Shown: in pieces, positions 1-64,000 of the stretch
Layout: every line of letters starts with the position of its first letter
Numbering within the stretch: position 1 is the stretch's first letter
Assembly: GCA_029245345.1 (NCBI GenBank)
Contig: JAQWPM010000021.1
Coordinates: 434,001 to 498,000 of the forward strand
Origin: Longimicrobiales bacterium
GTDB taxonomy: Bacteria > Gemmatimonadota > Gemmatimonadetes > Longimicrobiales > Gaopeijiaceae
Length of the DNA stretch: 64,000 bases
Direction of reading: 5' to 3'
Notes under the pieces: model-generated
Database searches by the model: none
Told to the model about the DNA's origin: nothing
The model's input: only the letters and a program-made list of their open reading frames with translations
Translations under genes and position numbers: made by a program

Positions 1-993
1 ACCCGTGGTTCGGGTGTATTCCTCACCGAGATGCTCGATGAGCGACAGGTCGATCTTGGGAAATAGAGAAGGGGCCGAAGCCGAGGGAAGCCGATAGACG
101 AACCCCCCTGAAGTATGGCCGTGGAAGATCCCCGTGATGTTTCGGTTTGCGTTGATGAACTCCACAGCGGCGCGCGTCTCCGGCTCAGAAAGCGGGAAGT
201 CACCCGCGCCTGGTTGTAGGTGCCAGCGCTCCCAGTTCCGAGGGAAGTTGCGATTCATATCGATGCCGCCGATACCGTCCTCGCCGAACGCACCATCCCC
301 ATCGTTGTCGATGCCCTCTCCGAGCGTCGAGTAGCGTCGACCGCTCAGTTGGCCTTCAACATCCCTGACGAGAATCCGATCGTCAGACGGATCTAGGACC
401 CAATCACCTTCGTCGTCGGGAATCCGGATCCGGGTGATCCAGCCATCACCGTCCAAGTCCTCGCCTGGATCCTCGTCCGCGGTGCCGTCCTCGTCGTCAT
501 CAACAGGTCGTGTGGTGCTCCGCAGTGACTGATCGTCGATGAGAGCGATGTCCGAACCGTCCGGATTGAACTTGGGTCGGACATAAAATGCACGCGTATC
601 GAGAAGCGCCGTGATGCGATCATCATCGCCGTACCCGTTCAAGAGGTACCCAATCAGATACGTCGCGACCGCCGACCCGGTCAGTTCCGCTGCATGGATG
701 CCACCGTCGACATAGAGTGCCGGCTTCCGACTCGCCGGCCCGGTCGCCTTGTTCGTGATCTCCAACAGCATGAGCGGCTGACCCCGGAAGCTCTCTCCGA
801 CCGGATACAACTCGGTTAGTTCCGGATAAAGCGCGTGGAACTCCCGGAGCATTTGGTTCGTCTCTGCGGCAGTGTAAAATCGATTCCAGTCCACGTCGCC
901 GTCCGGAGATACCAAGCTCACGGCCTGAGCACCTCCGCCCTCGGGGAGCGCCAGAAGAAGAACGGCCAGTGTGCCGACGAGAGAACGAATCAT
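1..993 (-). CDS. M14 family zinc carboxypeptidase, secreted (3' end beyond window)
   Basis: The frame is open from an ATG at 993 to the window edge (331 codons visible, C-terminus missing). An AGGAGG Shine-Dalgarno lies five bases before the ATG. The first ~22 residues form a signal peptide ending near Gly-Ala-Gln-Ala. Zinc-site elements of M14 metallocarboxypeptidases are visible: H100-x-x-E103 in DGGIHAAEL, then an Asp-Met-Asn-Arg-Asn-Phe-Pro segment, and a later His in FHGHTSGG that would be the third zinc ligand. Several Asp-rich stretches (EDGTADEDPGEDLDGDG) resemble calcium-binding linkers. It probably trims C-terminal residues from peptides outside the cytoplasm. The family call is firm; the substrate is unknown. 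Confidence 0.9.
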   Translation of the reverse strand, partial: MIRSLVGTLAVLLLALPEGGGAQAVSLVSPDGDVDWNRFYTAAETNQMLREFHALYPELTELYPVGESFRGQPLMLLEITNKATGPASRKPALYVDGGIHAAELTGSAVATYLIGYLLNGYGDDDRITALLDTRAFYVRPKFNPDGSDIALIDDQSLRSTTRPVDDDEDGTADEDPGEDLDGDGWITRIRIPDDEGDWVLDPSDDRILVRDVEGQLSGRRYSTLGEGIDNDGDGAFGEDGIGGIDMNRNFPRNWERWHLQPGAGDFPLSEPETRAAVEFINANRNITGIFHGHTSGGFVYRLPSASAPSLFPKIDLSLIEHLGEEYTRTTG

Positions 994-1498
994 GTTGCCT
1001 CCTGCATATGTGGATCGCGGCTGCCAATGTGCCAGCCGATCCCAGGAGGCGAAACTACTTCGCGGCCATTTCCGAGTTCTGGCGGAGGGAGGCGATAGCG
1101 CACCCTTGAGGGTACCCCTCAGGAACGAAGAACGACATCTGGCCCTTCAGCTTGTCGCCGCAGACGCCGTAGTCTCGCCCATCTCCGGCGTGCTCGCGCT
1201 CTTGCTCGTGCGCCGCGGATACCCCGCACGTGGCTCGCGAGGACTCGGCGTCGCGCTGGAGGCATGAAGCTATTTGTTGGCCTACTCCGCGATCGTTGTC
1301 CTCCTGCGGCCCGACCCAGGAACAATTCACACCCTCTTCGAGGGTCACCTGACGTTCATTGAGCGACTCGTCAGACAGCTGGCCGAATCTGAACACGAAG
1401 CGTCCGCGGACCACGTAGGGACACTTCTGTCACATTCCGTCATGGTGGATCGTTCGATACCTGAGACCCCGCAGCGTCCGACCGGGTAGGACACTTGA
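994..1498. other. Gene-poor stretch between M14 peptidase and barrel relic
   Basis: No frame here has convincing protein character in either direction. The longest open frame (minus strand, 1055-1414) ends in a plausible-looking tail (FVPEGYPQGC) but its upstream half is arginine-rich and unlike a folded protein, so any gene that was here has decayed beyond recognition. Confidence 0.4.
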
Positions 1499-2452
1499 GG
1501 ACCGAGTCGCACAGCGAGTGACACAGGCCACGCCGGCGCTGAGCGGATCGATCAGTCCGGCGGCACCGGGGACATCCGACTCGGGCTCTTCCGATCCAGC
1601 GCCCGGGACGAACTGTCGGTCACCGTAGTTCACAATCGCATCTCGATGACGCACGACGTGCACTACGTCGACTTCACGTGGGACGACGACCCCATCCAGC
1701 GTCCAGTCGCACGGGCGCGCATCGAGTCAAACCAAGACCAGACTCGGACGTGGGGAGCACAGGTCGCCTGGGCTCGAAACCTCACCGCGCCCGGCTGGCG
1801 TGTCGGAACCACGGCAACAGTGAATCGAAAGTCCCACCCGAAGATCCCCAACTACAGCATTCAGAATATCCCACGAGATCCCGGACTCACTTGGGCTTAC
1901 GAGGCGGGCCTGGGGCTCGCACGTACCAAGGGTGGTACGACCTTCGGTTTCGACGTTGTGGTCCAACCGATCTGGAGCGAGACGTGGCAAGAAGCAGACA
2001 CGCCGACTGAAACCGCGGCCGGCGGCGTCCTCGACATCGGAGAACGCACGATCGACAACGACTTCTTCTTCACCAACGTCCTGCTGCGTACTGGAATAAA
2101 TCATCAATCCGATGACGTCGGTTTTCAATTCGGCCTCGAGGTACGCTCGTACGCATACACCTTGGACCAGACCAATCATGTCGACGTCTCTTTCCGAACT
2201 CAGAAAGAGACCTGGATGGAGTGGACCCCCACGTTCGGCGGCAGCTTCGAATTGGACGATCTCGAGATCCGGTACACGGCTCGGCTGACTACCGGCACCG
2301 GACAACCCGGCACAGCACGGTCGTTCAGCGCCGAGGAAAGGGCCGCCTTCGACGTCGGTGGCGACTTCATCGTCGCTCCTGACGCGCCCCTGACCCTACA
2401 AGACGCAAACGTACTCACGCACCAGTTGGTGCTCCGAATCCCCATTCGGTGA
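1499..2452 (+). pseudogene. Outer-membrane beta-barrel protein, 5'-truncated
   Basis: An uninterrupted frame runs from just after a TGA at 1496 to the stop at 2452, but protein-like sequence is already present well before the first ATG (1646): GTGDIRLGLFRSS, then TVVHNRISM. No start codon exists between 1499 and 1646, so the N-terminus is missing. The visible ~300 residues alternate polar and aromatic/hydrophobic residues in short strands separated by Asp/Gly/Asn turns and end in LVLRIPIR, as in transmembrane barrels. No signal peptide remains. I call it a 5'-deleted gene; if a frameshift upstream were a sequencing error it could be intact. Function unknown. Confidence 0.55.
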
Positions 2453-2513
2453 CCCATGGCGTACAATGGGTCGACTCTCGTACCGAAGCGCGGACCCATA
2501 CAGTGGAACGACC

Positions 2514-2900
2514 ATGAGCGACCAAATAGGATTGGCGGAACTCGGACAGATCTCGATGAGGGCACTCGACGTCCCGAGAGCGATCGCGTTCTACCGAAAT
2601 GTCCTAGGGGTGCCGTTCCTGTTCGATATCACAGATCCCCCAATGGGTTTCTTCGATCTTGAGGGCGTGCGCTTGATGCTTGCGAAGCCTTCGGGTGAAC
2701 ACGATCACCCCGGCTCTATACTCTATTTCAGGGTCGATGACATCGAATCGACCCACGAAACGCTGGTGGTCCGCGGGGTCTCTTTCGACCAAGGTCCCCA
2801 CATGATTGCCGACATGGGCGAGTACGAACTGTGGATGGCGTTCTTCAAGGACAGTGAAACCAACCAACTCGCTCTAATGTCCGAGGTGGCCAAAACGTAA
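2514..2900 (+). CDS. VOC (glyoxalase/bleomycin-resistance) family protein
   Basis: This 128-residue protein has one VOC module: an opening GQISMRALDVPRAIAFYRNV strand-helix unit, the central GFFDLEGVRLMLAKP strand, a YFRVDDIESTHETL linker and a closing FFKDSETNQLALM strand. The start at ATG 2514 is preferred over the in-frame ATG 2466 because the homologous fold begins at residue 8 and the preceding 16 residues look non-coding. Single-module VOC proteins usually dimerise and bind a metal; the last strand ends in Asn-Gln-Leu rather than the usual Glu ligand, so metal binding and substrate cannot be stated. It stands alone on the plus strand after the barrel relic. Confidence 0.8.
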   Translation: MSDQIGLAELGQISMRALDVPRAIAFYRNVLGVPFLFDITDPPMGFFDLEGVRLMLAKPSGEHDHPGSILYFRVDDIESTHETLVVRGVSFDQGPHMIADMGEYELWMAFFKDSETNQLALMSEVAKT

Positions 2901-2978
2901 TGCGCACCCTTGACCAGCACGGCTGCGAAGCTTTATTACTCCCGCCTTGCTCAGTGAAGAACGAACCCAGGAGCCCGA

Positions 2979-3416
2979 ATGTCGGAGAATGGTGGTAGCC
3001 GAGTCCGCGTGATCTTGCGCTGGATTCAGATCAAAGACAACAAAGAAGCCATGTGGGACGACGAGGGCGAGTTTCGCTTCCGTTCCAAGATTACGACCTC
3101 AGGCGAGAGCCATGAGATCGAGTTCCCGGAGCAGGGATACTGGTCCATTTCCGACCACCCTCGTCGCAACAAGGTCGACAAAATCGACAAGGTGTTGTTC
3201 GAGGGTGATGCCGGAGATTCACTCGTAGTCGAGCTCTTCGGCGTCGAGTTGGACCAGTTGACCGCGAACGATCACCTTGAGGACTACAGCCGTGAGTTCA
3301 CCGGTCCGGCGTCCTCCTGGATCGGCCGCCATCAGCCCACGGATGAAGGGACGGGTGACCCCGAGAATATGGTCGACTGGCGGGTCTGCTACGACATCGA
3401 AGAAGCCGAGGCATAA
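2979..3416 (+). CDS. Conserved hypothetical protein, 145 aa
   Basis: The start is supported by AGGAG seven bases before ATG 2979. The protein is soluble and acidic, with no signal peptide or membrane span. It opens with VRVILRWIQIKDNKE and contains the phrases WSISDHPRRNKV and VLFEGDAGDSLVVELFG, giving an all-beta look in the first two thirds and a hydrophilic tail ending DWRVCYDIEEA. I recognise the style of a widespread uncharacterised bacterial protein but cannot give a function. It is followed directly by a strong terminator, so it ends its transcript. Confidence 0.75.
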   Translation: MSENGGSRVRVILRWIQIKDNKEAMWDDEGEFRFRSKITTSGESHEIEFPEQGYWSISDHPRRNKVDKIDKVLFEGDAGDSLVVELFGVELDQLTANDHLEDYSREFTGPASSWIGRHQPTDEGTGDPENMVDWRVCYDIEEAEA

Positions 3417-3437
3417 AGCCCGCTTCTTAGAAGTAAC

Positions 3438-3472
3438 GAGGCCCCGTCCGCTTTGCGGGCGGGGCCTCTTCG
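3438..3472 (+). terminator. Rho-independent terminator after the 145-aa gene
   Basis: A 14-bp stem (3438-3451 with 3455-3468, one G-T pair) closes on a TTT loop and is followed by TTCGTATTT. It lies 21 bases after the stop at 3416. Confidence 0.8.
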
Positions 3473-3579
3473 TATTTGACTGGCGTCCATTATGGGCCTC
3501 GACCATTCGGAATTCGGTCAAACGCCAAGCTCGGTTTCTAGTTCCTGGACTTTCGGTCTTTCTTCGGTTACCGTGAAGA

Positions 3580-4659
3580 ATGTCCAATACTAGTTATGCC
3601 CTGCCGGTCCTCCGTGGACGCGGAACGTCCTGGAATCCTCCGAATCGGTTCGAAAAACTCTCCTTGGACCGAGAAGGATGGACCGATCCCGACGATCCCC
3701 CGCCGCAGACTCAGCTGCTAAACGACACGACTCGGTCCATTCTCGCTTACAACGACGCCCCTGACGTCGGCTTCAACGTGGGAATCAACCCGTACCGGGG
3801 CTGTAGCCATGGTTGTAGCTACTGCTACGCGCGGCCCACTCACGAGTACCTCGGGTTCTCCGCCGGCCTCGATTTCGAGACGAAGATCCTCGTGAAGCGT
3901 CAAGCTCCGGAGTTGTTGCGGAAGGCGCTTTCGGCAAAAAACTGGACGCCGCAAGTCATAGGCCTAAGTGGGAACACAGACGCATATCAGCCGGCAGAAC
4001 GCCGTCTTCGCATCACACGACGCTGCCTGGAGGTCCTGGCGGAGTTCAGAAATCCCGTGGGGATCATCACAAAGAGTTATCTGGTGTCGCGAGACGTGGA
4101 CCTATTGTCTGATCTGGCGCAGCACCAAGCGGCGGCCGTCGCCCTCTCTATTACCACACTCGACCCACATGTCCAACGAGTCATGGAGCCGCGGGCCTCG
4201 TCTCCGGCCCGTCGCCTCGGTGCGATCCGCGTGCTGGCGGATGCTGGGATTCCCGTGGGGGTCAACGTGGGGCCTGTCATTCCGGGCCTCACCGACCATG
4301 AGCTGCCAGCCATTCTCGAGGCCGCCTCCGACGCCGGTGCGTCTTTCGCCAACTACATCATGCTGAGGCTTCCCTACGGGGTGAAGGACCTCTTCTCTGT
4401 CTGGTTGGAGCAGCACTTCCCAGATCGCAAGGACAAGGTTCTCAACCGCGTCCGTGACCTCAGGGGCGGTCGGCTCTACGACAGTCGGCACGAAGTGAGA
4501 GGTAGAGGTGAAGGTCCGTGGGCGGAGCAGCTCTCTGCGCTATTCACGGTGACCCGAAACCGATTAGGACTGGACCGCACCCCGAACCTGTCCGCCGCGA
4601 GCTTCAGGGGCCCTGAAGCCTCGCCGTCAGAACAACACGATCTGTTCAACACTCACTGA
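3580..4659 (+). CDS. PA0069-type radical SAM protein (SplB-related)
   Basis: The 359-residue protein carries the radical SAM cluster motif C75-x3-C79-x2-C82 in GCSHGCSYCYARPTHEY, the hallmark of the PA0069/Rv2578c family related to spore photoproduct lyase. Downstream segments follow the family: a GNTDAYQPAERRLRITRRCL helix region, a GIITKS strand, VALSITTLDP and PRASSPARRLGAI. These enzymes bind a 4Fe-4S cluster and S-adenosylmethionine to make a 5'-deoxyadenosyl radical; the substrate of this family is unsettled and a DNA-repair role is only suggested by the SplB relation. Start ATG 3580; no clear partner gene. Confidence 0.88.
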   Translation: MSNTSYALPVLRGRGTSWNPPNRFEKLSLDREGWTDPDDPPPQTQLLNDTTRSILAYNDAPDVGFNVGINPYRGCSHGCSYCYARPTHEYLGFSAGLDFETKILVKRQAPELLRKALSAKNWTPQVIGLSGNTDAYQPAERRLRITRRCLEVLAEFRNPVGIITKSYLVSRDVDLLSDLAQHQAAAVALSITTLDPHVQRVMEPRASSPARRLGAIRVLADAGIPVGVNVGPVIPGLTDHELPAILEAASDAGASFANYIMLRLPYGVKDLFSVWLEQHFPDRKDKVLNRVRDLRGGRLYDSRHEVRGRGEGPWAEQLSALFTVTRNRLGLDRTPNLSAASFRGPEASPSEQHDLFNTH

Positions 4660-4674
4660 CGCACGTTCTTCCGA

Positions 4675-5613
4675 CTAGAACTCTGCCTGCCAGCGCTCCT
4701 GACGGCACTTCCGGCTCTGCTTGAACGAGTACAAGAAATTGGTGAAGCCCACGTCGTAATCCGACAGACCATTCTGGCCGGTCAGCTTCATGCGCTCCTC
4801 GTACATCTTCTTCATCACCACAGAGACTGAACTCTCGTAGCCGCCGGCCTCGGGCCGAAGCATATGCAGCTCGTTAGCCAGTTCCTCGCGCATGCCCAAG
4901 CCATCGACGAGATCGTGATACTCCTGATGGTCATCGCCGACGATTGCTTTGAGCTGACGGTGAAGTCGCTCTGCAAGAGCGGACTGGACCATGACGGGGT
5001 CACCGGAACTCATTAGAGCAAGGTACGACAGCCCCTGCGCGTGAAGCTCCTTGAGATACCCCTTCCTGTGTACGAACTCGTGGCAGATCACGTGGGCCTC
5101 GAAGATGCCGGTGTCTTTGAACAAAGCCACGTCACCGGAGATGACGTCACAGACACCCATCGCGAAGGGGAAGATCAACTTCGCCAACGTGAAGTCCCTC
5201 ACCTCTGAGCTCGTGTGCACCCTCTGGCCTGTAATGGATGCCATGTACTCCGTCAGGTGCCCGTTGACCGCTTTGGCCATCTCTGCTCGCGGGACCCGCT
5301 CGTCGGTGTAGCCTTCATCCAGTTTCTTACCGAGCCGCTCGATTTCCTCCCGCCGGGCAGCGTCAGGCATCGGGACTAGCGTTTTCACGTCGGCGCCGAA
5401 TTCGGCTTGGAAATCGATCCAGACCATTTCGCGTCGGGCAACCCAATCCTTCACAGCACTGCCAGCATACATACCCAGAGCGGCAGCCCCGATCACGCGA
5501 CCCGGAAGGGTCGCGCCCAGAAAGAGTCGCGATGCGATCGGAGCGGTGGCGATGACGTCCGTCAAGGAGACCGGAGCGTAGGTCGCGTCGTTTGGGATGT
5601 GAATCTCGTCCAT
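4675..5613 (-). CDS. Membrane-anchored zinc metallopeptidase with HEFVH motif (DUF3810-like)
   Basis: A 312-residue protein starting at ATG 5613. A hydrophobic stretch around residues 27-52 probably anchors it. The zinc motif H-E-F-V-H sits near residue 178 and is followed by RKGYLKELHAQGLSYLAL, where the Glu could be the third ligand; this arrangement recalls the DUF3810 peptidases. The C-terminal third is rich in charged helices and ends with an aromatic-basic tail (CRQERWQAEF). The gene converges with the radical SAM gene with a 15-base gap. The metallopeptidase class is well supported; the exact family is a guess. Confidence 0.65.
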   Translation of the reverse strand: MDEIHIPNDATYAPVSLTDVIATAPIASRLFLGATLPGRVIGAAALGMYAGSAVKDWVARREMVWIDFQAEFGADVKTLVPMPDAARREEIERLGKKLDEGYTDERVPRAEMAKAVNGHLTEYMASITGQRVHTSSEVRDFTLAKLIFPFAMGVCDVISGDVALFKDTGIFEAHVICHEFVHRKGYLKELHAQGLSYLALMSSGDPVMVQSALAERLHRQLKAIVGDDHQEYHDLVDGLGMREELANELHMLRPEAGGYESSVSVVMKKMYEERMKLTGQNGLSDYDVGFTNFLYSFKQSRKCRQERWQAEF

Positions 5614-5714
5614 GGAACCCTATACGGGCTTAAGCGAGAGATAAGTTCCATCCAATAAAAACACCGCCCCACAGGACGGCGCTTCACGCTTCGATTCGGC
5701 CGACCGGGAGTTGA

Positions 5715-6188
5715 CCTTTCAGGTCACGCCCTGAACCGGCATCAGCAGCTTTGGAGATGCTGCTCGATCTATGCGGCGGACACGTCGGCGGCGGGGCCGA
5801 GGGGATCACTCTGATCATCACCGGAGGCCTTCGCACGGAATCCGATTTCGTGAAGGCGCTCGCCCTTGGTGCCGACGGCATCCCCATCTCACATTCCACG
5901 CTCCAGACGATCGGGTGCCTCGGAATGAGGGCCTGCCACAGCACCAACTGCCCCGTCGGCATCGCGACGAAAAAGAAGGGACTCAGGGCTCGCCTCATGG
6001 TCGAAGAGTCCGCCCAACGGTTGGCGAACTTCTTCGCCGCATCGACTGAACTCATGCAGGTCCTCGCGCGCACGGGCGGGCATGGTCATCTTCGGGACGT
6101 TACGATTCGCGGCTTCACCACGTGGAGCTGCGACACCTCAGATCTCACTGGCGTCCGCTTCGGCGGCGTAGGGACCCCGCAGGCATGA
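5715..6188 (+). pseudogene. C-terminal fragment of FMN-binding glutamate synthase-type protein
   Basis: The frame is open from 5715 (TTG 5751 is the first possible start) and encodes only ~145 residues. They match the end of the glutamate synthase FMN-barrel domain: LIITGGLRTESDFVKALALG (phosphate-binding strand), then GCLGMRACHSTNCPVGIATK, whose cysteines are the 3Fe-4S cluster ligands, then ARLMVEESAQRLANFF. Full-length family members are around 500 residues or more, so roughly the first 350 residues are missing and no barrel can form. No other stop interrupts the rest. I read it as a 5'-deleted relic. Confidence 0.8.
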
Positions 6189-6225
6189 TCCACCCTGTTC
6201 GACTCTTCCTGGAGCAGATCCAGCG

Positions 6226-7146
6226 GTGAGCATTCCTCTCGTGATCTTGGCAGCCGGTCTTTCCACTCGATACGGCAGGCTGAAGCAGTTGGACCCACTC
6301 GGCCCCAACGGCGAGACCATCGTCGACTACAACGTCTTGGATGCCCTTCGGGCAGGATTCGACCGGATTGTCATGATCGTGAGGCCGGAAATCGAGGAGG
6401 CCATCCGGAAACACGCGGAGGCCACCTACGGAGACGCAATCGAGGTCTCTTACGTGTCTCAGCTCCTCGAGGAATTGCCAGAGGGCTTCAGGGCGCCACC
6501 CGACCGGGCCAGTCCATGGGGCACCGGTCACGCCGTGCTGTGCGCGACAGGCAGCACCCAGGGTCCCTTCGGTGTCTGCAACGCTGATGATCATTATGGC
6601 CCCGGTGCCTTCTCGCTGCTCTACAGGCATCTCTCGGCTGAGCCACAGGCGACCGATGCGGCGATCATCGGCTACACGCTCGGCGACACGCTCTCCGGGA
6701 GCGGTGGAGTCTCTCGGGCGGTGTGCATTCTGCAGAAAGAAGGACTGCTCTCCCAGATCTCTGAAGTACGGCAGATCCGGCGTGCCGACGGCGGGATCAC
6801 CGGCACGTCCCTCGCGGGTGACCCGCTCGAATTCACCGGCAACGAGATCGTGTCCATGAACCTGTGGGGCTTCACCCAGCCGGTCGTTGAGCGCATGCGC
6901 CGTCAGTTCAAGCGATTCTTGGGCACTTGGGGCGCAGACACTCGCCAGGAGTTCCTCTTGTCCATGGCGGTCTCGGGGCAGATCCAAGTAGGTGCCACGA
7001 CCGCCGCAGTCCTTCAGGCGGAAGACCATTGGTTCGGTGTAACCCACGCAGACGATCGAGACGCCGCACGTGATATCCTGAGCCGTTTGGTTCTCGAAGG
7101 ATCCTACCCTGAATCTCTGGCGGATGCGTTCGCCGGCACGAGCTGA
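6226..7146 (+). CDS. Sugar nucleotidyltransferase (NTP_transferase fold)
   Basis: This 306-residue protein starts at GTG 6226. It opens with the nucleotide-binding loop LVILAAGLSTRYGRLKQ and has VCNADDHYG, the Asp pair that holds the metal in sugar-1-phosphate nucleotidyltransferases. A TGHAVLCATG segment precedes it as in this fold. The gene is nine bases from a sodium/solute symporter and in the same neighbourhood as galactokinase and a GH109-like enzyme, which suggests activation of galactose-1-phosphate or a related sugar phosphate. That substrate is inferred from neighbours only. Confidence 0.82.
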   Translation: MSIPLVILAAGLSTRYGRLKQLDPLGPNGETIVDYNVLDALRAGFDRIVMIVRPEIEEAIRKHAEATYGDAIEVSYVSQLLEELPEGFRAPPDRASPWGTGHAVLCATGSTQGPFGVCNADDHYGPGAFSLLYRHLSAEPQATDAAIIGYTLGDTLSGSGGVSRAVCILQKEGLLSQISEVRQIRRADGGITGTSLAGDPLEFTGNEIVSMNLWGFTQPVVERMRRQFKRFLGTWGADTRQEFLLSMAVSGQIQVGATTAAVLQAEDHWFGVTHADDRDAARDILSRLVLEGSYPESLADAFAGTS

Positions 7147-7155
7147 CCAGCACCT

Positions 7156-8925
7156 ATGAGACTCTCCAACCTCGACTGGGCCGTAATCGCGGCCTACGGC
7201 TTCATCGCACTCGCAGTGGGCTTGTATTTCGCGCGCCGAGCGGGAAGTAAGACTGACGAGTTCTTCTTGGGTGGGCGGTCGATGCCGTGGTGGCTGTTGG
7301 GCACGTCGATGGTGGCCACCACGTTCTCGACTGACACGCCGAACCTCGTCACCGACTTCGTGCGGACCGGTGGCGTAAGTCAGAACTGGCTGTGGTGGAC
7401 CTTCGCCATAACGGGCATGTGTACAGTCTTCTTTTACGCCCAGATGTGGCGCCGATCGGGTGTGCTCACTGACGTCGGGTTCTATGAACTCCGCTACTCG
7501 GGTCGCCCGGCAGCCTTCTTGCGCGGCTTTAGGGCTCTCTATTTGGGCGTGTTCTTCAACGTGGTGATCATGGCGACCGTCACGCTTGCCGCCATCAAGA
7601 TTGGAGGCGTCGTGTTGGGCGCCTCAAAATACGAAGTCGTCCTCATCGCATGCTCAGTGACGGCGCTCTATTCGGCGACATCGGGTCTGTGGGGCGTGGT
7701 CGTTACCGACATGCTCCTCTTCGTGATCGCCATTGTCGGGTCGTTCGCAGCGGCGTATTACGCCGTAGCACACCCGGAAGTGGGAGGGCTTTCCGGGCTT
7801 TTTGCGAACCCCGCACTAGAAGGGAAGCTGAGCCTCCTTCCGGACTTCTCGGACATGCGGATGGCGACGACGATCTTCATCATCCCGATCGCCGTCCAAT
7901 GGTGGAGCACATGGTATCCAGGTGCAGAGCCGGGTGGTGGTGGGTATATCGCGCAGCGCATGCTGGCTGCGAAGGACGAATCACACGCCCTGAAGGCGAC
8001 CCTGTGGTTCAACATCGCTCACTACGCGCTCCGCCCATGGCCGTGGATCCTCGTCGCACTCGCTTCGTTGATCGTCTACCCGACCCTTGAGTCCATCCAG
8101 TTGGCGTTTCCGCTGGTCGATCCGTCGATTGTCCGACACGACCTGGCCTACCCAGCCATGCTGGTCTTCTTGCCTTCCGGCCTTCTTGGGCTGGTCATCG
8201 CATCGTTGGCGGCGGCCTACATGTCCACGATGAGCACGCACCTCAACTGGGGCGCCTCCTACATCGTAGATGACTTCTACCGTCGCTTCGCCGCTCCAGA
8301 CCGCGACGAGCGGCACTACGTGGCCGTGGGGCGCATCGCGACGGTCGGATTGGTGGTGCTCGCCGCAGTCGTTTCGTTGTGGCTGGAGAACGCGATGCAG
8401 GCGTTTGGGATCTTGCTTCAGATTGGTGCGGGAACCGGGCTCGTCTTCCTCTTACGATGGTTCTGGTGGAGGATCAATGCCTGGAGCGAACTGTCCGCGA
8501 TGATCATCTCGTTCGTGGTCGCTGTCTACTTCCAGTTCGCCCATGAAGCCATGGGATTCGCTCCCATCGATGCCTCCCTCCAATTGGTCTACGGAGTGAT
8601 CATCACAACGATCGGGTGGGTCACGGTGACGTTCCTCACTCCACCGGCCAAGCCGGAGACTCTCAGGAGCTTCCATGAACTCATACGGCCCATGGGGTCG
8701 GGGTGGCGGGGCGCAGGCCTCGGCTTAGAAGCAGACCCTGAGCAGCCCGGACCCACCGCAGCGTTCTTAGCCTGGTTCCTTGGCTGCGTCGTGATCTACG
8801 GCGCGCTATTCGGTGCGGGCTACGCGCTCTACGGGAGTACGGGACTCGCCGTGTTCTGCCTTGGCGTGGCGGCCGTCGCGTCGCTGGGGCTCTTCAAGAC
8901 GCTACCCAGGATCGGCCTACAATGA
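7156..8925 (+). CDS. Sodium:solute symporter (SSS family)
   Basis: A 589-residue protein with about 13 membrane spans. The N-terminus has the SSS signature DEFFLGGRSMPWWLLGTSMVA around residues 34-55, and span 8 has the conserved small-residue run GLVIASLAAAYMSTMSTHLNWG near residue 350 that lines the sodium site. It follows the nucleotidyltransferase by nine bases, so the two are probably co-transcribed and may import and activate the same sugar. The C-terminus has a ~70-residue hydrophilic linker and two more spans. Substrate specificity cannot be read from the sequence; galactose or an amino sugar is inferred from context. Confidence 0.88.
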   Translation: MRLSNLDWAVIAAYGFIALAVGLYFARRAGSKTDEFFLGGRSMPWWLLGTSMVATTFSTDTPNLVTDFVRTGGVSQNWLWWTFAITGMCTVFFYAQMWRRSGVLTDVGFYELRYSGRPAAFLRGFRALYLGVFFNVVIMATVTLAAIKIGGVVLGASKYEVVLIACSVTALYSATSGLWGVVVTDMLLFVIAIVGSFAAAYYAVAHPEVGGLSGLFANPALEGKLSLLPDFSDMRMATTIFIIPIAVQWWSTWYPGAEPGGGGYIAQRMLAAKDESHALKATLWFNIAHYALRPWPWILVALASLIVYPTLESIQLAFPLVDPSIVRHDLAYPAMLVFLPSGLLGLVIASLAAAYMSTMSTHLNWGASYIVDDFYRRFAAPDRDERHYVAVGRIATVGLVVLAAVVSLWLENAMQAFGILLQIGAGTGLVFLLRWFWWRINAWSELSAMIISFVVAVYFQFAHEAMGFAPIDASLQLVYGVIITTIGWVTVTFLTPPAKPETLRSFHELIRPMGSGWRGAGLGLEADPEQPGPTAAFLAWFLGCVVIYGALFGAGYALYGSTGLAVFCLGVAAVASLGLFKTLPRIGLQ

Positions 8926-8942
8926 TCGGCCGTTCCGACAGG

Positions 8943-8960
8943 CGCGCCTAGCTAGGCGCG
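8943..8960. repeat. Perfect 18-bp palindrome in convergent 3' ends
   Basis: CGCGCCTAGCTAGGCGCG reads the same on both strands. It lies between the symporter stop (8925) and the end of the heme-copper oxidase gene, and includes the TAG stop of the latter. It may act as a bidirectional hairpin terminator, but there is no T-run on either side. Confidence 0.5.
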
Positions 8961-10382
8961 TTCGGGGGCGACCCACCAATAGCGGAAGGCGATCGGGATC
9001 AGGCGCGCGAGCAGCGCTGTGAAGAACAGGAGCGCAAAGAAGCCAGTGGCCGCGAAGAGAATGCCGTTCCAGGCCGCGAGCCACGCCGGCCCCACGTAGG
9101 TCTCTCCAGGAGCGAAGCCCGCCCGTGAGATCCCCGTGATCGCTCCCGACACATGCAGCCACCCAACAAGCGCCGCCACAGAGATGTTGAGTCCGACCAC
9201 GATCGCGCGCATGCTCGACGTGTGAAGCACCTTCGATGCTTCCTCACCCTCCCTGGCCTGCAGGTGCTCGCCAAGGATCCAGATAAGCGCTCCCAGCAAA
9301 ACCATCGTATCGATACCGATGGTCGCTCCCATAGCGTGTCCGGCAACAACGTACGTGCCATGGATGATGGCATTGAGGGGTGGAATCGAGATCAAAACAG
9401 ACGAGAGCAGAATGAAAACCGTCCAGTGCTTCGACGCGGCGAAACTCCCCTGGGCGGCACAGAACTCACTCTCTTCGGTTTTTCGCACGAGGCGCCACAA
9501 ATCGTACGTCGCTCGGCACAGAATGGTGATCTCCATCATGCTCACTACGAACGAAATCCACTTGATCAAATGGCTCTGAGGCAGGTGGTACGTGTGGTGG
9601 GCGAAGTTCGTGAACGAGTTGAGTAGACCCACCCCGAGCAACGCGTAAGCCGTTCTGGAGTGCCCGTACTCCGTATCGCGACTGATCCTCTCACCGATGT
9701 AGATGATCGAGCCATACACAAACAAGTTGAACGAACCCACCAGTGTACCGGACGCCTTCCACTGTACCTGTAGGTCCTGAACGGGATTCCCGAACACGCT
9801 CGGAAGCAGGTACATGTGCTGCTCGATAAACGTGACCATGAAGAAGAGCATGCCGACGCCCCACATGGTCAGGTAGATCGGTCTTTCGAAGAACCGTGGA
9901 CCGGCGATCCGGAAGAAATTCCAAGCGTAGCACACCCAGCCCACCAGAATGAACACGCTGAACACCGGATGGAATCCCACATACTCGCGACCAGACCCAA
10001 CGCGAAGCATGAGCGTGGCAAGAATGCCCACTCCAGCAATCGACCAGCACAGAATCTGGACCCTTAGTCGTAGGCGATCTCCCGGCGTCGCCATCCCGCC
10101 ATGGTCCTGCAACCAACGGTGTACGACCGCGATGCCCCCCAGGAAGATCCAGGCTGCTGCGAACGCGGTATGAATCGGCCTCAGCTGCCTCATGTCGAGC
10201 CCGATGGACTGGAACGCAGGCGCTAGAGCCGGGACCGAATACAGAGCTCCGAGAATCCCGAAAAGGACCGTGATCCCGATCGCAATCAGGCCGCCCCGAA
10301 TGAACATGAGTGTCGCGAACTGCCGAACCGGGTCGCCCTCATCGAATCGAAGCCAGAATCCCTCCGCCGGATTGTTGCTCAT
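8952..10382 (-). CDS. NorB-like heme-copper oxidase subunit I, divergent ligand set
   Basis: This 476-residue, ~12-span protein starts at ATG 10382, which overlaps the stop of the upstream cytochrome c as ATGA. It resembles the NorB/cbb3 branch: His71 in RPIHTAFAAAWIFLGG, a His262-His263 pair in NFAHHTYHLP, and His341/His349 in IHGTYVVAGHAMGATIG. Two canonical features are absent: the span-6 His and Glu of nitric oxide reductase (here QWKASGTLVGSFNLFVYG) and the second His of the H-x-H motif, which is Met351. It is probably a nitric oxide reductase-like or oxidase-like enzyme fed by the adjacent diheme cytochrome. Activity is uncertain. Confidence 0.78.
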   Translation of the reverse strand: MSNNPAEGFWLRFDEGDPVRQFATLMFIRGGLIAIGITVLFGILGALYSVPALAPAFQSIGLDMRQLRPIHTAFAAAWIFLGGIAVVHRWLQDHGGMATPGDRLRLRVQILCWSIAGVGILATLMLRVGSGREYVGFHPVFSVFILVGWVCYAWNFFRIAGPRFFERPIYLTMWGVGMLFFMVTFIEQHMYLLPSVFGNPVQDLQVQWKASGTLVGSFNLFVYGSIIYIGERISRDTEYGHSRTAYALLGVGLLNSFTNFAHHTYHLPQSHLIKWISFVVSMMEITILCRATYDLWRLVRKTEESEFCAAQGSFAASKHWTVFILLSSVLISIPPLNAIIHGTYVVAGHAMGATIGIDTMVLLGALIWILGEHLQAREGEEASKVLHTSSMRAIVVGLNISVAALVGWLHVSGAITGISRAGFAPGETYVGPAWLAAWNGILFAATGFFALLFFTALLARLIPIAFRYWWVAPERA

Positions 10383-11146
10383 CTGAACTCCCACCAAGGG
10401 AGCTTAGACCAGTCGACGGATCGGCCGGCTTGGATCCTGGCGCTTTCAGAGATCAACACCGCTCGATTCTCGTTCAGCCACTTAAAGTAGGCGATCACCT
10501 GGGTGCGAGCCGTCGCATCTAAGGCCGGAAACGGTGGCGGCATTCCTTTCTCGGGGCGTCCGGTTGTCAGAACAGCGTCGATGTCTTCGTCCGTCACGCG
10601 GTCGACAACAAGGGACAGGTCCGGTGCGAGCATCGGCGACACCTGAAACGGGAAGTGACAGGCGCTGCAGATGCCGGAAGTCAACGTCTCGAAGCCTGCG
10701 GCTACGTCGGAGGGCGGACTTGCTCCGGCGACAGCGGTCTCGAAGGCCGCTTGTGGCGAAGTACCGTCTGCCGGGTTGCCGAGCCGAAGCTGGCCACGTC
10801 CTACGTCCGATTCGTCCAACTCCGAAAGAAAAGCCCTCATGGCGGCAATCTGTTCGTCCGAGAAGCTGAAGGAGGGCATCTGCCCACTACCAACCGTTAG
10901 AAGCGACGCGAGCCGCGTCTCGTCGACGCGGCTCGATGCATTCGTGAGGTCCGGACCGAGGAAGCCCCCTTGACCCCAGAGCTGGTGACAGACCTGACAC
11001 GAGTTCTCGTGGAAGAGAATTCGCCCTTCAACAGCCTGCTCGGATAACACCAAGTCAACGCCGTCCGAATAGACGAGTCCTGTCTGGACGACAAAGCACG
11101 CCACGAGAACGGAGAGAAGGAGCTTCTTCGAGGACGGATGAAACAT
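10379..11146 (-). CDS. Diheme cytochrome c (NorC-like), exported
   Basis: A 255-residue protein starting at ATG 11146 with an N-terminal signal or anchor (LLLSVLVACFVVQTGLVYS). Two heme c sites are visible: C50-QV-CH and C160-SA-CH. The first lies in ILFHENSCQVCHQLWGQGGFLGPDLTN, very close in style to NorC, with Met90 as likely axial ligand; the second has an axial Met candidate in EKGMPPPF. Canonical NorC has one heme, so this is a two-domain version. The gene overlaps the NorB-like gene by four bases, so the two form one enzyme: the cytochrome delivers electrons to the membrane subunit. Confidence 0.85.
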   Translation of the reverse strand: MFHPSSKKLLLSVLVACFVVQTGLVYSDGVDLVLSEQAVEGRILFHENSCQVCHQLWGQGGFLGPDLTNASSRVDETRLASLLTVGSGQMPSFSFSDEQIAAMRAFLSELDESDVGRGQLRLGNPADGTSPQAAFETAVAGASPPSDVAAGFETLTSGICSACHFPFQVSPMLAPDLSLVVDRVTDEDIDAVLTTGRPEKGMPPPFPALDATARTQVIAYFKWLNENRAVLISESARIQAGRSVDWSKLPWWEFR

Positions 11147-11237
11147 GGGCAGGGGAAGGAGGAACTCAGTAATCCCAGAGGGGAAAAAAGGCCCCCAGCG
11201 GAGGTAGAGTCAAGCCACCTCCCTCCGGTTTACGGGC

Positions 11238-12473
11238 TCAGAACGTGGTGATCGACGCGCCTTGTGACGGGATCGCGACGAACAAACGATCATCCAACCC
11301 GTCCGTAAGGCCCCGAGGCTCGTAGTAGTCCGCCACGAGGGCCTTTAGAACTCCGTCCGCGGACCCGCGATCAGATAGAGACACCGTGCATCCGCCGAAA
11401 CCCGCTCCGGTAAGGCGCGCGCCCACTGCGCCCCCTTCTCGAGCGATCGCGACCAGCTCGTCCAACTCCGGAGAACTCACGTGGAAGTCGGTGCGCAAAC
11501 TTTCGTGTGACGCATCCATGAGGTCTCCGAATCCGTCCAAATCAGCCGAGAGGAGGAGATCTGCGGCTTCCGTCACGCGAGACGCTTCCGTGATCACGTG
11601 GCGAAAGCGCCGGCCCAGATTCCCGGTCAGGGCGTCTGATCCCGCCGAAAGAGCGGCATCTTCACCAATCGCGGAGAGCAGGTGCGGATACCGGTCGAGC
11701 CGGCGGCGTGTCACACCCGCTTCACGGACCACTCCGGTGACGATCTCAAGGGCCTCCTCGCACTCCTCTCGGCGGCGATTGTAGGCCCCCTGAGCCGCCC
11801 CCGACTTTTCTGCTCGCACGCCCGTGTCCGCGACAATGAAACACCACTCCTCCGGCACCGCGACATGGGCCAGACGGAGCGGCTGGAAGTCGATGCGCGC
11901 AGCATAGCCCCGCTTGGCGCACATGGAGATGGCCTGGTCCATACCACCGCCTCGCGTACCTGTGTACATCTCTGCCTCGGCCATGAGGTCGGCCAGCTCG
12001 AGCGCATCGAGTCCAACCTCGTTCACGTGGGCCAGGGCGATACCTACGGCGTTCACCAAGGCCGATGAGGACGAGAGGCCGGCTGCCACCGGCACGCTCG
12101 AAGCAAAGACGGCATCGAAACCTCTCCAGATCGCGAACCGGCGGGCGAGTTCGTCGGCTGGGGCCTTGCAATAGTTCTCCCAATGGCCCGGGGCGCTGGC
12201 GGGAATCCGAGGGTGCACCTCGAACTCTATCGAGTCGAAGTCACGATCGAGATTCTGGATGCGAACAATCCCATCGTCCCGTGGTCGCAACGCGAGCCGT
12301 GCTTCCCTCTGCAGAGCCATGGGGAGCACAGGGAGAGCGTTGTAATCGGTGTGTTCACCGAGGAGATTGACCCGCCCTGGGGCTCTCGCGAGCAGCGTAG
12401 GAAGGCCCCCATAGACGGTGCCGAACGCCTCAGCGAGTCGTTGATTCCAGAGGTTCGATGCCGGGTCGAGCAT
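11238..12473 (-). CDS. galK: Galactokinase
   Basis: A 411-residue GHMP kinase. The galactokinase signature ARAPGRVNLLGEHTDYN is near the N-terminus, followed by the ATP-binding loop PVAAGLSSSSALVNA, the catalytic-site segment RGGGMDQAIS and the C-terminal GHMP motif GARLTGAGFGGCTVSL. ATG 12473 is chosen because it lies seven bases after the stop of the upstream oxidoreductase and fits the family length; the longer in-frame start at 12545 would run into that gene. It phosphorylates galactose at C1 in the Leloir pathway. With the GH109-like gene it forms a two-gene operon that would release and phosphorylate a galacto-configured sugar. galE and galT are not in the window. Confidence 0.93.
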   Translation of the reverse strand: MLDPASNLWNQRLAEAFGTVYGGLPTLLARAPGRVNLLGEHTDYNALPVLPMALQREARLALRPRDDGIVRIQNLDRDFDSIEFEVHPRIPASAPGHWENYCKAPADELARRFAIWRGFDAVFASSVPVAAGLSSSSALVNAVGIALAHVNEVGLDALELADLMAEAEMYTGTRGGGMDQAISMCAKRGYAARIDFQPLRLAHVAVPEEWCFIVADTGVRAEKSGAAQGAYNRRREECEEALEIVTGVVREAGVTRRRLDRYPHLLSAIGEDAALSAGSDALTGNLGRRFRHVITEASRVTEAADLLLSADLDGFGDLMDASHESLRTDFHVSSPELDELVAIAREGGAVGARLTGAGFGGCTVSLSDRGSADGVLKALVADYYEPRGLTDGLDDRLFVAIPSQGASITTF

Positions 12474-12480
12474 CAGTCGC

Positions 12481-13881
12481 TCAAGCCCTAACGATTTCCA
12501 GCTTCGGCCACTGAGTCCAGCGTCCGCGTGTGAAATCAGGCACATCGATGGGCCGACTCCGATTTGCGTTCGACCAACCTGTCAGAGGCTGAATCACTGA
12601 AAGTGCGGCACCGTCATACACATTCATGTCGGTCGGCTTGCCTTCTCTGAGGCACTTGATCAGCCGATAGTCCTCGATCCAGTCCATTCCGCCGTGACCG
12701 GCTCCAGCAGAGCGTTGGTCCAGGTCCTGCCACAATGGATGGTCATACTGCTCGCGCAGCTCCGTCCACTCCTGCCACCGATGCGAAGGGCTCGACCCCT
12801 CGATGTAAACGCGGTTCGGGTAGCCCTGGAAAATCCCCTTGGTCCCCTGCACCTGATGGATGCGCGAGTAAGGGCGCGGCAGGTTGGTATCGTGGCTGAG
12901 GAAGATCGTGCGTCCTCTCACGGTCTTGATCATGGATGTGTTTACGTCCCCGAGGATGTATTGCTCATCCCGCTTCGGGTCGCCCTCCGGGTAATGTTCC
13001 CGCGCCCAGTCCTGAAGCCCTTTGGACGGCGAGCTCATCGATACGACGTAGTCGAAGCGATCCCCGCGGTTGATGTCCATAACATTCGCGATCGGGCCCA
13101 AGCCGTGCGTGGTGTACAGATTGGCGTCCCTCAGCATGGCGTGGGCACGCCTCCAAAGGCCTTCGTCCCGATCTTCGAACTTGATCCCCCTGAGGTCGTG
13201 GAGGTAACCGCACTCGGCGTGAACGATGTCGCCGAAGAGTCCCAACCTGGCCATATGAAAGACCATCATTTCTGGGCGATCGTAGTTGCAATTCTCCATC
13301 ATGACGCAGTGCTTCTCAAACTTCTCGGCAGCCTCAACGAGCGCCCAACAGTCGTCAACGGTGTAGGCGATCGGCACCTCAGTCGCGGCATGCGATCCGT
13401 TCTCCATGGCGGACAAGCACACCGGCACATGCCACTCCCAGGGCGTGGCGGTGAAGACCAAATCCATGTCTTCGGTCTCACACATGCGAACGAAATCCCT
13501 CTCGCCATCCCCGTACAAGGTCGGGCGCGGACGACCGTCCTCGGTCACCCACGAAGCCACCTCTTCGAGTCGCGAGCCGTTGACATCACAAAGCGCGACG
13601 ACCTCCACGCCCTCGAGGCTCAGGAAATTGCGGACGTGTGAGCCACCCTGGAGTCCGACGCCCACGAACCCGATCCGAACCACTTCGATCGGGTCCGCCG
13701 CGAACGGCTCGGCCGGCGCGGGCCCAAGGTCCGGACCTTCCGGAAAAGGCAAAGATTCTTGCGCGGACAGTGCCCCGGCAGACAGCGCCTGGGCCGCGGT
13801 CATTCCCAATCCGGCTGCGCCTAGCTTGAGAAGGTCCCGTCGATCCATCGAACGGTCGTCCTTGTTTCCTGTATCGCTCAT
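12481..13881 (-). CDS. Gfo/Idh/MocA oxidoreductase of GH109 type, Tat-exported
   Basis: The 466-residue product starts at ATG 13881 (GTG 13893 is also in frame). A twin-arginine signal (MDRRDLLKLGAAGLGM) precedes the NAD-binding Rossmann motif VRIGFVGVGLQGG. Central segments match GH109, the NAD-dependent alpha-N-acetylgalactosaminidases: NYDRPEMMVFHMARLGLFGD, CGYLHDLRG and THGLGPIANVMDINRGDRF. Such enzymes cleave alpha-GalNAc by transient oxidation at C3 with bound NAD. Tat export fits a cofactor loaded in the cytoplasm. It lies seven bases upstream of galactokinase, consistent with galacto-sugar release outside and phosphorylation inside. A plain dehydrogenase role remains possible. Confidence 0.85.
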   Translation of the reverse strand: MSDTGNKDDRSMDRRDLLKLGAAGLGMTAAQALSAGALSAQESLPFPEGPDLGPAPAEPFAADPIEVVRIGFVGVGLQGGSHVRNFLSLEGVEVVALCDVNGSRLEEVASWVTEDGRPRPTLYGDGERDFVRMCETEDMDLVFTATPWEWHVPVCLSAMENGSHAATEVPIAYTVDDCWALVEAAEKFEKHCVMMENCNYDRPEMMVFHMARLGLFGDIVHAECGYLHDLRGIKFEDRDEGLWRRAHAMLRDANLYTTHGLGPIANVMDINRGDRFDYVVSMSSPSKGLQDWAREHYPEGDPKRDEQYILGDVNTSMIKTVRGRTIFLSHDTNLPRPYSRIHQVQGTKGIFQGYPNRVYIEGSSPSHRWQEWTELREQYDHPLWQDLDQRSAGAGHGGMDWIEDYRLIKCLREGKPTDMNVYDGAALSVIQPLTGWSNANRSRPIDVPDFTRGRWTQWPKLEIVRA

Positions 13882-13893
13882 GGGTCTTCGCAC

Positions 13894-14690
13894 TATCGGT
13901 CAGGGTGGGTACCTAGGCCCAACGTGGCGACGGCCGCCCTTCCGCTCAAGGGAGGGCTTTCCCCGACACTCACACAACAGGCGGCGGCCTAGTTTCGATT
14001 CGTGGGTTCGGGCCAAGAAAAAGGAGGAATTATGCGCTGTGCGGTGGTGCTGTTGGACACTCTCGTTCCGTTCGCTGCGTGCACAAGCGAGCCACCTCCG
14101 CCGCAGCAATCTGCCGCGGGGGTCCAAGAGGATTCCGTCGGAGCCGCTTCAACGGTCTTCGCTGCGAGCGCCTTCAATCGCCGTGAGTACCACATAGCCC
14201 CACCAACCACACTCGGGTCAGCTTCTCGTCGAGGAGCGTTCGGGGAGAAGCAATCGCACGGGCCTGTAGAACCATCCGCTGCGTGCCGGACGAGCAGCGA
14301 GGACAGCACCGCGACGTGGAGAAATGGAGCATCATACGTCGTTCCTCTCTGGGGTACTCCACTACCGGGCCCTTCACCTCGGTTCGCCAAGCTTCGAGGA
14401 TTGGGCGACGGGCCACGAGTCTATGTGGCTGACGCGATGCCGGGTTGGTACGACGGGGAGGTAAGGCGGCGGCTTCCGCAGCTGCCCAACTCTTCGACCG
14501 CATCGCGAACCCGATTTCCAATCCAGGCACCTGGCTCCGGCTGTATGCCACGAGATGATCGAGAAGAAGCCCCCCAACCACGGACGATCGGGGGGCTTCT
14601 TGTTTACGCTGTGACATCAAGTACGCGAGTAGGCGGTCCTCTCGTGATCTCACTTGCGACCACGCCGACGTCGGGCGATCCTCCCGCACC
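13894..14690. other. Gene-poor stretch with lipoprotein-like 5' relic at 14032
   Basis: An excellent Shine-Dalgarno (AAGGAGGAA) precedes ATG 14032, whose first ~25 codons look like a lipoprotein signal (CAVVLLDTLVPFAACTSEPPP). After about residue 45 the frame, although open to 14694, turns into arginine/serine/proline-rich sequence with no protein character, so the gene appears to have lost its body. No other convincing frame is present. A terminator hairpin lies at 14564-14604. Confidence 0.45.
14564..14604 (+). terminator. Rho-independent terminator
   Basis: AAGAAGCCCCCC and GGGGGGCTTCTT pair over ~12 bp around a short loop, followed by TGTTT on the plus strand. No intact gene ends just before it, which fits the lost gene at 14032; it also has an A-rich left flank and could work for the minus strand. 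Confidence 0.65.
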
Positions 14691-16982
14691 GTGAATTCTA
14701 CTGCCGACCACACCCAGGCGAGCGAACCCACGTTCGCCCGCGACCTGGGCCTCTTCGACGCCACCATGATCGGTGTCGGCGCCATGATTGGCGCCGGCAT
14801 TTTCGTGCTTACCGGCATCGCAGCAGGCGAGTCCGGACCCGCATCGATTTTGGCCTTCGCGCTGAACGGCGCAGTAACTCTTCTCACCGCATTTGCGTAC
14901 GCCGAGCTCGCATCTGCGATTCCGGAGGCCGGTGGAGGCTACGCGTTCGTGCGTCGGGCGTTCCCGGGCGCCATCGGATTCACAGCAGGGTGGATGTTGT
15001 GGTTCGCGTACACGGTGGCGTGTTCGCTGTATGCGTTGGGCTTCGCGGGGTACTTCTGGGAGTTCTTCATCAAGTACGCGCCGGAGCTCGCAAATTTGGT
15101 GTTCGGTGTGGTCGGCGAACACGGTGCAGGCTTAATCGTGACACTCATCGTTGGCGTGCTCTTCGTGAGACTCAACGTTCGTGGGGCGGCGGTTACCGGT
15201 AAGGCGGAGAACGTCCTGACCGTCGCCAAGCTCATCGTGTTGTGCATCTTCATTGCGTACGGTCTCAAGGCCGTCGGCGCAGATCCAGGCCAGGTTGAGC
15301 AGGCCTTCAATCCCTTTTTCCCCAAGGGGATGGGGGGAGTGATCGTCTCGATGGGACTGACCTTCATCGCGTTCGAAGGCTACGACCTGATCGCGACGGT
15401 GGCCGAGGAGATCAAAGAGCCGGAAATCAATATCCCCAAGGCGACGTTCATCTCCTTGGGAATCACGGTGATCATGTACCTGCTGATTCTCTTCGTGTCG
15501 CTCGCGGCAGTGAAGACGCCGGACGGCTCCCCGAGCTGGCAGTTCCTAGGCAACTACGGAGAGACGGCAATCGTGCGGGCAGCTGAAGGATTCATGCCTG
15601 AGTTCGGTGTCGCCATCATCGTCTTTGGCGGACTCCTCTCCACAATGTCGGCGCTCAACGCAACCGTGATGGCCTCCTCGCGAGTCGCGTTCTCAATGGG
15701 TCGCGATCGTTGGCTGCCGAGTGCGGTAGGGACGATCCACCCGGAGCGCCGGACGCCCCATGTGGCCATCATGGCCACGGGAGGCATCCTGCTGGTCATG
15801 GCGATGACGCTCCCCATTGAGGCTGTGGGCTCAGCAGCAAGCCTGATCTTCCTCCTCACGTTCGCGATGGTGAACCTCTCAGTGATCGTGTTAAGGAGGA
15901 AAGCGCCCGAAATCCGCCGTCGGTACCGCGTACCCTTCTACCCGTACGTGCCCATTCTCGGCATCGTGCTGAACATCTTCTTGGCTGTCTACCAGTTCAC
16001 GTTCCAACCGCTGGCGTGGTACGTAACAATCGCGTGGGTCATCGCTGGGCTTCTACTCTACTACGGGTACTTCGACAAGCAGGCGGCGGCTGTGAAGCCC
16101 CAGGTCCTGGACGCCCCGGTCCATCGCAAAGTGGCTGTCGAGGACGCGGTGGTTGTGACGCTCCACAACCCGGATACCGCAGGCATTCTCATCGACTACG
16201 CGAACGCGATCGCGGAGGCCCGCAAAAGGGCACTCGTGGCCTTCTCGGTGGTGGAAGTACCCCGCCAGCTACCGATTCACGAAGGCCTCAGGTTCGCACA
16301 TCATCGCGAGGCGCTACTGAAAACCGCGAGGGAATACGCGCATCAGAATAAGCTGGCCGTCGAGACAGATCTTGTGGTGGCGCACAGAGCTTCGGACGGA
16401 ATCCTCAGCGGAGCCAAACGGTTCAGTGCCGACTTCATGGTGATGGGCTGGAAAGGATACACGGACACGCGCGACAGGATCTTCGGCGAGGTCGCCGACC
16501 AAGTAATCCGACATGCTCCTTGTGATCTGGCCATGCTGAAGATCGAGCGCAACGAGCGCCCGAAGCGCTGCCTGTTCCCCACCGCCGGTGGGCCCCACGC
16601 TCGTCTCGCGGCCGAAATGCTCAACGTCCTCGCTCCTGCGTTCGGCATGTCGGTCACCGCCTGCTACGTGGTTTCGCCCGACGCCACCGAGGTCGAACGG
16701 CGCGAAGCCGAACGATGGATCGGAAAGGCTCTCGAGAGTCTAGCGATCGATATTCCGGTCGAACGGAAACTCATCGAGGCCACATCCGTCGCCGGTGGAA
16801 TCGCGAAGGAGAGCCGTGACTACGACCTCGTGGTTCTTGGCGCGGCACGGGAGCCGTTCCTCAGTCAGGTGATGTTCGGAGAGATCCCAGAAAAGGTCGC
16901 CCGCTATTCGCCTGCAGACGTCCTGGTCGTGAAGCGATTCGAAGGCCAAGTCCGCTCGTTGCTCAAGCGTGCGCTCGGCTAG
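14691..16982 (+). CDS. APC-superfamily amino acid permease fused to two universal stress domains
   Basis: A 763-residue protein starting at GTG 14691. Residues ~15-470 form a 12-span APC permease with the conserved opening ATMIGVGAMIGAGIFVLTGIAA and the TFIAFEGYDLIATVAEE span. Residues ~480-620 and ~630-755 are two UspA-like domains; the first contains DFMVMGWKGY and the second DYDLVVLGAAREP, close to the usual nucleotide-loop strand of UspA proteins. Permease-USP fusions are known among cationic amino acid transporters, the USP part presumably sensing nucleotides in the cytoplasm. It converges with the next gene with a 31-base gap. Confidence 0.88.
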   Translation: MNSTADHTQASEPTFARDLGLFDATMIGVGAMIGAGIFVLTGIAAGESGPASILAFALNGAVTLLTAFAYAELASAIPEAGGGYAFVRRAFPGAIGFTAGWMLWFAYTVACSLYALGFAGYFWEFFIKYAPELANLVFGVVGEHGAGLIVTLIVGVLFVRLNVRGAAVTGKAENVLTVAKLIVLCIFIAYGLKAVGADPGQVEQAFNPFFPKGMGGVIVSMGLTFIAFEGYDLIATVAEEIKEPEINIPKATFISLGITVIMYLLILFVSLAAVKTPDGSPSWQFLGNYGETAIVRAAEGFMPEFGVAIIVFGGLLSTMSALNATVMASSRVAFSMGRDRWLPSAVGTIHPERRTPHVAIMATGGILLVMAMTLPIEAVGSAASLIFLLTFAMVNLSVIVLRRKAPEIRRRYRVPFYPYVPILGIVLNIFLAVYQFTFQPLAWYVTIAWVIAGLLLYYGYFDKQAAAVKPQVLDAPVHRKVAVEDAVVVTLHNPDTAGILIDYANAIAEARKRALVAFSVVEVPRQLPIHEGLRFAHHREALLKTAREYAHQNKLAVETDLVVAHRASDGILSGAKRFSADFMVMGWKGYTDTRDRIFGEVADQVIRHAPCDLAMLKIERNERPKRCLFPTAGGPHARLAAEMLNVLAPAFGMSVTACYVVSPDATEVERREAERWIGKALESLAIDIPVERKLIEATSVAGGIAKESRDYDLVVLGAAREPFLSQVMFGEIPEKVARYSPADVLVVKRFEGQVRSLLKRALG

Positions 16983-17013
16983 GAAAAAGCTGGGGGCCGA
17001 ACTGCTCGCGAAC

Positions 17014-18090
17014 TTATCGCCCTCGGCGCGTCCAGATGACGATCGCGCCGCAGCCTACCTCGGTGTTGTTGCTGTAGTTGAACTCAGCAGGTATCGAAGC
17101 CGTGCCCTTGTAGAACTCGAGCGCTTCGATGTCGAACGTGTTGATCTCGTTCAGGCCGAGATCCTCGTCGAGTTTGTACAGCCGCCCGTCCATGAAGACC
17201 ATCGGTGTGCACATTCGGCCGCGCACCACCAGCCGGCGTCCGGCCTCTGCCATGCGGACCCCAGGAAGGCCAACTAGGAGTTCCGGGAGCCGCGAAGCAG
17301 GCCTCACTTCGATTTCATTCCGCGTGAGGAAGGCCCCGAAGCCCAGGTTCATGCGACGCATAAGCCCTTCCATATCATTGTAGAACCTCCGCGGCTCCAC
17401 AGAGATCGTGAGACCTTCGAGTTCCATAGCGTCTTCTGCCAGCTCGACCTCGACGTTCTGAGTCAGTCCCCCTGCCACTCGCAACGGCGTCTCACGATCG
17501 GAATACGCGAGATGTCCGACCTCGAGCACATAAATGCCGTACGGCATCTCCATAAGACTGAACATGCCCCGGTCGTTCGAGAGCGTCGCGATGTCGGTGT
17601 CACGAACACGGATCTCGGCATTGGCGATGCCCTGTCGCGTCTTCACGTCAACGACGCGCCCGGTGACGAAACCCGGTTCGGTCTGGTCAGAGACCTCAAC
17701 CTCTAGGTGCTCGACCTGAAGCATCGCGGACTCAATGCCAACCGTGACCGGCTCGGACCGCCGGTCTAGGACCTCAGCGTACACGTCGACTGCGTAGCCG
17801 CCCGGTACGTGGCAAAAGAGGAAAAAACCCTCGTCGCTCGTACGAGTGGCATCGGTTCCCGGGAAAGGCTCACCCGGGACCTGCCAGGCGATAACCACGA
17901 CTGCCCCGTCTAGCGGGACTCCGGTGTCGGTATCCGTGACGGTGCCGGCCAGGACTCCTTCAGCCGCTTGGTCGACCGACCCACAGGACTGCACGATAGC
18001 GAGTCCAACTTCATCGCGGTCTTGGGCAGCCGCGGGCGCAGCCGCGAAGCCGAGCACCAGCAGAGAGCTGAGGTACGGGCGAATAGACAT
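17014..18090 (-). CDS. Exported carboxypeptidase-regulatory/TonB-plug domain protein
   Basis: ATG 18090 is preferred: AAGGG lies just upstream and it opens a clean signal peptide (SSLLVLGFAAAPAAAQ), giving 358 residues. Two carboxypeptidase regulatory-like beta sandwiches follow (LAGTVTDTDTGVPLDGAVVV and FVTGRVVDVKTRQGIANAEIRV), then a plug-like domain (LPELLVGLPGVRM, VVRGRMCTPMVFMDGR). No C-terminal barrel is present, so it is not a full TonB receptor but the plug module alone. Such proteins are probably periplasmic or surface proteins in this type of organism. Role unknown. Confidence 0.75.
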   Translation of the reverse strand: MSIRPYLSSLLVLGFAAAPAAAQDRDEVGLAIVQSCGSVDQAAEGVLAGTVTDTDTGVPLDGAVVVIAWQVPGEPFPGTDATRTSDEGFFLFCHVPGGYAVDVYAEVLDRRSEPVTVGIESAMLQVEHLEVEVSDQTEPGFVTGRVVDVKTRQGIANAEIRVRDTDIATLSNDRGMFSLMEMPYGIYVLEVGHLAYSDRETPLRVAGGLTQNVEVELAEDAMELEGLTISVEPRRFYNDMEGLMRRMNLGFGAFLTRNEIEVRPASRLPELLVGLPGVRMAEAGRRLVVRGRMCTPMVFMDGRLYKLDEDLGLNEINTFDIEALEFYKGTASIPAEFNYSNNTEVGCGAIVIWTRRGR

Positions 18091-18151
18091 TACACCCTTC
18101 AAGACGCGCGAGTCGCCGGAAGTGTTAGGGCCCCGGACTGACGACCGGTTG

Positions 18152-18424
18152 TCAGTCCTCGAGGAGAGGCGGCTTCTTCGAGTCTTGCACGCCAAGCGCC
18201 ACCCCGGTTCCTACGCCGGCGCCTACCGCGATCGCCGTCCCGGCACCTACGAGAGGAAGGAACGCAACGACAGGTGCCATCACCAACAACGCCCCTACAC
18301 CGGCGAAAAAGCCGACGGCCGGCTTCTCCACCAACGACGTATAGCGGAGTCTCTGTCCCACAAATTTCCTGGATCTGAGATGTGCGTAAGCGCCTGCGAT
18401 GCCAGCTGCCAGTAGTCCGAACAT
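18152..18424 (-). CDS. Small membrane protein, 90 aa
   Basis: ATG 18424 follows a GGGGGA Shine-Dalgarno; a TTG four codons upstream is less likely. The product has a first hydrophobic segment (FGLLAAGIAGAYA) and a glycine-rich hydrophobic core (VGFFAGVGALLVMAPVVAFL, then GAGTAIAVGAGVGTGVALGV), consistent with two or three membrane segments, and a short charged tail. It begins 36 bases after the SulP gene ends on the same strand and may be the last gene of that transcript. No function recognised. Confidence 0.65.
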   Translation of the reverse strand: MFGLLAAGIAGAYAHLRSRKFVGQRLRYTSLVEKPAVGFFAGVGALLVMAPVVAFLPLVGAGTAIAVGAGVGTGVALGVQDSKKPPLLED

Positions 18425-18460
18425 GAAATCCCCCAAGGGATGAGTCTTCGTTTTATTTCA

Positions 18461-19996
18461 CTACGGAGACGGACGCCCTTCTGTTCCGACTCCGATCGCT
18501 TCCAATACTCGGCGGGCGTGCTCGGGCACGTCTTCGAGACGAATCCCAAGCCCAGCCCCTTCGACCTGCTCGATCATTTCTTTCAGTCCGTATGCGCCGG
18601 TCAGGTCGATCCGACCCAACCCGCCGCACCGAATGATAACCGCCTGAACGTCCGGCTCCTCAGACAATCTGGCCAGGAGAGCATCTTCCAAGGCGGGGGC
18701 AGATCCGAACCACAGCACGCCCTTGGGCTCAACAATCAGCGTGTCCCCTTCCCTGACCGAGGCGACCTCGGGGGTCAGCTCTCTCCACATGTGTACGGCA
18801 CCGGCCATGACCACACCCAACAGCACGGCCTGCTCAATGTTCGGCGCCAACACCAACGTGAAGATGAACGTACCCCACCCTACGATCGCCTGAGGACGTG
18901 AGATCCGCCAAAGTTCGAAGAGCTCACCTGGGCGAAAGAGCGGCCAGACGGAGGCAATCACAATTCCAGATAGCACCGCCCGAGGCAGTGGCGCGAGCAC
19001 AGAAGCAAACGGCAAGAAGAGCAGCACTCCCGCACCGGTGACGAGCCCGCTCCAGCGGCTCGTCGCCCCGGCCAGCCGATTTACGCTGCTGCGTGAGAAC
19101 GACCCGCCCACTGGAAAGCCACCGGTCAAACCCGCCGCGAGGTTGGCGGCTCCTTGGCTCAAGAACTCACGGTCCGCATCCCATCGCTGTCGATCTTCCG
19201 TGGCGAAGACTCGCGAGATCGACGCAGCCTCCGCGAACCCCACTAGAGCGATGACGGCACCCGGGATGATCAGAGCGGGCAGGCTCGACCACGGTAGCGA
19301 CCCCGCGAGAGGGGGCAGGCTGGAGGGAATGATCCCGACTGTGCTTCCCGTGTATCCGGTCACCATAGAGAAGGTGAGCCCTCCGCCTGCGGCGAGTAGG
19401 GCCCCAGGCAGGAGCGGGTGGATGAGCCGCCCACCACGAACCAGAGCGACCGTGACGGCGGTCAACACGAGCGCCGTGGTTTCCCAAGATCCCGGTTGGC
19501 TCATTGCCCACCAAGCCCGACCAAGCACCGACCCGTCCGGGGGTGCAGAACCGAACGCGCCGGGCAACTGAGACGACACGATGAGAATCGCAGCTCCGGA
19601 AGTGAAGCCACTCAGCATGGGACGAGACATGAGATAGCTGAGCCAACCCGAACGCATGAACCCGACCGCCATACGAACCACACCGACGACGAGGGCCAGC
19701 AACGCAGCCAGCCCGACGAACTCCGCGGATCCGACAGCGGCCAGCGGAACCAGCGCACCTAGGGTTAGAAGCGCCGTGAGCGCGACCGGGCCGGTCTGGA
19801 GGTACGGAGACGAAGCAAAGAAGGCGGCAGCGATGGGCGGAAGTGCGGCCGCATAAAGACCGTGGTGACTCGGCAGGCCCGCGAGCTCCGCATAGGCCAT
19901 CGATTGTGGGATCAGAATCAACGCAACGCTGATTCCCGCGACTAAGTCCTTCCAGGAAAATCGGTGGGCCGGGTCCGCACGCATGGCCTTACTCAT
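18461..19996 (-). CDS. SulP-family inorganic anion transporter with STAS domain
   Basis: A 511-residue protein. The N-terminal half has the SulP opening segment AGISVALILIPQSMAYAELAG and the GGFPVGGSFSRSSVNRLAGA loop. About 10-12 spans end near residue 400, followed by a STAS domain (DTLIVEPKGVLWFG, then RCGGLGRIDLTGAYGLKEMI). SulP proteins move sulfate, bicarbonate or similar anions. The start codon overlaps the stop of the TorD-type chaperone gene by four bases, so it is translationally coupled to the molybdoenzyme operon, which points to a sulfur oxyanion as cargo. Direction of transport cannot be read. Confidence 0.9.
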   Translation of the reverse strand: MSKAMRADPAHRFSWKDLVAGISVALILIPQSMAYAELAGLPSHHGLYAAALPPIAAAFFASSPYLQTGPVALTALLTLGALVPLAAVGSAEFVGLAALLALVVGVVRMAVGFMRSGWLSYLMSRPMLSGFTSGAAILIVSSQLPGAFGSAPPDGSVLGRAWWAMSQPGSWETTALVLTAVTVALVRGGRLIHPLLPGALLAAGGGLTFSMVTGYTGSTVGIIPSSLPPLAGSLPWSSLPALIIPGAVIALVGFAEAASISRVFATEDRQRWDADREFLSQGAANLAAGLTGGFPVGGSFSRSSVNRLAGATSRWSGLVTGAGVLLFLPFASVLAPLPRAVLSGIVIASVWPLFRPGELFELWRISRPQAIVGWGTFIFTLVLAPNIEQAVLLGVVMAGAVHMWRELTPEVASVREGDTLIVEPKGVLWFGSAPALEDALLARLSEEPDVQAVIIRCGGLGRIDLTGAYGLKEMIEQVEGAGLGIRLEDVPEHARRVLEAIGVGTEGRPSP

Positions 19997-20916
19997 GAAT
20001 CGGAGAGTCCCACCGTCGCTAGCGGCTCACGATCGGCACTAGCGTCACTCGCCTCAGATTCCTCCGCCAAGGCCACACACAGCTCCGCAGTTCTCGAGGC
20101 TCGGCCCGCCATGAAATCGGCAATCGCTCCTAGGATCGGCTCCCGTGCGCGGTGCAGATCAGCCTGTCGCTTGGCCTCGGTCGCCAACCACCCGAGTACA
20201 AGCTTCGGTTCGGCACCCAGAAGGTGCTCGAGCGCGTACCGTCGCTCCCCTGCCCTCAGGCCAAGATCGAGTTCTTTGGCCATCCGTCCGAGATCGGCAC
20301 GCGTCACGATCACGCCGCTTCGCGCCGGGGCGAGTAGCCCTGCGAGGAAGTCAGCGGCCTCGGAGTCGCGAGGGTCAGAAAGCTCTTTCGCCGATTTCAG
20401 GTGCACCGGTAGGTCCGTCGCCTCCGCCTGGGCAGAGTGTTCATTCTCGAGCACCTCTGCCAGCAACTCGGCCCAATGACCGTAGAATCCACCCACCAGC
20501 TCCCGCAGTCTCGCGAGATAGGGGAAGACCCATGGCATGAGGTGTTCGTGGAGTAATGCGGAGGCGGCCTGAGCGCGTAGGGCTTCCTGCGCAGGATCTG
20601 TCTCAGACGACGGTGCGATCAGGTCGCAGTAGAGCGCGAGAAGCGCCGATAGATGATCGGGCTCCTTGGGCGGCACTTGCCCGAGGGCAGACCAGAATCC
20701 ACCGATACGGTCGGCAGCGTCCCCTCCCATCATGCCTTCCTCCCCGAGATACACCGAGGCATACGGGTACAGCTGGAACAGGAAGACGTCAGAGTATGAC
20801 GCGTTGTCTGGCACATCAGGCAGTCCGAGGGCCTTTGCGATTACCGCGTGCTCAGGTCCCGGAGGCTCGCCCAAAACAGCAAGAGCACGGAGAAGCTCGG
20901 CCGGGCGCTCACCCAT
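19993..20916 (-). CDS. TorD/DmsD-type molybdoenzyme maturation chaperone
   Basis: The product is 307 residues from ATG 20916; an in-frame ATG at 20961 would overlap the upstream gene by 38 bases and lacks a Shine-Dalgarno, whereas AGGGGAT precedes 20916. It is all-helical and acidic with a TorD-like segment (LLHEHLMPWVFPYLARL, then FYGHWAELLAEVL) in the middle and a C-terminal helical extension beyond the ~200-residue core. Chaperones of this class bind a molybdoenzyme and guard cofactor insertion. It directly follows the molybdopterin enzyme gene (stop at 20924), its obvious client. It is longer than usual; the extra C-terminal part has no assignment. Confidence 0.8.
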   Translation of the reverse strand: MGERPAELLRALAVLGEPPGPEHAVIAKALGLPDVPDNASYSDVFLFQLYPYASVYLGEEGMMGGDAADRIGGFWSALGQVPPKEPDHLSALLALYCDLIAPSSETDPAQEALRAQAASALLHEHLMPWVFPYLARLRELVGGFYGHWAELLAEVLENEHSAQAEATDLPVHLKSAKELSDPRDSEAADFLAGLLAPARSGVIVTRADLGRMAKELDLGLRAGERRYALEHLLGAEPKLVLGWLATEAKRQADLHRAREPILGAIADFMAGRASRTAELCVALAEESEASDASADREPLATVGLSDS

Positions 20917-20923
20917 GACTGTG

Positions 20924-23847
<2,924 letters not shown>

Positions 23848-23851
<4 letters not shown>

Positions 23852-25377
23852 GCGAGAGGCACCGACTGTCCGGCCTGTACGTAGGCGTGTTCGAAGAGGA
23901 GGAGGCCGGCGAGGCCGCCAAGAGCGCCTGCTGTGAATCCCATTCCAACAAGGACCAACCCCGCCACAGCGAGCATGATGCCCGCCCAGTAGGGACCCGA
24001 GAACGAGCCTGTGAGCATGTTCTGGGCAGCTAATGTGCCGTGAGCTGTGGGGTGCGACATCGTCGCTTCACCCAGCGCGAGCACCAGGTGCGTCCCGAGC
24101 GCCAGCTGGAAGACCCACACTCCACCGACGCCCAACGTGCCGGGATTCACCAGCATGAGCGCGCCGGCCCCAGCGAGGAGCGCCTGAATGAACAGGTGCG
24201 GCGGAAGCAGCGGGCTCTGCCACAGATCGCGCGCCTTCGCCTGAGCGAAGAGATACGCTGTGTAGATCGCAGTCATCGCGGCGAGCGGGCCACCGGCCCA
24301 AGCCAGCGCGCGGGTCAACTCCGGCCGGTCGATGAAGACCGCCGCGAGATGCGCGGCCAATACCCCGCCGTACCCGGTGATGATGAAGCCCCCACGAACG
24401 AGCCAACTCCGCCACTGCGGCTTCGCGAGGACCATCCAAAAGCGTTCCGGATGGTCCAGATCCCAGATGAGGACGATTCCCGTCAGGCCCAGGAAGACCA
24501 TGGCGACGATCGGCCCAATGAGGGTCCACGCGGTTGATGTCCACGGGATCATACCCGTCATCGCGAGGATCAACGGGACCAAATACGCCCCTGCTGAGAT
24601 GGACTTCGTGAACGTGTAGAGGCTGACCCGGAAATCCCATGGAGCTCGGTGTGGGATATCGTAACTCAGGACCGCGGCCGCTGAATTATTCCACTGCCCT
24701 GGGTGTCCCGAAGGGACCTGGTGACTGACATCACCCTGTTCGCTCCACATATAAAGACCGCCATCCGGTCGCCGCGCGGCGAGCGGATCGAGCGTGACCT
24801 GGTCGGCTCCCTTGTAGAACACCTTGGGGCGTGTGCCTTTCTCCGGCTTTCGGACCGTGACCGCGTCACGATTGATGATCTGGCTGACCTGAGAAAGCGG
24901 GTCGTTCATGTCACCAACCATGAGAGCTTGCGTCGGGCATACCACCACGCAGGCGGGCTCAAGCCCGACGTCCAATCTGTGCGCACAGAAGTTGCACTTC
25001 TCTGCTGAGTTGTCTTCCGGATTGATGAAGATCGCGTCGTACGGACACGCGGCGATGCAGGCCTTACACCCAATGCAGATCGACTTGTCGAAATCCACGA
25101 TGCCGTCGGGTCTACGATACATGGCCGCAGTAGGACAGGCCGCCACACAGGGCGCGTCCTCACACTGGTTGCATCGGGTCACCTGAAAAGATCGGCGCGC
25201 CTCTGGCCAATGCCCCACGTCGACGTACTTCACATACGTACGCGTTACGGAAAGCGGTACCTCGTTCTCAGATTTGCACGCCGTCGTGCAGGCGTGGCAT
25301 CCAATGCATGAGGTGTGATCGATGACCTTGGCCCAAAGGGGCTCGGTCGTGGTCGGCACTGCCTGTGTGGTGGGCAT
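23848..25377 (-). CDS. Fused 4Fe-4S ferredoxin / NrfD membrane anchor protein
   Basis: A 509-residue fusion. Residues ~15-200 bind four 4Fe-4S clusters: C24-x2-C27-x2-C30-x3-C34, then CNQCEDAPCVAACP, CIGCKACIAACP and CNFCAHRLDVGLEPACVVVCP. Residues ~245-500 form an NrfD-type anchor of eight or so spans (WDLDHPERFWMVLAKPQWRS is typical). In most complexes these are separate subunits (PsrB/PsrC, SoeB/SoeC). The fusion would carry electrons between the catalytic subunit and membrane quinone. The gene starts 47 bases after a sulfatase and overlaps the catalytic subunit gene. Confidence 0.9.
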
Positions 25378-25424
25378 CAGCGGAGGGCTGTTGGGAAGGC
25401 TGGACTGCCTCCAGCCAAGCTACG

Positions 25425-26891
25425 CTACCGTACCGCGAAGTTCCACCGGGGAACGTCAGATTTCGTGCGGCTTTCCATAACCGCTCGGACAACCGCCACG
25501 CCGTCCGGGTTGTCCGCAGCGACGTCGTGTTCCTCGTTGGGGTCCGTCTCCATGTCGTAGAGCTGGATGGGGGCGTCCGGATCGTCGTGTCCACCGAGAC
25601 GCACGCCCTTCCATCGTCCCGCCCGCGCGGCCTGCGCTCCGTTCCACAAGCCGTGGTATTCCCAGTAGAGGCCATCGTGTTGGGCCTGGCCCGATTCCGC
25701 CAAGAGAGTCGGCAACATCGAGATGCCGTCGATGCCGGCCGGGGACCCCACACCCACCACATCAGCGAAGGTCGGCATCATGTCCCAGAAGGCGGAGACG
25801 TGGTCTGACGTCGTGCCGGGCGTAATGCGTCCTGGCCAACGGGCAATGAGCGGCACCCTGATGCCGCCCTCGTAGACAGATCCCTTGAGACCACGCAATC
25901 CGGCGGTGCTGTTGAAGAACTCGGCATCAACTCCGCGGGAGTACGTCGTTCCGTTGTCACTCGTGAACATCACCAGCGTGTTCTCCGCGAGGCCGAGCTC
26001 CTCCAGCCTCGAGAGGATGCGGCCAATGTGTGCGTCCATCCGAGTGATCATCGCCGCGTAGGCGGCGAGTGGACGTGGATGCGGCAGATAGCTTCCTTCG
26101 CCGAGGTATGGCGTCTCCTCGAACATGCCCTCGTACTCCGCGAGCGAAGAATCTGGGACCTGAAGCGCGAGGTGGGGGACCGGAAATGGGAGATAGAGAA
26201 AAAAGGGGTCGTCTTGATGGCGATCCAAGAAACCGAGCGCGTCGTCCGCCATAGCGTCCATGGCGTACTCGTTCCCGGCGTACTGGTCGTACGACGCGGC
26301 ATCATCCGGATCGCCTTCGAACTTCTGATGAGGTGAGAAGTATTCGTTGTCCAGCGGCACCGACTCGCCATTCCGCCACAAATGCGTTGGGTAGTAGTTG
26401 TGCGCCTGCTTTTGGTCCATGTACCCAAAGAAGTAGTCGAAGCCGTGTTCGTTCGGCTCCCCTTCAGTCCCAGGGCCACCGAGTCCCCACTTCCCAATGG
26501 CACCGGTGACATAGCCGGCTTCCTTAAACATGTGGCCCAGTGTGTGCGTGCCCTCGGCCAGCGGCATCTGACCGAATTCCTCTTCATCCAGATAGCCGCC
26601 AAATTCAAGGTTATCGCGCACTTGGGCGTGACCTGTGTGATATCCAGTCAGGAGTGTTCCCCGAGACGGCGCACACACTGGCGACCCAGAATAATGCTGC
26701 GTGAAGCGCATGCCCTCAGCAGCCAGTTGGTCCAAATGCGGAGTGCGGATCTTCTCTTGGCCGTACGAGCCCAGCTCCCCATATCCCAAGTCGTCCGCCA
26801 ACACGTATATGATGTTGGGCGGCGGGGGAGCCTCACTTGAACATCCGGCGAATGTGATGGCACAGGTCGCAACAAGAATCGATCGTCGCAC
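25425..26891 (-). CDS. Sulfatase (arylsulfatase family), lipoprotein
   Basis: The 488-residue product starts at GTG 26891 behind an AAGGA Shine-Dalgarno. A lipobox (TFAGC, Cys17) marks it as a membrane-anchored lipoprotein. The formylglycine motif is C73-A-P-S-R77 in SPVCAPSRGTLLTG. Metal-binding Asp residues are in VLADDLGYGELGSYG, and FTSDNGTTYS supplies further ligands. Cys-type sulfatases need a formylglycine-generating enzyme, not seen here. It hydrolyses sulfate esters outside the cytoplasm, substrate unknown. It is the first gene of the run that continues into the molybdoenzyme and SulP genes. Confidence 0.93.
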   Translation of the reverse strand: MRRSILVATCAITFAGCSSEAPPPPNIIYVLADDLGYGELGSYGQEKIRTPHLDQLAAEGMRFTQHYSGSPVCAPSRGTLLTGYHTGHAQVRDNLEFGGYLDEEEFGQMPLAEGTHTLGHMFKEAGYVTGAIGKWGLGGPGTEGEPNEHGFDYFFGYMDQKQAHNYYPTHLWRNGESVPLDNEYFSPHQKFEGDPDDAASYDQYAGNEYAMDAMADDALGFLDRHQDDPFFLYLPFPVPHLALQVPDSSLAEYEGMFEETPYLGEGSYLPHPRPLAAYAAMITRMDAHIGRILSRLEELGLAENTLVMFTSDNGTTYSRGVDAEFFNSTAGLRGLKGSVYEGGIRVPLIARWPGRITPGTTSDHVSAFWDMMPTFADVVGVGSPAGIDGISMLPTLLAESGQAQHDGLYWEYHGLWNGAQAARAGRWKGVRLGGHDDPDAPIQLYDMETDPNEEHDVAADNPDGVAVVRAVMESRTKSDVPRWNFAVR

Positions 26892-26958
26892 GGGTCTTCC
26901 TTGATCGGGTTGATCCAGCGCCGATCATAGACCGGTCAGTGCACACAGTACAGGCGGG

Positions 26959-27141
26959 CTACTCCTCTCTCAAGGTCCTTACGGGATCGACCCGGCTCGC
27001 GCGAAACGCGGGCAGCGCCAATGCAATCAAAGCAACGAGTACCAGAATCGACGGCGCCGTCGCGAACGTAGCTGGGTCACGGGCCTGCACTCCGACGAGA
27101 ACACCAAGGACTTCGGACTCACAACTCCCCCGTGTACACAT
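26959..27141 (-). pseudogene. C-terminal relic of MacB/ADOP-type ABC transporter permease
   Basis: Only about the last 50 residues of a permease remain: a hydrophobic span (ILVLVALIALALPAFRA) followed by SRVDPVRTLREE and a stop, which is the characteristic end of ADOP-type FtsX-fold permeases of ~800 residues. The frame opens without any permease sequence before it, so more than 90% of the gene has been lost. Confidence 0.75.
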
Positions 27142-27205
27142 TTGTAGACACCCGCGCCTACAATGTAGACGTCAGCCAGTTGCCAGAAGTTGTAGGGGAT
27201 TTATG
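27133..27205 (+). promoter_or_regulatory. Two BlaI/MecI-like operator palindromes upstream of an orphan start
   Basis: An 11-bp perfect palindrome CTACAATGTAG lies at 27158-27168 and a related imperfect copy (TACA..TTGTAG) at 27135-27147. TACA/TGTA dyads are the operator type bound by BlaI/MecI-family repressors. Downstream, AGGGGATTT precedes ATG 27203, whose frame is only 40 codons. It looks like the leftover promoter of a lost regulator-permease unit. Confidence 0.45.
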
Positions 27206-27226
27206 ACGCGGGAGAACTGCGGCGCA

Positions 27227-27727
27227 TCAGCCTTCGATTTGCGCGGCTTCCGCCTGCTCGACGTCGAGCTCCGCCAGGGCTTGATCGACCTGTCGCGTGA
27301 GGGCCGTGCTAAACACCTCTGAGTTCGCGCCGTACCAATCACGCCACGCCTGGGTGCTAAGGTGCCCCTTTATGGTGGCCGAATAGGCCAGCCACATCTG
27401 TTCGTCCAGGGCACCCACACGGTACTGGTACACCAAGTTGCCGAAATGGCGCCACACCGCGGTCATATATGAATCCCAGCGGATCTTCTCCGCCGGCGTC
27501 AGCGACTCTGGCTCCGACTCGGCTCGGGCAAGAAACGCCGCGAATTCCGAGTCCCGAAACGAATGCTCAAGAAGGCCAATGCTGTTCTGCACCATCGAAT
27601 TGAACGACGCCGCACGGACCGACGTCGTGTTCTGACTCATCTGGCCAGCGAGGTAGACCAATGAAATCACAACACCGAGCGCACCGATGAACTCGCCGAG
27701 ATTTCCGAGGGCCTGCAGGGTCGACAT
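27227..27727 (-). CDS. Hypothetical protein with one membrane span, 166 aa
   Basis: The N-terminus (LQALGNLGEFIGALGVVISLVYLAGQM) is a single hydrophobic helix that should anchor the protein, leaving ~130 residues exposed. The rest is helical and tryptophan/tyrosine-rich (WDSYMTAVWRHFGNLVYQYR). I do not recognise a named family. It is the distal gene of the minus-strand run that starts with the molybdenum hydroxylase and is separated from the previous gene by only 22 bases. Confidence 0.65.
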   Translation of the reverse strand: MSTLQALGNLGEFIGALGVVISLVYLAGQMSQNTTSVRAASFNSMVQNSIGLLEHSFRDSEFAAFLARAESEPESLTPAEKIRWDSYMTAVWRHFGNLVYQYRVGALDEQMWLAYSATIKGHLSTQAWRDWYGANSEVFSTALTRQVDQALAELDVEQAEAAQIEG

Positions 27728-27749
27728 TGAAGTTTCTTTCTAGTTGATG

Positions 27750-28115
27750 CTATTCGCTAGGATCGTTCCGGCGGGAAATGTACTTGACGTAGGTCATCAA
27801 CCTAACCCCCTCTGAATCTTCTCGTTTCTTCCTCTGACCGGAGAGTTTCATGGCCATGCCTCCCGACGACGCAAGAAGCAGGACCATCGCGCCTACCATC
27901 AGGCGAAAGCCCATGTCCAATTCGGGCGGGGACACGAAGGTTGTCACGCACAAAGCCAGTCCCGCGAAGACTTCGACGATCGACAGAAGAGGGACGCCCA
28001 ACTTGGCCCGCTCCGCCGCACGCAGCTTTACGACCCCGGATGCCACAAGCATCAGGCCGGCAATAACAAGGAGCGGAGTCATTCCCGAAGCACTCTCAAG
28101 TGCCGATGAGCTCAT
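27750..28115 (-). CDS. Small integral membrane protein, 121 aa
   Basis: Three or four hydrophobic stretches are visible (LLVIAGLMLVASGVVKL, LLSIVEVFAGLALCVTTFV, MGFRLMVGAMVLLLASSGG), then a basic tail. The size and layout are like MauE/DoxX-type four-span proteins, but no diagnostic residues are present. The ATG at 28115 lies inside the end of the preceding gene (20-base overlap), implying coupled translation with it. Function unknown. Confidence 0.65.
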   Translation of the reverse strand: MSSSALESASGMTPLLVIAGLMLVASGVVKLRAAERAKLGVPLLSIVEVFAGLALCVTTFVSPPELDMGFRLMVGAMVLLLASSGGMAMKLSGQRKKREDSEGVRLMTYVKYISRRNDPSE

Positions 28116-28494
28116 CCACTAGAAAGAGATCCGTGAGCAAAGCACGGAGATGGATGTTGGCATTGAGGTTGTCGATGAGTTGAGAACTGACGGACGCCTG
28201 GGCAGACACGAGACGCACAGCAGCAAGCGTGTCCGATGCGTCCCGCGCTATGACATCGAGCACGTCACTCCACTGCCCGGCGGGCTCGAGCGCCTCTTCC
28301 TGGGCGAGTCCTGTGAGGGCGTCCGCAAGGCCGTCGATAGCAGACACAGCCTTGCTCAGGTACTCCCTGAGCTGCCCACCAGATTTGGAGCCTACATCGC
28401 TCGGAAGCCCTTGGGCCGCGTAAGCCAGAAGGTATTCATAGCTTTTTTCAATGGCGTCGATGCGCCCCTTCACGTCGTCACGCAGCGCGGACAC
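28096..28494 (-). CDS. Hypothetical helical protein, 132 aa
   Basis: Starts at GTG 28494 with GGAG five bases before. The product is soluble and all-helical, with regularly spaced leucines and alanines suggestive of a four-helix bundle (KSYEYLLAYAAQGL, ISAIDGLADALTGL-like repeat, DTLAAVRLVSAQASVS). No cysteine or histidine cluster suggests a cofactor. It lies 35 bases after the cytochrome b gene in the hydroxylase operon and overlaps the next gene. It might be an accessory or maturation factor, but nothing in the sequence shows that. Confidence 0.6.
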   Translation of the reverse strand: MSALRDDVKGRIDAIEKSYEYLLAYAAQGLPSDVGSKSGGQLREYLSKAVSAIDGLADALTGLAQEEALEPAGQWSDVLDVIARDASDTLAAVRLVSAQASVSSQLIDNLNANIHLRALLTDLFLVDELIGT

Positions 28495-28529
28495 TGGAAC
28501 TCCGGATCAAGTAAGCTGGGCAGACAAAA

Positions 28530-29402
28530 TCAGGCCTGGTCTTCGCGCGGGGCGCTCACGGATGCATCGGTGGCGGCACCGGAGGCGGCGGCGCTTTTTG
28601 GAAGCTCACTCACGACCCACTTCTCGGGATCGAAATGTTCCACGTAGTGCTCCTTGTCGATCCAGCCGCGAACCATGGACCATGTGATCCAGAGCTTCTC
28701 TGGGCGCAGGGCGAAGTAGATATGTGATGCCGTCATGACAATGAGCGACACTCCGCACAGCCCGTGCGCTACGTACACAACACCCCAAAGCCCATCTGAG
28801 AGCAAATAAGGGTTACGGGTCCAAAACGGCGTATCAATCCGCACCATCATGAGCAAACCCGTGGCGATCACGCCGAGTCCGACGACTACGATGGCGTGAT
28901 GGAAGAGTCGATGATCGAACGGATATTTCCCCGCTTTCGGCGGCTCCGGCGCCTTGGGCGACATCACGTGTTTCAACGTCGCCAGCCCTTCCGGGACATT
29001 GATCTGCATCATCGCCCAGAAGTCCTGCCACCCGATGGAGTGAATCACGTGGTAGATGATGGTCGCGGTCAGCACCACGCCCGCGATCCAATGGATCTCC
29101 ACCCACGCGAACTGCAGCCCGAGAACCGGCACGAACGCGGTCACGAGTAGGACGATCATCGATGAAGACATCGTCCAGTGAAAAAGCCTCGCGGCCAAAG
29201 AATGTCTCTCGATTTTATCTGGGAGTCCCGCAGCGTCGGGACTCTCGGTCGAATGTTCTACCGCGGGGCGCGTCTTGAACCACACTGCGTGGCCAACGAC
29301 GAAGAGCACCGCGGCAATAATCGCAGCCCACATGAGGTCCCAAGACACCCCGATCAGGACATCCTGACCCCACGGATTCGCCGCAGTGCGCCAAAATTCC
29401 AT
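28530..29402 (-). CDS. Membrane cytochrome b subunit of the molybdenum hydroxylase operon
   Basis: A 290-residue protein with one N-terminal span followed by a four-span di-heme cytochrome b domain like FdnI or hydrogenase cytochrome b. Candidate heme ligands are in ARLFHWTMSSSM, EIHWIAGVVLTATIIYHVIHSI, RLFHHAIVVVG and VMTASHIYFALRPEKLW. Its ATG overlaps the stop of the FAD-subunit gene by one base (TGATG), so it is translated together with it. It would take electrons from the exported hydroxylase and pass them to quinone. Confidence 0.85.
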   Translation of the reverse strand: MEFWRTAANPWGQDVLIGVSWDLMWAAIIAAVLFVVGHAVWFKTRPAVEHSTESPDAAGLPDKIERHSLAARLFHWTMSSSMIVLLVTAFVPVLGLQFAWVEIHWIAGVVLTATIIYHVIHSIGWQDFWAMMQINVPEGLATLKHVMSPKAPEPPKAGKYPFDHRLFHHAIVVVGLGVIATGLLMMVRIDTPFWTRNPYLLSDGLWGVVYVAHGLCGVSLIVMTASHIYFALRPEKLWITWSMVRGWIDKEHYVEHFDPEKWVVSELPKSAAASGAATDASVSAPREDQA

Positions 29403-30400
29403 CAGACGGCACTCCGGACAGCGCGGCGAACGAGATTCCGCATCATTGGAATCTTGTAGTCGTTATGACGGAGTGGACGCGCACCTTCAACCGCGAGTTC
29501 CCCTGCCGCCGTCGCGACCGATTCATCGCCGTTGCTCCCGATCACCAAACGCTCGACGGCGTCGAGGCGGACTGGATAAGGAGCCACGCCGTTCACGGCG
29601 ATGCGCGCGTCCGAGATCGTGCCTCCCGACACCTGAAAAGCCGCGGCGACGCTCACGAGCTGAAAGTCCCAAGACCCACGGTCGCGAATCTTCTCGTAGT
29701 AGAAGTTCGCGTTGGCCCACACCGCAGGAATGTGGATGTGGGTCAACAAGTCTTCCGACTTCAGGACCGTCATGCGTGTGATGTCGATGGCCGGCCCGAT
29801 GAAGAAATCCTCCGCGTCATGAACGCCAGGGCGCCTCTCATTGCGCACGATCATCTTCGCATCGAGCGCGATCAGCGCAGGTGCCGTGTCTGATGCGTTC
29901 ACGGCAACACACCTAGAACGACCCATGATGCAGTGCTCGCGATTCATCGCCTTCGGTGCCGCAGCATAACAGGTATTTCCACCCGCCCGATAACACGGCC
30001 AGCCACTCCGGTAGTACCAGCACCGCGTATCCTGGGCCACGTTTCCACCCACCGTGCCCTGGTTTCGAATCTGAGGCGTCGCGACATGCTCCGCCGCATC
30101 CGCGAGCAATGCATACCCATTTCTCACGCGAGCGTGTCGGGCCACTTCGGTGAGCGTCGTCATCGCACCGATTTCGAGCCCGCCCTCTACGTCGCGTATG
30201 CCGGTCATCTCGGGCACAGCTCCGAGATCGATAACCACCTTGGGCTTCTTGATCCGGTCCTTGAACCAGTCGTAGCTGTCGAGACCGCCTGCGAGCACCC
30301 ACGCCTCTTCGCCGTGTGCGGCGAGAAGCGCCAACGCGTCATCCACGTTGGTCGGCTGAAGGAGATCGAATGCCGGAATCATATCTCTGATGATTGCCAT
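29402..30400 (-). CDS. Molybdenum hydroxylase FAD-binding subunit (medium subunit)
   Basis: The start at ATG 30400 has AGGAGA seven bases upstream; a longer in-frame start would run into the catalytic gene. The 332-residue product has the FAD-binding layout of CoxM/XdhB/PaoB: AFDLLQPTNVDDALALLAAH, the loop VLAGGLDSY, and the second loop QIRNQGTVGGNVAQDTRC that holds the FAD diphosphate. The C-terminal CO dehydrogenase flavoprotein domain follows. Extra cysteines around residues 146-180 (RCWYYRSGWPCYRAGGNTCY, EHCIMG) match family members that bind a 4Fe-4S cluster, such as PaoB. It passes electrons from the 2Fe-2S subunit to the acceptor. Confidence 0.88.
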   Translation of the reverse strand: MAIIRDMIPAFDLLQPTNVDDALALLAAHGEEAWVLAGGLDSYDWFKDRIKKPKVVIDLGAVPEMTGIRDVEGGLEIGAMTTLTEVARHARVRNGYALLADAAEHVATPQIRNQGTVGGNVAQDTRCWYYRSGWPCYRAGGNTCYAAAPKAMNREHCIMGRSRCVAVNASDTAPALIALDAKMIVRNERRPGVHDAEDFFIGPAIDITRMTVLKSEDLLTHIHIPAVWANANFYYEKIRDRGSWDFQLVSVAAAFQVSGGTISDARIAVNGVAPYPVRLDAVERLVIGSNGDESVATAAGELAVEGARPLRHNDYKIPMMRNLVRRAVRSAV

Positions 30401-30410
30401 TTCTGTTCTC

Positions 30411-32798
30411 CTAGCCGACGTGCTGGTCAAGGCGGCCGTGGGCGCGTTCGCGACCCTCGAGTTCCGCCAGAATGATGTCAGGTGTCAGCGGTGTGCGGCA
30501 CAGACACTGGCCACCCATCGCGTCCGCGACGGCCGTCGTAAGAGCGGCTGCGCCTGCGCCGACAGGGGGTTCACCGATCCCCTTCGCTCCGACGGGAGAC
30601 TGTGGATCTGGAATTCCGACAGCGCCCCACTTCAAATCAGGCGGCACGTCGAGGATGCCAGGAGGGCGAGCCGTGTAAAAACGCTTCGCGAACGGTACGC
30701 CGTATTGCGGATCGAAGACCCAGCGTTGGGTCATGGCCATACCCATGCCTTGGATACTCCCGCCAAAGACCTGAGCACCAAGACTTCGCGGGTGGATCAC
30801 CGTGCCGCAGTCCGTGATGCCGACGTATTCCTTGAGGTCTACGACGCCCGTTTCGATGTCGAGTTCGACCAACGCGAAGCCAGCAACCCACGAGTAGATC
30901 CCGCCCTCACCACCGTAGTTGTCTTTGGCGACGCCCATGAGCCCTGTCCCGGCCAAACCCTCGGCGGCGGGCACCGTCTCTGGATGGATATCTTCCGGGA
31001 GGTCGTGGCCATCGAACGCACCACCTGCGGCAATCGCAGCCTGCGCGATCTGAGCAAATGTCATGCTGCCACCTGGCCCTGACACCCTGCCGTTGTCCAC
31101 GCTATACGCGCCGGGTGATCCGCCCATTCGTCGGGCTGCCAGGCGCTGGATTTTATCCAGCGCGTCCATGGCCGCAGCGTGGTTCGCACGAGTGTGCGCG
31201 TGGGTCGTTTGAGAGCCCGCCTGCACGGAGCTGCGCGGCATACCTTGGCTTGAGTTGCCCCATACGATCTCGACTTGATCCCAGTTGAGTCCGAGGATCT
31301 CAGCTGCAGGGCGAGCCGTGTCGGCAATCGAGTGCGTGCCGAGGTTACCGATGCCCTGGTGGACGTACAGCTTTCCGTCCGGGCGGATCATCATGAGGCC
31401 ATCGAAGCCGCGAGAACCCGCCGTATAAGGCGACAGTCCGATCCCGATCCCGGTGACCTTCGTGCCTTCTTGCCGACCCGACAGCTCCAGCTTGCCCTGC
31501 CAGTCGAACATCTCGGCGCCCATGACGAGCGCCTCCTTGGCATGAACACTCGTGAGCGTCGAGTCGCGCGGTCCGAATACCACATCGCCCTCGGGTGCGT
31601 TTAGCATCCTGATGTCGTATCGATCGATCCCCAGCTCTCGAGCGGCCTTGTCCAGCATCGGCTCGAGCATCGAGATGATCTGTGCGCCACCCGGTCCGCG
31701 CTGAGCAGCCTTGGGCGGCGTGTTCGTATACATCGATACTGAACGGAAGCGCATGTTCTGCGGCGTGTAGACGAGGTCGGCGATCATCCCGGCAGAGCCG
31801 TTGTCCCCCGACCCGTATGCGCCACCCTCTTCCACAATGAAGAGGTCGATCCCCGTGCATTTACCGTCTGCTTGAAACGCCATCTTCACCCATGACTGGA
31901 AGCCGGGGCGTGCGCGACCATAGTAGTGCTCTTCAGCCCGGGTCACGCGGTGCATGACCGGCCGGTTGATCTTCCGCGAGAAGAACGCCGGGAGCTGCAT
32001 GACGGTGGAACCTGAGATCTTGGACCCGAACCCACCGCCGCAGTACTCGGCGACAAGAATCACATTTTCGGGATCCATATCCAGGGCCCGCGCCAGGCCG
32101 AACTTCGTCCTCTGGGCACTCTGGGTTGATACGTGAGCGTAGAGTTTGCCGTTCTCCCAATAGGCCATAGTGGAGCGCGGCTCCATGGGATCGTGTGTAA
32201 GCGACTGGTGCACGATCTGTTCGTCGATGATGACGTCCGCCGCAGCGAACGCAGCATCGGGGTCGCCCTTGCTCCATTCACTGACGGCCTGGGCATCGGG
32301 CATTTGGCCAGCATCGATGGCCTCGAAGTCTGCCTCGGTCCATTTCACATCGGTCCACTCATCGTCCGCGAACCGGTTTCCCTCCGAATATGCGTTCGGC
32401 CCACCGGGACGAAGCGAGTCGAGCGGGTCGATCACAAACGGGAGTGGCTCGAGATCGAGGTCGATCATCTCGATGGCTGCGGCCGCGAGTTCTTCGGTTT
32501 CGGCAGCAATCGCGAGAATGGGCTCGCCCTCGTAATGCGGCTCGTCGGTGAGAACCGCCTCGCGGGGTCCATCTCGCTGCGGAACGTCCTCCGCTCTGAG
32601 AATGCCTACGACACCTGGCATTGCCAGAGCACGCGTCGCGTCGACGCCTCGAACTCGGCAGTGCGGCATCGGACTGAGGAGGAGTTTGGCGAAGACCATG
32701 CCGTCGCGGCGGAAGTCCTCCGAGTACTTGGCTCGACCCGTGATCTTCGCGATGAGGTCCGGGGGCGCGATGTCGGTTCCAATCAGTTTCTCGGCCAT
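30411..32798 (-). CDS. Molybdenum hydroxylase catalytic subunit (xanthine dehydrogenase/aldehyde oxidase family)
   Basis: A 795-residue large subunit. The N-terminal aldehyde-oxidase domain opens GRAKYSEDFRRDGMVFAKLL. Molybdopterin cytosine dinucleotide-binding segments include EYCGGGFGSKI and the C-terminal GAKGIGEPPVGAGAAALTTAV, whose Glu is the catalytic base of the family. No signal peptide is present; it probably rides through the Tat system with the 2Fe-2S subunit. It resembles the YagR/PaoC type of periplasmic aldehyde dehydrogenase. Substrate is an aldehyde or N-heterocycle, not resolvable here. Confidence 0.9.
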   Translation of the reverse strand: MAEKLIGTDIAPPDLIAKITGRAKYSEDFRRDGMVFAKLLLSPMPHCRVRGVDATRALAMPGVVGILRAEDVPQRDGPREAVLTDEPHYEGEPILAIAAETEELAAAAIEMIDLDLEPLPFVIDPLDSLRPGGPNAYSEGNRFADDEWTDVKWTEADFEAIDAGQMPDAQAVSEWSKGDPDAAFAAADVIIDEQIVHQSLTHDPMEPRSTMAYWENGKLYAHVSTQSAQRTKFGLARALDMDPENVILVAEYCGGGFGSKISGSTVMQLPAFFSRKINRPVMHRVTRAEEHYYGRARPGFQSWVKMAFQADGKCTGIDLFIVEEGGAYGSGDNGSAGMIADLVYTPQNMRFRSVSMYTNTPPKAAQRGPGGAQIISMLEPMLDKAARELGIDRYDIRMLNAPEGDVVFGPRDSTLTSVHAKEALVMGAEMFDWQGKLELSGRQEGTKVTGIGIGLSPYTAGSRGFDGLMMIRPDGKLYVHQGIGNLGTHSIADTARPAAEILGLNWDQVEIVWGNSSQGMPRSSVQAGSQTTHAHTRANHAAAMDALDKIQRLAARRMGGSPGAYSVDNGRVSGPGGSMTFAQIAQAAIAAGGAFDGHDLPEDIHPETVPAAEGLAGTGLMGVAKDNYGGEGGIYSWVAGFALVELDIETGVVDLKEYVGITDCGTVIHPRSLGAQVFGGSIQGMGMAMTQRWVFDPQYGVPFAKRFYTARPPGILDVPPDLKWGAVGIPDPQSPVGAKGIGEPPVGAGAAALTTAVADAMGGQCLCRTPLTPDIILAELEGRERAHGRLDQHVG

Positions 32799-32810
32799 AT
32801 CGATCTCCTC

Positions 32811-33443
32811 CTAGGCGCGCTGTGCGAGTTCAGAAGCTCGCATCGCGCAGTTGAGGATTTTGTCGTAGTCGGCGCACCGGCAGAGATTGCCTGACAACGC
32901 CTGTGCGGCCTCTTCGCGGGTCGGCGTCGGGTTCTCGTCGAGCATGGCGGTCATGCTCATGATGAAACCCGGAGCACAAAACGCGCACTGGAAGCCCCCC
33001 TCTTCGACAACGGCTTGCTGTACGGTACTGAGTTCGCCGGTCTCTGCATCCTGGAGGCCCTCGATGGTAGTCACCGCTCTGCCACGTACCTGATGGGTAA
33101 GCATCGAGCATGCATACTGGTTGACTCCATCGACCAACACCGTGCACGCACCACATTCCGCTCGGTCACAGCCGAGCTTGGTGCCGGTGAGGTTGAGTCG
33201 ATATCGGAGCGTCATCGCCAGCGTCTCGTTCGGCAGAATGTCCACCGGACGGTCCTGGCCGTTCACGCGCAGGGTAATCAGGCGTTCGGCCGCACCCGGC
33301 ATGGTCTGGGCTGACGCCAGACCCGGGCGGCCAAGGAACTGGCTGGTAGTTGATGCGGTCGCGCCAACGGCGATCACACCCTTGATGAAAGTCCGCCTGG
33401 AAAACTTGGTCTCCACCAACTCTACTGAATCCGCATCACTCAT
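32811..33443 (-). CDS. Molybdenum hydroxylase 2Fe-2S subunit with Tat signal
   Basis: ATG 33443 (210 residues) is chosen over an open frame reaching 33770: AGGAG precedes it and the twin-arginine signal KFSRRTFIKGVIAVGA begins at residue 13. The plant-type 2Fe-2S site is C92-x4-C97-x2-C100 with C112, and the second cluster is CAFCAPGFIMS then CRCADY. It is the first gene of the run 2Fe-2S, Mo, FAD, cytochrome b. The Tat signal shows that the assembled enzyme acts in the periplasm, as PaoABC does. Confidence 0.92.
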   Translation of the reverse strand: MSDADSVELVETKFSRRTFIKGVIAVGATASTTSQFLGRPGLASAQTMPGAAERLITLRVNGQDRPVDILPNETLAMTLRYRLNLTGTKLGCDRAECGACTVLVDGVNQYACSMLTHQVRGRAVTTIEGLQDAETGELSTVQQAVVEEGGFQCAFCAPGFIMSMTAMLDENPTPTREEAAQALSGNLCRCADYDKILNCAMRASELAQRA

Positions 33444-33621
33444 CGAGATGCTCCTACAAATGGGACGTCCGAAGGCTGCGGAAGAGGCCCAGCAACCTTG
33501 ACCGTTCGCGGCATAATACGGCGCGAGGCCCAGTCCCGCACGACCCAGTCCGTTGGTTGGTTGAGCGCGCTCCCCGGGGCCGGGGGCTGGACTGAAGCAG
33601 CACCTCGCACAAAAATCCGGC

Positions 33622-34132
33622 GTGAACTTTTCAAAGCCACAGAGCGCAGCGTTCATCGCGCTCGCCGGAGCGGCGCTCGTGTCGTTTCCAGCAGCCGCGC
33701 AAACACCTTCGTTCGGGCCCCTTACCTTCAAAGAAGGTGGCCCGCTCCACAGCATCTTCTTCAATCCCATGACCGAGCGATTGGAGACCGTCGAGCCGAG
33801 GGCCTGGCACTTCCACGGGACCGCATCCGGAGCTACGCTCCGATCTTGACTTAGACGGAATCCTGAGCTCCGGCGCGGCCTTCTTCATGCTGGGCGCAGA
33901 ACACTCGATGGGGGACAACTTCTCCGCGCTAATCCAGTACTCGGCGGGGACTCCCGTCTTACGGGGTTTCAGAAACCGCGAAGTGGATCAAGCGGCGGCA
34001 AACCTCGTGTTCGGGCTCGCTGGCCGGGTGGGTCCGGTATCGAGCTGGGAGGCGAGTTTCCAGGAGGATGTCCCAGCTGACACGCTCGCGATCGATTGTA
34101 CGCTGGGAGCGCGGCTGAGTCTGGCCTGGTAG
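33622..34132 (+). pseudogene. DUF3187-like barrel gene with internal deletion and frameshift
   Basis: A signal peptide starting at GTG 33622 (ALAGAALVSFPAAAQTP) is followed by FGPLTFKEGGPLHSIFFNP and stops at 33849. The other half of a related protein continues in the next frame: ELRSDLDLDGILSSGAAFF, a LRGFRNREVDQAAANLVFG strand pair and a terminal SFQEDVPADTLAIDCTLGA strand to the stop at 34132. DUF3187 proteins are ~330-380 residues; only ~160 remain, so the middle has been deleted and the frame shifted. The family name is a recollection of motif style. Confidence 0.65.
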
Positions 34133-35365
34133 CTAGGTCCGCTTAAGCACCAGGGTCGCATTCGACCCGCCGAAAGCGAACGAGTTCGACAGGGCGACCT
34201 TCATTTCGGGGGCTGCTCGCCCCACGCGTGGAACGAGATCAATGTCGGTGTCGGGCGTGGGGGCCTCCAAATGTGCGGTCGGGGGGATTTGGCCCAGCTT
34301 CAAAGCGAAGGCGGTCAGGACACATTCAAGTGCGCCGGCCGCGCCCACGAGATGCCCGTGAACCGACTTGGTCGAGCTCACGGCTACGCCCGGGGCGCCT
34401 GGCCCGAAGACACGGGCCATCACGTCGAGTTCGACTGCGTCCCCGGCCAGCGTGCCCGTGCCATGCGCGTTCACATATCCGACATCGCGAGCATCGACGC
34501 CAGCATCGGCCAGGGCGGCCCGCACCGCTCGCTCCTGACCATCTGCATCCGGCTCAGTGAGATTGTGGGCATCACTGGAGGCACCGTAACCGACGATTTC
34601 CGCGATGGGATCGGCGCCTCGCTCAGCGGCAACCTCCTCACTCTCGAGGACCAGGACCACGGATCCCTCCCCGAGCACGAGACCCGTGCGGTCCTTGTCG
34701 AAGGGTCGACTCGACGCCTGAGCGCCGTTCGGATGGGGCGACGCCATCACCCCTAGGCGCTGCCAGGCAGCCACCGACCCGTCGTTGAGCATCGCCTCCG
34801 AGCCCCCTGCCAACACTCGGTCGATATATCCGTCGCGAATCGCCCGAAATGCTTCTCCAATCGCTACCGATGACGAAGCGCACGCGACTGAGAAGGTGTG
34901 GGATGGCCCCCGGGCACCGAATCGCATCGACATGTGAGAAGCGGGTCCGCTTGCCATGATCAAAGGCACTGTGACGGGATTAAGCCGCCGACTCTTCCGA
35001 ACGAAGTACACGCGATATGCGTCTTGTAGAACTTCAGATCCTCCAAGTCCGCATCCCATATAGACGCCTGTGTCCTGAAGGGACTGGGTACCGCCTAAGA
35101 GTCCGGTGGCCTCCAGCGCATCATGCGTGGCACACACAGCCATCTGCGCCGCTCGGGACTGCAGCCGGGCCTGCGCCTTGGAAATACGAGGAGACGGGTC
35201 GAAGTCGGACAGTGCGAGGAGAGCATCGCCGCCGAATTCGTCCGTGCCGGTCCGGCAGAGACGTACAGCCGACTCGCCTGCGAACACCGCATCGAAGACC
35301 GCACGAGGATCGCTCCCGTGCGGGGACACCATCCCTACGCTCGAAATGAAGACCCGGCGCGGCAC
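34133..35365 (-). CDS. Beta-ketoacyl-ACP synthase (FabF/KAS II type)
   Basis: A 410-residue thiolase-fold condensing enzyme with the complete Cys-His-His triad: C162 in FSVACASSSVAIG, H302 in VNAHGTGTLAGD and H337 in SSTKSVHGHLVGAAG. The active-site Phe-gating segment at the end (SNSFAFGGSNATLVL) is conserved. It condenses malonyl-ACP with an acyl-ACP. It lies nine bases after an acyl carrier protein gene on the same strand. No other fatty acid genes are adjacent, so this pair could serve a specialised acyl chain rather than bulk lipid synthesis. Confidence 0.92.
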   Translation of the reverse strand: MPRRVFISSVGMVSPHGSDPRAVFDAVFAGESAVRLCRTGTDEFGGDALLALSDFDPSPRISKAQARLQSRAAQMAVCATHDALEATGLLGGTQSLQDTGVYMGCGLGGSEVLQDAYRVYFVRKSRRLNPVTVPLIMASGPASHMSMRFGARGPSHTFSVACASSSVAIGEAFRAIRDGYIDRVLAGGSEAMLNDGSVAAWQRLGVMASPHPNGAQASSRPFDKDRTGLVLGEGSVVLVLESEEVAAERGADPIAEIVGYGASSDAHNLTEPDADGQERAVRAALADAGVDARDVGYVNAHGTGTLAGDAVELDVMARVFGPGAPGVAVSSTKSVHGHLVGAAGALECVLTAFALKLGQIPPTAHLEAPTPDTDIDLVPRVGRAAPEMKVALSNSFAFGGSNATLVLKRT

Positions 35366-35374
35366 CCTGAACCG

Positions 35375-35626
35375 TTATCCCTTCTCGGCAATCAGCGTGT
35401 CGACGAGTGCCGCCGCTTCTCCGAGCGTAGCAAACTCAGCACGTTCCTCGGGCACCTCGATCTCGAATTCGTCCTCGATACAGAAGAGAAACTCGACGAC
35501 CATGAGGGAGTCCAGCCCCAACTCGGCCATCGACGCATCCGGGCGAATTACGGCCTCATCAACTTCATATTCCTCCGCGAGAATTTTGGCGATGTGGTCG
35601 TAAACGCTCACCTGGAGGGGCTCCAA
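35375..35626 (-). CDS. Acyl carrier protein
   Basis: An 83-residue acidic four-helix protein with the phosphopantetheine site Ser40 in AELGLDSLMVVEF. The family consensus Asp-Ser-Leu is intact. It has a slightly longer C-terminal helix (GEAAALVDTLIAEKG). It immediately precedes the ketosynthase gene, so it is probably the dedicated carrier for that enzyme. It differs from housekeeping AcpP (usually Asp-Ser-Leu-Asp) in having Met-Val after the motif. Confidence 0.9.
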   Translation of the reverse strand: MEPLQVSVYDHIAKILAEEYEVDEAVIRPDASMAELGLDSLMVVEFLFCIEDEFEIEVPEERAEFATLGEAAALVDTLIAEKG

Positions 35627-35724
35627 TAAGCTAGGAAGTTCAAGCCGATGAATCAGCCAGAAAACTAGCTCTTATTCGATTGCCGAAGGAGCTAGCTCGG
35701 ACTTTACCCCGTCAACCGCTCGGC

Positions 35725-36225
35725 CTAGCGGTAGTTCCCGAACTGGAGTTCGACGCCGTAGTCCTTGGACCTCACGAACGTGATGATCTCCTGCAGGGTG
35801 TCACGACTGGGCGCCGTGACACGGACTTCTTCGCCCTGGATTGATACCTGGACCTTCTTGAAGCCGGCGTCCTTGATGTCTCTGGACATTCGTTTGGCGC
35901 TTTCTTGGTCGATTCCCTGCTTGAGCCCAATCGACTGGCGAGCCCGACCCAGCGAGCCCAGCTCCACGTCCCCTTCGTCCATGTTCTTCACCGGGACACC
36001 ACGGCGGATCAGTTTTTCGCGAAGCACCCCGATGACGGCCTGAAGTTTGTACTCGTCATCCGCGTCCACCTTCACCGCACCGGCGGCGCGATCGAACTCG
36101 ATCGTGCATTTCGTGCCCTTGAAGTCGTATCGCGTCGCGATCTCCTTGTTCGCCATGTTCACCGCGTTGTCGACCTCTTGTAGGTCCACGCTGGTTGAGA
36201 TGTCGAAGGAAGCGTTCTTGGCCAT
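35725..36225 (-). CDS. YajQ-family nucleotide-binding protein
   Basis: A 166-residue protein with the YajQ layout: FDISTSVDLQEVDNAVNMA, then RYDFKGTKCTIEF, and a second half ending VRVTAPSRDTLQEIITFVRS. Members have two ferredoxin-like halves and some bind cyclic di-GMP. The ATG is at 36225. It is monocistronic here. The family call is secure; cyclic di-GMP binding is an extrapolation. Confidence 0.93.
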   Translation of the reverse strand: MAKNASFDISTSVDLQEVDNAVNMANKEIATRYDFKGTKCTIEFDRAAGAVKVDADDEYKLQAVIGVLREKLIRRGVPVKNMDEGDVELGSLGRARQSIGLKQGIDQESAKRMSRDIKDAGFKKVQVSIQGEEVRVTAPSRDTLQEIITFVRSKDYGVELQFGNYR

Positions 36226-36710
36226 GTCATCGAAGTGTCAGGGTGAGGCGCAGTTGCGAAGTCCCATGGAGACTAGCGAGACTCGCCCAATATGGAATCG
36301 CAGACTTCTGCATGGCACCCGGGCTGACTGTGTCTCGTCCGGGAGTATTGTGATTGCGCAGGTCGCCGTCCCGCTGGAACAAGGGATCACGGCACATGCC
36401 TCGCAAAATTCGGAAACACCCGGCGTGTCCCCAACGACAATGCGCAACGGTGTCCCACACCGGGGATCCTGGCCCAGAAGCGGAGGGGTTGACCCTGCGG
36501 GGCCCCCTGGGGTTCGTGCCCGCGACGCTGCGCCTCCTAGCCACGCTCGTGAGCGACGTGCCGGCCACTTCGCTCACGAGCTCCAGCGACTTCCCCTCTG
36601 GTCGAGGCTTTTCTTCGTCGGCCGAAAGCCAAGACACCTCGGGGACGACGCTCGACTGCGGCCCCGAGGGCGTCCGAGGCCAGGGCTTCCATCGCCCTGA
36701 CATGGTCCTT
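36226..36710. other. Gene-poor stretch, no supported feature
   Basis: Open frames on both strands here are rich in Arg, Ser and Pro and show no domain, signal or ribosome binding site. I see no coding or RNA feature. Confidence 0.4.
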
Positions 36711-36925
36711 CTAGGCTAGCTGAACCAGGGATGGTTCGATGGAAACGGTCGCGACCCCTTGGAAGACATCCACGGTGACATTCGCCGAAACAGCGTCGGC
36801 GGCAGCCTGGATTGTGGCCGGCCCATTCCCGGTCGCCGTGACCATACGTTGCAGGGTGCCGCCGCGGCTCTTAACGCGAGCCGTGCTCGTCTTAGTGAGC
36901 GCAGCGAACAAAGTCGGTAACTGTT
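36711..36925 (-). pseudogene. Fragment of Big_2-type Ig-like repeat protein
   Basis: The minus-strand frame ends VTATGNGPATIQAAADAVSA, then NVTVDVFQGVATVSIEPSLV and a TAG. This is the end of one bacterial Ig-like (Big_2) repeat and the first strand of the next, after which the frame stops. The upstream part is garbled. It is a relic of a surface or secreted Ig-repeat protein. Confidence 0.55.
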
Positions 36926-37055
36926 TGTTATTAGGACGCCGGCTCGTGACAGGCCAGACGAATCTCCACGGAGAGGACCGTCACTGTGGTCCGGGACTTG
37001 CAGCTCTTTCCATAGCAAAGCACGCTGCGCCAGCTCGCTGACTAAGGAGAGAATC

Positions 37056-37223
37056 GTGAAGCACGTCTTGAATGCCGTCACACCGATCGGAATCGCCGCG
37101 CTGGGCGGGGCCCTCGCCGTGTTCGGCGCCTATGACGACTCGCCCGGGGGAACGCTCATGGGCTTTGCGCTTGTCCTCGGTGCCATGGCGTTCAGCGCCC
37201 GGAGCGCCCGGCGCAGCCAATAG
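37056..37223 (+). CDS. Small membrane protein, 55 aa
   Basis: GTG 37056 follows AAGGAGAG by five bases. The 55-residue product has two hydrophobic helices (VTPIGIAALGGALAVFGAY and GTLMGFALVLGAMAFSA) joined by a DDSPGG turn, and a basic tail (RSARRSQ), which predicts a two-span hairpin with cytoplasmic ends. Codon usage matches neighbouring genes. It sits between the Big_2 relic and tRNA-Ala. Function unknown. Confidence 0.6.
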   Translation: MKHVLNAVTPIGIAALGGALAVFGAYDDSPGGTLMGFALVLGAMAFSARSARRSQ

Positions 37224-37344
37224 GACCTGCCGGGTTCGTAATAGTGCTGTGAGAGACTCCGCCACTGGCACCTTGGCGCGGCCTGGGGCGCGCGGGTCCT
37301 TCGACACTGTTCGCGTCACTGCTCGTGTGGAGAGACCCGCACGC

Positions 37345-37381
37345 AAAAGCCCCCCAACGCCGCAGGGCGTTGAAGGGCTTC
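37345..37381 (-). terminator. Terminator downstream of tRNA-Ala
   Basis: On the minus strand AAGCCCTTCAACGCC pairs with GGCGTTGGGGGGCTT (one internal mismatch region) and is followed by a TTTT run. It starts 14 bases after the tRNA 3' end. Confidence 0.7.
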
Positions 37382-37394
37382 GTGCTATTCCAAG

Positions 37395-37467
37395 TGGAGC
37401 CAGCCGGGCTCGAACCGGCGACCCCTGCCTTGCAAAGGCAGTGCTCTCCCAACTGAGCTATGGCCCC
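37395..37467 (-). tRNA. tRNA-Ala (anticodon TGC)
   Basis: The 73-nt minus-strand sequence folds as a full cloverleaf: acceptor GGGGCCA with TGGCTCC (one G-T pair), D arm GCTC/GAGC, anticodon arm CTGCC-TTTGCAA-GGCAG with anticodon TGC, and T arm GCCGG-TTCGAGC-CCGGC. The discriminator is A and CCA is not encoded. Confidence 0.97.
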
Positions 37468-37613
37468 ATTTGCGCATCCCACAACCGCTTCGGATGCGGC
37501 GTAAAATGTACCCGAGCATGGAGGTTGTTGGTAGGACCCCTCGCCCGTCCCAAGGGCACCGCCATAGATTCGGCGCCCGGTTGAATCCACTCGCAGAAAA
37601 CCCGGAGGCACTC

Positions 37614-40424
37614 GTGCGCGCCACACACCTCACACGCGCTCTCGTCATTACCGTCGCTGCTGCGTCAATGTCGTTCAGTTCCGCCAACGCACAGCAGCTT
37701 CCCTCGCCCGAAGAGCACTTCGGGTACCCGATGGGAACCGACAAGGAACTCGCCCGCTGGGACGAAATTCTCGAGTACTTCACCATCGTAGCCGACGGGT
37801 CCGATCGTATTCAGATCGACACTGCGGGAGCAACCACGCTAGGGAACCCGTACATCTCCATCACGGTGTCCTCGCCAGCGAACCTGGCCCGGCTGGATGA
37901 AATCAGAGACGCATCAAAGCGGATCGCGGAGGGTCGGATCTCTCAAGAGGAAGCCGAACGCATCGCGCAGAACCTCCCTGCCACGTCGTTCATCAACCAC
38001 AACATCCACTCGACGGAAATCGGGTCGTCTCAGACCAGCGTCGACTTGATCTACCTGTTGGCCACGGGAAACGATGAGGTCACCCGTGCGATTCTCGACG
38101 ATGTCGTGACGGTGCTTATCCCCTCCGCCAATCCGGACGGACAGGTCCTCGTCACGGACTGGTACCGGAAGAACGTGGGTACAGACTACGAACGGGCCCG
38201 CATGCCTTGGCTCTACCACCACTACGCAGGACACGACAACAACCGGGACTTCTTCCAGGCCAACCTGGTGGAAACGCAGTATTGGATGGATGCGATGTAC
38301 CACAAGACGTATCCCCAGCTCTATCTCGATCAGCACCAGATGGGGAGTAGCGGTCCGCGCATCTTCGTGCCGCCCTACCCCGACCCGATGAACCCAGACG
38401 TTCACCCCCTACAGTGGCAGCAGCTCCAATTCATTGGCGGTGGCATGGTCGCCGACCTTCAAGCCGAAAAAAAACAAGGTGTGGTCACGGGTTCCATGTA
38501 CCGCATCTGGGGCCAGGAAGGCGCACTGACTGGTCGGTATCACAACATCGTCGCGTTGCTGACAGAGACCGCGAGCGCACGGATCGCGAGTCCTGACACG
38601 GTGAGCCTCGCGGCTCTTGAGCGCGGCGCAGCCCCAGGGCGCGGCCTCGGACAGTACGGATTCCAGATGGCCTTCGTCGACCCGTGGATGGGTGGCGAAT
38701 GGACACTCGGCGACATCGTGGACTATCAGACCATCGCCGCGATGTCTTTCCTCGAGCAGAGCGCCAAATTCCGCGAGCACTACGTGATGGGACGTTGGCA
38801 GATGGCCTCTGAGACCATCGAAAAAGGTCAGGCCGAGGGCCCCAACGCCTACGTGATCCCAATCGACCAGTCGGACCCCGTGGCAGCGGCGGAGATGGTG
38901 AGCAAGCTGGTGCTCCAAGGACTAGAGGTCCACCAGGCCACCGAGTCGTTCGAGGCCACCGTCGAGTTCGACCTCTGGGAGTCGCCGGACGGTGGATCAA
39001 TGGAAGCCGCAGGCGAGGACGAGGGCGAAGAAGGCGGCGATGAGGACGAAGGCGACCACGAGGATGTCGAAGAAGACGAAGACGAAGAAGAAGACGACCA
39101 CGAGGATGCCGAGGCCGATGAAGAAGAAGACGACGACGAAGGCGAAGGCGACCACGAAGATGCCGAGGCCGATGAAGAACTCCGGACCTTCCCTGCAGGC
39201 TCCTGGATCATCTACGGCGCACAGCCTGGCCGTGCCGCAGTCCTCGACCTGATCGAGCCGCGTCGACGGGAGCTGCTCCACGAATGGCCGGACGGACCGT
39301 ACGTGCGCAACTACGACGGTGCTGCCTACACCATGCCCATGCAGATGGGCGTCGCAGTTCTACGAGTGGACGATGACTTCGAGGTCGCTACGACTCCCGC
39401 GATGGGTGGACCTCTGACGCCCCCTGCACTCCCGACGGCTGACAGGTGGTACGCATTCAGCGCTGAAATCACCCGTGCATACCAAGTCGTGAACCGGCTG
39501 ATGGATGGCGGGCTGTCGGTCTCGAAGGCCGAGTCCGACGACGGCCCTGTATTCCTGGTGGCGGCGTCGGATCCGCAGGCGCGCCAGATGCTCAACGAAG
39601 TGTCGAATGAGATCGGACTGACGATCAGCGCCGATCCTTCCGGGATCACGAACGCTGTGGCGCAGCAGTCCGCACGCGTCGGCGTGTATCAGGGCTGGGC
39701 AGCAGCGATGGACGAGGGCTGGACGCGACTCGTCCTGGAGGACTTCGACTACGCCTACGAGTCACTCTCGAACGAGGACGTCCGTGAAGGCAATCTTCTC
39801 GAGCGCTTCGATGTCATCGTGATTCCATCAGAGATCTCACTCACCCGACTTATCGACGGCGCATCGGAAACGCAGGCGCCGCCGGAGTACCAAGGTGGAA
39901 TCGGCGAAGAAGGTGTCGACAACCTCAAAGCGTTCACCCAGGGCGGCGGCACGCTCGTAACCCTCGAGAGGGCGGACGAATTGGTCATCGAGCGATTCGG
40001 GGTTCCGGTGCGCAACGCGGCCCAGGGCCTCGGCCAGGATGACGGATTCTTCCTGCCGACCTCGCTCCTGAAGATCGAGCTGGATACGGACCATCCGCTC
40101 ACCATGGGCTCACCTGAGTCGGTCGCCGGGAAATGGGCGGGCGGGCGCGCGTACGAGCCCACCGGCTTTGGCGGCGAGGCCGGGCGCATTCGGGCGGTCG
40201 GACGTTGGGCTGAGAACCCGGACGAACTCCTCATGAGTGGGCTTCTCGAGGGCGCGGAGCACTTGGCAGGAAAAGGCGCGGTGCTCGACGTCGAGTACGG
40301 CAGCGGCCGGATCCTCATGTATGGCTTCCGCGTGCAGCACCGGGGGCAGACGCACGGCACGTTCAAGTTGCTCTTCAATGCGCTCCTGAAGGACAACCCG
40401 CGGACTGCGACCGAGGACCGATAG
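37614..40424 (+). CDS. M14 family metallopeptidase with acidic low-complexity insert, secreted
   Basis: GTG 37614 is chosen: GGAGG lies six bases before and it opens a signal peptide (ALVITVAAASMSFSSANAQ), giving 936 residues. The zinc site has H-S-T-E in INHNIHSTEIGSSQ and a later His in YLDQHQMGSSG, as in the large M14 peptidases of this type of bacterium. DNA 39001-39180 encodes ~60 residues that are almost all Asp, Glu, Gly and His in an imperfect repeat, inserted between the catalytic half and the C-terminal half (~residues 463-523). The C-terminal half resembles a class I glutamine amidotransferase-like fold. Substrate unknown. Confidence 0.9.
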   Translation: MRATHLTRALVITVAAASMSFSSANAQQLPSPEEHFGYPMGTDKELARWDEILEYFTIVADGSDRIQIDTAGATTLGNPYISITVSSPANLARLDEIRDASKRIAEGRISQEEAERIAQNLPATSFINHNIHSTEIGSSQTSVDLIYLLATGNDEVTRAILDDVVTVLIPSANPDGQVLVTDWYRKNVGTDYERARMPWLYHHYAGHDNNRDFFQANLVETQYWMDAMYHKTYPQLYLDQHQMGSSGPRIFVPPYPDPMNPDVHPLQWQQLQFIGGGMVADLQAEKKQGVVTGSMYRIWGQEGALTGRYHNIVALLTETASARIASPDTVSLAALERGAAPGRGLGQYGFQMAFVDPWMGGEWTLGDIVDYQTIAAMSFLEQSAKFREHYVMGRWQMASETIEKGQAEGPNAYVIPIDQSDPVAAAEMVSKLVLQGLEVHQATESFEATVEFDLWESPDGGSMEAAGEDEGEEGGDEDEGDHEDVEEDEDEEEDDHEDAEADEEEDDDEGEGDHEDAEADEELRTFPAGSWIIYGAQPGRAAVLDLIEPRRRELLHEWPDGPYVRNYDGAAYTMPMQMGVAVLRVDDDFEVATTPAMGGPLTPPALPTADRWYAFSAEITRAYQVVNRLMDGGLSVSKAESDDGPVFLVAASDPQARQMLNEVSNEIGLTISADPSGITNAVAQQSARVGVYQGWAAAMDEGWTRLVLEDFDYAYESLSNEDVREGNLLERFDVIVIPSEISLTRLIDGASETQAPPEYQGGIGEEGVDNLKAFTQGGGTLVTLERADELVIERFGVPVRNAAQGLGQDDGFFLPTSLLKIELDTDHPLTMGSPESVAGKWAGGRAYEPTGFGGEAGRIRAVGRWAENPDELLMSGLLEGAEHLAGKGAVLDVEYGSGRILMYGFRVQHRGQTHGTFKLLFNALLKDNPRTATEDR

Positions 40425-40464
40425 CCGTGTCGTTTCCTAGAGGTTCGGGGAACACGGCACTAGC

Positions 40465-40662
40465 ATGCTGAAGCAGATTCGAGGCAAACGCTTCGACATG
40501 AAGACCACCGTGATCGCGCTCGTGGTGATCGGCATCTTCTGGTCGATCGTGTCGTGGATGCACGTCGAGACCGCGATTCCCCCGGAGCTCACCGAGCTTC
40601 CGGGGGACACCGTCCTGCCAAGGGCGGGGACACCTCTGGTGACCCCTGGGGACACGCTCTAG
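40465..40662 (+). CDS. Small single-span membrane protein, 65 aa
   Basis: The product has one span (TTVIALVVIGIFWSIVSWM) preceded by a basic N-terminus (KQIRGKRFDMK) and followed by a proline/threonine-rich periplasmic tail. ATG 40465 is used; an in-frame ATG at 40498 is also possible. It is 40 bases downstream of the M14 peptidase and probably in its transcript. Its stop overlaps the end of the convergent gene by four bases. Function unknown. Confidence 0.55.
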   Translation: MLKQIRGKRFDMKTTVIALVVIGIFWSIVSWMHVETAIPPELTELPGDTVLPRAGTPLVTPGDTL

Positions 40663-41672
40663 CGCCCGCCCTCGCCCGACGCCGGCGCATGAGCCGTTAC
40701 GAAATCGTCCGCACCTTCGGGTAGGAGAAGGTTATCTGAGATCGCAGCGATCTCTTCTGCCTGCTCCCAAGCGCGCTCCAGCAGCCACAGTTCGCCATTG
40801 AGGGCCCGTCGCTCCTGTTCTTCATGCAGCGCCATCTCGAGCGCCAGTTTTGTCGGCTTCGGCATCTTGTTGATGTAGCCGGGCACTCCCTTCTTATCGA
40901 GAAACCGATCTCCGTCGGCGACGTCGTGAAGGAATTCGCTTGGATGGCCATGGGACTCGATCTCGGTCACCGCGTCGAGCACCGTGCCGGGCTTACCGCC
41001 CATGGAATTCAGCTTGGGGAGGATCGCACCGACGGTTTTGCGCGCCTGCTCACCCTCATGCCACTCCTTCTTCTTCCCTTTTCGGACCTCGACCTTGAAG
41101 CCGAGCTCGTCGTCGGAAGCGCGAATTCGTGTCCCGAGGAGGTCGGGTCGCTTCAGCTTGATCACCCGACCGTCGTCCGTACGCACCTTCACGAGTGTGC
41201 GCCCGTTCATCCATGCGTTGTAAAAGTTGGCGCCCTGCGAGAGGGCTACGCCGCTGATGATGCCGGTGGCAGCACCCCCGATGATCACTCCCCCGAAGAC
41301 CGCTGCGACTCCGACGCCGACCAAGATCTTACGTTTCCGACGACGGCCGAACTGGTCTCCGTATCGCCAGGCAGCGAATTCCTGACGTAACGGCTCCCCG
41401 ATCCGAACCAACTCCAATCCCTCAGGATGCCGCGCCAACCCCACATTGTCCGTCGAGACGCGTACCCGGGTTCCGCGGAAGATCCTCTCACACGCCTCGA
41501 CCGCTTCCCAGCGCTCTTCAAGGGGAGTGAGGTTCCACCGCTCACATTTCCGGCATACCACCCACAAGCGCCCCCGCGTCGCGTCGAAAGCCAATCGGCG
41601 CCCCACCGGAAACGTCTCTACGACTTCGTTCGAGCCGAGAGGCTTGGTGCAGAACATACAGGTTGTGTACAC
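40659..41672 (-). CDS. Zinc-ribbon membrane protein of unknown function, 337 aa
   Basis: GTG 41672 is preferred over ATG 41657 because only the longer form includes both cysteines of a C-x2-C pair (CMFC) that matches a second pair (CRKCERW) ~40 residues on: a typical zinc ribbon. GGGAGAT lies upstream. A central glycine-rich stretch (ILVGVGVAAVFGGVIIGGAA) is one or two membrane segments, followed by a ~190-residue basic/acidic domain with RTLVKVRTDDGRVIKLKRPD. The layout recalls membrane proteins with a cytoplasmic zinc ribbon, but I do not recognise a named family. Confidence 0.6.
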   Translation of the reverse strand: MYTTCMFCTKPLGSNEVVETFPVGRRLAFDATRGRLWVVCRKCERWNLTPLEERWEAVEACERIFRGTRVRVSTDNVGLARHPEGLELVRIGEPLRQEFAAWRYGDQFGRRRKRKILVGVGVAAVFGGVIIGGAATGIISGVALSQGANFYNAWMNGRTLVKVRTDDGRVIKLKRPDLLGTRIRASDDELGFKVEVRKGKKKEWHEGEQARKTVGAILPKLNSMGGKPGTVLDAVTEIESHGHPSEFLHDVADGDRFLDKKGVPGYINKMPKPTKLALEMALHEEQERRALNGELWLLERAWEQAEEIAAISDNLLLPEGADDFVTAHAPASGEGGR

Positions 41673-41820
41673 GGTTGCTGATCTCCCAGCGAGTCCTCGG
41701 TTCTCGCTGAAGGTACGTGCCTGGCGGCCCGCCTCTTCAGACGCACATCGGCGGGGCACTTGACCCCAAGGGCCTCGGCAGGCCCCATTGGACCCTTCTC
41801 GACCTCAACCTAGAGTCCAT

Positions 41821-43014
41821 ATGGAAGCCGAGTCCACCGCACTCCTCAACGACCCCATGGTCGTATTCGGCTTTTTGGCCGGGGTCGTCGCATTCATCTT
41901 CTGGGTGTCCGAGTTACCGCGCTTCAAGAAGCTGTTCGACGTCGTGCCACCGGTGATCTACGTCTACTTCATCCCGATGCTGACCACGACGTTCGGCATC
42001 ACGCCCGCGTCGAATGCGCTCTACGACTGGACCGTTCCGTATCTCCTGTTGTTCGCGCTCCTGCTCCTGATGGTCTCCATCGATGTGGGAAGCATCATCA
42101 AGCTCGGCCCCACCGCGTTGTTCATGGTCCTGGCCGGTACGGTGGGAATCGTGATCGGCGGCCCGATTTCTCTGATGCTCTTCAAGGGATTCCTACCCGC
42201 TGATGCGTGGACCGGATTCGCCGCGCTTTCTGGAAGCTGGATCGGCGGTACTGCGAACATGGTCGCCATTGCCGAAAGTGTCGGAACATCCGCAGACGCA
42301 ATGGGGCCGGTGATCGTGGTGGACACGGTCGTCGGCTACGGATGGATGGGTATTCTCATCGCCTTTTGTGGCTTCCAAGCCCGTTTCGACAAGGCGACCA
42401 ACGCGAACACGGCGATCATCGAAGAGACCAACAAGCGCCTCGCCGAGATGGACCACGATCGCCAACCCACCACACTCCGGGACGCGATCGTTATGATCGG
42501 GCTGGGTATGGCGGGTGCTGTCGGGGCGTACGAGTTGGGCCAGCTGTTCCCGACGCTCGGCGACCCCACGATCATCAGCAACACCACGTGGGCGATCCTG
42601 ATCGTGGTGACGGGCGGCCTCATCCTGTCCTTCACGCCGCTCCGCAACCTGGAAAAAGTCGGAGCATCGGGGCTCGGCTATACAGCGCTGTACCTCCTCT
42701 TGGCAGGTATCGGCGCGCAGGCGGATCTGAGGGCAGTACTCGACGCCCCGGTGTACCTCCTGGCCGGCGCAGTCTGGATCGCGATCCACGTTCTTGTGCT
42801 GTATGCGGCGGCTCGCATCGTGAAGGCCCCTCTCTTCTTCGTCGCCACAGGCAGCATGGCCAACATCGGCGGAGCAGCGTCGGCGCCCGTTGTGGCGGGG
42901 GTCTACCATCCTGCGATGGCACCCGTCGGCCTCCTCATGGCGGTCGCCGGATACATCCTGGGGATCTACGGAGCGATCGTGTGCGCGTGGCTCCTGGGGA
43001 TCGTAGGCACGTAA
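41821..43014 (+). CDS. DUF819 family membrane protein
   Basis: A 397-residue protein with about ten spans. The family signature GFAALSGSWIGGTANMVAIA and the second glycine-rich repeat FFVATGSMANIGGAASAPVV are clear and lie at equivalent positions in two halves. A charged cytoplasmic loop (ANTAIIEETNKRLAEMDHDR) separates the halves. The DUF819 fold is related to sodium/glutamate-type inverted-repeat transporters; substrate unknown. ATG 41821 is used; TTG 41788 would add 11 unsupported residues. Confidence 0.88.
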   Translation: MEAESTALLNDPMVVFGFLAGVVAFIFWVSELPRFKKLFDVVPPVIYVYFIPMLTTTFGITPASNALYDWTVPYLLLFALLLLMVSIDVGSIIKLGPTALFMVLAGTVGIVIGGPISLMLFKGFLPADAWTGFAALSGSWIGGTANMVAIAESVGTSADAMGPVIVVDTVVGYGWMGILIAFCGFQARFDKATNANTAIIEETNKRLAEMDHDRQPTTLRDAIVMIGLGMAGAVGAYELGQLFPTLGDPTIISNTTWAILIVVTGGLILSFTPLRNLEKVGASGLGYTALYLLLAGIGAQADLRAVLDAPVYLLAGAVWIAIHVLVLYAAARIVKAPLFFVATGSMANIGGAASAPVVAGVYHPAMAPVGLLMAVAGYILGIYGAIVCAWLLGIVGT

Positions 43015-43383
43015 CGGACCTTCCCCCGGACGAAAGCGACTCCTCACCTCGTCCTACATGCACCTGGGGAAACGAAGCCAAGTGAGGGGAGGAGCGGGGT
43101 GAGGTACTGGTCGGGGAGATCGTTCATTCGGGTCGGGAAACCGCCGATCTACGTATCACATGGGACAGAGGACACACTTCTCCAGATCAGGCAGCGCCGT
43201 GACCGAATCGTGCCCACTTTGAAAGACTGAACGTACCACGTGACCTGTCATGAATTCGAAGGCGGTCACGTACTCCCGAGGAACGTCGTGACCGAAGCAC
43301 TGGATTGGTTCCTCGGATAGCGACTAAGTTGGCCCCGCAACCAACGCCATTCCGCTGTCACGCCGACCAAACCGGGACCACAC
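43015..43383. other. Intergenic region upstream of M20 peptidase
   Basis: About 370 bases with no supported gene. Short open frames have no ribosome binding site or recognisable sequence. It should contain the promoter of the M20 peptidase gene, but I see no clear -35/-10 pair or operator. Confidence 0.4.
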
Positions 43384-44937
43384 ATGTCGAACGCCCGTCT
43401 TCTGTGCGCCGCCCTCACGGCCGCGATCCTCTGCTCGGGAGCGCTCCAGGCTCAATCAGGCGCTGACGTCGCCCGAGCGTACCGCGAGGCGAACGAGCCC
43501 GCCATCGTTCGTGACTTCGCTGAACTGCTCTCCTATCCAAACAGGGCGTTCACCCCAGAGATCGTCCGCGCGGCCGAGTACATCCGCGACGAGTTGCTGG
43601 AAGTAGGCGTCGACGCGGAACTGCTCACGAGAGAAGGTGCGTCCCCGCTCGTCTACGGTGAGATCAACGTGCCCGGGGCCGCAAGAACGCTGGGCATATA
43701 CGTGCACTACGATGGGCAGGCCGTAGATCCCGCGAATTGGACCAACGCACCGTTCGACCCCACACTCTACACGGCGCCAATCCCCGACGGCGGGGAAGTG
43801 ATTCCCCTCCCACAAGACGGCGATGAGGTGAACCCCGAGTGGCGGCTGTACGCACGCTCAGCTGGCGATGACAAGGCGCCCATCGCCGCGATTCTCCCCG
43901 TTCTACGCTCGTTCCGAGACTCCGGCATAGCACCAACGTCGAATCTGGTCTTCTTCTTCGACGGTGAAGAAGAAGCGGGATCCCGGAATCTGCCGGCGTA
44001 TATGGAAGAACACCGCGACCGCTTGGATCCGATCGACATCTGGCTCTTCTTCGATGGGCCGGCCCACCCCAGCGGTCGGCCGCAGATCACGTTCGGGGTG
44101 CGAGGCTCAGGCAGCCTCGAGGTGACGGTGTACGGAGCCACGCGGAATCTGCACTCGGGTCACTACGGCAATTGGGCACCAGACACAGGGAATGTGCTCG
44201 CACACCTACTGGCGTCCATGAAGGACCAGGACGGCAACGTGCTCGTCGACGGCTGGTATGACACCGTCGACCCGATCGGTGAGGAAGAAATGGCTGCGCT
44301 CGCCGCGATGCCCGACTGGGACGGTGAGCTTAAGAGAGAACTCGGACTCGTTGTCACGGAAGGCGCACCCGAGTCTCTGCCGGAGCGACTCATGGTTCCG
44401 GCCCTCAACGTGCGCGGCATCACGAGCGGTAACACAGGCAGATTGGCGCGCAATGTCATTCCAAACACGGCAGTAGCCTCACTCGGGGTGAGGCTCGTGA
44501 AGGGAAATGACCCAGCCCACCTCTCCCAACTCATCCGCGATCACATCGAGCGCCAAGGCTTCCACATCGTCAGTGAAGACCCCGACATGGAGACCCGGCT
44601 CCGGTATCCCCGCATCGCCAAAGTCACGGGCGGAGGCGGATCACTCGCGGCCCGCACGTCCATGAGCGACCCGTTCGCCCAGAGCATCATGGCCGCGGCA
44701 TCGGCTGCTGCGGATCTGGCCTTCGGTGAGGGCTCCCTGGTCGTGGCGCCCGGTATGGGTGGCACCCTGCCCCTGACTCCATTTACGGAGCTCCTAGGCA
44801 AGCCGGCGATCATCGTCCCGACCGCGAACCATGACAACAATCAGCATGCCCCAGATGAGAACCTTCGGATCGCCAACCTCTGGTACGCTATCGATCTCTA
44901 TGCGGCGCTGCTGACCATGCCCGCCACCATTTTCTAG
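43384..44937 (+). CDS. M20 family metallopeptidase, secreted
   Basis: A 517-residue protein with a signal peptide (LLCAALTAAILCSGALQAQ). The M20 catalytic elements are H108-Y-D110 in GIYVHYDGQ, the Glu pair in FFFDGEEEAGSRN and the C-terminal His in PTANHDNNQHAPDENLR, which holds the second zinc. A dimerisation domain lies in the middle (FGVRGSGSLEVTVYG, then RNLHSGHYGN). M20 enzymes of this kind are dipeptidases or aminoacyl hydrolases. It acts outside the cytoplasm and probably salvages peptides. The next gene begins ten bases after the stop. Confidence 0.92.
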   Translation: MSNARLLCAALTAAILCSGALQAQSGADVARAYREANEPAIVRDFAELLSYPNRAFTPEIVRAAEYIRDELLEVGVDAELLTREGASPLVYGEINVPGAARTLGIYVHYDGQAVDPANWTNAPFDPTLYTAPIPDGGEVIPLPQDGDEVNPEWRLYARSAGDDKAPIAAILPVLRSFRDSGIAPTSNLVFFFDGEEEAGSRNLPAYMEEHRDRLDPIDIWLFFDGPAHPSGRPQITFGVRGSGSLEVTVYGATRNLHSGHYGNWAPDTGNVLAHLLASMKDQDGNVLVDGWYDTVDPIGEEEMAALAAMPDWDGELKRELGLVVTEGAPESLPERLMVPALNVRGITSGNTGRLARNVIPNTAVASLGVRLVKGNDPAHLSQLIRDHIERQGFHIVSEDPDMETRLRYPRIAKVTGGGGSLAARTSMSDPFAQSIMAAASAAADLAFGEGSLVVAPGMGGTLPLTPFTELLGKPAIIVPTANHDNNQHAPDENLRIANLWYAIDLYAALLTMPATIF

Positions 44938-44947
44938 GCGCCTTTTG

Positions 44948-45985
44948 ATGGACTTCTTGAGCCCAAGCTGGGTCCAATGGACCGCCTTTTCCCTCGGGGG
45001 CCTCGTTCTGGGCCTGCTCGTCGAGAAATTCGTGGTTCAGCGAGCGAGCAAGCTGGCCGCCCGCACGAAAGCCGCCTGGGACGACTTGGCGGTCTCGTCG
45101 ATCAGGGGAGTACCCACCGTGTGTTTCACATCAGGTGGGATCTACCTCGCGCTGAACGTGGGCGGGGTCGACCCCTTGCTCCTGAGCACGGCTGTGAGCG
45201 GGCTGACTGTTGTTGTGATCGGCTCGGTCGTCGTCGCTGGAATGCGACTTACGGGCGGCGCCGTCGAGATGTTGTCAGGGCAATCGGGCGGTGCGATCGG
45301 CTCCCCCACGCTGGTCGTGAACCTCGTAAGGCTCTCGGTCGGCGTCTTGGGTGTGTTCATCATCCTCCAGAACCTTGGAATCGACATCACGCCGCTGATC
45401 ACCGCGGCAGGAATCGGAGGGCTCGCAGTCGCGCTCGCCCTGCAGGACACGCTGGGGAATCTGTTCGCCGGCGTTCAGATCATTCTCTCCCAACAGGTCC
45501 GACAGAATGACTACGTCCGACTCTCCTCAGGTGAAGAGGGATGGATCACTGATGTGAAGGGGCGTAACACGACCATGCAGACCTTCCCAGACGGGAACCT
45601 GGTCGCGGTGCCGAACTCGGTGCTCGCGTCGTCCATCGTGAAGAACTTCACTCTTCCGCGGACCGCATTGTGGGTCAGTGTCGAAGTCGGCGTGAGCTAT
45701 GACAGCGATCTGGAGCACGTAGAAGCCGTGACGCTCGAGGTGGCGCGATCGGTGCTTGAGAACACGAAGGGAGATGAAACTTCTGAGGAGCCCCTGGTGC
45801 GCTTCCACTCCTTCGGCGCGTCCAGCATCGACTTCGAAGTCCGCATGATGGTCGGCGATTTCGAGAGCCAGGGACCGATCAAGCACGACTTCATCAAACG
45901 ACTGCACAAGCGGTACAACGACGAAGGCATCGACATCCCGTTCCCAATTCGGACTGTCATGATGCGCGGGGGCGAAGAGAACTAA
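44948..45985 (+). CDS. Mechanosensitive ion channel (MscS family)
   Basis: A 345-residue protein from ATG 44948. Four N-terminal spans lead to the MscS pore helix and beta domain: GGLAVALALQDTLGNLFAGV, then ILSQQVRQNDYVRL and WITDVKGRNTTMQTFPDGN. The cytoplasmic vestibule domain follows (SFGASSIDFEVRMMVGDFES). It opens under membrane tension to release solutes during osmotic downshock. It has more N-terminal spans than E. coli MscS. It lies ten bases after the M20 gene, probably one transcript. Confidence 0.9.
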   Translation: MDFLSPSWVQWTAFSLGGLVLGLLVEKFVVQRASKLAARTKAAWDDLAVSSIRGVPTVCFTSGGIYLALNVGGVDPLLLSTAVSGLTVVVIGSVVVAGMRLTGGAVEMLSGQSGGAIGSPTLVVNLVRLSVGVLGVFIILQNLGIDITPLITAAGIGGLAVALALQDTLGNLFAGVQIILSQQVRQNDYVRLSSGEEGWITDVKGRNTTMQTFPDGNLVAVPNSVLASSIVKNFTLPRTALWVSVEVGVSYDSDLEHVEAVTLEVARSVLENTKGDETSEEPLVRFHSFGASSIDFEVRMMVGDFESQGPIKHDFIKRLHKRYNDEGIDIPFPIRTVMMRGGEEN

Positions 45986-46005
45986 CCCGCGGAGCCGGTA
46001 GCAGG

Positions 46006-46220
46006 TCACGGCCCAGGGGCGCCCGAACGGGCAACCCTGCACGCCGCACGGATGGTGTCATACAACTCCTCCCCCGTCGCAGGAAGGAATGTCTGCTTCA
46101 CCACCGGGCGTGCGATGCCTTGTTGATCCACGTCGTGAAGTTGGAAAGCGCGCCGAACGTCAGGTCGATGCCCTCGTCTTCGAGCGCCCGCCTCACGATT
46201 GCGCCACCGGTGAGCTTCAC
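46006..46220 (-). pseudogene. Relic of thiamine pyrophosphate-dependent enzyme (acetolactate synthase-like)
   Basis: Starting at GTG 46220 the frame reads KLTGGAIVRRALEDEGIDLT, the standard N-terminus of TPP enzymes, then jumps after ~20 residues to FTTWINKASHAR. A frameshift leads to PVVKQTFLPATGEELYDTIR and CRVARSGAPGP, which is the segment ending in the family's GRPGPV motif ~150 residues into the fold. About 500 residues downstream are absent. Confidence 0.6.
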
Positions 46221-46440
46221 GCTTTTGAGGTCTCTTCTCTGAGGTCTTCGATCACGCCGTCCGCTACTCGGCCCGCGAGCGACATGATGGTCAGAACTGG
46301 ATTGATTTCGATGGAGTCTGGGAAAAGAGACGAGTCGGCCACGCGAAGCCATGGGTGCCCGTGAACGCTCCCGCTCGCATCGGTTCGCGAAGTCCGCACC
46401 CCGACGCTCTGGCCGGTTCGGCGAACGCGTCCGATATTGA
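46217..46440 (-). pseudogene. C-terminal relic of GMC-family oxidoreductase
   Basis: The minus-strand frame GSVHGHPWLRVADSSLFPDS, then EINPVLTIMSLAGRVAD, is the diagnostic C-terminal end of GMC flavoenzymes (the usual HGxxxLxVxDxSxFP and NPxLTIMALA motifs). Only ~70 residues remain of ~550. Its TGA stop overlaps the GTG start of the TPP relic, showing they once formed a coupled operon. Confidence 0.75.
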
Positions 46441-46477
46441 GTGTTCGACCCTACCGCACACACTGGAGACAGACACC

Positions 46478-47065
46478 ATGCGCAAAGCGATTGCGTTCGG
46501 TCTGCTCGCGGGAGTGATCGCGTTGGGCGCGCCGGCCGATGCTAGCGCTCAGGATGGTTCAGACCTTCTCGCCGTAGGCGAGATGGCTCCGGACTTCGCA
46601 CTACCAGGAGCAACCCGACATGGGACGCTCGTGGATGACGTGCGCCTGAGTGACTATCGCGGCGAAACGGTCGTCCTCGCGTTCTTCTTCCGCGTCAGAA
46701 CGCGTGGGTGAACAGTTCAGATGACAGCGTACCGTGATCAGTACGCAAGCCTTTTCAATGCAGGACAGAACGTTGTCTTAATCGGGGTATCGAACGACTC
46801 GCAAGAGGAGCTCGGATCCTGGCTCAAGGACGAGGACTTCCCGTTCTTGTTCGCGAGCGACGCCGACAACGACGGTGCTACGTATGCAGCGTTCGGTGGC
46901 GGACTCCGTAACAACAACATGGTAGACAGCCGCGCGGTGATCGTGGTCGGGCCAGACGGCCGGATCGCACACACCATTAAGTCGTTTAACCAGAATGATC
47001 CGATGGCCTATGAAGAGCTGGCCGAAGTGATCGACCGTGTGACGCCGGAGCCCGAAGCCAACTAG
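46478..47065 (+). CDS. Exported peroxiredoxin, probable selenoprotein with in-frame TGA at the catalytic position
   Basis: ATG 46478 follows GGAGA. Residues 1-25 are a signal peptide ending ASA. The AhpC/TSA fold then begins (VGEMAPDFALPGATRHGTL). The strand TVVLAFFFRVRTRG leads to TGA (46709-46711) at codon 78 and resumes in the same frame TVQMTAYRDQY. In peroxiredoxins this position is the peroxidatic Cys of T-x-x-C; here Thr75-Arg-Gly-TGA fits with selenocysteine. The remaining 117 codons are intact to the stop. The total is 195 residues. It would reduce peroxides in the periplasm. The alternative is a Cys-to-stop nonsense mutation. Confidence 0.75.
46709..46746 (+). promoter_or_regulatory. 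Candidate bacterial SECIS element after the in-frame TGA
   Basis: A perfect six-pair stem GCGTAC (46727-46732) / GTACGC (46741-46746) closes an eight-base loop CGTGATCA. The loop starts 21 bases after the TGA, and its second base is G, matching the bacterial SECIS pattern (loop 16-37 bases downstream, G in the first two loop positions). It lies within the coding region, as in bacterial selenoprotein genes. Confidence 0.6.
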
Positions 47066-47087
47066 GCGAGGGGTCCTAAACACACGA

Positions 47088-47118
47088 GGGCCCGGTGCGA
47101 TTCACTTGCACCGGGCCC
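47088..47118. terminator. Bidirectional terminator between peroxiredoxin and TlpA-like genes
   Basis: An 11-bp perfect stem GGGCCCGGTGC / GCACCGGGCCC surrounds a nine-base loop; TTCGTTGTT follows on the plus strand. It lies 22 bases after the peroxiredoxin stop and 20 bases beyond the end of the convergent gene. Confidence 0.75.
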
Positions 47119-47138
47119 TTCGTTGTTCAGGAGATCAA

Positions 47139-47678
47139 TCAGCTCCCGAGTAGACGCTCCACCGCACCGACGAGGTCCTGCGCGGTGCCGACTCCGGTGT
47201 AGGCCACATTCCCGTCCGCATCCAGCATGACCACGATGGACGTTGTCGTCGCGTTGTAAGCACGCACGGCGGCGCCTCGTCCATCCCACAGGTACGTATA
47301 TCCCGGATCGTGCGCCTCTAGGTGACGCTTCACGCGCCGCACGCTCTGAGAGACCCCGACGGCCACGGCCACGACGTTGATTTCGTCGCCGTATCGCTCT
47401 TGGATCTCGTCCATCTGCGGCTGGAGAGCTTCGCACTGCTCACACCAGGTCGCCCAAAACTCGAGAAGCGCAGGCTTTCCTTTCACGTAGTCGATCAGGT
47501 CGACCTTGTTGCCGTCGAGGTCCTCGACTTCCGCACCTGGACCCATGGTCCCGTAGGCCAGGGACACCGAGCCTTCACCTGCCGCCTGGGCTGAGCCCGA
47601 TGTCGGAAGGGCAAGGAAAAGCGCGAGCACGAACGCCGTCCGGGTCGTGAGGGTCGAGATTTGTTCGATACGTGACAC
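47139..47678 (-). CDS. TlpA/ResA-like thioredoxin-fold protein, exported
   Basis: A 179-residue protein with an N-terminal signal or anchor (FVLALFLALPTSGSAQA) and a thioredoxin-type active site W-C-E-Q-C in LLEFWATWCEQCEALQPQMD. The fold continues with NVVAVAVGVSQS and the cis-Pro region TTTSIVVMLDADG, where the usual cis-Pro is replaced by Ser-Ile. It is nine bases after a CcdA-like gene on the same strand. The two form a thiol-reducing system: CcdA carries reductant across the membrane to the periplasmic thioredoxin. It converges on the probable selenoperoxiredoxin, a plausible client. Confidence 0.85.
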   Translation of the reverse strand: MSRIEQISTLTTRTAFVLALFLALPTSGSAQAAGEGSVSLAYGTMGPGAEVEDLDGNKVDLIDYVKGKPALLEFWATWCEQCEALQPQMDEIQERYGDEINVVAVAVGVSQSVRRVKRHLEAHDPGYTYLWDGRGAAVRAYNATTTSIVVMLDADGNVAYTGVGTAQDLVGAVERLLGS

Positions 47679-47687
47679 TTGTTTACC

Positions 47688-48419
47688 TCAAAGGTTGTAG
47701 CCGGCGATTACGAAGTAGTACTCCGCCATTCCGAGCATGAGCACGGCCGCCGCCCGTTTCACCCACACCATCCATGCTCCCGAACGCGGAAGCAGCGCGA
47801 GAGTTCCCGAAAAGAGCCCCACGGCGATCAGTAGCGTCGTCATCCCGAGCGAGAACACGAAGAGGTAGACGAAGCCCATCAGCCCGGCCTCCGTCGCGGC
47901 GACCCAGGTGAGCACGACGGCAAAAGCCGGCGCTCCGCACGGCGCTGCAACAACACCGGACATGGCACCCATGCCGAACACCGCGCCGTAGGAGCCTCCT
48001 TCGCTCTTGCTCGCGAAGTCCATGAGTCGACGCGGGACAGGTACGGGCAACACATCGAGCATGGCCAGCGCGAAGACGACCAGAAGATTTCCGATCGCAA
48101 GTCTCGTCCAAGGGCTCGCACTTACGGTGCCGAAAATTTGTCCAGAGACCCCGGCGATCGCGCCGAGCGTCGCATACAGTGTGGCGAGGCCGACAGCATA
48201 CGTGAGCGTCAGGGCAAGCGTGCGTCGCTTCGATTGATTCTCCCGAGCCGTCCCCGCAATCACTGCACTTGTGATCGGAATCATGGGGTACACACACGGA
48301 GTGAGGCTCGTCAGCACGCCGGCGCCGAACAGCACGACCAAAGCCATGAGGGGGCTTTGGGAGAGCGCCTCGGTGAGGCCGCCGGGCGGCTCAATCTGGA
48401 GTAGGGCGAAAACGGTCAC
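47688..48419 (-). CDS. CcdA/DsbD-type membrane thiol-disulfide transporter
   Basis: A six-span protein (243 residues from GTG 48419; TTG 48482 is also possible). The first redox Cys is in GVLTSLTPCVYPMIPIT and the second in SGVVAAPCGAPAFAVVL, the TPC and PCG motifs of CcdA/DsbD membrane domains. It moves electrons from cytoplasmic thioredoxin to the periplasm. It is directly upstream of the TlpA-like gene and co-transcribed with it. Role could be cytochrome c maturation (a diheme cytochrome is at 10.4 kb) or supply of reductant to periplasmic peroxidases. Confidence 0.9.
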   Translation of the reverse strand: MTVFALLQIEPPGGLTEALSQSPLMALVVLFGAGVLTSLTPCVYPMIPITSAVIAGTARENQSKRRTLALTLTYAVGLATLYATLGAIAGVSGQIFGTVSASPWTRLAIGNLLVVFALAMLDVLPVPVPRRLMDFASKSEGGSYGAVFGMGAMSGVVAAPCGAPAFAVVLTWVAATEAGLMGFVYLFVFSLGMTTLLIAVGLFSGTLALLPRSGAWMVWVKRAAAVLMLGMAEYYFVIAGYNL

Positions 48420-48600
48420 ATCAACACGGTAGAGGGGGAGCGTCGGCGGTCCAACCCCCGGCGTGGGAACTAGGTCCCTCAAGAAGCTGTTTTGGGTGGC
48501 CGGGCTTGGACGACACTGGACACCTTCGGAAGGCGGTCCAGAACGGTCCTAAGACCCGGCATGTGTTGGCACCCGCGACGCGCGGGGCCAATTTCTCTAC

Positions 48601-49644
48601 ATGCACACTGCCACACTTCGCCGCTCGACCTTTCTGCTCGTCGCCGCCACAATGGCGTGCGGTGACGCCGCCCCGCCCGCGATCACCGTGGGTCCGGTAG
48701 GCTACACACAGGACCAACTCCTCGGTCTGTCTAACGCGCGCCGGAACGACCTCATTCGCCTGACGGCGTTCGCATTGGCGGTGTCGGACTCGACCACCCA
48801 TGCACTCGGTGAACCACTCGTGGACGAGTGGGCAGCCGACCGGCTGGTTGGGATCCTGGCGGCTGACCTCACGTTAGAAAAGAACAACGTGGGAGACGAC
48901 GTCCTGGAAGCGCGTTACCTCACCGATCCAGAGTGGGAACTCACCGTCCGCCATATCCTGTTCTTCAGTGAGCGGTGGAGATCAGTCGAACATCGCACGG
49001 CAGCGTCCGAGAAGGCGGCCCGAGCCATGGCGTTGCTGCAATCAGGAGCAGACTTCGCCGAAACAGCTGCGGCGTTTTCCGAAGAGCCAGGGGCAGAAGG
49101 CCGCCAGGGCTTGCTGGTGCCCGGGCGAGAGGGCGCATGGGTGCCGGAGTTTTGGGCTGCCGCGCTCGCGCTCCAGCCAGGAGACATCAGTCCGGTCACG
49201 GAGACGCAGTACGGGTACCACATTCTGCGCCTCGACGACCGAACGGTCGTACCGTTTTCGGAAGGGCGTTCCATCATGTCTCGAGAGATCGCCGACCGGA
49301 TCGAAGATCCGTCCGCGGTCTTGTCCGCCTGGCTCGAGGCCCAAGGCGCTGGCGACGAACTGGCCCGACGCACCGCGGCCATCGCAGAGGCGACGCGCCG
49401 GGGGCTGTCGGTTCCTGCCGGCGAACGGGCAGAACTCGCACGCGCTTGGGACGACCAGACGTACCAGTGGGGGAACCAACTCGGGTTCAGCTACGGTGCT
49501 ACTTCTGCCGCGGTTGCAGTGGCCGCTCTCGCGGCGTTGGCTGATCCCGCCCAGAACGCGGGTCTCGCGCGCACGGCTCTTGCTACCCACGACGCATTAC
49601 TGCGGCGACCGTACGAAATCACGATCGCGGCGAGCGGGGGCTGA
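48601..49644 (+). CDS. PpiC-type (parvulin) peptidyl-prolyl isomerase lipoprotein
   Basis: The 347-residue product opens with a lipobox (LLVAATMAC, Cys20). A helical chaperone part spans residues 35-110. The parvulin domain is visible around residues 117-213: VRHILFFSERW, DFAETAAAFSEEPGA, then GYHILRLDDR. The catalytic-type His pair of parvulins is at VRHI and GYHI. It assists folding of exported proteins. The C-terminal ~130 residues are alanine-rich helices with no assignment. Confidence 0.85.
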   Translation: MHTATLRRSTFLLVAATMACGDAAPPAITVGPVGYTQDQLLGLSNARRNDLIRLTAFALAVSDSTTHALGEPLVDEWAADRLVGILAADLTLEKNNVGDDVLEARYLTDPEWELTVRHILFFSERWRSVEHRTAASEKAARAMALLQSGADFAETAAAFSEEPGAEGRQGLLVPGREGAWVPEFWAAALALQPGDISPVTETQYGYHILRLDDRTVVPFSEGRSIMSREIADRIEDPSAVLSAWLEAQGAGDELARRTAAIAEATRRGLSVPAGERAELARAWDDQTYQWGNQLGFSYGATSAAVAVAALAALADPAQNAGLARTALATHDALLRRPYEITIAASGG

Positions 49645-49729
49645 AGCCAGACCTGGAACAAACACCCCGCCTGCAACCGTAGTGCACCGAGAGGCGTCTC
49701 AAGTCTGAGTCCTTCAACCAAGTGGATAC

Positions 49730-50401
49730 ATGGCGACTGAATCGAAAGGAAAGCTCAAGTTCATCCTGGGCTTCGTGGCATTTTTTGCCGCGCTCTGGTT
49801 CCTTTGGGACACATCACTCGCGTACCCGTTGAAGATCTTCGTGGTGCTGCTGCACGAGATCAGCCATGCCATCGCTTCCGTAGCGACAGGTGGTGGCATC
49901 GAGAAGATCACGCTCGATCCGCGGCAGGGCGGCGCGTGTTACTGCTTCGGCGGCAGCGCGTTCATCACGCTCACAGCAGGTTATCTGGGGAGTCTGTTCT
50001 GGGGCGCCATGATGTTCACGGCCGCACGGTCTGATAAGGTCCGAACCGACTGGGTAAACGGGTTCATTGGTGTGATGGTGGTCATCCTCACCTTGTTCTT
50101 CGTGCGTGGGAGCTTCGGAATGATGTTCGGCATCGCGTTCGGCCTCACCATGTTCATGGCCGCGAAGAAGATGGGACCGAATATGAACCGCGGGCTTCTG
50201 TTCACGCTCGGCCTCGTCAGCGTCCTCTATGCGATCCTAGACATCAAGAGCGATGTGCTGGACCGGCCAGGCATCCGATCCGATGCCGCGATGCTCTCGG
50301 ACCTAATCCACATCCCGACAACGCTTATTGGTCTCATTTGGATCAGCGTCGCCGTCGGTGTCGCCGGCTTCTTGCTCAAGCAGGCCTACGACGACGCCTG
50401 A
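49730..50401 (+). CDS. M50-like membrane metallopeptidase
   Basis: A 223-residue protein. The zinc motif H-E-I-S-H lies within the second span (FVVLLHEISHAIASVATGGG), the M50B arrangement. Five or six further spans follow (GFIGVMVVILTLFFV, GLIWISVAVGVAGFLL). M50 peptidases usually need an Asp in a later N-x-x-P-x-x-D motif; I do not see a clear one, so the third ligand is uncertain. Members of this subtype are related to YwhC/SpoIVFB-like site-2 proteases. The 3' end overlaps a decayed antisense gene by ~100 bases. Confidence 0.75.
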   Translation: MATESKGKLKFILGFVAFFAALWFLWDTSLAYPLKIFVVLLHEISHAIASVATGGGIEKITLDPRQGGACYCFGGSAFITLTAGYLGSLFWGAMMFTAARSDKVRTDWVNGFIGVMVVILTLFFVRGSFGMMFGIAFGLTMFMAAKKMGPNMNRGLLFTLGLVSVLYAILDIKSDVLDRPGIRSDAAMLSDLIHIPTTLIGLIWISVAVGVAGFLLKQAYDDA

Positions 50402-51218
50402 TTCTGTGAAATAGATCACGAGGTCACCGGGTGTGTGGGCCGGAGTCGCGAAAATCCGGACTTCCTCTCCGTTCACGACAATGATCGTGTCCGACGCGAT
50501 TTCGACACCGGGCCCTGCACTGGCTTCTTTCGCCGGCATCTCCACGCCCTCCATGAACACCTACGGCTCGTCCATAGCCGCCGTGGTCCCAGGATGGGCC
50601 CACACGGTCGCGACCGTGCCCAGTTCGGCTGCGACCCCCACGGGGTCGTCGTGCGGATGTGTAATCAACAGACGGGAGACCTCCCCGGACTCCAACGACG
50701 AAACCGCCCTCTGCAGGGAGGCGAACACAGGGAAGTATCCGGTATCGATGAGGAAGACCCCGTCATCACCCACCTGCGCGACCACGTTGGAGCCTGCACC
50801 GGAAAGGCGGTACACGGACCCGCCGAGCCGCTCCACACCCAACTCCATCTCCCTCGCTAGACCCATGACCTCTTCAAAGGCGGGCAACGTATTCATTCCG
50901 TCAAAGGACGGGTCGCACGCCGCGAACGAGATCATCAGGGATTCGATCCCCTCGTCCCATGCAACCTGTAGCCATGAGACCGCCGCATCCGCGTCTCCCA
51001 CGAGCCCCCCCCCACGAGCGGTGTGGTACTGCGCGAAGGGTCAATTGAGATGACCCGCGGGCAAATTCTCCGCAGCCAACGCCATCTGCTCGGCATACGC
51101 AGAAGAGCCCTCGGTTCCGAGCCCCTCCTGGCCGGCGGCGAAAAAGCCCCGCCATGCCTCGGCATCCTGTGCAGCCACCGGCGCCGCTGTTCCAAGCCAA
51201 AGCGCTACTACCCGTGCC
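50303..51218 (-). pseudogene. Metallo-beta-lactamase fold hydrolase, decayed
   Basis: A signal peptide starting at ATG 51218 (VVALWLGTAAPVAAQ) and a helical TPR-like start break off by frameshift near 51040. The next piece (51001-50561) has ELGVERLGGSVYRLSGAGSN and the lactamase motif LLITHPHDDPVG, in which the last His of H-x-H-x-D-H is Pro. A TAG at 50561 interrupts the frame, and the third piece (IFATPAHTPGDLVIYFTESG) ends abruptly where it runs into the M50 gene. Frameshift, amber stop, lost ligand and lost C-terminus together make this a dead gene. Confidence 0.85.
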
Positions 51219-51422
51219 ATGTCGTCATTCCCCTCCCCCCACCCGTGGTATAGCACAGTACTTGCACTCGCGAATTCCGTTTCGTATAGTGGCGTCGACC
51301 GGAAACAAACGGTTTTCAGTCTAGGCCAGGATCCAAAACCCAGAAGTTGAGGGTCCTGGACTGCGGGCCTCGAGCCCGCCGGCGTTCTGCCTGACTGTCG
51401 TCTTGAAACAGGAGGTGACCCC

Positions 51423-51485
51423 TTGTCTAGTCCCTGTACACTGTCCAGCCTGGCAAAGGCACGCGATCGCTGGGACGGCATCTAG
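51423..51485 (+). CDS. Possible 20-aa leader peptide upstream of a terminator
   Basis: TTG 51423 follows an AGGAGGTGA Shine-Dalgarno at seven bases and opens a 20-codon frame (ending AKARDRWDGI). A strong terminator lies 63 bases beyond the stop. It could be a leader or a chance frame. No regulated gene follows on the plus strand. Confidence 0.3.
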   Translation: MSSPCTLSSLAKARDRWDGI

Positions 51486-51548
51486 CCGAACCACTGCAGT
51501 AGTCGCTGTTCGCGCTGTACCCGGCCATCGCGCCGGGCTCGGGCAGTT

Positions 51549-51587
51549 GGACGCCACCGGTACGTACGTCCGGTGGCGTCCTTTTTT
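51549..51587 (+). terminator. Strong Rho-independent terminator
   Basis: A 12-bp perfect stem GGACGCCACCGG / CCGGTGGCGTCC closes a nine-base loop and is followed by six T residues on the plus strand. Confidence 0.88.
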
Positions 51588-51610
51588 ACGCCTATACGTC
51601 GCGTCGGCTA

Positions 51611-52063
51611 TTACGAACCCGCTCTCGTAGCGATCCCCATCACTTCGAACCGCGCGCCAAAGAGCAAAGTCCCGGCTCCAATGAACGCTCGTGCCGGATA
51701 CGTTTGGGTGAAGTACGTCCGATACACGGCATTGAAGGCGTCGTAGTCGGAGACGTCCGACGAGAAGATCTGCACGCTCACAAGATCGTCCATGGTCAGT
51801 CCGGCTTCTTCGAGCACCGCTTTCATATTGCCGAGGACGTTGTGCGCTTCCTCAGTTGCCGTCGCCGGCACCGAACGATCCGGTCCGAGTCCTAGCGTTC
51901 CGGATAGATAAAGAGTCGGGCCGACCCAGACGGCGCCGCTGAACGGGGGCACATCCGCGTCGGACGCGGAACGCCCGTTGACGTAGTCGCGGTCCTGAGC
52001 GGACGCGGCAGAAGCCAATACAACGGCGAGAAGCGCGAGAATTGCGAGAACACGACAACGCAT
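51611..52063 (-). CDS. RidA family protein, exported
   Basis: A 150-residue protein consisting of a signal peptide (VLAILALLAVVLASAASAQ) and a RidA/YjgF domain: FSGAVWVGPTLYLSGTLGL, NVLGNMKAVLEEAGLTMDDL, YRTYFTQTYPARAFIGAG. Canonical RidA deaminates reactive enamines in the cytoplasm and has a catalytic Arg near the end (usually PARxxV); here PARAFIG keeps the Arg. Exported versions are less usual and the periplasmic substrate is unknown. Confidence 0.88.
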   Translation of the reverse strand: MRCRVLAILALLAVVLASAASAQDRDYVNGRSASDADVPPFSGAVWVGPTLYLSGTLGLGPDRSVPATATEEAHNVLGNMKAVLEEAGLTMDDLVSVQIFSSDVSDYDAFNAVYRTYFTQTYPARAFIGAGTLLFGARFEVMGIATRAGS

Positions 52064-52175
52064 GAAGAACTCCAGCTACTGGGACGTGCCCGCCACGCCG
52101 GTGACGGGTTTCATCCGAGAGTAGAGGTGTGAGCTGCCGGCAACAAGGTGACCGCACCACTGGCAGCCCTCAATC

Positions 52176-52750
52176 CTACTCGTGCTTGGGGGTGTGAATC
52201 GGGTCGACCCTAGAAGCCCGCCTCGCGGGCAAATGCACAGCCACAAAAACTGCCGCAAGCGTGCTGAAGAGGCGGTCCTCGAAGATGTCCTCATTCATCT
52301 GGGCTTCGAGCGCCTTGGTATTCTCCACCGGCAGGTTCGGGTCGAGCCCTAGCTGGCGCTCCCCAAAGTCGTACAGGCTCATCGTCGGGCGGACCAAACA
52401 GGCGCCCCATGGACGGCGGAATACCCAGCAGGAGAAGTAGGACGCTGAGACCCCTCTCGTTGTGCTCTCGGTCGATGAGATGTTGGCCCCCAAAAGCGCA
52501 GGTGAGCCGCAATCCCGCCGAGATCGGTCTCGGCTGAACCGCACGACGTCGAGCCATACTTGGGCCCTGACGCCGCAAGGTTGACCAACCGCTCCGGCTC
52601 GTGAACCGGGAACAACTTCAGCAACATCTAATCGAAGACCGGGAAAATCGCGGCGTTGGCTCCGATCCCCAGGGCCAGTGAGAAGACAGCTACCCCGGTT
52701 AGGAACGGGGTCTTCGCGAGTCTACGGGAGGCGTGCTTTACGACGTTCAT
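52176..52750 (-). pseudogene. ADOP-type ABC transporter permease, decayed
   Basis: From ATG 52750 the frame reads AKTPFLTGVAVFSLALGIGA and NAAIFPVFD, the standard N-terminal span of ADOP permeases, then TAG where family members have Gln, then MLLKLFPVHEPERLVNLAAS. A large deletion with frameshift joins this to the C-terminal part (EDIFEDRLFSTLAAVFVAVH, then LPARRASRVDPIHTPKHE). Only ~190 of ~800 residues remain. Confidence 0.85.
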
Positions 52751-52877
52751 TCCAGAGGTCCGAGTCGGGTCGCTTGGGGGGCCGGAGCCGACGGACGCTT
52801 ATTGGCCTCGCTACCTGTTCTAGACGTATGCACGGCCATCTGGGTTGCAGATCGGAAACCGCACGCTTCTCGTCGCT

Positions 52878-53459
52878 TTAGCCGAACCGAGCAGGGGCGT
52901 TCCCAGCCTTCCACTTGATGTTGCACCCAACACTGGGAATCTGCGGATTCAGGGGGCCGTCCCCTGCGAGCACGGCGTCGATCGCGGCACCCAGGTCACC
53001 GCCGGTCACCGGGGTAGGTAGCGACGGCCTACTCCCGTCATACTGGCCGCGGTACACAAGTCTTCGGGTGGCGTCGAACAGGAAGAAGTCAGGCGTACAA
53101 GCGGCTTGGTATGCCCTCGCGATGTCCTGCGATTCGTCGAAGAGGTACGGGAACGTGTAACCCCGGCATGCGACCTCCTCCGTCATCCTGTCCGGTGCGT
53201 CGGCGGTGTATTTCTCGACGTCATTGGACATGATGCCCACCACTGCGACTCCCTTCGCCTCGTATTCCAATGCGAACGCTGAGAAGTGGTCCGCCAGGTG
53301 TTTCACGAACGGGCAGTGGTTCGACAAAAAGACGACCACGAGCGCCTCGGCTTCAGCAAAGTCGGCCAGTGAACGATTTAGGTGCGTGGCCGGTTCCGGT
53401 AGCGTGAAGTCAGGCGCCACAGTGCCGAGCGCCAACATCGCAGATGAGGTTTTTGACAT
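52878..53459 (-). CDS. AhpC/TSA-type thioredoxin-fold protein
   Basis: A 193-residue cytoplasmic protein from ATG 53459. The thioredoxin fold is clear: LGTVAPDFTLPEPATHLNRS, VVVFLSNHCPFVKHLADHFS with a single Cys in the N-H-C-P-F motif, GVAVVGIMSND, and DFFLFDATRRLVYRGQYD. This subgroup of the peroxiredoxin-like family has one conserved Cys and no resolving CxxC. It is divergent from the BtuF-like gene. Reductase or peroxidase activity is not established for this subgroup. Confidence 0.85.
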   Translation of the reverse strand: MSKTSSAMLALGTVAPDFTLPEPATHLNRSLADFAEAEALVVVFLSNHCPFVKHLADHFSAFALEYEAKGVAVVGIMSNDVEKYTADAPDRMTEEVACRGYTFPYLFDESQDIARAYQAACTPDFFLFDATRRLVYRGQYDGSRPSLPTPVTGGDLGAAIDAVLAGDGPLNPQIPSVGCNIKWKAGNAPARFG

Positions 53460-53551
53460 ACCCCAAAGTATTCGCACGCCACTTCGTCCCGCTACGAGGC
53501 ACCGCGCCCGAATTGGCGAACCGTGGGAGGCAACGGGGGTAACGGTCTCTC

Positions 53552-54334
53552 ATGCGAATCGTCTCTCTTGCCTGCTCCAACACGGAAATCGTCTGCGCGC
53601 TCGGCTGTGCGGACATGCTTGTGGGAGTAGACGACCACTCTGACTTCCCAGTCGACGTCGTGGCCTCGTTGCCAAAGGTCGGACCCGACCTCGACATCGA
53701 TATCGAAAGAGTCGCCGCACTCGAACCGGACCTGGTCCTCGCTACACTCACGGTCCCCGGGCACGAACACGTCGTCGAGCGACTCGAGGCGGTGGGCCTG
53801 CCCTTCATAGCCCCCGAACCGATATCGATCGACGACGTGTACCGCGACGTCCGTGATATTGGTGCGCGACTCGGTGTCCCGGAGCGAGCGGAAGCACTCG
53901 TGGCCGACATGCAGGCTGTTCTTACGGTGGCTTCGGGATCTCCCCTCCCGGAAGACGCGCCTTCCATTCTGGTCCAATGGTGGCCGAAGCCGGTCATCAC
54001 GCCCGGCAAGCAGTCCTGGGTCGTGGGCGTGCTGGCGGCTGCGGGAGCTCGGGCTGTCCTCGGACACGAGGACCACAAGAGCCGACCCATGACCGACCAG
54101 GAAGTGGTGGATCTCGCGCCGGACGCTGTGGTGCTCTCCTGGTGTGGTGTGCACCCTGACAAATACCGGCCGGACGTCGTCCTGAGGAATGCGGCCTGGT
54201 CCGAGCTTTCGTTCGTCACGGAGGGCCGCGTGTTCTGCGTGGGCGAACCTTATCTCGGTCGGCCAGGTCCCCGGCTCGTGGACGGAGTTCTGAAACTGCG
54301 AGAGGTCGTCGAAGCGCTACGCTCCGGCGGGTAG
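53552..54334 (+). CDS. BtuF-like cobalamin/ligand-binding protein
   Basis: A 260-residue two-lobed periplasmic-binding-protein fold: RIVSLACSNTEIVCALGCAD, then VVASLPKVGPDLDIDIERVAA, LEPDLVLATL, and a second lobe ending RPGPRLVDGVLKLREVV. This is the BtuF/Fe-siderophore binding type. No signal peptide or lipobox is present at the start, so it is either cytoplasmic or lacks its leader. In many bacteria a leaderless BtuF-like protein of this kind is annotated cobalamin-binding. No btuC or btuD is nearby. Confidence 0.8.
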   Translation: MRIVSLACSNTEIVCALGCADMLVGVDDHSDFPVDVVASLPKVGPDLDIDIERVAALEPDLVLATLTVPGHEHVVERLEAVGLPFIAPEPISIDDVYRDVRDIGARLGVPERAEALVADMQAVLTVASGSPLPEDAPSILVQWWPKPVITPGKQSWVVGVLAAAGARAVLGHEDHKSRPMTDQEVVDLAPDAVVLSWCGVHPDKYRPDVVLRNAAWSELSFVTEGRVFCVGEPYLGRPGPRLVDGVLKLREVVEALRSGG

Positions 54335-54435
54335 CTCAATGGCCATCAATTCCGGCAGCTGAGTATTGAGCCGCGAACTCTCAAGCCCGCACCCCTACGA
54401 CGCGGCCTCTCTCTCTCTCCCGAGACCAAGACGCA

Positions 54436-54870
54436 TTGCATGGCATCGATGAACGCGGACGTACACCAATCAAATTCGTAGCCACACTGGTGGTCTCGGC
54501 GGCCCTCACAGGATGTTCCGCCCCGCCCCCACCCGCCGAAGTGCTCGCGGAGGAGATTCCGGATGTCACGGTGACGGGTGTCGATTACGCCTTCACTGCG
54601 CCTGCAATACCCCTTTGACACGCCATTATCAACTTTGAGAGTAGGGGCGTAATGCACGCATTCAAGAACAGTGCGTCACGCCAGGGCACGTTCGAAGCCA
54701 TTGGTGGTGTGCTTTTCGCGAGCCCAGGGGAAACGAGTTGGGGCATCCTCACGGTCGATGTCGAGGCGGGACAGACGTATGTGCTGCGGTGCAACTTCCG
54801 GGACACCCCTGACGCGGAGCCGCATTTCAACCTGGGGATGGTGACATCCTTTGTTGCCGAGGCTCAGTAA
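54436..54870 (+). pseudogene. Cupredoxin-like lipoprotein gene, decayed
   Basis: A lipoprotein signal (VATLVVSAALTGCSAPPPP) leads to VTVTGVDYAFTAPAIPL, then TGA at 54616, and the same frame resumes with INFESRGVMHAFKN and ends DVEAGQTYVLRCNFRDTPDA and HFNLGMVTSFVAE. Related proteins have a longer middle region, so a deletion is present too. The TGA does not fall at a Cys; it probably replaces Trp or Gly. The start lacks a ribosome binding site. Confidence 0.7.
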
Positions 54871-54916
54871 CCGGAACGCCTGAGACACCGAAAGACCCGG
54901 ATGTACTTTTGATTAA

Positions 54917-54972
54917 TTGACAACTCTTAAGGATCAAATATTGTCTCGTAGTACAGCTTTGTACAAAACGAG
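54917..54972 (+). promoter_or_regulatory. Promoter with overlapping inverted repeat upstream of dioxygenase pair
   Basis: A consensus -35 TTGACA (54917) and TATTGT (54939) are 16 bases apart. Just downstream, CTCGT-a-GTACA ... TGTAC-aaa-ACGAG (54945-54972) is an inverted repeat with a four-base centre, in an AT-rich patch unlike the surroundings. It fits an operator for a MarR-type repressor. Confidence 0.6.
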
Positions 54973-54978
54973 GTCAAG

Positions 54979-56052
54979 ATGCCGAACACGCTTACCACGC
55001 GCGGCTTTCACCACATCACGATGGTCTCACGGGACGCGCCTACAACGCTTGCGTTCTACGGTGAACTCTTAGGTCTCGGGCTCGTAAAGAAGACCGTCAA
55101 CTTCGACGACCCAAGCGCGTACCACCTCTACTTCGGCAACGATGGAGGGCGTCCGGGAACGATCCTCACCTTCTTCGAGTGGCCGCACGCCCGCAAAGGA
55201 CAATGGGGCGCGGGCGGGGTGCACCACCTCGCTCTCGGCGTCGCCACGCCAGAAGCCCTCCTCAAGTGGAAGCGTCGCCTGACGGACGCGGGGGTGCCTT
55301 CGGACGGTCCGATCGACCGTGGGTACTTCAAGTCACTGTACTTCGCGGATCCCGACGGACAGATCCTAGAGATCGCCACGGCGGGTCCCGGCTATGCGAT
55401 CGACGAACCACCACACGCATTGGGGCGAGAGCTGCTCATCCCCCCCGAGGAACGGCTCCCCAGCGGGCGTGACAATGCCGCCATCGTGTCCGCCGTTCAC
55501 CCTGAGCCGGTCCCGGTCATCACACCTGACATGCACCTGCAGGGCATCCACCACATCTCCGCAATCACGGACCGTCTGGAGCAAGTGGGTGCCTTCTATG
55601 AAGAGGCACTCGGCCTAAAGCTGGTGAAGAAGACGTACAACCAAGACGACGGGCAGACGAAGCACTACTTCTGGGCGGACTACGACGGCCAATCAGTGAG
55701 TCCACATTCGTCACTGACTCTGTTCGATTGGAGTGGCTCGACGCTACGGGAACGACCCGGAATCGGGCAGACTCACCACATAGCGTTCAGGGCTGAGAGC
55801 GCCGAGCAACAGCTAGAATGGCGTGAACACCTTGTTGCTTTGGGCGTGGACGTCAGCCCGGTCATGGAGCGCACCTACTTCGAGAGCATCTACTTCCGCG
55901 CTCCCGACGGGCTGCTGCTCGAGATCGCCACAGACGGCCCAGGCTTCTCCGTGGACGAGGACGAAACCGAGCTGGGGACACACCTGAAGCTCCCGGAATG
56001 GCTGGAAACCCAACGCTCTTCCATCGCAGCGTCGCTCGCACCGCTTCCGTGA
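54979..56052 (+). CDS. Ring-cleaving dioxygenase / glyoxalase with two VOC modules (MhqO-like)
   Basis: A 357-residue protein with two tandem VOC modules: GFHHITMVSRDAPTTLAFYG opens the first and GIHHISAITDRLEQVGAFYE the second. Metal ligands are repeated: His in FHHIT, His in VHHLALG and Glu in ILEIATAGPG for the first; equivalents HHIS, HHIAFR and LLEIATDGPG for the second. This is the MhqO/MhqA-type putative hydroquinone dioxygenase arrangement. An MhqD-like hydrolase follows 20 bases later, as in Bacillus mhqNOD. A role in quinone or aromatic detoxification is inferred. Confidence 0.85.
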   Translation: MPNTLTTRGFHHITMVSRDAPTTLAFYGELLGLGLVKKTVNFDDPSAYHLYFGNDGGRPGTILTFFEWPHARKGQWGAGGVHHLALGVATPEALLKWKRRLTDAGVPSDGPIDRGYFKSLYFADPDGQILEIATAGPGYAIDEPPHALGRELLIPPEERLPSGRDNAAIVSAVHPEPVPVITPDMHLQGIHHISAITDRLEQVGAFYEEALGLKLVKKTYNQDDGQTKHYFWADYDGQSVSPHSSLTLFDWSGSTLRERPGIGQTHHIAFRAESAEQQLEWREHLVALGVDVSPVMERTYFESIYFRAPDGLLLEIATDGPGFSVDEDETELGTHLKLPEWLETQRSSIAASLAPLP

Positions 56053-56072
56053 ACGACCAAAGTGGGGATAGA

Positions 56073-56759
56073 ATGAACTCGCTCTCCCCGGTTCAACACG
56101 CTTCGACACAGACTGACACCGTGCTCCAATACGACATAAATCGGTCCTCTTCGGACCACGATGGGGGGACCGTTGCCGTGCTCCTGCACGGCCGTGGCAG
56201 TCACAGGGGAGACTTGCAGGCCCTTCGCCCCGCGCTGCCCGACGACTGGGTGCTCGTTACTCCGCAGGCTCCCTACCCTGGCCATCCATGGGGCTACGGC
56301 CCCGGCTGGGCGTGGTACCGTTACGTGGAAGAAGATCGCGTGATGGAAGACACGCTTGCCCAGAGCTTAGCCTCGCTCGATGCGTTCCTCTTGGAGATCC
56401 CCAAGATCGTCGGCTTTCAGCCGGGTCGGGTCGTCCTGGGTGGTTTTTCCCAAGGCGGCACCATGAGCATGTCGTACGCGCTCACACGACCGGGGAAGAT
56501 CGCGGCCGCTATAAATTTCTCGGGATTCGTTCCGGCGTCGCTCGAGGTGCCCTTCTCGGCGCTCTCACCGGGCCCCGCCCCCATCTTCTGGGGTCACGGT
56601 CTGAGAGACCCAAGCATCCCTCACGAGCTCGCAATACGCGGACGAGAGCGACTCCAGGCCGCAGGCGTGCAGTTTGCCGCGGAAGACTATCCCATCGGGC
56701 ACTGGATCGTGCCGGAGGAAGTGCAAGCTGCGATCGACTACGTGGAGTCGCTCGATTGA
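56073..56759 (+). CDS. Alpha/beta hydrolase, phospholipase/carboxylesterase family (MhqD-like)
   Basis: The 228-residue product starts at ATG 56073 behind GGGGA. The nucleophile elbow is G-F-S-Q-G in VVLGGFSQGGTMSM, the oxyanion loop is VAVLLHGRGSHRGD, and the acid and base are the late Asp in GLRDPSIP and His in PIGHWIVPEE. The layout matches the YsgE/MhqD carboxylesterase family. Its partner is the MhqO-like dioxygenase upstream. Substrate unknown. Confidence 0.87.
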   Translation: MNSLSPVQHASTQTDTVLQYDINRSSSDHDGGTVAVLLHGRGSHRGDLQALRPALPDDWVLVTPQAPYPGHPWGYGPGWAWYRYVEEDRVMEDTLAQSLASLDAFLLEIPKIVGFQPGRVVLGGFSQGGTMSMSYALTRPGKIAAAINFSGFVPASLEVPFSALSPGPAPIFWGHGLRDPSIPHELAIRGRERLQAAGVQFAAEDYPIGHWIVPEEVQAAIDYVESLD

Positions 56760-56780
56760 GAACGACCCGACGGTCCGTTC

Positions 56781-57263
56781 CTACCCGTCCGAGTCCATCT
56801 GCTGAGGGAGCGTCGTCAGCTCGAGCACCTTGTACTGCCGATCACCCCTGGGCAGCGAGATCGTGACTTCCTCGCCTTCGCTCGCGCCTAGCAGGCCCTG
56901 ACCGATTGGCGAAGCCAGCGACACCTGCCCCCCGTCCAGGTCGATGAAATCACCTGCGGTGACGGAGAACTCAAAGTCCTCACCCATCTCGAGATCCCGA
57001 ATTTTCACCTTTGAGCCGAAGCCCACCTTGTCCGCCGACATCTCGGTGATGTCGATCTTCGACAACTCCGTCATCCTGGACGTCAGATGGTTCAAGCGCG
57101 CCTGGACGAACACCTGACGCTCCTTCGCGGCCTTAAACTCGGAGTTCTCGCGAAGATCCCCGTGCTCCAGCGCAATCTTGATGCGTTCCGGAAGCTCAAC
57201 ATTCAACTCGTGCATGAGTTTGACGATCTCGCCTTCGATTTTGCTTTTGATTTCTTCGAGCAT
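56781..57263 (-). CDS. greA: Transcription elongation factor GreA
   Basis: The product is 160 residues from ATG 57263 (GAGG upstream); ATG 57287 is also in frame. The N-terminal coiled coil carries the GreA tip acidic motif GDLRENSEFKAAKERQ, whose Asp and Glu residues help RNA polymerase cleave backtracked RNA. The C-terminal FKBP-like domain contains SLASPIGQGLLGASEGEEV. The factor rescues stalled polymerase. It is transcribed alone; a GC-rich hairpin lies upstream. Confidence 0.95.
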   Translation of the reverse strand: MLEEIKSKIEGEIVKLMHELNVELPERIKIALEHGDLRENSEFKAAKERQVFVQARLNHLTSRMTELSKIDITEMSADKVGFGSKVKIRDLEMGEDFEFSVTAGDFIDLDGGQVSLASPIGQGLLGASEGEEVTISLPRGDRQYKVLELTTLPQQMDSDG

Positions 57264-57326
57264 TGGGAATACCTCGGACCGCTTCAACGTGGCTCACCCG
57301 GCCGATCAGGCCGGGGGGAAAGGAAG

Positions 57327-57356
57327 CGCCGCCCCGGAGTCCCAGCCGGGGCGGCG
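57327..57356. terminator. GC-rich hairpin upstream of greA
   Basis: CGCCGCCCCGG / CCGGGGCGGCG, an 11-bp perfect stem with an eight-base loop. No T-run follows on either strand, so it may be a leader structure of the greA mRNA rather than a terminator. Confidence 0.45.
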
Positions 57357-57515
57357 ATCACGCCCATACGATACGTACCAGAGGCATGTGATGGAAGCTT
57401 GCTGGCTCAAAGGACGGAAAGTCAGTGCGTATCACCTGGTGCGCTCATTCCAACGAGTCGCCATGTTGGTGCTCATCCACCCTATCACCTCATGACTTTT
57501 ACACCGAGGCCCTCC

Positions 57516-58025
57516 ATGCCGCGTCTGCCCTTGCTCGCATGTCTCGTCGTCCTCGCAGCATGCGACCCCGAGACACCCCCGGCCACCGCCGCCGCCGCCT
57601 CGCCAAATGAAGCAGAGGCCGAAGTGATCGCCGTCCTCCAAGGGGTCTTCGATGCATTGGCTACCGGCGACGCAGCGCTGCTCCGGTCTTTGGCCGACGA
57701 AGACCTCGTCATGCACTTCGTCCAAGACAGCAACGGAACGCGCACTTCAGGCACTGCTGATCTGGACGGGCTCGCCACACGAATCACCACAAGCGAGGTC
57801 CCTCTGATCGAGCGAATGTGGGATCCCGAGGTGCAGATCAACGGAGCCATCGCGACGGTGTGGGCTCCGTACGATTTCTATGCGGGCTCCACGTTCAGCC
57901 ACTGCGGAATCGACGCGGCGACCCTGCTCCAAACCGACGACGGCTGGAAGATCGCTGGGCTGAGCTGGACCCGCGCGCAGCCCCCCGAATGTCCGTTGCA
58001 TCCAGAAGGGCCGCCCGCGGGCTGA
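57516..58025 (+). CDS. NTF2-like (SnoaL/DUF4440-type) lipoprotein
   Basis: The 169-residue product starts at ATG 57516 (GAGG upstream) with a lipobox (VVLAAC, Cys16). After a Pro/Ala linker an NTF2-like cone fold follows: EVIAVLQGVFDALATGDAAL, LVMHFVQDSNG, EVQINGAIATVWAPYDFYAG and a terminal DDGWKIAGLSWTR. Such domains are often unassigned binding or dehydratase folds; two cysteines (HCGID and PPECPL) are present. Location would be the outer or inner membrane, facing the periplasm. Confidence 0.8.
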   Translation: MPRLPLLACLVVLAACDPETPPATAAAASPNEAEAEVIAVLQGVFDALATGDAALLRSLADEDLVMHFVQDSNGTRTSGTADLDGLATRITTSEVPLIERMWDPEVQINGAIATVWAPYDFYAGSTFSHCGIDAATLLQTDDGWKIAGLSWTRAQPPECPLHPEGPPAG

Positions 58026-58035
58026 CGTTCATCTG

Positions 58036-58287
58036 CTAGCGATTCACTCCTAAGGGCTCCACCCGGATCGACTGAGCTCGCCCGGCGAGTCGGCACATAG
58101 ACGGCGAACGGCGCGACAGCACCCAGAATGAGAGGGATCGTGACGAACGTCGCGATCTTCCCTCCATGCGATCCAGCGTCACGTAGACGGAACCGCGGGA
58201 GACTGACCGTCCGACGGTCGCCGAAAGTTCCTCCGAGAGGTGCTGGCCGCCTCTCAGAGCCTTCAAGCGAGGGGCAGCCTGAAGCAA
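58036..58287 (-). pseudogene. PadR regulator fragment fused to ADOP permease C-terminus
   Basis: One end of the fragment reads RLKALRGGQHLSEELSATVG then RSVSRGSVYVTLDRMEG, a PadR winged-helix N-terminus. It then joins, with a frame change, IATFVTIPLILGAVAPFAVY and VPTRRASSVDPGGALRSE, the ADOP permease end. PadR and ADOP genes are often neighbours; a deletion of over 2 kb joined their ends. Confidence 0.7.
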
Positions 58288-58779
58288 CTACTCCCTCGGA
58301 TCACCCACGGCCAAAACCGCCTGACGGCGCTCTTCACGGTCTCGCTTCACCGCTTCGCGGATCGCTTCGTGCTTGAGCCCGAGAATCTGACCCGCGCACA
58401 GCGCAGCATTGACCGCACCCGCCTTCCCAATGGCGAAGGTCGCCACGGGCACTCCACGGGGCATCTGAACCGTGGCCAGAAGGGAGTCCATGCCGTCCAG
58501 CGACCACCCCACCATGGGCACGCCCAAGACGGGCAGAGTGGTCATCGACGCAACGACGCCAGCGAGATGCGCGGCCCCACCTGCGGCGGCGATCATCACC
58601 TCAATGCCCCTCGCTTCAGCGGTCTGAGCGAACTCGGCAGCCACGTGGGGTGTTCTGTGAGCGGACAGAACACGCACTTCGCATTCGATGCCCAGGCTCT
58701 CGAGGGTAGACACACAGTGTTCCATCGTACCCCAGTCGGACTTGGAGCCCATCACAACGCCAACGAGCGGACCGGCCAT
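58288..58779 (-). CDS. purE: 5-(carboxyamino)imidazole ribonucleotide mutase
   Basis: ATG 58779 gives 163 residues, the normal PurE length; a longer open frame to 58935 is rejected. Motifs are complete: GVVMGSKSDWGTMEHCVSTL (phosphate loop), VLSAHRTPH (catalytic His), IAAAGGAAHLAGVVASMTTL and GVPMVGWSLDGMDSLLA. It converts N5-carboxyaminoimidazole ribonucleotide to the 4-carboxy isomer in purine synthesis. No purK or other pur gene is adjacent. Confidence 0.95.
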   Translation of the reverse strand: MAGPLVGVVMGSKSDWGTMEHCVSTLESLGIECEVRVLSAHRTPHVAAEFAQTAEARGIEVMIAAAGGAAHLAGVVASMTTLPVLGVPMVGWSLDGMDSLLATVQMPRGVPVATFAIGKAGAVNAALCAGQILGLKHEAIREAVKRDREERRQAVLAVGDPRE

Positions 58780-58895
58780 CGTTTTTCGCCTCTTGCGCAA
58801 GTAGTCTTCATATTGAAGTACGGAGAAGGCCGGCACGTTGCACATGGCGAGCATGGAGGTCAAGTCCCAGGCCTCATTAGGGAGTCTCTTCTGAA

Positions 58896-61223
58896 GTGAC
58901 ACACTCCGAAAACAAACCCAAGGTTTGGCCCACAACGGTGACCGAAGTCACGCCGTTGCTTCCTTTTGTCTACACAGCGTGGGCGGACGGAGTGCTGTCC
59001 GCAGCTGAACTGGCAGCCCTGCGCACGCATATCGATGGCCAAGTGACACTGTCGGACTCCGCCAAAGAGCACGTATACAGCTGGCTCGACCCCACCTCTC
59101 CACCAACACCCTCTCAGCTCGGCTCCCTTCGCGACTCCATCCGCATCGGAACGCTGTCTGACCCGACGGTCGCCCTTCGTTCGCTCACCGACCTCGGATT
59201 GGCACTCTGGGGCCGAGCGAACGAGCAGGAGGAGCCGTGGTCGCACGACGGAGCGATACAGGGACTCAGGGCGCTCGAGGACGCATTGGGTATGTCCAGC
59301 GGCGAAGCAGCACGCCGCGCGTTTGGCGCACCACCGGCAGCACAAAGCGCCCGGGGACCCGAGCCGGCCTTCAACTCGGTCGCATTGAACGCCTACCTCG
59401 ACCGGGACCAGAACGACACACGCACTCGAATCCTGAAGCTGCTCGACTCCCCACAACTGACGATCCCTCTGGAATTGGACAAGGCGGAGTATCGAGAGCG
59501 CGTACTCGGCGCGATCCAGTTCTTGGCGAAAGAAGGGGTCGGGTCGCTGGCCTACCCAAAGGCGTTTGGCGGTAGAGACGACCCCGCCGCATCCATCGCC
59601 GCATTTGAGACCCTCGCGTACGGAGACCTGAGCGTCGTCATAAAGTTCGGCGTGCAATTCGGCCTGTTCGGCGGGAGCGTGCTACAGCTCGGGACGACGC
59701 AGCATCACAACAGATACCTCACCGCTGTTGGCTCATTGGACCTGCCCGGCTGCTACGCGATGACTGAAACCGGTCACGGATCCAACGTCCGCGATCTCGA
59801 GACGACAGCAACGTATGACGCTGACACAGACGAATTGGTCGTGAACACGCCACACGACATGGCCGCCAAGGACTGGATCGGAAACGCCGCCTGCCACGGA
59901 CAGCTCGCCACAGTCTTCGCTCGCCTTTTGGTGGATAACGTGGACCACGGCGTGCACGCGATACTCGTTCCGATTCGGTCCAACCAAGGCACAGTGCTGG
60001 ACGGCGTCCGTATCGAAGACCGTGGATTTAAGGAGGGGCTCAACGGAGTCGACAACGGCCGTATCTGGTTCGACCATGTCGCCGTCCCCAGAGAGAACTT
60101 GCTCGACCGGTTCGCGGAGATCGATGACGCGGGCGCCTATCAGAGCAACATCCCCAGCTCAGGACGTCGCTTCTTTACGATGCTCAGGACCTTGGTCGCA
60201 GGTCGAGTGAGCATCGCTGCTGCATCAGTGAGTGCGGCAAAGGTCGGGCTGGCCATCGCAGTCGCGTACACCAACCAACGCAGACAATTCGGACCGGCAG
60301 GCGCGGAAGAACAGCCCCTGCTCGACTACCGCCTCATCCAGAACGCCCTGATGCCGAAGTTGGCATCGACGTATGCGGCACACTTCGCCGTCCGCGCGCT
60401 TCAGTCGGACTACGCCGAGGCGGTCGGACGTGAAGACCCCGAGCTCGAAGTGGCAGCTGCCGCCCTGAAGGCGTATGCCTCCGAACTCACCGTGGAGACG
60501 CTACAGGTATGTCGAGAGGCGTGCGGCGGGCAGGGATATTTGGCTGAAAACCGCTTCGCCGCTCTTAAGGCCGACACGGACGTGTTCACCACGTTCGAAG
60601 GCGCGAACCTGGTTCTCTACCAATTGGTCGCGAAAGGGCTGCTGTCACAGTTCCGCGATGAAATGAACGATCTGTCGCTGTGGCGTGTGGTTCGTTATCT
60701 CGCGGAACGCGCCGAGACGGTCCTGACCGAACTCAATCCGGTCGTGACACGGCGTACGGACCGTAAACACCTCCTCGACATCGAATTCCACACGGCGGCG
60801 TTCGCCTATCGAGAAGAGCGCCTCCTACGCACCCTCGCAGGCCGGCTACGGTCGCGGTTGAGCGGAGGCATGGACTCCTTCGATGCCCTCAATGAGGTCC
60901 AGGATCATGTGGTGACCCTGGCGAGAGCCCATACGGAGCGAGTGTTACTCGACCGACTCAGCGACGGAGTCGCCAAAGCGCCGACCCCCGGACTGTCCGA
61001 GATGTTGGCGACCGTACGCGCCGTATTCGCTCTGTCGAGAATCCAGGCAGACCGAGGCTGGTTCTTAGAAGTCGGGTACATCGACCCACCGAAATCCCGC
61101 GCCATTCGGGCACAAGTGAACGAACTTTGCACGGCCATGAGAGAGCACGCTGTACTGCTTGTGGATAGCTTTGGGATACCGCATTCAGTGCTCCCAGAAG
61201 TCGCCCGAACAACGACAAAATAG
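58896..61223 (+). CDS. Acyl-CoA oxidase/dehydrogenase family protein with N-terminal extension
   Basis: A 775-residue flavoprotein starting at GTG 58896. The first ~110 residues are helical and resemble a TerB-like domain (LLPFVYTAWADGVLSAAELA). The acyl-CoA oxidase core follows: LAYGDLSVVIKFGVQFGLFG, CYAMTETGHGSNVRDLETTA (FAD and substrate-binding strand), AVAYTNQRRQFGPAG, and CREACGGQGYLAENRFA with the Gly-rich FAD segment near the catalytic Glu region (TTFEGANLV). The length matches the acyl-CoA oxidase type. It oxidises acyl-CoA at C2-C3. Confidence 0.87.
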   Translation: MTHSENKPKVWPTTVTEVTPLLPFVYTAWADGVLSAAELAALRTHIDGQVTLSDSAKEHVYSWLDPTSPPTPSQLGSLRDSIRIGTLSDPTVALRSLTDLGLALWGRANEQEEPWSHDGAIQGLRALEDALGMSSGEAARRAFGAPPAAQSARGPEPAFNSVALNAYLDRDQNDTRTRILKLLDSPQLTIPLELDKAEYRERVLGAIQFLAKEGVGSLAYPKAFGGRDDPAASIAAFETLAYGDLSVVIKFGVQFGLFGGSVLQLGTTQHHNRYLTAVGSLDLPGCYAMTETGHGSNVRDLETTATYDADTDELVVNTPHDMAAKDWIGNAACHGQLATVFARLLVDNVDHGVHAILVPIRSNQGTVLDGVRIEDRGFKEGLNGVDNGRIWFDHVAVPRENLLDRFAEIDDAGAYQSNIPSSGRRFFTMLRTLVAGRVSIAAASVSAAKVGLAIAVAYTNQRRQFGPAGAEEQPLLDYRLIQNALMPKLASTYAAHFAVRALQSDYAEAVGREDPELEVAAAALKAYASELTVETLQVCREACGGQGYLAENRFAALKADTDVFTTFEGANLVLYQLVAKGLLSQFRDEMNDLSLWRVVRYLAERAETVLTELNPVVTRRTDRKHLLDIEFHTAAFAYREERLLRTLAGRLRSRLSGGMDSFDALNEVQDHVVTLARAHTERVLLDRLSDGVAKAPTPGLSEMLATVRAVFALSRIQADRGWFLEVGYIDPPKSRAIRAQVNELCTAMREHAVLLVDSFGIPHSVLPEVARTTTK

Positions 61224-61316
61224 GAAACACTTGTTTTCTTCCTGGGCGTCGGGGCATTTTCCACCAGATTCCCAGGGGCCTCGTGTGGGCTAAATACCGT
61301 GTCGGAGGGAGATCCA

Positions 61317-62333
61317 ATGGTTCGTAAGAGCCTGCTGGTCGTGGCATTGCTGGCGATCGCATCGCCAATCGCCGCACAAGAAGAATACGTCTGGTCCTCG
61401 AAACGCCCGGACGGGCACGCGCCTATTGGCGTCACCAACGGCCGCACGCTCGAGCGCGGCGCCGTGGAATTCAGCTATCGCTACAGCCAGTTGAGTTCTC
61501 GAGGCGTCTGGCTGGAGAACGATTCGCTGGCCCTCGAGACGACGCTGGAGTTCTACGAGGTGGCGCCCCTCACGCTGACGAACCGGACCCATAACTTCTC
61601 GGTTTCGGTCGGAGCCACAGACAACCTCACGTTTGTCGCGACCATGGATTACTCCACGCGCGAACGCGAGCAGCTGACCACCGGTGGCATCTTCTACGTG
61701 AACCAGATCGAAGAGCTTGGCGACCTATCCGTCAGCGGTTTGTTCAACTTCATCGATAGTGGCCCGTACAAGGCGCACATCCAGCTGGGGGCATTGCTCC
61801 CGACCGGCAAAGAGGACGTGTTCGGCGAGACGCCGTTCAGCACTCCGAACGCCGAGGCGTTGCCTTACGACATGCGCCCGGGCGCTGGCACTTTTGCGAT
61901 GCTGCCCGGAATCTCGGCCTCTGTGCAGAACGAATTCGGATCGGCTGGCATACAGCTGAAATCACAGATGCCCCTTGGCACCAACGACCGCGACTTCGCG
62001 CTCGGACGATCGGTTACCGCGTCGATGTGGGCCGCGCACATGGTCAACGACTACTTCTCGGTCTCCGGACGCATCCAGTGGCAGAACTGGGCAGGGATCG
62101 AAGGTGGAGATCCGGATCTCGATCCGGTGCGTGACCCCGGCAACGACGGGTTCTTCCTGGAGGGTGAGCGCATCGACCTTCCGATCGGCGTGAACTTCTA
62201 CCTGCCGGAAGGCTCCCGCTTCGCTGGCCATCGTCTCTCGGTGGAAGCGATCTTTCCGATCTCGCATGAGTACACCGGTCCGCAGCTCGGACTGGACTGG
62301 GGCATGGTCCTGGGTTGGCAGGTCGTCTTCTAA
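61317..62333 (+). CDS. Outer-membrane beta-barrel protein
   Basis: ATG 61317 is preferred because GGAGGGA lies just before it. The 338-residue product has a signal peptide (LLVVALLAIASPIAAQ) and a barrel of ~12 strands ending LDWGMVLGWQVVF, with the terminal Phe typical of outer-membrane insertion signals. The pattern resembles the MetA/phenol-degradation transporter family (FSVSVGATDNLTFVATMDYS, LQLGALLPTG-like turn). Substrate unknown. A strong terminator follows. Confidence 0.75.
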   Translation: MVRKSLLVVALLAIASPIAAQEEYVWSSKRPDGHAPIGVTNGRTLERGAVEFSYRYSQLSSRGVWLENDSLALETTLEFYEVAPLTLTNRTHNFSVSVGATDNLTFVATMDYSTREREQLTTGGIFYVNQIEELGDLSVSGLFNFIDSGPYKAHIQLGALLPTGKEDVFGETPFSTPNAEALPYDMRPGAGTFAMLPGISASVQNEFGSAGIQLKSQMPLGTNDRDFALGRSVTASMWAAHMVNDYFSVSGRIQWQNWAGIEGGDPDLDPVRDPGNDGFFLEGERIDLPIGVNFYLPEGSRFAGHRLSVEAIFPISHEYTGPQLGLDWGMVLGWQVVF

Positions 62334-62360
62334 GCCATTTCTAGAATTCCGATGCGGCCA

Positions 62361-62403
62361 AACGGGGCCGGCGGGTCGTACAGACCTGCCGGCCCCGTTT
62401 TTT
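62361..62403 (+). terminator. Strong Rho-independent terminator after barrel gene
   Basis: A 16-bp stem (62361-62376 with 62384-62399, one G-T pair) closes a seven-base loop and is followed by a run of T. It lies 27 bases after the stop. Confidence 0.9.
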
Positions 62404-62441
62404 GGGCCGTTCGTTATTGGCTCGGATGCCCCGAGATCCGT

Positions 62442-63722
62442 TCAGCCTTGGAGCGCTATCAGGTGGTAGTTCTTCTTGCCCTTCCGAATCACGAGGAAGC
62501 GGCCGTCGATGGCTTTGGACACCTCGACCGAGAACTCGACATCCTGAATTCGAACGTTGTTGAGGTAGACCCCTCCACCTTCGATGGAGCGCCGGGCGTC
62601 CCCCTTCGACGAGGCAACAGCTGACTCGACCAATAGGTCGATGAACGAAACTCCCTCGCCGCTCAGGCGATCACGCACGATCTCAGAGGACGGCACATCC
62701 GCGAATACATCTTGGATGTCCTCCGCTGAGAGGCCTGACAGATCCCCCCCAAACAACGCGGCCGTGGCCTGCACGGCCTTCGCCAAACCCGTCTCACCAT
62801 GAACACGTCTTGTGACGTCTTCAGCGAGGGCTTTTTGTGCGGCTCTACGATGAGCTTCCACTTGGGTGGCCTGATCGAGTTCGGAGATCTCATCCTGCGA
62901 GAGCAGCGAGAAGTACTTGAGATACTTCACGACGTCCGCGTCCTCGGTGTTCACCCAAAACTGGTAGAACTGATACGCCGACGTCAGTTCGGGGTCGAGC
63001 CAGATATTACCGGCCTCACTCTTCCCGAACTTCTTGCCCGCGGAGTTCGTCACGAGTGGTGACACGACGCCGAACGCCTTACCGCCATCGACACGACGAA
63101 TGAGATCCGTCCCGGTGGTGATGTTGCCCCACTGGTCACTGCCACCCATCTGAATGGTGCAGCCATCCCGGCGGTACAGCTCGAGGAAGTCGTAGGATTG
63201 GAGCAGGGCGTATGCGAACTCGGTAAACGACAGGCCACTGTCTTCTTGAGCCAGTCGGCGCTTCACCGATTCCTTGGCCAGCATTTGATTCACTGAGAAG
63301 TGCTTTCCGATGTCGCGTAGAAAGTCCACCAGGGCCAATCCGCCGAGCCAGTCCAAGTTGTTGCGCATGACCGCGGCGTTCGATTTTACGTCGAAGTCCA
63401 GGAAATGGTCGAGCTGAGCACGAATGCCCTCGGCATTCTCAGCCGCTTTTTCCTTGGTGATCAGCTGTCGCTCGACTTCCTTCCCGGACGGGTCGCCGAT
63501 CAGCCCTGTCCCACCACCTACGAGGGCGATCGGAGTGTGGCCATGTCGCTGGAGGTGGACGAGATCCATGATGACCAACAGGCTCCCGACATGGAGACTC
63601 GAAGCCGTGGGGTCGAATCCGATGTACGCCGACCGGGGGGCCTCCGCCAAGTGTTCGGCGGCGCCCTCGGTGGCGTCCTGTAACAGTCCGCGCCAGCGGA
63701 GTTCTTCGATCAAGGCACTCAT
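62442..63722 (-). CDS. tyrS: Tyrosyl-tRNA synthetase
   Basis: A 426-residue class I synthetase. The HIGH-type motif is HVGSL in FDPTASSLHVGSLLVIMDL, the tyrosine-binding region is SFTEFAYALLQSYDFLELYR and MGGSDQWGNITTG, and the KMSKS-type loop is KFGKSE. A C-terminal S4 domain (RSIEGGGVYLNNVRIQD) ends the protein. It charges tRNA-Tyr. Start ATG 63722. It is convergent with the barrel gene. Confidence 0.97.
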   Translation of the reverse strand: MSALIEELRWRGLLQDATEGAAEHLAEAPRSAYIGFDPTASSLHVGSLLVIMDLVHLQRHGHTPIALVGGGTGLIGDPSGKEVERQLITKEKAAENAEGIRAQLDHFLDFDVKSNAAVMRNNLDWLGGLALVDFLRDIGKHFSVNQMLAKESVKRRLAQEDSGLSFTEFAYALLQSYDFLELYRRDGCTIQMGGSDQWGNITTGTDLIRRVDGGKAFGVVSPLVTNSAGKKFGKSEAGNIWLDPELTSAYQFYQFWVNTEDADVVKYLKYFSLLSQDEISELDQATQVEAHRRAAQKALAEDVTRRVHGETGLAKAVQATAALFGGDLSGLSAEDIQDVFADVPSSEIVRDRLSGEGVSFIDLLVESAVASSKGDARRSIEGGGVYLNNVRIQDVEFSVEVSKAIDGRFLVIRKGKKNYHLIALQG

Positions 63723-63884
63723 GGGCCGAAGGGTAGCCGAGCCATGGGAATGCGTCCACCCGGCGACCGGTCGGAATCAGCCTCCGTTTGAAATTTGAGA
63801 TTCTTGTGGACGCCCCGTACGATGCCAGGCCTCAGAATGAGCCGTATGCCCCCCGTCACCTCCGCATCGACCGGAGAAAAACGC

Positions 63885-64000
63885 ATGGCCTATGTAGATC
63901 CTTGTGACGTCTCACCCCACTACTACAAGAAGCTCTTTGAAAACGAGAAGCTCCGTGTGGTGGAAATGACGCTCCCGCCGGGGCACAAAGACACGCAGCA
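63885..64000 (+). CDS. Cupin-like protein, 5' part (runs off the window)
   Basis: ATG 63885 follows GGAG by nine bases; an in-frame ATG at 63838 is possible. The visible 38 codons read CDVSPHYYKKLFENEKLRVV then EMTLPPGHKD, the opening strands of small cupin domains in which a His-rich motif would follow beyond the edge. Function unknown. Confidence 0.6.
   Translation, partial: MAYVDPCDVSPHYYKKLFENEKLRVVEMTLPPGHKDTQ

Follow-up and report, generated by a model that had tools for sequence, protein, structure and literature searches.

A probable selenocysteine peroxiredoxin of Gemmatimonadota, predicted to be exported, with phenylalanine at the site of the active-site proline

In a 64,000-nt stretch of DNA (hereafter, the window) from an assembly of 3.79 Mb that is 98% complete, we find a peroxiredoxin (Prx) gene whose peroxidatic codon is TGA. 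Comparison with its homologs makes it almost certain that this is a real selenoprotein gene, in which UGA78 would be read as selenocysteine (Sec). Such a Sec peroxiredoxin occurs across much of the widespread phylum Gemmatimonadota and, as standard gene callers are expected to split or truncate the gene, an antioxidant selenoenzyme of this kind can easily escape annotation. We lean slightly towards the view that Sec frees the peroxiredoxin active site from its canonical Pro, giving rise to an exported FxxxTxxU clade that spans Gemmatimonadota, is fed by CcdA/TlpA and has Pro back with each reversal to Cys. If this is correct, the Pro-less Sec peroxiredoxins would be a case of epistasis in which the 21st amino acid interacts with a residue of the active site.

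Table 1. Coordinates of the peroxiredoxin locus within the window.
Feature	Position	Strand	Basis or remark
Probable selenocysteine peroxiredoxin gene (AhpC/TSA); 195 codons plus TAG stop, one TGA presumably read through	46478..47065	+	Pfam, homologs, dN/dS, AlphaFold2 (AF2), PDB fold neighbours
Probable signal peptide, residues 1-24 (...ADASA then QD)	46478..46549	+	Read from sequence
Codon 71, TTC (Phe), where the Prx active-site Pro (PxxxTxxC) belongs	46688..46690	+	Homolog comparison
Codon 75 (Thr) of the TxxU motif	46700..46702	+	Three residues ahead of U78
TGA codon 78, peroxidatic position, probably read as selenocysteine	46709..46711	+	TGA/Cys homolog column and Sec machinery
Predicted SECIS hairpin, GCGUAC-CGUGAUCA-GUACGC	46727..46746	+	+16 to +35 after TGA; comparative stem and codon conservation
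Codon 152 (Arg), Prx active-site Arg	46931..46933	+	Invariant
Perfect inverted repeat with 12-bp arms, lying between the convergent genes; probably a terminator for both	47087..47119	.	Read from sequence
Exported thioredoxin of TlpA/ResA type (WCEQC), proposed to reduce the peroxiredoxin	47139..47678	-	Pfam Redoxin/AhpC-TSA/Thioredoxin
CcdA/DsbD transmembrane electron carrier, proposed to supply TlpA with electrons	47688..48482	-	Pfam DsbD_TM, E 3.7e-47

The gene and its predicted product

The initial annotation of this DNA had described an intact frame interrupted by a single TGA at the peroxidatic site, and our analysis agrees. The frame runs from its ATG to a TAG at 47063-47065 with the TGA as its sole in-frame stop, and read-through would give a product of 195 amino acids. 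Residues 33-165 give matches to Pfam AhpC-TSA (78.6 bits, E 4.8e-22) and to Redoxin, and both the active-site Thr (T75, in TxxU spacing) and Arg (R152) of peroxiredoxins are present. An AlphaFold2 model, built from 44 window and locus sequences, reached a pLDDT of 90.9, with low confidence for residues 1-30; its Foldseek search ranked Bcp/PrxQ peroxiredoxins top in the PDB, giving a Prx fold. The N-terminus resembles a probable signal peptide, MRKAIAFGLLAGVIALGAPADASA-QD. In close pairs of homologs, dN/dS was 0.15-0.17 before the TGA and 0.02-0.16 after it, and thus the gene is under purifying selection both before and after this codon.

Because the protein has no resolving Cys, its sequence describes a 1-Sec enzyme; 150/155 Sec proteins are without any other Cys. 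One Sec homolog (L180, G251:C1:1428607) has a longer C-terminal part, extending 180 codons past the TGA, with two Cys that are possibly resolving.

Beyond the stop codon, where a terminator had been proposed, lies a probable one, a perfect inverted repeat with arms at 47087-47098 and 47108-47119. Its loop of 9 nt exceeds the 8-nt limit of our terminator scan, which therefore did not report it. The annotation had also mentioned relics nearby. This is true of a metallo-beta-lactamase-fold ORF at 50303-51001 (minus strand), which is broken in frame by a TAG and is not a TGA case; the ORF just upstream of the peroxiredoxin (46098-46463, minus strand) has no Pfam match and is not shown to be a relic. 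Another AhpC/TSA-like protein, whose Cys codon is normal, is encoded at 52878-53477 (minus strand) and lies in the same syntenic block in 17/80 relatives.

Reading of the TGA as selenocysteine

If the TGA encodes Sec, its column in homologs should hold TGA or Cys. We read this column base by base in 214 distinct Gemmatimonadota homologs and found TGA in 162, TGC or TGT in 52, and nothing else. In a phylum-wide sample of 395 spread genomes, a homolog of either type was present in 311 at E 1e-20 or better, and TGA at exactly codon 78 occurs across several families. The closest named relatives are metagenome-assembled genomes (MAGs) of Gemmatimonadota. A few records among them are labelled Euryarchaeota or Gammaproteobacteria; since their genes are 76-85% identical to the window gene, these labels are probably wrong. 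A plasmid search returned only peroxiredoxins below 60% identity, with the best match in Gemmatirosa. Flags of '1 TAG' in some relatives were considered as in-frame stops and rejected, as they are true stop codons passed by the aligner.

All four components of the selenocysteine machinery that the initial annotation had named as a check are present in the window's genome: selA (549 bits), selB (335 bits including a second piece, cut-off 242), selD (376 bits, with one in-frame TGA) and a tRNA-Sec (65 bits) with a TCA anticodon (UCA in RNA), which ARAGORN also calls. Across 98 related genomes, selA accompanied the TGA gene in 47/48 cases and was found in 14/50 of the others (Fisher p 3.6e-14). 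In one genome (G066, locus L138) a TGA-type gene was present and no selA was found; either the assembly is incomplete or the trait has been lost. The TGA of selD sits in LSQLSHGAG-U-ACKL, the position where known SelD proteins carry Cys or Sec, and for this reason selD is probably a second, independent selenoprotein gene of the genome. A hairpin, CUCGG-GAUGU-CCGAG, lies just 3' of the TGA in the selD gene L275 (G000:C24:30597-31520). The TlpA and CcdA neighbours were also searched for Sec, and no case emerged; one TGA falls in the non-matching N-terminus of a CcdA match.

Downstream of the peroxiredoxin TGA, a hairpin with a 6-bp stem and an 8-nt loop carries G at the second loop position, and the loop begins 22 nt past the UGA. 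Among 133 distinct Sec sequences, five of the six stem pairs are kept in 133/133 and the outermost in 132/133. As the stem is invariant in Sec copies, no covariation could be scored, and we instead used the freezing of synonymous sites and the contrast between Sec and Cys copies. In the same 133 sequences, the third bases of the Ala, Tyr, Gln and Tyr codons are invariant, and in the loop the third base is T in 127 of the Arg codons and 129 of the Asp codons (CGT/GAT). In the 52 Cys homologs, these codons vary, with CGC predominating for Arg and GAC for Asp, and the stem is not conserved. Mean hairpin energy is -9.7 kcal/mol in Sec copies versus -4.4 kcal/mol in Cys copies (Mann-Whitney p 5e-19), and the synonymous entropy of hairpin codons in nonredundant Sec copies is 0 to 0.25 bits, versus about 0.9 to 2.4 bits for the majority of four- and six-fold columns around them. 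At the protein level, Sec copies share the motif AYRDQYA almost without exception and Cys copies vary in it, and therefore the RNA appears to constrain the protein. Folded as a single sequence, the hairpin is not unusual against shuffles (z +1.3 and -0.9), and Rfam, both at gathering threshold and at E 10, gave no SECIS match at the locus. Because the single hairpin folds no better than shuffles, it is by comparison across homologs that we identify it as the predicted SECIS element.

Could the TGA instead be damage? A nonsense mutation or sequencing error might have converted a catalytic TGC or TGT in an otherwise intact gene; a single base change would suffice, and the broken ORF at 50303-51001, with its in-frame TAG, is close by. 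The initial annotation had kept a random nonsense mutation as the less likely option. However, the same TGA recurs in 162 distinct homologs from several families of the phylum, the half of the gene downstream of it is under purifying selection, the hairpin is conserved only in TGA copies and the genome encodes the Sec machinery. A pseudogene thus has a negligible probability, and random mutation is excluded for practical purposes.

It is also very improbable that the codon is read as some other amino acid, by general reassignment of the stop or by leaky read-through. The frame is open past the TGA, and such a product would likewise be full length. Nevertheless, Cys is the sole alternative to TGA in the column, the conserved proteins nearby have no TGA where a sense codon belongs, many homologs use TGA as their true terminal stop, and selA, selB, selD and the UCA-anticodon tRNA-Sec are all at hand. 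Selenocysteine, with TGA aligned to the catalytic Cys, the complete machinery and a downstream hairpin, is the reading that we adopt.

Loss of the active-site proline

The canonical peroxiredoxin motif is PxxxTxxC, and its Pro is near-universal. In the window gene the corresponding residue, at -7 from U78, is Phe71, so that the motif lacks its Pro. This residue is Pro in 52/52 Cys copies across Gemmatimonadota. Among the 162 Sec copies, it is Phe in 117, Tyr in 17, Val in 2, Ile in 1, Ser in 1 and Pro in 24, that is, non-Pro in 138/162. The SECIS element does not explain this loss, because codon 71 precedes the UGA and is not part of the hairpin.

To follow the two traits, we used a tree of 144 rows with the residue-71 and Sec/Cys columns masked; it is a quick tree, in which many inner branches are weakly supported. 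Five Cys copies (L129, L130, L131, L190 and L216) are nested in Pro-less Sec clades, and each has Pro. A single Cys clade was rejected (AU p 1e-92). By parsimony, we infer that Sec is ancestral in the clades that hold nested Cys copies. A model in which the two traits depend on each other was preferred over an independent one (LR 32.2, 4 df, p 1.8e-6). An independent-pairs test restricted to well-supported branches gave six pairs, 4:0 at best, with a median p of 0.125, which is not significant alone.

Because loss of Pro is confined to Sec forms and the nested Cys forms have it again, the sequences suggest that Sec chemistry tolerates or favours its loss. The coincidence might instead be historical, with Pro loss and Sec functionally uncoupled and found in the same clades by descent. 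The 21 Sec rows of the nonredundant set that keep Pro speak for this, as they show that Sec does not require Pro loss, as does the shortage of independent pairs on well-supported branches. Set against it are the presence of Pro in each of the five Cys lineages that fall within Pro-less Sec clades, the count of 0/52 Cys rows without Pro and the preference for the dependent model. We regard an uncoupled history as possible, though not probable, and favour coupling between Sec and the lost Pro.

A further question is whether the protein is still a peroxidase. The change from Pro to Phe might have turned the peroxiredoxin scaffold into some other selenol oxidoreductase that TlpA/CcdA would supply: most Sec members lack the Pro of PxxxTxxC, and in a few Thr75 is replaced as well. 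We consider this unlikely, as the active-site Thr and Arg are otherwise retained and the fold is that of the Bcp/PrxQ peroxidases. The Sec copies without the active-site Thr, L024/L058 (RGGGU) and L262 (RGRNU), have Gly at that position.

Together, the Sec/Cys and Pro/Phe states form a natural experiment on how Sec alters the active site of a peroxiredoxin. It includes at least five apparent Sec-to-Cys reversals and tandem Cys/Sec paralogs in one genus. A 2006 survey of bacterial selenoproteins counted zero Sec-to-Cys events in peroxiredoxins (PMC1794560). Peroxiredoxin copies of the Cys/Pro and Sec/Pro types lie in tandem at L195, L206, L209, L212, L217, L219 and L200, mostly within one genus (g80).

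Known relatives and the TlpA/CcdA neighbourhood

Knowledge of Sec peroxiredoxins goes back to 2001, and marine metagenomes contain many of them; the TxxU family (PF00578/COG1225) includes PrxU of Eubacterium acidaminophilum and peroxiredoxins from GOS and the Sargasso Sea (PMC13188914, PMC1088965, PMC2398784). Like members of this family, the window protein has the Prx fold and a predicted Sec that occupies the peroxidatic position of TxxU. For Sec forms, a 2026 review describes PxxxTxxU as conserved (PMC13188914), whereas the window gene and most of its Sec homologs depart from this at the Pro. It also differs in its predicted signal peptide and its position beside TlpA/CcdA, and it scores 45.1 bits against NCBIfam PrxU (NF040737), below the cut-off of 270. 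The PDB entries closest to the window protein in sequence and in fold are Bcp/PrxQ peroxiredoxins (2cx3, 3hjp, 9a4d), and PRK09437 is its top NCBIfam match. However, its score of 56.2 bits lies below that equivalog's cut-off of 140, it has no resolving Cys, it is predicted to be exported and Sec would replace Cys.

We found no mention of Gemmatimonadota in the reviews and survey searched, nothing on the window gene in the literature on selenoproteins in Gemmatimonadetes, Gemmatimonadota or Gemmatimonas, and no match in a literature search on NCBIfam/PGAP selenoproteins. So far as this literature shows, an exported, Pro-less, phylum-wide Sec peroxiredoxin would be a new variant, the Pro-less state having been surveyed in Gemmatimonadota.

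The adjoining CcdA/TlpA thiol-reducing pair had been pointed out in the initial annotation; Pfam recognises both proteins, and relatives conserve them. At 80 named relative loci, TlpA lies near the peroxiredoxin in 64 and CcdA in 63, almost invariably in convergent orientation and usually no more than about 0.6 to 1.3 kb away. The convergent arrangement recurs at five further loci (L285-L288 and L292) that belong to other families. Among the loci inspected, it was found in 0/9 with Cys and 0/3 with Sec and Pro. Adjacency tracks phylogeny and is absent from several Sec lineages, and the correlation of the neighbourhood with the Pro-less type may reflect shared descent.

These observations suggest a model in which the ribosome would read UGA78 as selenocysteine, with SelB, tRNA-Sec(UCA) and the hairpin directing the insertion. 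Once the protein is exported, its residue-78 selenolate would reduce peroxides, both export and peroxidase activity being predicted from sequence. The resulting selenenic acid would most likely be reduced by the neighbouring TlpA-like thioredoxin, which in turn would draw electrons across the membrane from CcdA. Because the great majority of the Sec proteins have no resolving Cys of their own, we consider this path from CcdA through TlpA to the peroxiredoxin fairly likely.

A comparable peroxide-reducing pathway of the envelope, ScsB-TlpA-PprX, is described for Caulobacter crescentus (Cho et al. 2012, as summarised in PMC5403849). The two have in common a DsbD-type membrane carrier, a periplasmic TlpA and a periplasmic peroxiredoxin, which are encoded together here. 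They differ in that the carrier here is CcdA/DsbD_TM and the peroxidase would use Sec without a resolving Cys, with the path deduced from the neighbourhood only. At one locus (L116) the order is rearranged, with CcdA and then TlpA on the peroxiredoxin strand, and the genes are still adjacent.
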